Virus record (IMG/VR): IMGVR_UViG_3300005732_000020
Location: 1 to 21,007 of that record
From: a virus
DNA length: 21,007 nt
Reading direction: 5' to 3' (one strand)
In this document: piece by piece, positions 1 to 21,007 of the stretch
How positions within the stretch are numbered: position 1 is the stretch's first letter
Layout: each line of letters begins with the position of its first letter
Notes under the pieces: model-generated
Seen by the model: the letters and a program-made list of their open reading frames with translations, nothing else
Told to the model about the DNA's origin: nothing
Database searches by the model: none
Made by a program: the position numbers and the translations under genes

Positions 1-140
1 CAGAAAATAATTCCGCTATCAATGACGTGTATGTTGTTGAAAATATTGAACTTCTCAAACCTAAAATTACAAGCATCGTTGAAGAAGTAGTTAATCAATA
101 CACTGTATCAGTTGCTGCACAGTTAAGAAAAATTGAGTAA
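1..140 (+). CDS. C-terminal fragment of an unknown phage protein
   Basis: An open frame runs in from the left edge and ends at TAA 138-140; about 45 residues are visible, ending ...QLRKIE. The visible part is mixed charged/hydrophobic and probably helical, with no recognisable motif. The start lies outside the window. It reads in the same direction as the replication arm and is followed at once by a hairpin that may end its transcript, so it probably belongs to an upstream transcription unit. It could be almost any small phage protein; no function is assigned. Confidence 0.6.
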   Translation, partial: ENNSAINDVYVVENIELLKPKITSIVEEVVNQYTVSVAAQLRKIE

Positions 141-167
141 AAGTATGAGCCTAATGGCTCTGCTTTT
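139..167 (+). terminator. Candidate intrinsic terminator after the left-edge gene
   Basis: Inverted repeat GAGCC-TAAT-GGCTC (147-160), flanked by a second pair of arms AAAAG (139-143) and CTTTT (163-167) separated by small bulges; the T-rich side lies 3'. It sits directly on the stop codon of the left-edge gene and before promoter P1, where a terminator is expected. The core stem is only 5 bp, so strength is uncertain. Confidence 0.5.
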
Positions 168-185
168 GTTCGTTCACAATCACGG

Positions 186-213
186 CGACCTATGCGACCC
201 GACCTATGCGACC
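186..213 (+). repeat. Tandem 2 x 14-bp GC-rich repeat
   Basis: Two exact copies of CGACCTATGCGACC (186-199 and 200-213), followed by a further CG. The repeat is much richer in G+C than its surroundings and lies in the non-coding gap between the left-edge gene and promoter P1. It may be a protein-binding site upstream of P1 or a recombination scar; its function is unknown. Confidence 0.75.
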
Positions 214-234
214 CGCAAAAAACACCTGTATTCA

Positions 235-271
235 TTAGGATATTAACAAAATTGTTATTATATTCGTTAAC
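235..271 (+). promoter_or_regulatory. Early promoter P1, Bacteroidota type
   Basis: The -7 box TATATTCG (259-266) differs at one position from the Bacteroidota TAnnTTTG consensus, with a weak TTAG about 20 nt upstream. It lies 17 nt before the ATG at 284. The 30-bp block 242-271 matches 25 of 30 positions of the block at 1062-1091 (P2), which supports a shared regulatory unit. It also contains the small inverted repeat TAACAA-aa-TTGTTA (245-258 region), a possible operator. No Shine-Dalgarno sequence follows, as is usual for Bacteroidota. Confidence 0.55.
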
Positions 272-283
272 AAACAAATTCAA

Positions 284-520
284 ATGGAAAATAAAGATTA
301 CCTACACTCGGACTTATTGTCCAAGCCCTGCAATTTTGATGTATTTCAAGAAACCTATGAATCTATACGTAGATTATCTTGGGCTATGAGCGAAAATCAC
401 TGTAAATCTCTTGGAATAACAGGCAGACAAAAGGAAGAATACATGGATGTATTCATTAATGAAATCGAGCCTATCATTCTGAACATTGTAAATTACGCTA
501 TAGATAAATTTGAAAAGTAA
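284..520 (+). CDS. Small unknown early phage protein (78 aa)
   Basis: This 78-residue protein starts at the first ATG after promoter P1 and ends in TAA, whose last A is the first base of the next ATG (TAATG, 518-522), so it is probably translationally coupled to its neighbour. It is acidic to neutral and looks mostly helical (for example the stretch ending ...NYAIDKFEK). There is no signal peptide, membrane segment or metal-binding motif. Its position as first gene of an early operon fits a host-takeover or regulatory role, but that is inference from position only. I do not recognise the family. Confidence 0.7.
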   Translation: MENKDYLHSDLLSKPCNFDVFQETYESIRRLSWAMSENHCKSLGITGRQKEEYMDVFINEIEPIILNIVNYAIDKFEK

Positions 521-702
521 TGGACATAGAAGAGCTATATAACGCTATTAAACCGCATAACTTAAACAACATGGAAGAAGACTATAAAGACTCAAGAATA
601 GAGGCGCTAACAAAGCGTATAGAAGAACTGGAAGAATCTCTGGCTAACGCAAACAACACGATAGCATATTTAATACAATTTAAAATGACGGAAAATGATT
701 AG
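520..702 (+). CDS. Small coiled-coil unknown protein (60 aa)
   Basis: This 60-residue protein starts at the ATG that overlaps the previous stop codon (TAATG). The second half, from about residue 22 to 52 (DSRIEALTKRIEELEESLAN), has heptad-like spacing of I/L residues among E/K/R, so a short coiled coil is likely. It is acidic overall. Its end overlaps the next gene by 8 nt. It could be a dimerising accessory or scaffold-like protein. Function is unknown; the coupled start and end support it being a real gene. Confidence 0.7.
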   Translation: MDIEELYNAIKPHNLNNMEEDYKDSRIEALTKRIEELEESLANANNTIAYLIQFKMTEND

Positions 703-1066
703 AAAAAAACTGGTGTCTGAGGTTATAGCTATGCTGAAGCTAACGGAAGCACCATTCTTTGCAATTGGCAACTGCTATTATTACCGCAGAATATGTGTCG
801 ACCTTAACAGGGGATATGAAAATGTATTTGACACATCAACGGATATATGGAGGCCATTAAATATACACGAGTTGAATATAATCATCGACAAGGGCTTCAG
901 TAAAGCTAATGCATACCTTGTTATCAAGAACTCGCAAAATCAGCTTAGAGACAGCCGCAATGCCTTTCACATAGCTTCTATAAAAGGTAATGATAAAGAC
1001 AAACACAAGTACTTCAAGAAAGCAATTGAAGCTATCAATAAACTCAGAGAAATGGTTGGTTATTAA
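695..1066 (+). CDS. Unknown early protein (123 aa)
   Basis: This 123-residue protein starts at ATG 695 inside the end of the preceding gene and stops at TAA 1064-1066, which lies inside the upstream part of promoter P2. The N-terminal half is hydrophobic/aromatic with a CYYYRRICVD stretch (residues ~27-36) that looks like beta strand. The C-terminal half is basic and helical (KHKYFKKAIEAINKLREM). There is no signal peptide and no catalytic motif that I recognise. It closes the P1 gene cluster. Function is unknown. Confidence 0.75.
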   Translation: MIRKKLVSEVIAMLKLTEAPFFAIGNCYYYRRICVDLNRGYENVFDTSTDIWRPLNIHELNIIIDKGFSKANAYLVIKNSQNQLRDSRNAFHIASIKGNDKDKHKYFKKAIEAINKLREMVGY

Positions 1067-1091
1067 CCATTTTGTTATTATATTTGTTAAT
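1056..1091 (+). promoter_or_regulatory. Promoter P2 before the recombination module
   Basis: A perfect TAnnTTTG -7 box (TATATTTG, 1079-1086) with TTGG (1056-1059) upstream at a 19-nt spacer, 22 nt before the ATG at 1109. The core TTGTTATTATATTTGTTAA (1072-1090) matches 18 of 19 positions of P1. It overlaps the stop codon of the preceding gene. It should drive the annealing protein, exonuclease and possibly the whole replication block downstream. Confidence 0.65.
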
Positions 1092-1105
1092 AATCTAATT
1101 TAATT
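1091..1105 (+). promoter_or_regulatory. AT-rich translation leader, copy 1
   Basis: TAATCTAATTTAATT lies directly before the ATG at 1109. A 14/15 identical copy lies at 2301-2315 before the ATG at 2320. Neither leader has a Shine-Dalgarno sequence. The shared sequence may be a phage-specific ribosome-loading (unstructured, S1-type) leader; this is inference. Confidence 0.4.
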
Positions 1106-1108
1106 CTA

Positions 1109-1513
1109 ATGAAAACAGAAAGATTGAAGGAGTTGTACTTACGCTACGAACTCACAAAGGACGATGTATTTAAGCATCAACACTATGTAATCATTACTCG
1201 TTCGGGTATTGATAAAATCCAAGCAAAAGAAAAGATTAGCATACACTACGATGTAGTTAATTGTGAATCTCATTTCTGCGTGGTAAAAGCAAACGCTAAA
1301 GCTGGGGACACAGACATTCAAACGTTTGGTTCAGCACTTAAAGGTTCTACACATCGTGATGGAAACTGCAACACGTGGTATGTTATGGAGATGGCTGAGA
1401 AACGTGCAATGAGTCGCGCGGTACTGAAGCTTACAGGATTTTATGAACTAGGAGTGTTCGGTGAAGATGAGAGCGAAGACTTCAAAAAAGGCGGTGCATC
1501 ATGGCAGAAGTAA
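1109..1513 (+). CDS. Putative single-strand annealing-type recombination protein
   Basis: This 134-residue protein appears to be a small phage DNA-recombination protein. Residues ~90-120 carry WYVMEMAEKRAMSRAVLKL followed by an acidic tail (GEDESEDF). This resembles the 'EMAExRAxxRA...' segment seen in Erf/Sak-like annealing proteins and related phage proteins, but the match is from memory of the motif and is not decisive. The context supports it: it overlaps by 13 nt the gene for a RecE-like exonuclease and is followed by an SSB, the classic exonuclease-annealase-SSB trio. It is shorter than typical RecT or Erf (about 200-270 aa), so it may be a minimal or distinct family. It is expressed from promoter P2. 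Confidence 0.5.
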   Translation: MKTERLKELYLRYELTKDDVFKHQHYVIITRSGIDKIQAKEKISIHYDVVNCESHFCVVKANAKAGDTDIQTFGSALKGSTHRDGNCNTWYVMEMAEKRAMSRAVLKLTGFYELGVFGEDESEDFKKGGASWQK

Positions 1514-2244
1514 ACATTAAAGACGCGATTGCACGTATGCAATCCGATGAGGAATACTACGGGGAATTTGGCTCGCAGTTTCTTCACAATAGTGACATCT
1601 ACACCTTTTTGAATAACCCCCAAGACTACGGCACAAAGAAAGAGGATACAGTTCCTATGATGTTTGGTCGTGCATTCCACGAACAGGTTTTATTCAACAA
1701 CGCATCTCAAGATTACGTTGACGCATCTACTAGAAATACCAAGATATACAAAGAGCATCTTGAGTTCACAGGAGAGAAGTTAACCCTGTTGAAGAAGGAG
1801 TATGAAGACATCAAGTCTTTAAAAGAAAAGACCATAGCACACATCATTGTAAAAGGTGTACTAGGTGACTCTCGTATAAAGAAGGAAGTTCCCAACCTTG
1901 GTTCTTTGACCGATAGTGGTATACTATGGGCTTGTAAGGCTGATATTGTCACTGATGAATACATCTATGACCTCAAGACAACATCAAGTTTAAGTGGTTT
2001 TAAGAAGAGCGCACGTATATATAATTACGATAGCCAAGCATACATCTACTCTACATTATTTCAAAAACCCATGCGGTTCATTGTTGCGGAGAAAGGCACT
2101 GGAGCAATAGGTTTGTTTGATACAAGCGATGAAGCATATCATCGTGGTAGAGAAAAGGTCTTAGAGACCGAAGCACTGTACAAGAAGTACTTTTTGTACA
2201 ACGAGGATGATATTTCAAACTACTACAAGTATGATGAAATATAA
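1501..2244 (+). CDS. RecE/RecB-like PD-(D/E)XK exonuclease
   Basis: A 247-residue nuclease predicted to resect dsDNA ends for recombination. Motifs of the RecB/Cas4/RecE-type PD-(D/E)XK superfamily occur in order: GRAFH (His60), KAD (Asp148), DLK (Asp157, Lys159, the D-x-K variant of E-x-K) and QAYIY (Gln179, Tyr183). Length and motif order fit the exodeoxyribonuclease VIII-like (DUF3799-type) phage family. The start ATG lies inside the last 13 nt of the preceding annealing-type gene, so the two are co-translated, as with lambda Red or RecE/RecT pairs. No iron-sulfur cysteine cluster is apparent, which argues against a Cas4-like or AddB-like enzyme. Confidence 0.85.
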   Translation: MAEVNIKDAIARMQSDEEYYGEFGSQFLHNSDIYTFLNNPQDYGTKKEDTVPMMFGRAFHEQVLFNNASQDYVDASTRNTKIYKEHLEFTGEKLTLLKKEYEDIKSLKEKTIAHIIVKGVLGDSRIKKEVPNLGSLTDSGILWACKADIVTDEYIYDLKTTSSLSGFKKSARIYNYDSQAYIYSTLFQKPMRFIVAEKGTGAIGLFDTSDEAYHRGREKVLETEALYKKYFLYNEDDISNYYKYDEI

Positions 2245-2319
2245 TCCCGAAGGAAGATTGTACTCAGCCATAGGCTAGGGTATTGCGATTATCATTTTAC
2301 TAATCTTATTTAATTAACT
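2245..2319 (+). other. 75-nt gap with AT-rich leader repeat (copy 2)
   Basis: There is no gene here. It holds a small inverted repeat AGCC-ATA-GGCT (2266-2276) without a T-tract, and the leader TAATCTTATTTAATT (2301-2315), nearly identical to 1091-1105, four nt before the next ATG. The upstream TATCATTT (2290-2297) only loosely resembles the TAnnTTTG box, so a separate promoter here is uncertain. Confidence 0.4.
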
Positions 2320-2649
2320 ATGTCATCATTAATTAAGGCATCAATCAAGACGTCGGAACTAAAGAAAATCGACGCAAACAAAATTGTAAAGGGAGAGAAA
2401 GACAACTACATCCCAATTACTATATCGGTAGACGATGAATCAAGGTATGGTCAAAACGTCTCAATATATATTGAGCAGACAAAAGAAGAAAGAGAGGCAA
2501 AGACCCCTCGTCAATACATTGCTAATGGTTCGGTAATCTGGACTGACGGCAAGATTGTCAAAGGTCAACGTGAAGAAAACAACGGTGGTGGTGGAAACAC
2601 TAAGCCAGCACCTAGTCTTGGCGGTGGTCTTGACGACCTACCATTTTAA
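2320..2649 (+). CDS. Phage single-stranded DNA-binding protein (SSB-like)
   Basis: A 109-residue protein with the hallmarks of an SSB. It has a beta-rich N-terminal part (residues ~1-80), a glycine/proline-rich flexible linker (about 87-103, with a run of five Gly) and an acidic tip ending DDLPF (105-109). That is the canonical C-terminal peptide bacterial SSBs use to recruit partner proteins. It is smaller than cellular SSB (about 150-180 aa), so the OB-fold assignment is inferred from the tail, size and position. It lies just after the annealing protein and exonuclease and before the initiation genes, where an SSB would serve both recombination and replication. Confidence 0.75.
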   Translation: MSSLIKASIKTSELKKIDANKIVKGEKDNYIPITISVDDESRYGQNVSIYIEQTKEEREAKTPRQYIANGSVIWTDGKIVKGQREENNGGGGNTKPAPSLGGGLDDLPF

Positions 2650-2651
2650 TC

Positions 2652-2686
2652 ATTACCCCGAAAGCCTTGAGGTGAGTAGGGGTAAT
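2652..2686 (+). other. Stem-loop between SSB and DnaA-like genes
   Basis: A perfect 8-bp inverted repeat ATTACCCC (2652-2659) / GGGGTAAT (2679-2686) with a 19-nt loop, in the 51-nt gap between SSB and the DnaA-like gene. It is followed only by TTTAAATC, so it is a weak terminator at best. It may act as an attenuator, an mRNA stabiliser or a binding site for the adjacent initiator. Confidence 0.5.
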
Positions 2687-2700
2687 TTAAATCTTCGATA

Positions 2701-3204
2701 ATGAAAGCAAATGTAATACAGTCTATAGCTGAAGCAGTAGCAGACTACTACGGAATAGAAGTATCAAAAATTTTCCAAAACACCCGTAGAAGAGATATAA
2801 CGGACAAACGTGCGATATTTCACTTCCTGTGCCACAAACACACCGACCTCAGCCTTCAACAAATAGGTAGGTTCGCAGAGAACTATGATAGAGTAGCATA
2901 CAATCACGCTACGATTATACACAACATAAAAAAATCCCGCAATCTCATGAAGGTTGACAAGAGATTTGCAATCGACCTACTTCATCTCGATGCCTACGTG
3001 ACCAAGAATATTATAGTCAAGAAGGAGAAAGAAATCGTCATCAACAACAACATACAAATGATGCTTGAGAGATGGTTTGAATATGAGAGTAGAGAGTACC
3101 TTGACCTGTTATCTTCTATAGCAGAGATACTACACAAGGAGGATAATTTAGATAACATAAAAACTTGGATTAGCAAATATGAAGGGGTTCATCAAACTAC
3201 ATAG
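2701..3204 (+). CDS. DnaA domain-IV-like DNA-binding protein (no AAA+ domain)
   Basis: This 167-residue protein resembles the C-terminal DNA-binding domain of the bacterial initiator DnaA. Residues ~5-85 align by pattern with domain IV: VADYYGIEVSKIF, then KRAIFHFLCHKHTDLSLQQIGR, then DRVAYNHATIIHNIKKS (63-79), matching the DnaA signature region (GRDHTTVLHA...K in cellular DnaA). There is no Walker A/B, so it cannot be a full DnaA. Residues ~90-167 are a helical extension of unknown role. It overlaps the replisome organizer by 26 nt, pointing to a joint role in origin recognition. Alternatives are an inhibitor or competitor of host DnaA, or a transcription regulator. Confidence 0.75.
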   Translation: MKANVIQSIAEAVADYYGIEVSKIFQNTRRRDITDKRAIFHFLCHKHTDLSLQQIGRFAENYDRVAYNHATIIHNIKKSRNLMKVDKRFAIDLLHLDAYVTKNIIVKKEKEIVINNNIQMMLERWFEYESREYLDLLSSIAEILHKEDNLDNIKTWISKYEGVHQTT

Positions 3205-3919
3205 ACAGATTATGGAGTGGGAATGGTATCAAGACGCTAACACAAAGTCTGTCTTCATACACCTACTTCTAAATGCGTGTTACGATGAATGCAGATTCAT
3301 GGGTCAACCTGTTGAAAGAGGCCAATATATGACATCTTTATCACGTCTTGCAAGAGATTTAAACCTCAGCGTTAGACAGGTCAGAACGGCACTGACTAGA
3401 TTAGAAAAGACTGGTGAAATCGACACGCGAACGACAAACAAAAGTACACTCGTAACTATCTCTAACTATGGAAGTTATCAGATAGATGAGTCTACTAAGA
3501 AAAAGAAAACGACACGCAAGCGACAAGCAGTCGACACGCAAACGACAGACATAAATAAGAAAGAAAGAAAGGAAGAAGAAAAGAATAATACTACTTTCTA
3601 CAATACGGTTAGAACAGAGAGTATATGGGTTACACAGGTAGCCATGCAGTATCACACTAAGATACCAAAGGTCTTAAATGCTTTAGAGAGATTTCACAAT
3701 CACCTAAACATAACACAAGACAACAAACGAACTGCGAGGGATTTCAAAACACATTTTGTAAATTGGATAAAATACAACCTCGAAGACTCTAACCAGTCAT
3801 TTGGTAATTATAAATGGAAGTGGAAGGGTCAAGCAATGAAAACAGGAAACAAAGAGGAATACGAACGAGACAAAGCTGCTTTTGACAAGCCCGGTTTTGA
3901 CTTTCAAACGCTAATTTAA
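3179..3919 (+). CDS. Phage replisome organizer / O-like initiation protein
   Basis: A 246-residue protein of the phage replication-organizer type. It opens with the N-terminal motif GFIKLHRQIMEWEWYQDANT..F.HLL (residues 3-31), then a winged-helix region with a helix-turn-helix at about 53-77 (SLSRLARDLNLSVRQVRTAL). A highly charged, low-complexity linker follows (~103-137, rich in K/E/R/T). The C-terminal domain (~145-246) probably contacts the helicase, by analogy with lambda O/DnaD-like proteins. Such proteins bind origin iterons and recruit the replicative helicase, whose gene follows with a TAATG overlap. The gene carries six 11-bp DNA repeats and a purine tract in its wHTH/linker-coding part, a likely origin. 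The start at 3179 lies inside the DnaA-like gene. Confidence 0.8.
   Translation: MKGFIKLHRQIMEWEWYQDANTKSVFIHLLLNACYDECRFMGQPVERGQYMTSLSRLARDLNLSVRQVRTALTRLEKTGEIDTRTTNKSTLVTISNYGSYQIDESTKKKKTTRKRQAVDTQTTDINKKERKEEEKNNTTFYNTVRTESIWVTQVAMQYHTKIPKVLNALERFHNHLNITQDNKRTARDFKTHFVNWIKYNLEDSNQSFGNYKWKWKGQAMKTGNKEEYERDKAAFDKPGFDFQTLI
3421..3442 (+). repeat. Origin iterons, upstream pair
   Basis: Two tandem 11-bp units, CGACACGCGAA (3421-3431) and CGACAAACAAA (3432-3442), belong to the same repeat family as the four units at 3510-3553. The invariant core in all six is CGACAnnC. They lie within the organizer gene at the edge of the wHTH-coding part. Confidence 0.8.
3510..3553 (+). repeat. Origin iterons, four tandem 11-bp units
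   Basis: Four head-to-tail 11-bp units with exact 11-bp period: CGACACGCAAG (3510), CGACAAGCAGT (3521), CGACACGCAAA (3532) and CGACAGACATA (3543). Viewed as pairs they form two 20-22 bp direct repeats, with a third at 3421. The units at 3421 and 3532 share a reading frame, but the one at 3510 is in another frame, so the conservation is at DNA level. One repeat per helical turn suits cooperative binding by an initiator. Confidence 0.85.
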
Positions 3920-5685
3920 TGGAGATAAATGGATTCGAAGTAGATGAATTTAACATCTACAACATCGACACTAAGGCTAAACTATCAACTTGTCCTAAGT
4001 GCTCTCACAACCGCAAGAAGAAAACTCAAAAATGTCTAATGCTCGATTGGGAGCGTGGACTTGGAACGTGTCAACACTGCGGAGAAGTTGTACAACTACA
4101 CACCTACACAAAGGCATCTACAGGTGTATCGTACGCGATGCCACCAAGAAAAGAAAAGAAAGAAGTCCTATCACAAGTGTCAGAGTACTTTTTAAAAAGA
4201 GGTATATCAAACGAGACACTAAATACATTTGGTGTAACCAATGGAATGGAGTTCATGCCACAAGTCGGTGAAGAGGTCAATGTAATTATGTTCAACTACT
4301 ACGTAGGAGAGGAGATTATAAACATAAAGTATCGTGATGCTCGCAAGAACTTCAAGATGTACAAAGGAGCGCAAAAAACCTTTTACAATATAAATTCTAT
4401 AGCTGGAAAGGACACTTGTGTAATCGTAGAGGGAGAAGTTGATGCGATGTCTTTCCACGAGGCCGGAGTTACCAATGTAGTAAGTGTACCTAATGGATTC
4501 AATGCTACAGGTCAAATCAATCTAGACTATCTAACTGATTTCTACCATTACTTTGAAGACAAAGAGCGCATATACCTTGCCGTAGACAATGACGAGGCTG
4601 GTGAAAACGGTCAGAAAGAATTGATTCGTAGATTCGGTTCTGATAAAGTCTACCTATGTGACCTAAAGGATTGTAAGGATGCTAATGATTATCTAATTAA
4701 GTACGGTAAGGAAGGGTTAGCACAGGTTATTACAACTGCATCACCATGCCCAATCGATAATGTTATACGGGTTTCTGATATGGAGTCTCAACTAGATGAC
4801 TTCTACAAAAACGGTATTCAAAATGGATACAAGATTGGCATCACAGACTTTGATAATATATTCTCTACATACACTAAGCAGTTTATTGTAGTGACAGGTT
4901 TCCCATCCAGCGGAAAGAGTGATTGGGTTGACCAAATGACAATAGGGTACAATATGATGTATGGTTGGAAAACAGCCTACGCGTCAGTTGAGAACTTCCC
5001 TCAGTACCTACACGTAGATAAACTGATAAGAAAGCTTTATGGAAAGACACCTAAGTACGAAGAAACTAAGAAGGAACATTGGAGAAAATGTGTAAACCAC
5101 ATTGACCAAAACTTCTTCTTTATGGACTTTGAGGATGGCTACGACTTAGATAAAGTATTAGCAAAAGGACAGGAATTGGTAAAAAGAATGGGTATAAGAT
5201 GCTTGGTAATTGACCCATACAACAAGGTTAAGGACAAGGAGAACATCAATATGTCCATCAATGATTACACCAATCAATACCTCAACAAAATTGATAATTT
5301 CTGTAAGAAGAACGATGTACTTGTTTTACTCATAGCACACCCAACCAAACCTCAAAACGACAAAGGAAAACTACTTGAGCCTACATTCTATGATGTCAAG
5401 GGAGGTGGTGAGTTCTACGATATGTCACCTCACGGTATACTCGTGCATAGAGATTACGAGATGGGCACAGTGAAGCTTAAAGTCCTTAAGGTAAAGTTCT
5501 CTAACCTTGGAGAAAACCAAGCCCACACGCACTTTTACTACAATGTGAACAATGGAAGATACACCGCTATCGAAGCAGGTCAACCGAAATGGGATAATGA
5601 AAACTGGATTTCAACTGAAGAAAACCCGTACACCCAGACCAAGATTTTAGAAAGTGAATTTGCTAACCTAAACGACGCGTTTTAA
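3919..5685 (+). CDS. Primase-helicase, T7 gp4-like
   Basis: A 588-residue bifunctional replication enzyme that would unwind the fork and make primers. An N-terminal zinc-binding domain (Cys25, Cys28, Cys51, Cys54; an extra Cys39) is followed by a TOPRIM primase domain with EGEVD (171-175) and the metal-binding DND pair (Asp223, Asp225). The C-terminal RecA-fold helicase has Walker A GFPSSGKS (327-334), SVEN with candidate catalytic Glu358, Walker B LVID (429-432) and AHPTKP (His475). Length fits T7 gp4 (566 aa) and phage relatives. It starts at the TAATG junction with the organizer gene, so helicase and its presumed loader are co-translated. No DNA polymerase gene follows, unlike in many T7-like phages. 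Confidence 0.95.
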   Translation: MEINGFEVDEFNIYNIDTKAKLSTCPKCSHNRKKKTQKCLMLDWERGLGTCQHCGEVVQLHTYTKASTGVSYAMPPRKEKKEVLSQVSEYFLKRGISNETLNTFGVTNGMEFMPQVGEEVNVIMFNYYVGEEIINIKYRDARKNFKMYKGAQKTFYNINSIAGKDTCVIVEGEVDAMSFHEAGVTNVVSVPNGFNATGQINLDYLTDFYHYFEDKERIYLAVDNDEAGENGQKELIRRFGSDKVYLCDLKDCKDANDYLIKYGKEGLAQVITTASPCPIDNVIRVSDMESQLDDFYKNGIQNGYKIGITDFDNIFSTYTKQFIVVTGFPSSGKSDWVDQMTIGYNMMYGWKTAYASVENFPQYLHVDKLIRKLYGKTPKYEETKKEHWRKCVNHIDQNFFFMDFEDGYDLDKVLAKGQELVKRMGIRCLVIDPYNKVKDKENINMSINDYTNQYLNKIDNFCKKNDVLVLLIAHPTKPQNDKGKLLEPTFYDVKGGGEFYDMSPHGILVHRDYEMGTVKLKVLKVKFSNLGENQAHTHFYYNVNNGRYTAIEAGQPKWDNENWISTEENPYTQTKILESEFANLNDAF

Positions 5686-6083
5686 TGAGCTTAATACGAA
5701 ACCATAGAGAGGTAGTCAAGTCTATTGATTTCACAGGTGTACAAAACGGTAAGATACATCCAACTGATATTGATTGCGTTCTTGAGTTTGATAACGACAT
5801 ACTAATTCTAATAGAAACGAAAAAGGCTGGTAACGAAATACCTACAGGACAGCGAATTTTATTAGAGCGGTTAATTGACAGTTGGCACACAAACCACGGA
5901 ATAGCGTTAAAAGTGGAGTATACTGATGAGGAAATAGGAGCTGTAAGCATAAAGCTTAATAGATGCCTGGTAACAAAGTACTACATAAACAAAACATGGT
6001 ATGACGCGCCCATTCCCACTAAGATGGTTGACTTTATAAATACATTAGGCGAAAAATGGAATAATGAAAAATGTAGATTCTGA
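5685..6083 (+). CDS. Small PD-(D/E)XK-like nuclease or resolvase
   Basis: This 132-residue protein starts at the TAATG overlap with the primase-helicase. It shows a compact nuclease-like core: IHPTDIDCVLEF (Asp30, with Glu34 nearby), ILIETKK (Glu44-x-Lys46) and a following Gln56, in a strand-strand-helix arrangement typical of small PD-(D/E)XK enzymes such as Holliday-junction resolvases. In T7 the comparable position near the helicase holds endonuclease I, which has this role. The C-terminal part (about 75-132) has no motif that I recognise. The fold call is by motif only; a structural or regulatory protein remains possible. Confidence 0.6.
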   Translation: MSLIRNHREVVKSIDFTGVQNGKIHPTDIDCVLEFDNDILILIETKKAGNEIPTGQRILLERLIDSWHTNHGIALKVEYTDEEIGAVSIKLNRCLVTKYYINKTWYDAPIPTKMVDFINTLGEKWNNEKCRF

Positions 6084-6306
6084 TTACATGAGCTTTGTAG
6101 ATGCTACAAGAATATGCTTTAAAGAAAGGGTTTTTATTTATAGAGTACCGATATCAAATGACTCTATGAAAATAGAAATAGACTACAAAGGCAAGAAAAA
6201 ACTTGGCACTGAGATATACAGGTGGAAAACAGACCAAGATAAAATGGACAATAAGATAAAGGAGCTATATGAAACCATTGCAAAACAGATACAAAATAGA
6301 GAATAA
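6064..6306 (+). CDS. Small unknown protein (80 aa)
   Basis: An 80-residue protein that overlaps the previous gene by 20 nt and the next by 38 nt, both on the same strand. It is basic in the centre (KGKKKLGTEIYRWK, ~43-56) and helical and charged at the C-terminus. There is no membrane segment or catalytic motif. A second in-frame ATG at residue 9 is possible, but the first is kept because overlaps are the rule in this operon. Function is unknown. Confidence 0.6.
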   Translation: MKNVDSDYMSFVDATRICFKERVFIYRVPISNDSMKIEIDYKGKKKLGTEIYRWKTDQDKMDNKIKELYETIAKQIQNRE

Positions 6307-6628
6307 AGAGTATGTATATGACCCGTTGATGCTGAGGTTTCATTACAACACGTTCACAATCATGAGCAACGAAGAATTTATGGAAAATTTACCAAAGGCA
6401 TTACACTTCGCTTGCTTTATGAGTTTTATACTTAAACTTGACCAAATAGTAACACTTTCTGACAGAGGTATAATACACGAGCTAGTACATTTGTCTAATA
6501 CAGGAACTAAACAGTTTTCTGACATCACTGAAGTGCGAGAAAAATTTGATGATTTGTTTGGTGATATACCAGATAATTTCGATATTAATGCCAAATATCC
6601 AAAAAGCAGTGGACAACAAAATAGCTAA
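6269..6628 (+). CDS. Unknown protein (119 aa)
   Basis: A 119-residue protein. It is one of the few genes here with a Shine-Dalgarno-like AAAGGAG about 5 nt before its ATG (around 6258-6264), which supports the start inside the preceding gene. The middle (residues ~40-62, LPKALHFACFMSFILKLDQI) is hydrophobic but interrupted by charged residues, so it looks more like a buried helix than a membrane span. The C-terminus is acidic. Its end overlaps the MazG-like gene by 41 nt. No family is recognised. Confidence 0.65.
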   Translation: MKPLQNRYKIENKEYVYDPLMLRFHYNTFTIMSNEEFMENLPKALHFACFMSFILKLDQIVTLSDRGIIHELVHLSNTGTKQFSDITEVREKFDDLFGDIPDNFDINAKYPKSSGQQNS

Positions 6629-6989
6629 TGTGCTCGATTTCAATAAGTCCTTTGGTCTTATAAAAAACAATGAGCCATCACTAATAGCAGAATCTGAGTT
6701 TAATTTACGTCATAAACTTATGACCGAAGAACTCTCAGAGTACCTTGAGGCGTGTAAAAACAATGATTTAATAGAGGTGTGCGACGCAATCGTAGACCTC
6801 TTGTACGTTTTAAACGGTATGGTAGTTGCCCACGGTATTCAACATATTATTGAGGATATGTACAACGAAGTACACCGTTCTAACATGAGCAAGTTAGAAA
6901 ACGGAAAGCCCTTGTACCGAACTGACGGTAAAGTCATGAAAGGCTCGGAGTACTTCAAACCCAATTTAATTAAATACATCAATGAATAA
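6588..6989 (+). CDS. MazG-like nucleotide pyrophosphohydrolase
   Basis: A 133-residue protein from the ATG at 6588. An upstream in-frame ATG at 6546 would add a hydrophobic 14-residue extension that looks spurious. It carries the all-alpha NTP-PPase (MazG/HisE-type) metal site: TEELSEYLEA (Glu47, Glu48, Glu51) and EVCDAIVD (Glu63, Asp66, Asp70), the EExxE...ExxD pattern. It is followed by a phage-typical tail with DMYNEVHRSNMSK and a lysine/glycine-rich end. Such enzymes hydrolyse (d)NTPs to monophosphates, for example removing dUTP/dCTP or altering the nucleotide pool or (p)ppGpp during infection. Substrate cannot be read from the sequence. It lies in the middle of the nucleotide/DNA metabolism operon. 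Confidence 0.8.
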   Translation: MPNIQKAVDNKIANVLDFNKSFGLIKNNEPSLIAESEFNLRHKLMTEELSEYLEACKNNDLIEVCDAIVDLLYVLNGMVVAHGIQHIIEDMYNEVHRSNMSKLENGKPLYRTDGKVMKGSEYFKPNLIKYINE

Positions 6990-7209
6990 CATTAACGAGT
7001 TTATTGACGAAGTAATGTCTTCGTCAGACACGAACAAAGAAAAGAAAAACAAATTGCTAGAACACGATAGCAAGATGTACTGTTATCTCGGCATTGACTC
7101 TACAAAAAAAGAGAAAGAAGATGTCAAGAAAAAATCACGTGCAATCTATCGTGCTATAGCAAAGTTCGACCCTCTACTAGGGAAGAATTTTTTATTGTAC
7201 TTAGATTAA
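6982..7209 (+). CDS. Small lysine-rich unknown protein (75 aa)
   Basis: A 75-residue protein that overlaps the MazG-like gene by 8 nt and abuts the next ATG at 7210 with no gap. It is strongly basic and rich in Lys/Asp/Glu (for example STKKEKEDVKKKSRAIYRAI), with probable amphipathic helices; its end is hydrophobic (FLLYLD). It could bind nucleic acid or a host protein. No family is recognised. Confidence 0.65.
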   Translation: MNNINEFIDEVMSSSDTNKEKKNKLLEHDSKMYCYLGIDSTKKEKEDVKKKSRAIYRAIAKFDPLLGKNFLLYLD

Positions 7210-7380
7210 ATGTCCTCAGAAAGCCGCCTCAATTTTTTAACAAATTCCTTTGATAATATACATCAAAAGCTCAACGACGCTTTTGAAGAAATTGCTGACG
7301 GTGATTTTGAAGATGGACAAAACACTCTAAACTCTATTATTTACGATGTTCGTGAAATCAAGAAGATTATGCGACCATGA
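7210..7380 (+). CDS. Small acidic unknown protein (56 aa)
   Basis: A 56-residue protein read directly from the sequence. ATG 7210-7212 immediately follows the TAA of its neighbour, and TGA 7378-7380 overlaps the ATG of the phosphoesterase as ATGA. It is acidic and probably helical (NSFDNIHQKLNDAFEEIAD, then NSIIYDVREIKKIM). It fills an otherwise empty 170-nt gap and has stop/start couplings on both sides, so it is very likely real. Function is unknown. Confidence 0.7.
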   Translation: MSSESRLNFLTNSFDNIHQKLNDAFEEIADGDFEDGQNTLNSIIYDVREIKKIMRP

Positions 7381-8486
7381 GTAAAAGAAGAGTAAGAATA
7401 TCCGCAGAGGAAGCATCATATATGGGCATTGATGTTTCTCACTTAAAGGCAACACCAAATACATCAGTTCCATACCGAACATACCTCAACGAAGAACAAC
7501 TAAAAGAATTAAGTGAGTTTAGACATCGCGGTTTAGCTACTCACGCTAAAGCTAGGGGTATTGATTTTGACTCAGTAATAGAATACTGGGATAAGACAAA
7601 AGAATACTCAGTAAGAGTAAGGCCTGAAGTCGTACAAGTCAAAAGCATTGCAGATGATTTGTTTAGTGAAATGAAAGAGTACGCACCAGTGTACCCTGTC
7701 ATTTACAGAATACAACCCAAAGAACCACACCTCCTCGTAATAGACCCCGCAGATGTTCATATTGGTAAGTTAGCCACCTCGTTTGAAAGTGGAGAGGATT
7801 ACAACTCTGAAATCGCAGTCAAAAGAGTACTTGAGGGTGTTCAGGGTATACTTAACAAGTCAGCAGGTTGGTCTATCGATAAAATAGCACTCATTATAGG
7901 TAACGATATACTACATATAGATACCCCAACAAGAACCACAACTTCCGGAACACCCCAAGACACAGATGGGATGTGGTATGAGAACTTCTTGAAAGCAAAG
8001 AAACTATATGTTGATGTCATTGAAATGCTTGTTACTATAGCAGATGTACACGTAATGTACAACCCATCAAACCACGATTACACAAATGGTTTTTTTCTTG
8101 CAGATGTAATTAAGACTTGGTTTAATAACAATGAAAACATCACGTTTGATACATCTATATCACACCGTAAGTATATGCTGTACGGTCACAACCTTATAGG
8201 AACTACACATGGTGATGGAGCTAAGGCAAACGACTTACCATTACTAATGGCTGTAGAGGCTAAAACAGAATGGTCTTTATCTAAACATAGGTATCTGTAT
8301 ACACATCACGTACACCACAAGTCCTCTAAAGACTATATAGGGGTAACTGTTGAATCCTTACGTAGTCCAAGTGGCACAGACTCATGGCATCACAGAAAGG
8401 GCTATCAGCACGCCCCAAAAGCCGTTGAGGGTTTTATTCATCATCCTATACACGGTCAAGTATGTAGGTTAACACATTTATTCTAA
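7377..8486 (+). CDS. Calcineurin-like metallophosphoesterase
   Basis: A 369-residue protein. Residues ~1-105 form a leading region with charged helices (perhaps DNA-binding). The rest is a metallophosphoesterase with the di-metal motifs in order: D-x-H (Asp126, His128 in DPADVHIGK), GND (175-177), NHD (Asn232, His233), THGD (His278) and HHVHH (His310-314). This suits a phosphodiesterase or nuclease of the SbcD/Mre11-related fold class. Phage members are often annotated as DNA repair exonucleases but are seldom characterised. Whether the substrate is DNA, RNA or a small nucleotide cannot be decided. It overlaps the preceding small gene by 4 nt and the following one by 1 nt (TAATG). Confidence 0.85.
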   Translation: MSKRRVRISAEEASYMGIDVSHLKATPNTSVPYRTYLNEEQLKELSEFRHRGLATHAKARGIDFDSVIEYWDKTKEYSVRVRPEVVQVKSIADDLFSEMKEYAPVYPVIYRIQPKEPHLLVIDPADVHIGKLATSFESGEDYNSEIAVKRVLEGVQGILNKSAGWSIDKIALIIGNDILHIDTPTRTTTSGTPQDTDGMWYENFLKAKKLYVDVIEMLVTIADVHVMYNPSNHDYTNGFFLADVIKTWFNNNENITFDTSISHRKYMLYGHNLIGTTHGDGAKANDLPLLMAVEAKTEWSLSKHRYLYTHHVHHKSSKDYIGVTVESLRSPSGTDSWHHRKGYQHAPKAVEGFIHHPIHGQVCRLTHLF

Positions 8487-8644
8487 TGTTTATAATCACA
8501 TTACGTTGGCCTCATGAGGGGGTGGTACTAGGATATGAAGTCTTCTATCCTACAGAAAATGAGAATTACTACACATTTAGAGTTCACTTACTATTAATTT
8601 CTATAGCATACGAGTGGGGGGAAGACTATAATCCGTATATTTGA
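8486..8644 (+). CDS. Small unknown protein (52 aa), last gene before terminator
   Basis: A 52-residue protein read directly from the sequence. ATG 8486-8488 shares its first base with the phosphoesterase stop (TAATG); TGA is at 8642-8644. It is aromatic-rich, with GYEVFYPTENENYYTFRV followed by a hydrophobic HLLLISIAYEW stretch and an acidic end. The hydrophobic part is too short for a clear membrane span. It sits 41 nt before a strong intrinsic terminator, as the last gene of the block. Function is unknown. Confidence 0.65.
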   Translation: MFIITLRWPHEGVVLGYEVFYPTENENYYTFRVHLLLISIAYEWGEDYNPYI

Positions 8645-8685
8645 TGTATAGCACGTATTTCCTACTTGCAATTTGTTTTCATTGT

Positions 8686-8716
8686 AAAAACCCTCGGTAA
8701 TTTACTGGGGGTTTTT
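8686..8716 (+). terminator. Strong intrinsic terminator of the early/middle operon
   Basis: A hairpin with a 14-pair stem (two G-T pairs) and a 3-nt loop: left arm 8686-8699 starting AAAAACCC, right arm 8703-8716 ending GGGTTTTT, then CTTT. The T-tract closes the stem on the 3' side, and the A-tract on the left would let it work on the opposite strand too. It separates the main replication operon from the last two + strand genes. Confidence 0.85.
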
Positions 8717-8730
8717 CTTTAAATTTGAAT

Positions 8731-9213
8731 ATGAAGCCAAGCAAAAAGATATTCGTGAACAGAGAGCCAAACGATGACGACTTGGAAGTAATCAAAGAAC
8801 TCATTAAGACTCACGATATAAAGAAGTACGTACCAGATTCGTATGTGTACATACAAATAAATGAAGGTGAGAGTGTAGAGGTATTGAGATTTCCAGATGG
8901 AGCGGTTCATAAGACTATGAAAGAGTACCAACTGGAAGCAAAGCAAGCCGTGCAGTTTATATATCACACGATTGAAATAGAGCAATCAATAAAAGAACTT
9001 CAGTATTGGTCAAGTATAAATCAATACAAGAAGTATATTCCCGTGATAGCTGAAGCTAAAATGAAAGGTGGTATGGAAAAGGTATATGCTGATTTTGCTA
9101 TATACGCTAAAGACCAAGTAGAAGCTGGTATTACGCTAAGCGACATGGACTTTGAAGAATACTTATACTTAGAAGATGTAGATGAGGAAGAAGAGACAGA
9201 TTACACGCAGTAA
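8731..9213 (+). CDS. Acidic unknown protein (160 aa)
   Basis: A 160-residue protein from ATG 8731, the first ATG after the terminator; a TTG at 8725 is in frame but not needed. It is mixed helix/strand: basic near the N-terminus, then a strand-rich part (YVYIQINEGESVEVLRF, ~36-52), then long helices, ending in a very acidic tail (EEYLYLEDVDEEEET, ~141-156). Acidic tails of this type occur in DNA-mimic or host-polymerase-binding phage proteins, but nothing specific is recognised. It has no visible consensus promoter; transcription may come from read-through or an unseen late promoter. Confidence 0.7.
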   Translation: MKPSKKIFVNREPNDDDLEVIKELIKTHDIKKYVPDSYVYIQINEGESVEVLRFPDGAVHKTMKEYQLEAKQAVQFIYHTIEIEQSIKELQYWSSINQYKKYIPVIAEAKMKGGMEKVYADFAIYAKDQVEAGITLSDMDFEEYLYLEDVDEEEETDYTQ

Positions 9214-9625
9214 GAAAACAACGGTAGATGGTATTCAGTTCGCCTCTAAGTTAGAGAGCCATATGTATAAACTACTAAGGGCCTACAAAATAGATTTTAA
9301 GTACGAAGGTGAAAAGTATATATTGATAGACGACTTTCGATTTGAGTCTTCATCATTTGAAAAGACTGCTGCAAAAAAATATCTACACGACAGGGGTAAC
9401 AAAAAAATTCTACCCATATCATACACACCAGATTTTATTGATGCTCAGTATCCACCTCGTTATATAATAGAATGCAAGGGAAACCCAAACGAACGATTCC
9501 CACTGGTATGGAAACTGTTCAAGAGATACATACACCTTAAAGGATGGGACACTAAATTATACATGCCCCGCAATCAAAAAGACTGCGAGGCTGTTATTGG
9601 TCTGCTCAAAGAAGCTGGGTTTTAG
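9182..9625 (+). CDS. DUF1064-like PD-(D/E)XK endonuclease
   Basis: A 147-residue predicted DNA endonuclease, probably acting on branched or nicked DNA. It has the DUF1064-type layout: VDGIQFASKLESHMYKLL (Glu25), YTPDF (Asp84) and IIECKG (Glu97-x-Lys99), i.e. the D...ExK site. Later basic residues (KLFKRYIHLKG) suit DNA binding. The ATG at 9182 lies 32 nt inside the previous gene. It is the last + strand gene, and its TAG (9623-9625) overlaps the TAA of the - strand 2409-aa gene. It could be the Holliday-junction resolvase used in packaging or recombination; substrate is inferred. Confidence 0.8.
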   Translation: MRKKRQITRSKKTTVDGIQFASKLESHMYKLLRAYKIDFKYEGEKYILIDDFRFESSSFEKTAAKKYLHDRGNKKILPISYTPDFIDAQYPPRYIIECKGNPNERFPLVWKLFKRYIHLKGWDTKLYMPRNQKDCEAVIGLLKEAGF

Positions 9626-9638
9626 AATTGGTCTAAAA
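9620..9638. terminator. AT-rich hairpin at the convergent junction
   Basis: TTTTAGA (9620-9626) - ATTGG - TCTAAAA (9632-9638) spans the two overlapping stop codons. Being symmetric, it could act on transcripts from either side, but the 7-bp stem is AT-rich and weak and there is no long T-tract. This is the only candidate I see for ending the two converging transcripts. Confidence 0.35.
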
Positions 9639-12600
9639 GATTTCTTCGTTCTACACCTTGTTCTTTTTCTTCTTCGGTAGCTTTGATTTTCATATTAGGG
9701 TCTTTAGGGTCAAAAGACATCTTATCTGTACCAATAGCATCATAGATTTCCTCAAGCTGACGCTCCATTTTATCAGCAACCTTATTTATATCCTGCTTTG
9801 GAACACCGGGCGCCATAGCTGCTACTAGTCTTAAGTACAGCAACATGTTAGTAGCGTCATCTAATCTTTCCCTTATCGGCTCAGAAGCAGAAGTAATAGC
9901 TACTCCTGTAACACCTTGTGCAGACATGGTATTCCGCTTGTATATCATACCCTCATTTGATAAGCTAATCGCACGATTTAAATTCTCATATTCCTGTCCT
10001 AGAATACTTAAAATACCAGCATTATTACCAATAAAAGAGTACAAACCATCTTTAGTCATTAAGCTCTTGGTGTCCTGTGTTAGAAACTCAGTCACCTTTA
10101 AATCCTCCATCTCTAAAGAAGTCATACCATAATTCCACATAGCTTTCACCATATCATCAGCTAAGTCTGGTCTTGGTAATGGATTCATCATTTTTGATAA
10201 ATCTTGAACCACCTTCTCTGCAATGTTAATATTGTATGGACTAATCTTAAGCTTGTTTTCATAGGTCATCAAAAGCTCTCCAATGTCTTTAGAATTATAC
10301 TCTATTTGTTGTAGATTATCTTGAACAATGGTTAGAGTCGTTTTGTATTCCTCAGTGGATTTCGATTTATCTGGGTCTAGTTCTCTTATAGCTTCAATGC
10401 TTAAATCTGCAAGTTCACGGTTTTCTATTGGTAATAGGTTGTTACCAATCACCGATGACATGCCACCGTATCTCTCAATATCATCCTCATCTATAGCTCC
10501 AAAAAGACGAGCTAAACCGGCAACACCTTGGTAAATACCAACAACTCCGACAGCTTTTAATCCCTCGAAATATGCAATTTCTCGAACTTTACCTTCCAAA
10601 AACCTGCGTGATTGCTGTTTCTGTTCGGGGTCAAGCATTGGGTCTTTAAGCTTCTGAAGATTAGCTAAAATTGTAGAACGTGTGTTAAAGGTAAAACTAC
10701 CAAACGGTACAACAAACTTTGTTATGTTGTTACTAAACTGAGTAGTGTAGTCACCATATAAACCAGCTTGAGACGTTGAGGTGGTTTGCTTCTGTGTCTC
10801 GTCAATTTTCTGGTCAGCATAATTTATTGCCTCTATATTTGGATTTTTGTTTTCGTTCTCCCAAAAACTCTCATCATACTTAGCACCCTGCTTAATGCGG
10901 TAATCAATATATAACGACTCAAAAGTTGCGTTTGCAGCAGCACGGTCACCATTGGCTAACATTAATTCTAAAGTTGCTTCATTGGACGAACTTAACAAGT
11001 CCATGGCTTGTTTTATGGTGTATAGTACAGGACTCTTAGAATCAGGTATAAGACCACGATTGTAAAATCTCTGGTATGTATTTTTTTCTTTAGCTTCTAT
11101 TTCAGCTTCTGTATCCCCCTCTACAACATCTACTAAACCAAAGTTTCTAAGGTAGTAAGACATTGGCATTTTTCTGTTTTGATTTGTAATCAACTCAGAA
11201 CCTAAAGAGTTTCGCATGCCTGTGCGCGACTTAGCATATATATTTGACGCATAGGCATTACTACCCATGAGTTTTCTAAGCTGTTGTACAGTCCACGTTT
11301 TTCCTTCAACACCAGAAGTCGCATGTCCAGTACCAGTGTAAAAAGCTATGTTACTACGACTCAAATGGCTCTTAGCTTCTTTACTAGTGAGTAATGGCAT
11401 TACACCACTTACCGCGGATTGATACTGACGTATGTTCTGTGTCACACCAGTAAGAACTAAGGCACTTGCAGAACTGTAGGCAGCCTGTACTACTGAAGAC
11501 CATACCCCATCAGCAGGGTCTATATCCCCAATATCTGTAGTGTTTAAATGAGCACTCTTGATGTCCTTCTCAAAAATGTTTTCTCGCATCTTGAATGCAT
11601 TAGAAAAACGATTGTACACATCACTGGTACGCATGTCACCCCTATCATTCATAACATTACCTTCAAACAACTGTTGGAATAAAGGCATATCCATCATTTG
11701 TGATATCTGACGGTATTGGTCACGTGCGCTTACCTCTAGTTCAAGACCCTGTAATGACCCGTACATCTGATTAAAGAAGTTACCGGGTGCTAAGCGAAGA
11801 CTCAATCCACTTTCATCGTTAGAAAGAATTTCTGGAAGGGTAGCGTCTTTAGTTTGTCCAGCTGTGCTTGAAGGGTTAGCTTCTTCCTCATATCCAATAC
11901 GGTCAACATAGGTTTGACCATCAGCATATTGATAAAAAGAAGGTAGGTATACCTCCATTTCTGTAACATCGAAATCCGCATATCTTTCTAGATACTGCAT
12001 TGCTTCAGCATTGGGCTGCATAGCAACAAATTTGTCTATGAGTTCTGTATTTCTTCCAGAAGCTTTTGATGCAACATCCTCATAAGAATTAGCTTCCGCA
12101 ATATTTAGTTTATCTACAATAGCTTTAAATGATAAATACTGCGCCTCGTATTTAGGATTACGGTCAGAAGGTTTTTTATTTTTATCAGCTTCGTAATTAG
12201 AACGTCTTATATCTAATTCCTGAAGTATAAGACTTTTGTTTCTTGTAAACTCAACGTCTTGACCATTTTTAATCTCACCTCGTAGTCTACGCAGATTACT
12301 GAGAAGCATTTGCTCGTAGCTGTTATTGATGTGATTAGGGTCACTCATTTCCCGACGCTCTTTTGCACTAGCGTTCTTATAATCCTCATCGTTCTCAGCA
12401 GACAAAGCATAAGCATCAGTGTGCTCTTTCTTAATATTAGCTACCTTTTGTTTAGCTTCGTCAGTACGTCGACCTGCTTCATTATTTAAATCAATAAAAG
12501 CCTTACCCACCTTAGAATCTTTAAACAGATTCTGCATTAAAACAGTGGTTGTTGCAAGTGTACCCACCTTATCACTAAGGCTTCCAGAGTACATATCTAA

Positions 12601-15600
12601 ACTTAGATTTATAATACCCTTAATCGCTTCATTACCCTCTGTTGTGTAGATGTCAATTTTTCGGTCACCTAGTTCTGTTTGTATATCAAGAACCATATCG
12701 ATAACATCCAACAAGTTTTCTACTTCGCCCGGCTTTGTCTTGTTTCCTTTTTCTACATCAAGCAAGTAACCAACAAGTGTTGATTTTTGATTGTTGTTTA
12801 AGTAGCTTAATACATCGGTTTTGTCATTAATCAACTCTATACGGTCAACTAACTTTGAGTCCCTAGACTCTTCAAAAGCGCTCGTTGAAGGCTCTTCTGC
12901 AGTAGGAGTTACATCTGAAGACTCTGTTGTTGGAGGTGCTTGATTTTGTAGATTATTCTTAATATCATCTAACCTGTTTTGCAATTCACCTTTCTTATTG
13001 TCATAACGAGAATTAATCTCATCAATTCCAGACTGGTCAGGTGAACTAGGTTTTTGGATACGAGCTTCTAACAACTCTCTTAACTTAGCCTTGTCAGCAT
13101 CACTACCAGAGAATTCTTCCAAAACTCGGTCAATCGTTCTATTGTAACGTCCAGCTAAGTGGTCACCTAATACAGAAACAACTGAGAAATTTCGACCACC
13201 CTCAATAAGTTGGAATACCGAACCTCCCAAAAGTATTTTACCGGGAATACTTTGAGCACTGTTTGCAATATCTAGAGCGATATCATTAGCGTAGGGCGTA
13301 CTATATCTTCTTTCTTCAAATTCTTCCGAACTTGCAAAGACATTCAAAGTTGAATGTCCATCCTCATCGGTACTTGTATCCTCTTCAACAGAGATTCTTG
13401 ACTGTGTCCTACTCGAGTACTCAATCTTTTCTGATGTTGATGACTCTACAGCTTTAGCAGAAGCCTCATCTTCAGCTAATTTAATCTCATTATCTCTCTG
13501 TTTATCTAATTCAGTTAACTCAGATTCAATCTGTTTAATCTCATTAGCGGATTCAACATCTATATCTTCTAGTTTCAGTTCCGGAGAAACAGCTTCCATT
13601 GATAAATTAGCGTCTGCTAAAAGCCCCTTATTCTTTTCAGACTCACGTATATTGTCAACATGCTCTTGCACATTAAAACCCTCAAGTATCTCACGAGGTA
13701 TGTTTTGCGTTCTGTTAGCATCGGCACGAGTTGTATTCTCGATTATTCTAACTTCACCATCTTGACCTAAAAATCCAGCTGATTCAGCAAGAAAAATCTC
13801 AACTGCCTTATCTTTTATTTCGCTTTGAGGTATTTGATTCACCCCTTCAACTTGTTCCTCTGAAACAGACGACACACCTTCCTCTGTTGACAATACATCT
13901 CCAGTAACAAAGGATGCCGCAACATCTTGACCTTTGTATTTATTCTTTACCAAATCATCTACAGCAGCCTGCATATAGATGGATTTTTGTTCAGATGACA
14001 TGTAATCAAAAGAAATAGTCGATGGATACTTCATCATCACACGACGTGCTCTTTCTTTTGCCTCTTCTAACTTAGGCACAGCAGCTCTAGCAAGGTTACC
14101 GTCTTCAGAATTTTTAACGGTGTTAGCATAGTTCTTTACATCAGCCATAGACTGTAAGAACTCATACTTATCCTCTGGAGTCATCTCGTCTATAATATCC
14201 TGCTTCTGATTCTTATGATTAATTAATTGAGAACCAAATTTATCTACGAGTTCCTGTTGAGCGTTTAACTGAGCTTCACTATATGTAATTGATTGTTGAG
14301 AATCATCTAAGCTCTCATTGGATTTTTTATTTGCAGCAACCATGTCTTCATACACTGCTAACTCGGTTTTATAACTTTGTAACGTCTCTTGTTCAGCGTT
14401 AAAGGTTAAATTACCTCTCATAAAGCCGTCAACAGCATTACTTATTCGTTTATTTTGGACACGAGTACCAAGCGAAGCAATACCTGTAGCGGTAAAAAAT
14501 GTTTGAGCACCAGTCTCCGCAAACATATCGAATAACTCCTTTTGATTGAAATCCTTCAATCCCCATGCTACATCTACAGCATATTGAGCCATCATTATAG
14601 ACTCCTCCTCTGCAAACTCAAGAGCCAGAACCCTTGGCTGTACTCCTAACGATGTAGCAAGTTTATTTATAAAACCCTTGTGGAACTGCGCTCCGTATTG
14701 GTCGGCTAAAATCTTAGCGTTTTCTGCAGTTTTTGCACCCGCAAAGTTTTTAACACCCGATATACCCTTAAAGTATTTAAATGTAAATAGACTTGTAAGA
14801 CCTGTTTCTATACCACCAACTGTAAATGCATAAGCTTTCTGCTCAGCACGTGTCATGTTTGCCATGCGTTTCAGCTCAGCCTCTTTCCATGCACTTGTAG
14901 TGTAGTTTTCACCAAGAACTTTTTTAGCATCTTGCTGCTGCTTCTCAAGGCTATACATGGTTTCACCATAGCCATTCATAAAGGTCAAGGCTAAACCCAT
15001 CTCTGGATTCATCATATACATAGCAGTAATAGGCAGGCTTTCCATCGTTGCATTACCGCCCTTAGCTAAGACCTCAGCAAAGCTGTTAGCATCCGTTATT
15101 CCAGATTCGTAGTATGGTAGCCACTCTTCACGAGTATCTTGAATAACCTCTTTTGTAAGATAACCTAAGTCCTGAAAGTCTGGGTCATTAGCTTTGATGA
15201 CATCCTTAGATATCATCATTGGAACACCGCCTACTGAAGCACTCTGCATCGGCAATGCTTTCATCAAGCTGCTACCAATATCAGCAATAGATAAGACCAA
15301 GGTCTGACCTAAATCTAAGAGTCTTTCTCCAGCTAATACAGCTTGGTCGTAAGCCTCTTGAATATACCGAGACGATACCTCAAACTCTCTAATTGGAGTT
15401 GCGTTGTTACGTTCTTGTAACTCCGCTAAGGACTCAAGCATTTCCCCAGCTATCTTACCCTGCACATCTGGGTTTATAGATATTTTTATATCTCTTTTTT
15501 CTACGGCTAAAATACCATCGTAATCAGATAGTAGGTGTTGTGCCTCTGCGTATGTTGCTACTCTATCATTAATAAGAAGGTTTTGTCCAAAGCTCATGTC

Positions 15601-16851
15601 ATCAGGAGACATACCAGCGGACATCATCATCTTCATGTGATAATCGTTGTTTGCAAAATCGAAGTGACCTCCATTTGGAGAAGCAGCTATTGCCCCACCA
15701 ACAACTTTAGAATACGAACGCATACGGGCATTCATATCGTCACCTATTTTCTTTATCTGTTTCTTTTGTGATTCGTCGTCTGTATCTGCATACAAATCAT
15801 TCAAGATTCGTCTAGCTTCAGTATGACTAAATCCTCCTCTTGACATCTGGTTATAAGCATCATTACTGCCAGTGATTTCTAATAGAGCACTTTGGCCTTC
15901 CATGCCTAATTTTGCATTGCTATTAAGACCGGTATTTATAAAAATAGCGGTCATTTCCGTATTGTCTGAATTGTTAATTGACAACTGAGCAAGGCCTATA
16001 TTGTCAACCTTGCTCGTCATCCAATCTTTCAAACCATCAATAGCAACGTCCTTACGGTAATCACCAGTGTTTGAATGACCTGTAGTCCAGTAGTTTACCC
16101 AGTCAATACTCTTTAATGCGGCATCTGTATAAAGTGAAACGGTTTTCTGTTTTCCGTCAGGAGCTGTTATCTTAAGTCGATTTTGACCAACACTAGTTTG
16201 TTCAGCTGTAAAACCAAACTTACCATACTCTCTCTCAAACTGTAAATCAGCATCACGCTCATTCATGGTTATCCATGAAAGGTCAGACTCTTTAATAAGT
16301 TGAGGTAGTGTTATATCATTATATTGTGGTACGTTCTCGTTGTAATTAGGACTTTGAAATCCAGTATCCGAACCAGATAATACGATGTTGGATTCTGATT
16401 CCGAATCCACGGAACCCTGTATCGGTGCGCTTGGTAAGGAAGTTGTAGAAGTAGTTACGCTTGAATTTTTTTTTTCAGCCTCTACCTTAATTGGCTCGTA
16501 AAACGATTCGTACAATGATACCAATCCATCATTGTCTGGCGTTTCCATACCGAGTTTTCGATATATAGCTGGTAGATTGTATGATATTCTTTCATTTGCA
16601 TAGCCATCAATCTCATGCTCGGTCATAACTTCACCATGAGCATAATTCAAGTCATACAACCACTTGTATGCCTTCTTGTTGCTAAACTTTTTCTCTGGCT
16701 CAGTCGGAGGTTTTGACTGTGTGTTTTCAGGAATTACAGGGGCTGTTTCCGCTGCAGATAAGTCAACTTCAGGAGCTTCGATAACACTTTTTCGTGCATC
16801 CAATGGTGCTTGTAGTGGAGCATTGTTCATTTGTTCGTTGTTCACAATCAT
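9622..16851 (-). CDS. Giant virion protein, probable T7 gp16-like ejection protein / large polyvalent protein
   Basis: A 2409-residue protein, last and largest of three co-oriented virion genes. Its size, position and order (239, 647, 2409 aa) parallel T7 gp14-gp15-gp16, whose products are ejected to build a DNA conduit across the cell envelope. Visible layout: Pro/Ser-rich disordered N-terminus (1-55, and again ~128-170); a globular part (~170-500); a hydrophobic/amphipathic stretch rich in Gly/Ala/Met (~500-800, including LTFMNGYGETM and TGAQTFFTATGIASLG), perhaps membrane-active; long charged coiled-coil segments (~815-1150, 1275-1300); and a C-terminal part like other phage large polyvalent proteins (~1630-2090, with SSASALVLTGVTQN near 1790 and FVVPFGSFTFNTR near 2045). 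I see no RNA polymerase, lysozyme or peptidase motif. The start ATG overlaps the previous stop (TAATG). Confidence 0.8.
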   Translation of the reverse strand: MIVNNEQMNNAPLQAPLDARKSVIEAPEVDLSAAETAPVIPENTQSKPPTEPEKKFSNKKAYKWLYDLNYAHGEVMTEHEIDGYANERISYNLPAIYRKLGMETPDNDGLVSLYESFYEPIKVEAEKKNSSVTTSTTSLPSAPIQGSVDSESESNIVLSGSDTGFQSPNYNENVPQYNDITLPQLIKESDLSWITMNERDADLQFEREYGKFGFTAEQTSVGQNRLKITAPDGKQKTVSLYTDAALKSIDWVNYWTTGHSNTGDYRKDVAIDGLKDWMTSKVDNIGLAQLSINNSDNTEMTAIFINTGLNSNAKLGMEGQSALLEITGSNDAYNQMSRGGFSHTEARRILNDLYADTDDESQKKQIKKIGDDMNARMRSYSKVVGGAIAASPNGGHFDFANNDYHMKMMMSAGMSPDDMSFGQNLLINDRVATYAEAQHLLSDYDGILAVEKRDIKISINPDVQGKIAGEMLESLAELQERNNATPIREFEVSSRYIQEAYDQAVLAGERLLDLGQTLVLSIADIGSSLMKALPMQSASVGGVPMMISKDVIKANDPDFQDLGYLTKEVIQDTREEWLPYYESGITDANSFAEVLAKGGNATMESLPITAMYMMNPEMGLALTFMNGYGETMYSLEKQQQDAKKVLGENYTTSAWKEAELKRMANMTRAEQKAYAFTVGGIETGLTSLFTFKYFKGISGVKNFAGAKTAENAKILADQYGAQFHKGFINKLATSLGVQPRVLALEFAEEESIMMAQYAVDVAWGLKDFNQKELFDMFAETGAQTFFTATGIASLGTRVQNKRISNAVDGFMRGNLTFNAEQETLQSYKTELAVYEDMVAANKKSNESLDDSQQSITYSEAQLNAQQELVDKFGSQLINHKNQKQDIIDEMTPEDKYEFLQSMADVKNYANTVKNSEDGNLARAAVPKLEEAKERARRVMMKYPSTISFDYMSSEQKSIYMQAAVDDLVKNKYKGQDVAASFVTGDVLSTEEGVSSVSEEQVEGVNQIPQSEIKDKAVEIFLAESAGFLGQDGEVRIIENTTRADANRTQNIPREILEGFNVQEHVDNIRESEKNKGLLADANLSMEAVSPELKLEDIDVESANEIKQIESELTELDKQRDNEIKLAEDEASAKAVESSTSEKIEYSSRTQSRISVEEDTSTDEDGHSTLNVFASSEEFEERRYSTPYANDIALDIANSAQSIPGKILLGGSVFQLIEGGRNFSVVSVLGDHLAGRYNRTIDRVLEEFSGSDADKAKLRELLEARIQKPSSPDQSGIDEINSRYDNKKGELQNRLDDIKNNLQNQAPPTTESSDVTPTAEEPSTSAFEESRDSKLVDRIELINDKTDVLSYLNNNQKSTLVGYLLDVEKGNKTKPGEVENLLDVIDMVLDIQTELGDRKIDIYTTEGNEAIKGIINLSLDMYSGSLSDKVGTLATTTVLMQNLFKDSKVGKAFIDLNNEAGRRTDEAKQKVANIKKEHTDAYALSAENDEDYKNASAKERREMSDPNHINNSYEQMLLSNLRRLRGEIKNGQDVEFTRNKSLILQELDIRRSNYEADKNKKPSDRNPKYEAQYLSFKAIVDKLNIAEANSYEDVASKASGRNTELIDKFVAMQPNAEAMQYLERYADFDVTEMEVYLPSFYQYADGQTYVDRIGYEEEANPSSTAGQTKDATLPEILSNDESGLSLRLAPGNFFNQMYGSLQGLELEVSARDQYRQISQMMDMPLFQQLFEGNVMNDRGDMRTSDVYNRFSNAFKMRENIFEKDIKSAHLNTTDIGDIDPADGVWSSVVQAAYSSASALVLTGVTQNIRQYQSAVSGVMPLLTSKEAKSHLSRSNIAFYTGTGHATSGVEGKTWTVQQLRKLMGSNAYASNIYAKSRTGMRNSLGSELITNQNRKMPMSYYLRNFGLVDVVEGDTEAEIEAKEKNTYQRFYNRGLIPDSKSPVLYTIKQAMDLLSSSNEATLELMLANGDRAAANATFESLYIDYRIKQGAKYDESFWENENKNPNIEAINYADQKIDETQKQTTSTSQAGLYGDYTTQFSNNITKFVVPFGSFTFNTRSTILANLQKLKDPMLDPEQKQQSRRFLEGKVREIAYFEGLKAVGVVGIYQGVAGLARLFGAIDEDDIERYGGMSSVIGNNLLPIENRELADLSIEAIRELDPDKSKSTEEYKTTLTIVQDNLQQIEYNSKDIGELLMTYENKLKISPYNINIAEKVVQDLSKMMNPLPRPDLADDMVKAMWNYGMTSLEMEDLKVTEFLTQDTKSLMTKDGLYSFIGNNAGILSILGQEYENLNRAISLSNEGMIYKRNTMSAQGVTGVAITSASEPIRERLDDATNMLLYLRLVAAMAPGVPKQDINKVADKMERQLEEIYDAIGTDKMSFDPKDPNMKIKATEEEKEQGVERRNLLDQF
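16466..16475 (-). other. A10 homopolymer in the giant gene (possible slippage site)
   Basis: On the coding (-) strand the codons for residues ~125-128 read GAA AAA AAA AAT, ten consecutive A. Gaining one A opens a frame that stops after roughly 37 more codons; losing one A stops within a few codons. Slippage would therefore give a short N-terminal form. Whether it is used cannot be told from sequence. Confidence 0.3.
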
Positions 16852-18794
16852 TACTTATACATTTCTAAAACATCATACCACCAGTGCTTCGGGCCATATT
16901 GAGCCATACCAACTTGTGTTGGAACAGGTGTTTCTCCACTTTTTAAATTGTATGAACCTGCTACAGCATCTGCTTTGCTTCTAAAGTCCGCATCATTCGC
17001 GTAGCGTTCTTTCCATCTTGTAGTTAATTCTGGGTCTGTCAAAGGCTTACTAACTACGGGTAATTTAGCAACACTTAACCCAACCAAAGCAGAAGCCGTG
17101 TTTGCACCTGCATTACCACCACCGCTTGATATTTGCTTTTTCATATCAGCAATATCAGCGTTTCCAATAAAGTGAACTTGATACCCGGAATTTGTTTGCA
17201 CACCAATCATTCCTGTAACCTCACTAATTTCATATCCAGATACAGAAGTGTATTTTGCTTGTGGGTATAGCTGCTTAAAATTAGTCAATCCAGTGCCGAC
17301 AATTTTTGTTGATTGTATACTCCCGTTGTTCATGTCGGTAAAGTAATTGTTAGCAACTGAAAATTTACCAGTACCAGTTCCTGAATATTGATTAAAAAGA
17401 CTGTTATTATTATTATAACCAAATCTCAAGAAATCATTTACCTCTTTTATTTGATTAACATTGGAAGAACCAGTTAGAGCAGCAGCAATCGATATCTCCG
17501 CAGTAACTAAATCTCTATAATATTGAGCAGCATTAGGGTTTCCATTAACGAGATACTCGTTGCTCATACCGTTTTCAACAACACTCATCGGCAAAACGGT
17601 CATACTGTAATCAGTAGGTTTTTTACCACTTCCACGGGGACTTAACTTACCATCACGAATTTCCTTAACGGAAACATCCATACCCTTGAAGGTATTATCG
17701 CGAAGCATTGCATCAATCAGCTTTTGGTTGTCCTCATTGATGGTGTAACGCATATTAGCGTCACGCTCCATAACCAACGGGTCTTTTTTAAATGTCAAAG
17801 GATTGCCGTCCTTATCATACAAACCAGCAAATTGATTTTGTCTTGATTCGACATCCTTATATCCTTCGAATCCCATATCAGTTGGAGCTAATGCACCTAA
17901 ATCTGCCAGCATACTTACATACTCTAAATAAGGAGTAGCAGCAATGTTCGTCTCTACTGTATTACGAATGTCCCCAAATGTCTCAGGTGCAATACCTCTA
18001 TAATACAAATCGGTTCCACTATTTAATCTTTGACTTTGAGGATAAAGGGGACTAGGTATTACCTGTCCATTCTCATTTACATAAGTCTCACGTTTTCCAA
18101 AACCACCTAAAATAGTCTGTACTCTATCTTGTACTGTAACTTGATTAATCAACTCTCTATTAGGAGAAACACTTTCAGTTAAACCTCTACGGCCACTGAA
18201 AATCTGTAACTCACCATTTTCATCTAAATACTCTTGGTCTACATTGACAACAAGCTTTCTTAAACCATTTCTGTCTATAACATTAGAGAAATAAAACTGC
18301 TTTTCTGCAGGTCTTTGAGTACCGTCTGGTAGATTAATCATACCGGGTATTCCTTTTTGTGGATACCAACCAGCAATGAGACTATTCTTTTCAGCTACAG
18401 AAGCCTTTCCGTCGGCAACTCTTTTCTCAGTCTCGTCATAGTTATTTTTAAAAAGCTCAAGTCTTTTTCCTAAAACTTGCACTTGTGACATTTGATTAGA
18501 AAACTCTGCGCTTACAGCACCAAGGCTCATTTTACCACCCATGTTTTCCATCTGAGCATCCTGCAATGCTTGAGCCGCTAACTGACCTGCTTGTAAATGA
18601 CCGATATCTATATCTTCAATACCAGTATGTACAAAATCACTTTTCTCTGTTAAATCATCAAGTTGCTTAGAACGTTCTTGTCGTCTTAGATTTCTAGACT
18701 GTTCAGTCTTAGCCTTTCCTGAAGCATAAAGACCTACTAGACCGTCAAAATCAGTCTCTACAGGTCTTATGAAAAATCCTCCTTTAAATGCCAT
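16851..18794 (-). CDS. Probable internal virion (gp15-like) protein
   Basis: A 647-residue protein, middle gene of the three-gene set, sized like T7 gp15 (747 aa). The N-terminus has a basic, glutamine-rich helical part (residues ~25-130, for example QSRNLRRQERSKQLDDL, then LGKRLELFKNNYDETEKR) likely to be coiled or helical. The rest is mixed, with Asn/Gly-rich strands (NNNSLFNQYSGTGTG, ~460-475). No enzyme motif, signal peptide or membrane span is seen. It lies 2 nt from the upstream gene and overlaps the giant gene by 1-3 nt, so the three are translated together. The call rests on order and size, not sequence identity; an alternative is a tail or scaffold component. Confidence 0.6.
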   Translation of the reverse strand: MAFKGGFFIRPVETDFDGLVGLYASGKAKTEQSRNLRRQERSKQLDDLTEKSDFVHTGIEDIDIGHLQAGQLAAQALQDAQMENMGGKMSLGAVSAEFSNQMSQVQVLGKRLELFKNNYDETEKRVADGKASVAEKNSLIAGWYPQKGIPGMINLPDGTQRPAEKQFYFSNVIDRNGLRKLVVNVDQEYLDENGELQIFSGRRGLTESVSPNRELINQVTVQDRVQTILGGFGKRETYVNENGQVIPSPLYPQSQRLNSGTDLYYRGIAPETFGDIRNTVETNIAATPYLEYVSMLADLGALAPTDMGFEGYKDVESRQNQFAGLYDKDGNPLTFKKDPLVMERDANMRYTINEDNQKLIDAMLRDNTFKGMDVSVKEIRDGKLSPRGSGKKPTDYSMTVLPMSVVENGMSNEYLVNGNPNAAQYYRDLVTAEISIAAALTGSSNVNQIKEVNDFLRFGYNNNNSLFNQYSGTGTGKFSVANNYFTDMNNGSIQSTKIVGTGLTNFKQLYPQAKYTSVSGYEISEVTGMIGVQTNSGYQVHFIGNADIADMKKQISSGGGNAGANTASALVGLSVAKLPVVSKPLTDPELTTRWKERYANDADFRSKADAVAGSYNLKSGETPVPTQVGMAQYGPKHWWYDVLEMYK

Positions 18795-18796
18795 AA

Positions 18797-19516
18797 TTAT
18801 CCTTCCAGTAGATTAAATCTTAACGAGCCATCTGGGTTAAACAAATTAATGCCTGGTTTATTCAGATTTAAATTAGATTCAGTATTTAAATTCAAATTAA
18901 CATTACCTACCTGTCCATTCTCATTGACAACCATTCCAGATTGCGCCATACGTGCGCGTCTTTTTAACTCTTGTTTATACGCTTTTTTATCAACGCCAAG
19001 ACCAGCCATTCGGTCTTCATAGGCGTTACCAGCGCCAACCATCATTTTTGCACCGCCCATAAGAGCGTCAGAGCGCATTTGGTTACCCGCAGAAAGCTGA
19101 GCTTGTAATGATTGAATTTCAAACATATCACGTGCTTCCTCCATATTACGAAGAGCAACGTCATCTTGCGCCTCCAGAATGTCAAATTGAGATTGCTTAT
19201 CAATCATTCTGTTTATTTGGTCTAAACGTCCTTTCTGAATTTGCTCGTTACCTGTGCTTAGAATAGCTAATGCATCTGAAGCATCCATTCCTCCAGCAAC
19301 ATCAACAAGACCCGCTTGACTTTCCGAAAACGTATTTAAAGCTGTTCTCTCAGCCTCTAATGAAGGACTGAGTGCAGCGTATGCATTTGTTAAATCTTGT
19401 GCTCTAAACTCTTCTAGACCCTTTAGGGCGTCTTTACGCATGGCTGTTCCTTGCATGTAGGTGTCGATTGCTCCGTAAGCACCAAGCATCAACCCAAGTC
19501 CTGTCATTACACCCAT
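18797..19516 (-). CDS. Probable internal virion (gp14-like) protein
   Basis: A 239-residue protein, first gene after the late TAnnTTTG promoter. The N-terminus is hydrophobic and glycine-rich (MTGLGLMLGAYGAI, ~4-17), as expected for a small ejection protein that inserts into the outer membrane. The middle (~25-185) is a long Ala/Gln/Glu/Met-rich helical region. The C-terminus is basic, then Asn-rich and disordered (VNLNLNTESNLNLNKPGINL). T7 gp14 (196 aa) has the same position and general character. Start is by ATG without Shine-Dalgarno sequence, 21 nt after the -7 box. Identification is by context. Confidence 0.65.
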   Translation of the reverse strand: MGVMTGLGLMLGAYGAIDTYMQGTAMRKDALKGLEEFRAQDLTNAYAALSPSLEAERTALNTFSESQAGLVDVAGGMDASDALAILSTGNEQIQKGRLDQINRMIDKQSQFDILEAQDDVALRNMEEARDMFEIQSLQAQLSAGNQMRSDALMGGAKMMVGAGNAYEDRMAGLGVDKKAYKQELKRRARMAQSGMVVNENGQVGNVNLNLNTESNLNLNKPGINLFNPDGSLRFNLLEG

Positions 19517-19537
19517 ATTATCACTTTTTATTAATTA

Positions 19538-19568
19538 CAAATATACGAATTTACATGTAGCTCTTAAA
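19538..19568 (-). promoter_or_regulatory. Late promoter for the internal virion protein operon
   Basis: On the - strand, TATATTTG (19538-19545) is a perfect TAnnTTTG -7 box; TTTA (19565-19568) lies 19 nt upstream, matching the -33 box (TTTG) except for its last base. It is 21 nt before the ATG, like P2 (22 nt). The sequence around it does not share the 30-bp block of P1/P2, so the late unit may lack the early operator. The upstream half overlaps the end of the 252-aa gene. Confidence 0.55.
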
Positions 19569-20309
19569 TACCTCTGAATTGGAGGCAAATAGCTCTACTT
19601 TACTATTAGTTGCGTTAACAAGCTCAATTGAGGCATAATAACCGCGAAGCCCATAAGACTCTGATTGAGGGTTTTTTCCAACGAAAATAAAGTCCCCTAC
19701 TTGCGGATTACCAGTTGATGAAGCTGTGGTTATTACAGCACCTGAAACACTGTCAATTGTGCCGATTAAACTACCAACACCTGCATTTAAGAAATAAAGC
19801 TTATCACCAGCAACACCATCAGCGTTATTAGCGCTTACTTGATTAGGGATATCATAACTAAATGTATAGTCATTACCACTGACGGAAACTAAATTTCCAA
19901 TACCTACAATAGATAGCTCATTATAATTCAACTCGTCATTAGATTTTCTTCTTACGTAACCATACATAAGATTTTCTTTATCCTCAAACTTAGTTGCACC
20001 TATAGAACCTATCTCACCGTTTTCCATTTCACTAGATAAATCTGCCGCCCATTGACTACTGTTTGTTTCTAGCTTAAGGTTTTTAAACACCTTTACATCA
20101 GATGGCCCTTTATTTGAAACAAAGGTTATCTTCATAAGATACTGAGAACCGTAAAAATTCATCCTAGCATCATTGGTGTCGTGTTTATATAGATTACCGT
20201 TTTTAAAGGTAAAAAACTCCGCACCAAGACCTACCATCCATTCGGGTTCATAAGAGTGGAAACTTGTCCACCCTTTAACGTCTTCAGAATATGTTATTGT
20301 TGTAGCCAT
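19551..20309 (-). CDS. Phage virion structural protein (252 aa), tail/neck associated
   Basis: A 252-residue, strand-rich protein starting MATTITYSED. It has a pattern I associate with a widespread phage structural family: GW.SF.SYEPEWM (residues ~13-26), FFTFKNGNLYKHDTN (~32-46), MNFYGSQY (~50-57), then VKVFKNLKLE (~72-81) followed by SSQWAADL. Such proteins are found among tail, neck or fibre genes of short-tailed phages, often next to the internal proteins, as here. Its role (ring, muzzle or stabilisation protein) cannot be fixed from sequence alone. It follows the preceding tail-like gene by 2 nt, with the same TAATTATGGC junction that occurs at 18790-18799. Confidence 0.65.
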   Translation of the reverse strand: MATTITYSEDVKGWTSFHSYEPEWMVGLGAEFFTFKNGNLYKHDTNDARMNFYGSQYLMKITFVSNKGPSDVKVFKNLKLETNSSQWAADLSSEMENGEIGSIGATKFEDKENLMYGYVRRKSNDELNYNELSIVGIGNLVSVSGNDYTFSYDIPNQVSANNADGVAGDKLYFLNAGVGSLIGTIDSVSGAVITTASSTGNPQVGDFIFVGKNPQSESYGLRGYYASIELVNATNSKVELFASNSEVFKSYM

Positions 20310-20311
20310 AA

Positions 20312-21007
20312 TTATGGGGTTGGATTATCATCACCTCCTCCTACACCGCTAACCGCTTCATCTGTAGGGGTACAAGAGCCATCTTGATAATCAAATATAA
20401 TATACAAAATGTCGTCGATTGAGCTGGGTGAAAAAGTAAATGAACCAGTAGTCTCTTGGAATACAGAGTTCGTTGGTGTGTTAGTCTGAGATAAGAATGT
20501 CGTAGAAGAGTCTGATTGCACTTGTGCAGGTGTTTTCACAGCACTAGTAACTAAATAACCAAATCTAGAACACGAGTTAAAGAACGCATTGTGTTCTCTA
20601 AATATTCTATAGCTACTCAACAACACATTGTCAGCATCAGCTGGTATAAATATATTGTCTTCTGGGCCTACAATAGATTCATTTCTTGCTATACCGTCTG
20701 CAGCGAACACATCAGTCTGTGAGTAATAGCTTGGTGAAGTACCAACGCTGAATCTGTTTATGATAGATTTACCAGCATCGTTAATATCATTCATTACTAT
20801 GATTTTAACTTCTCTGTTAGCAACCTGTGGGCACTCATGCTCTAACTGAATATCAAGAGCCTGTGTAGCTGTTATGGTTACAGTAGCCTCAGAATCAGCA
20901 GCCAAGCTAGAATTTGTTAGCGAGAGATTGAAGTTGTTTGTCCCTAATGTTAAATTATGAGTTGTTGTCGTTCCATTATAAACCACCTTTAGAGTACCAG
21001 CACCTAA
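20312..21007 (-). CDS. C-terminal part of a tail/fibre-like protein (partial)
   Basis: The open frame continues to the window edge, so the true start lies beyond 21007 and the GTG at 20986 is not a credible start. The visible 231 residues begin with a beta-rich, Thr/Asn/Ser-rich module (GAGTLKVVYNGTTTTHNL... ending with a Cys near LEHECP), similar in style to repeating immunoglobulin-like or carbohydrate-contacting modules of Bacteroidota phage tail proteins. Then comes a globular part with two Cys in NSCSRFGYLV/GSC, and a flexible Gly/Asp end (GVGGGDDNPTP). This probably forms part of a tail fibre, spike or adhesin; the family is not certain. Confidence 0.6.
   Translation of the reverse strand, partial: LGAGTLKVVYNGTTTTHNLTLGTNNFNLSLTNSSLAADSEATVTITATQALDIQLEHECPQVANREVKIIVMNDINDAGKSIINRFSVGTSPSYYSQTDVFAADGIARNESIVGPEDNIFIPADADNVLLSSYRIFREHNAFFNSCSRFGYLVTSAVKTPAQVQSDSSTTFLSQTNTPTNSVFQETTGSFTFSPSSIDDILYIIFDYQDGSCTPTDEAVSGVGGGDDNPTP

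Follow-up and report, generated by a model that had tools for sequence, protein, structure and literature searches.

It is quite probable that a large superfamily of replication initiators exists in which residue 66 of the protein near-deterministically sets bases 2-3 of all iterons in the initiator's own gene (R: GA, K: GG, Q or M: AA, N: CA), that new specificities arise repeatedly by a residue switch with a concerted change of the iterons, and that the origin and its specificity are predictable from the protein sequence alone. The window, which is a complete IMG/VR record (21,007 bp), very probably encodes such a phage replication initiator, whose winged helix-turn-helix (wHTH) would bind 11-bp-spaced iterons within its own gene, with Arg66 reading bases 2-3, and whose complex would open an AT/purine-rich stretch and load the helicase. 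The repeats, a selection on them that goes further than protein coding requires, and their covariation with residue 66 were computed here. The relevant features of the window are as follows:

2701..3204, plus strand: gene for a DnaA domain IV protein, 167 aa (Bac_DnaA_C, 4e-16)
3179..3919, plus strand: replisome organizer/initiator gene, 246 aa (PHROG 2514, PF25200, AlphaFold model)
3371..3412, plus strand: codons of the recognition helix, residues 65-78 (helix in the AlphaFold model)
3374..3376, plus strand: codon of Arg66, the specificity residue (top mutual information of 104 columns; DNA-only scans)
3421..3428, plus strand: iteron unit 1, CGACACGC
3432..3439, plus strand: iteron unit 2, CGACAAAC, in wing codons T85 T86 N87; its base 2 falls on the third, silent position of the T85 codon
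3510..3517, plus strand: iteron unit 3, CGACACGC
3521..3528, plus strand: iteron unit 4, CGACAAGC
3532..3539, plus strand: iteron unit 5, CGACACGC
3543..3550, plus strand: iteron unit 6, CGACAGAC
3557..3585, plus strand: all-purine tract of 29 nt in AT-rich DNA, longer than any other such run of the window; candidate unwinding region
3919..5685, plus strand: gene for a DNA primase/helicase, 588 aa (PHROG 239, 1e-89)

The wHTH part of the organizer (residues 1-138) matches PHROG 2514, DnaD-like helicase loader (1.2e-28); it should be noted that this name is an annotation, and that the helicase-loader function is given by name only. Weaker matches were to replication-initiation O-like profiles, and the C-terminal part matched DUF7833 (PF25200, 4e-12 for the gene product). 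The protein consists of the wHTH (approximately residues 1-104), a disordered linker (105-134) that is rich in K, T, Q, N and R and has very low confidence in the AlphaFold model, and the DUF7833-like C-terminal part. The model has helices at 54-61 and 65-78 and wing strands at 81-85 and 90-94; R66 is the second residue of helix 65-78, at its N-terminus. Solved structures gave no sequence match, and Foldseek found nothing below E 1e-3, merely weak similarities to generic wHTH proteins. The initial annotation had placed the gene between a DnaA-like gene and a helicase. The helicase was borne out (42.5% identity to Cellulophaga phage phi10:1), whereas the upstream gene encodes DnaA domain IV alone, not a whole DnaA; an ORF similar to its product is present at 49 of 119 relative loci. 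DnaA boxes were considered as an element and rejected: the single DnaA-box-like TTATACACA, at 2915, is compatible with chance, and it falls within the domain IV gene itself. A minus-strand ORF of 2409 aa (9622-16851) lies in the other half of the window.

Six CGACANNC units are found on the plus strand, at 3421, 3432, 3510, 3521, 3532 and 3543, all inside the organizer gene, with a period of 11 bp inside each cluster and 78 bp between the two clusters, exactly as the initial annotation had located them. Four units lie in linker codons, and two lie in or just before the codons of the wing hairpin. Counted from the start at 3179, units 1-6 fall in frames 2, 1, 1, 0, 2 and 1, i.e., all three frames are used, in agreement with the earlier reading that the repeats are read in different frames. 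The accompanying claim, that the protein does not explain the repeats, withstood 20,000 synonymous shuffles of the gene in which the protein and codon usage were preserved: the maxima were 5 units (in 14 shuffles) and two 11-bp pairs (in 113 shuffles), versus the observed 6 and 4. Elsewhere in the window, CGACANNC occurs as four isolated copies, 5795, 13870, 17849, and 20495 (minus strand), and a scan of the window found the 11-bp-paired form to be confined to the organizer gene.

The purine run that had been described after the last unit was found at the same place and with the same length; the next-longest run in the window is 20 nt. It belongs to a conserved AT- and purine-rich stretch: among 161 homologs, the purine fraction is 0.75-0.77 and the AT fraction 0.79 at +25 to +55 past the last unit, compared to approximately 0.58 and 0.61 elsewhere. 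A K/E/N-rich linker could partly account for the tract, and a melting role is only inferred. GC skew has no turn near 3.5 kb, and its sole turn, at approximately 9 kb, coincides with a switch in gene orientation; thus, the skew is uninformative on the origin.

Under the proposed mechanism, the N-terminal wHTH would bind the two wing-codon units and the four linker-codon units, with Arg66 reading bases 2-3 of each (NGACANNC); the 11-bp period, approximately one helical turn, would place the bound monomers along a single face of the DNA in a nucleoprotein complex. This complex may open the adjoining AT/purine-rich stretch, as inferred from the composition peak 25-55 bp past the last unit in the homologs, and the primase/helicase encoded by the neighboring gene would then be loaded and replication would start, both by analogy. 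That the protein physically binds the units, that the strands open, that the helicase is loaded and that replication starts there are all inferences. From the covariation of iterons with residue 66, sequence-specific binding by the gene's own wHTH is judged to be nearly certain; this rests on the covariation only, there being no binding data. The origin function of the arrays is likewise an inference, with no replication data behind it. Alternatively, the organizer could bind the repeats chiefly for autoregulation or copy control, with the true origin located elsewhere; the covariation indicates a binding partnership and not origin function as such, and no skew turn is seen at the array. However, the arrays are located mid-gene and are followed by the conserved AT/purine-rich stretch, the organizer gene of the window adjoins the primase/helicase gene, and the origin of relatives has been placed exactly there (phage L, PMC8022706; HK620 annotation). 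We consider such a mainly regulatory role unlikely and prefer to interpret the arrays as parts of a replication origin.

These relatives, Salmonella phage L gp18 and HK620 O (P22-like lambdoid phages), are wHTH relatives of the window protein (tblastn E of approximately 1e-6 to 1e-7) and have, like the window, a helicase gene after the initiator gene. In phage L gp18, 11-bp linker repeats have been proposed as the origin (PMC8022706), and in the deposited HK620 record, the rep_origin coincides with 11-bp ACCAGCAAATT repeats in the O gene. The cores are different from those in the window (TGTCCAACGGA and ACCAGCAAATT), no residue code is described for either, and the window protein differs in its DUF7833-like C-terminal part. 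The remark in the initial annotation that an origin with this particular 11-bp repeat is not known to have been described has to be qualified, as 11-bp iterons of a relative had already been proposed as one. The lambda O/ori-lambda system is similar to the window in that iterons lie within the initiator gene, with an AT-rich region adjoining; however, it has four 18-bp iterons (PMC3349717), compared to the 11-bp spacing in the window, which does not meet the 18-bp iteron criterion of the lambda O family proper. Phage L gp18 itself shares just 15% identity with lambda O (PMC8022706). For SPP1 G38P, 80alpha ORF20 and Lactococcus r1t Rro, as is proposed for the window, the organizer gene carries the origin. 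ORF20 of 80alpha could not be complemented in trans, and the origin seems to lie within its gene (PMC5499656); it was evaluated as an experimental member and rejected, as its score with the family profile is -0.2 bits, which does not amount to sequence homology, and no 11-bp array was seen in 80alpha. The r1t Rro gene has 11-bp GGAACC repeats, yet no significant match to the family profile.

Homologs were gathered by protein pattern alone, with a peptide-pattern scan yielding at least 588 relatives, and the iteron class was called blind to residue 66, with base 5 taken as A or C. The C at base 5 was admitted after the first exceptions, an A-only caller having miscalled CGACC/NAACC units. For clear calls in this protein-driven set, at less than 70% domain identity, K66 corresponds to GG in 15 of 15 homologs, Q66 to AA in 39 of 40, and R66 to GA in 11 of 14; 35 of the 109 homologs have no clear class. 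Among 104 columns of the domain, node 66 has the highest mutual information with the class (1.19 bits, corrected), the next being node 70 with 0.42. Pairing of Arg with guanine and of Gln with adenine, as well as an altered preference with Asn, are familiar in protein-DNA recognition.

The iteron core goes with residue 66 (R, NGACA; Q or M, NAACA; K, NGGCA; N, NCACA). This relation was set down before it was put to DNA-only scans, and the prediction of N66 for NCACA was set down later, ahead of its own scan. Arrays of GGGCA (GGGCANNC) in viral contigs are accompanied by K66 in all 61 homologs, which have 47 distinct helices. For AACANNC, 99 arrays in viral contigs are in homologs, where residue 66 is Q in 84, M in 7 and another residue in 8; of the R66 cases under AACA, L034 is a register artefact, truly a CGACAAAC array, and L437 is a CGACC array. 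For the Q class, requiring three strict TAACA units was the wrong pattern (31 arrays, zero in homologs); Q arrays mix TAACA and CAACA, and AACA alone was adopted. Among the matches listed, R66 is present in 30 of 35 homologs with CGACA arrays, the remaining five having divergent helices. For CACA arrays in viral contigs, N66 is present in 15 of 18 homologs; this residue is rare in the family (7/212 in the protein-driven set). The code also fits Cellulophaga phage phi18:3 (K66, GGGCA), Listeria 293 and Bacillus Pookie (Q66, TAACA), and Solobacterium SMO_1P (R66, TGACA).

Related phages have both the residue and the iteron class in common, and the agreement could, in principle, result from shared ancestry only. 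However, on a tree from which the recognition helix had been left out, residue 66 and the class have each undergone at least 61-63 changes. Where branch support allows independent pairs to be compared, the two agree in 9 of 9 cases for K/GG and 8 of 8 for Q/AA (and in 3 of 3 for R/GA, too few for significance), and there are natural near-swap pairs in which the domains are 81% identical while residue 66 and the class both differ. It should be noted that the tree takes in loci picked by DNA pattern, which sets the class, not the residue. We find an explanation by common descent alone very hard to sustain, and conclude in favor of recurrent joint change of the residue and the iterons.

An origin within an initiator gene is of a known kind, and 11-bp iterons are known from phage L. 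No description of the residue-to-base code or of the breadth of the iteron family was found in the literature searched (subscription literature was outside the search), and both appear to be new. The rule points to the probable site and the specificity of the replication origin in a great many uncultured phages, the peptide-pattern scan alone having given at least 588 relatives; it also provides a natural series for studying the co-change of a DNA-binding protein and several sites in its own gene, and phage replication compatibility becomes testable via single residues.

The 11-bp arrays are kept across very divergent homologs, far above the synonymous expectation, and the units persist as the linker drifts, which the initial annotation had named as a check; the homolog arrays and the residue-66 covariation lend strong support to its central claim, that the initiator gene contains iterons for its own product, with origin function inferred. 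Among the matches listed, 73 distinct homologs contain 77 pairs of CGACANNC units spaced by exactly 11 bp, compared to 1.1 expected by synonymous shuffling, and at least one such pair is present in 40 of these 73 proteins. A DNA-only scan of viral contigs for three CGACANNC units at 11 bp found, among the matches listed, 132 array occurrences; 38 of them, a large share, were inside genes whose products phmmer relates to the window protein, and their offsets span all three frames; the set of 132 included a few loci obtained by protein. Antisense arrays are absent (sense/antisense to the gene, 61/0, 52/0, 110/0 and 18/0), and homologs without CGACA bear 11-bp arrays with other cores. Contigs from bacterial genomes, with the labels Bacteroidota, Proteobacteria, Bacillota, Campylobacterales and Chlorobiaceae, contain homologs as well. 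One feature of an iteron origin embedded in its initiator gene, as in lambda O/ori, namely an excess of iterons in that gene over protein-coding need, is met by the shuffles and the homolog pairs; another, recognition by the initiator of its own iterons, is met by covariation only, without a binding assay.

Base 2 of the wing unit (window position 3432) is free to vary because it is the third position of a Thr/Ser codon. In the protein-driven set at less than 70% identity, this silent base is G in 18 of 18 homologs with R66 and in 7 of 8 with K66, A in 23 of 26 with Q66, and C in 2 of 2 with N66 (R against Q, Fisher p = 5e-11); in other Thr/Ser codons of the same domains, the frequencies are 0.11-0.19 for G and 0.29-0.46 for A (R, Q and K proteins). 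The coding sequence is thus shown to bear an additional constraint at the level of DNA, which extends even to a silent base. That a low-complexity linker in the protein merely gives rise to the repeats, a suspicion that its disorder and K/T/Q/N/R-rich composition might raise, deserves almost no credence and is refuted by the frame test (a period of 11 bp does not fit a whole number of codons, and all three frames are used), the shuffle test and the silent-base test.

Several minor observations concern the limits of the code and of the family. Units with C at base 5 (CGACC/NAACC) were seen at L011, L534, L563, L505, L464 and L447, where E often, although not always, precedes residue 66. Some R units are CGACC; therefore, base 5 has a further determinant, and a second specificity position is likely to exist. 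Homologs with S66 (L482, L483 and L545) have mixed units (GACA, AACA, CGCA and AGCA), as if a small residue at this position relaxes specificity; mixed units are seen in Vibrio phages with S66. CGACANNC arrays within apparent other wHTH initiator genes that phmmer did not detect (L041, L100, L051, L085 and L095) suggest that the layout extends further. Most CGACA triples outside the homologs represent a separate CGACACCC element of other contigs, arranged in mostly noncoding arrays at 11 bp that are often followed by an inverted GGTGTCG (L026, L031, L036, L072, L105 and many similar among L013-L131); these contigs carry genes that resemble a PD-(D/E)XK exonuclease and a terminase small subunit, both named by eye.
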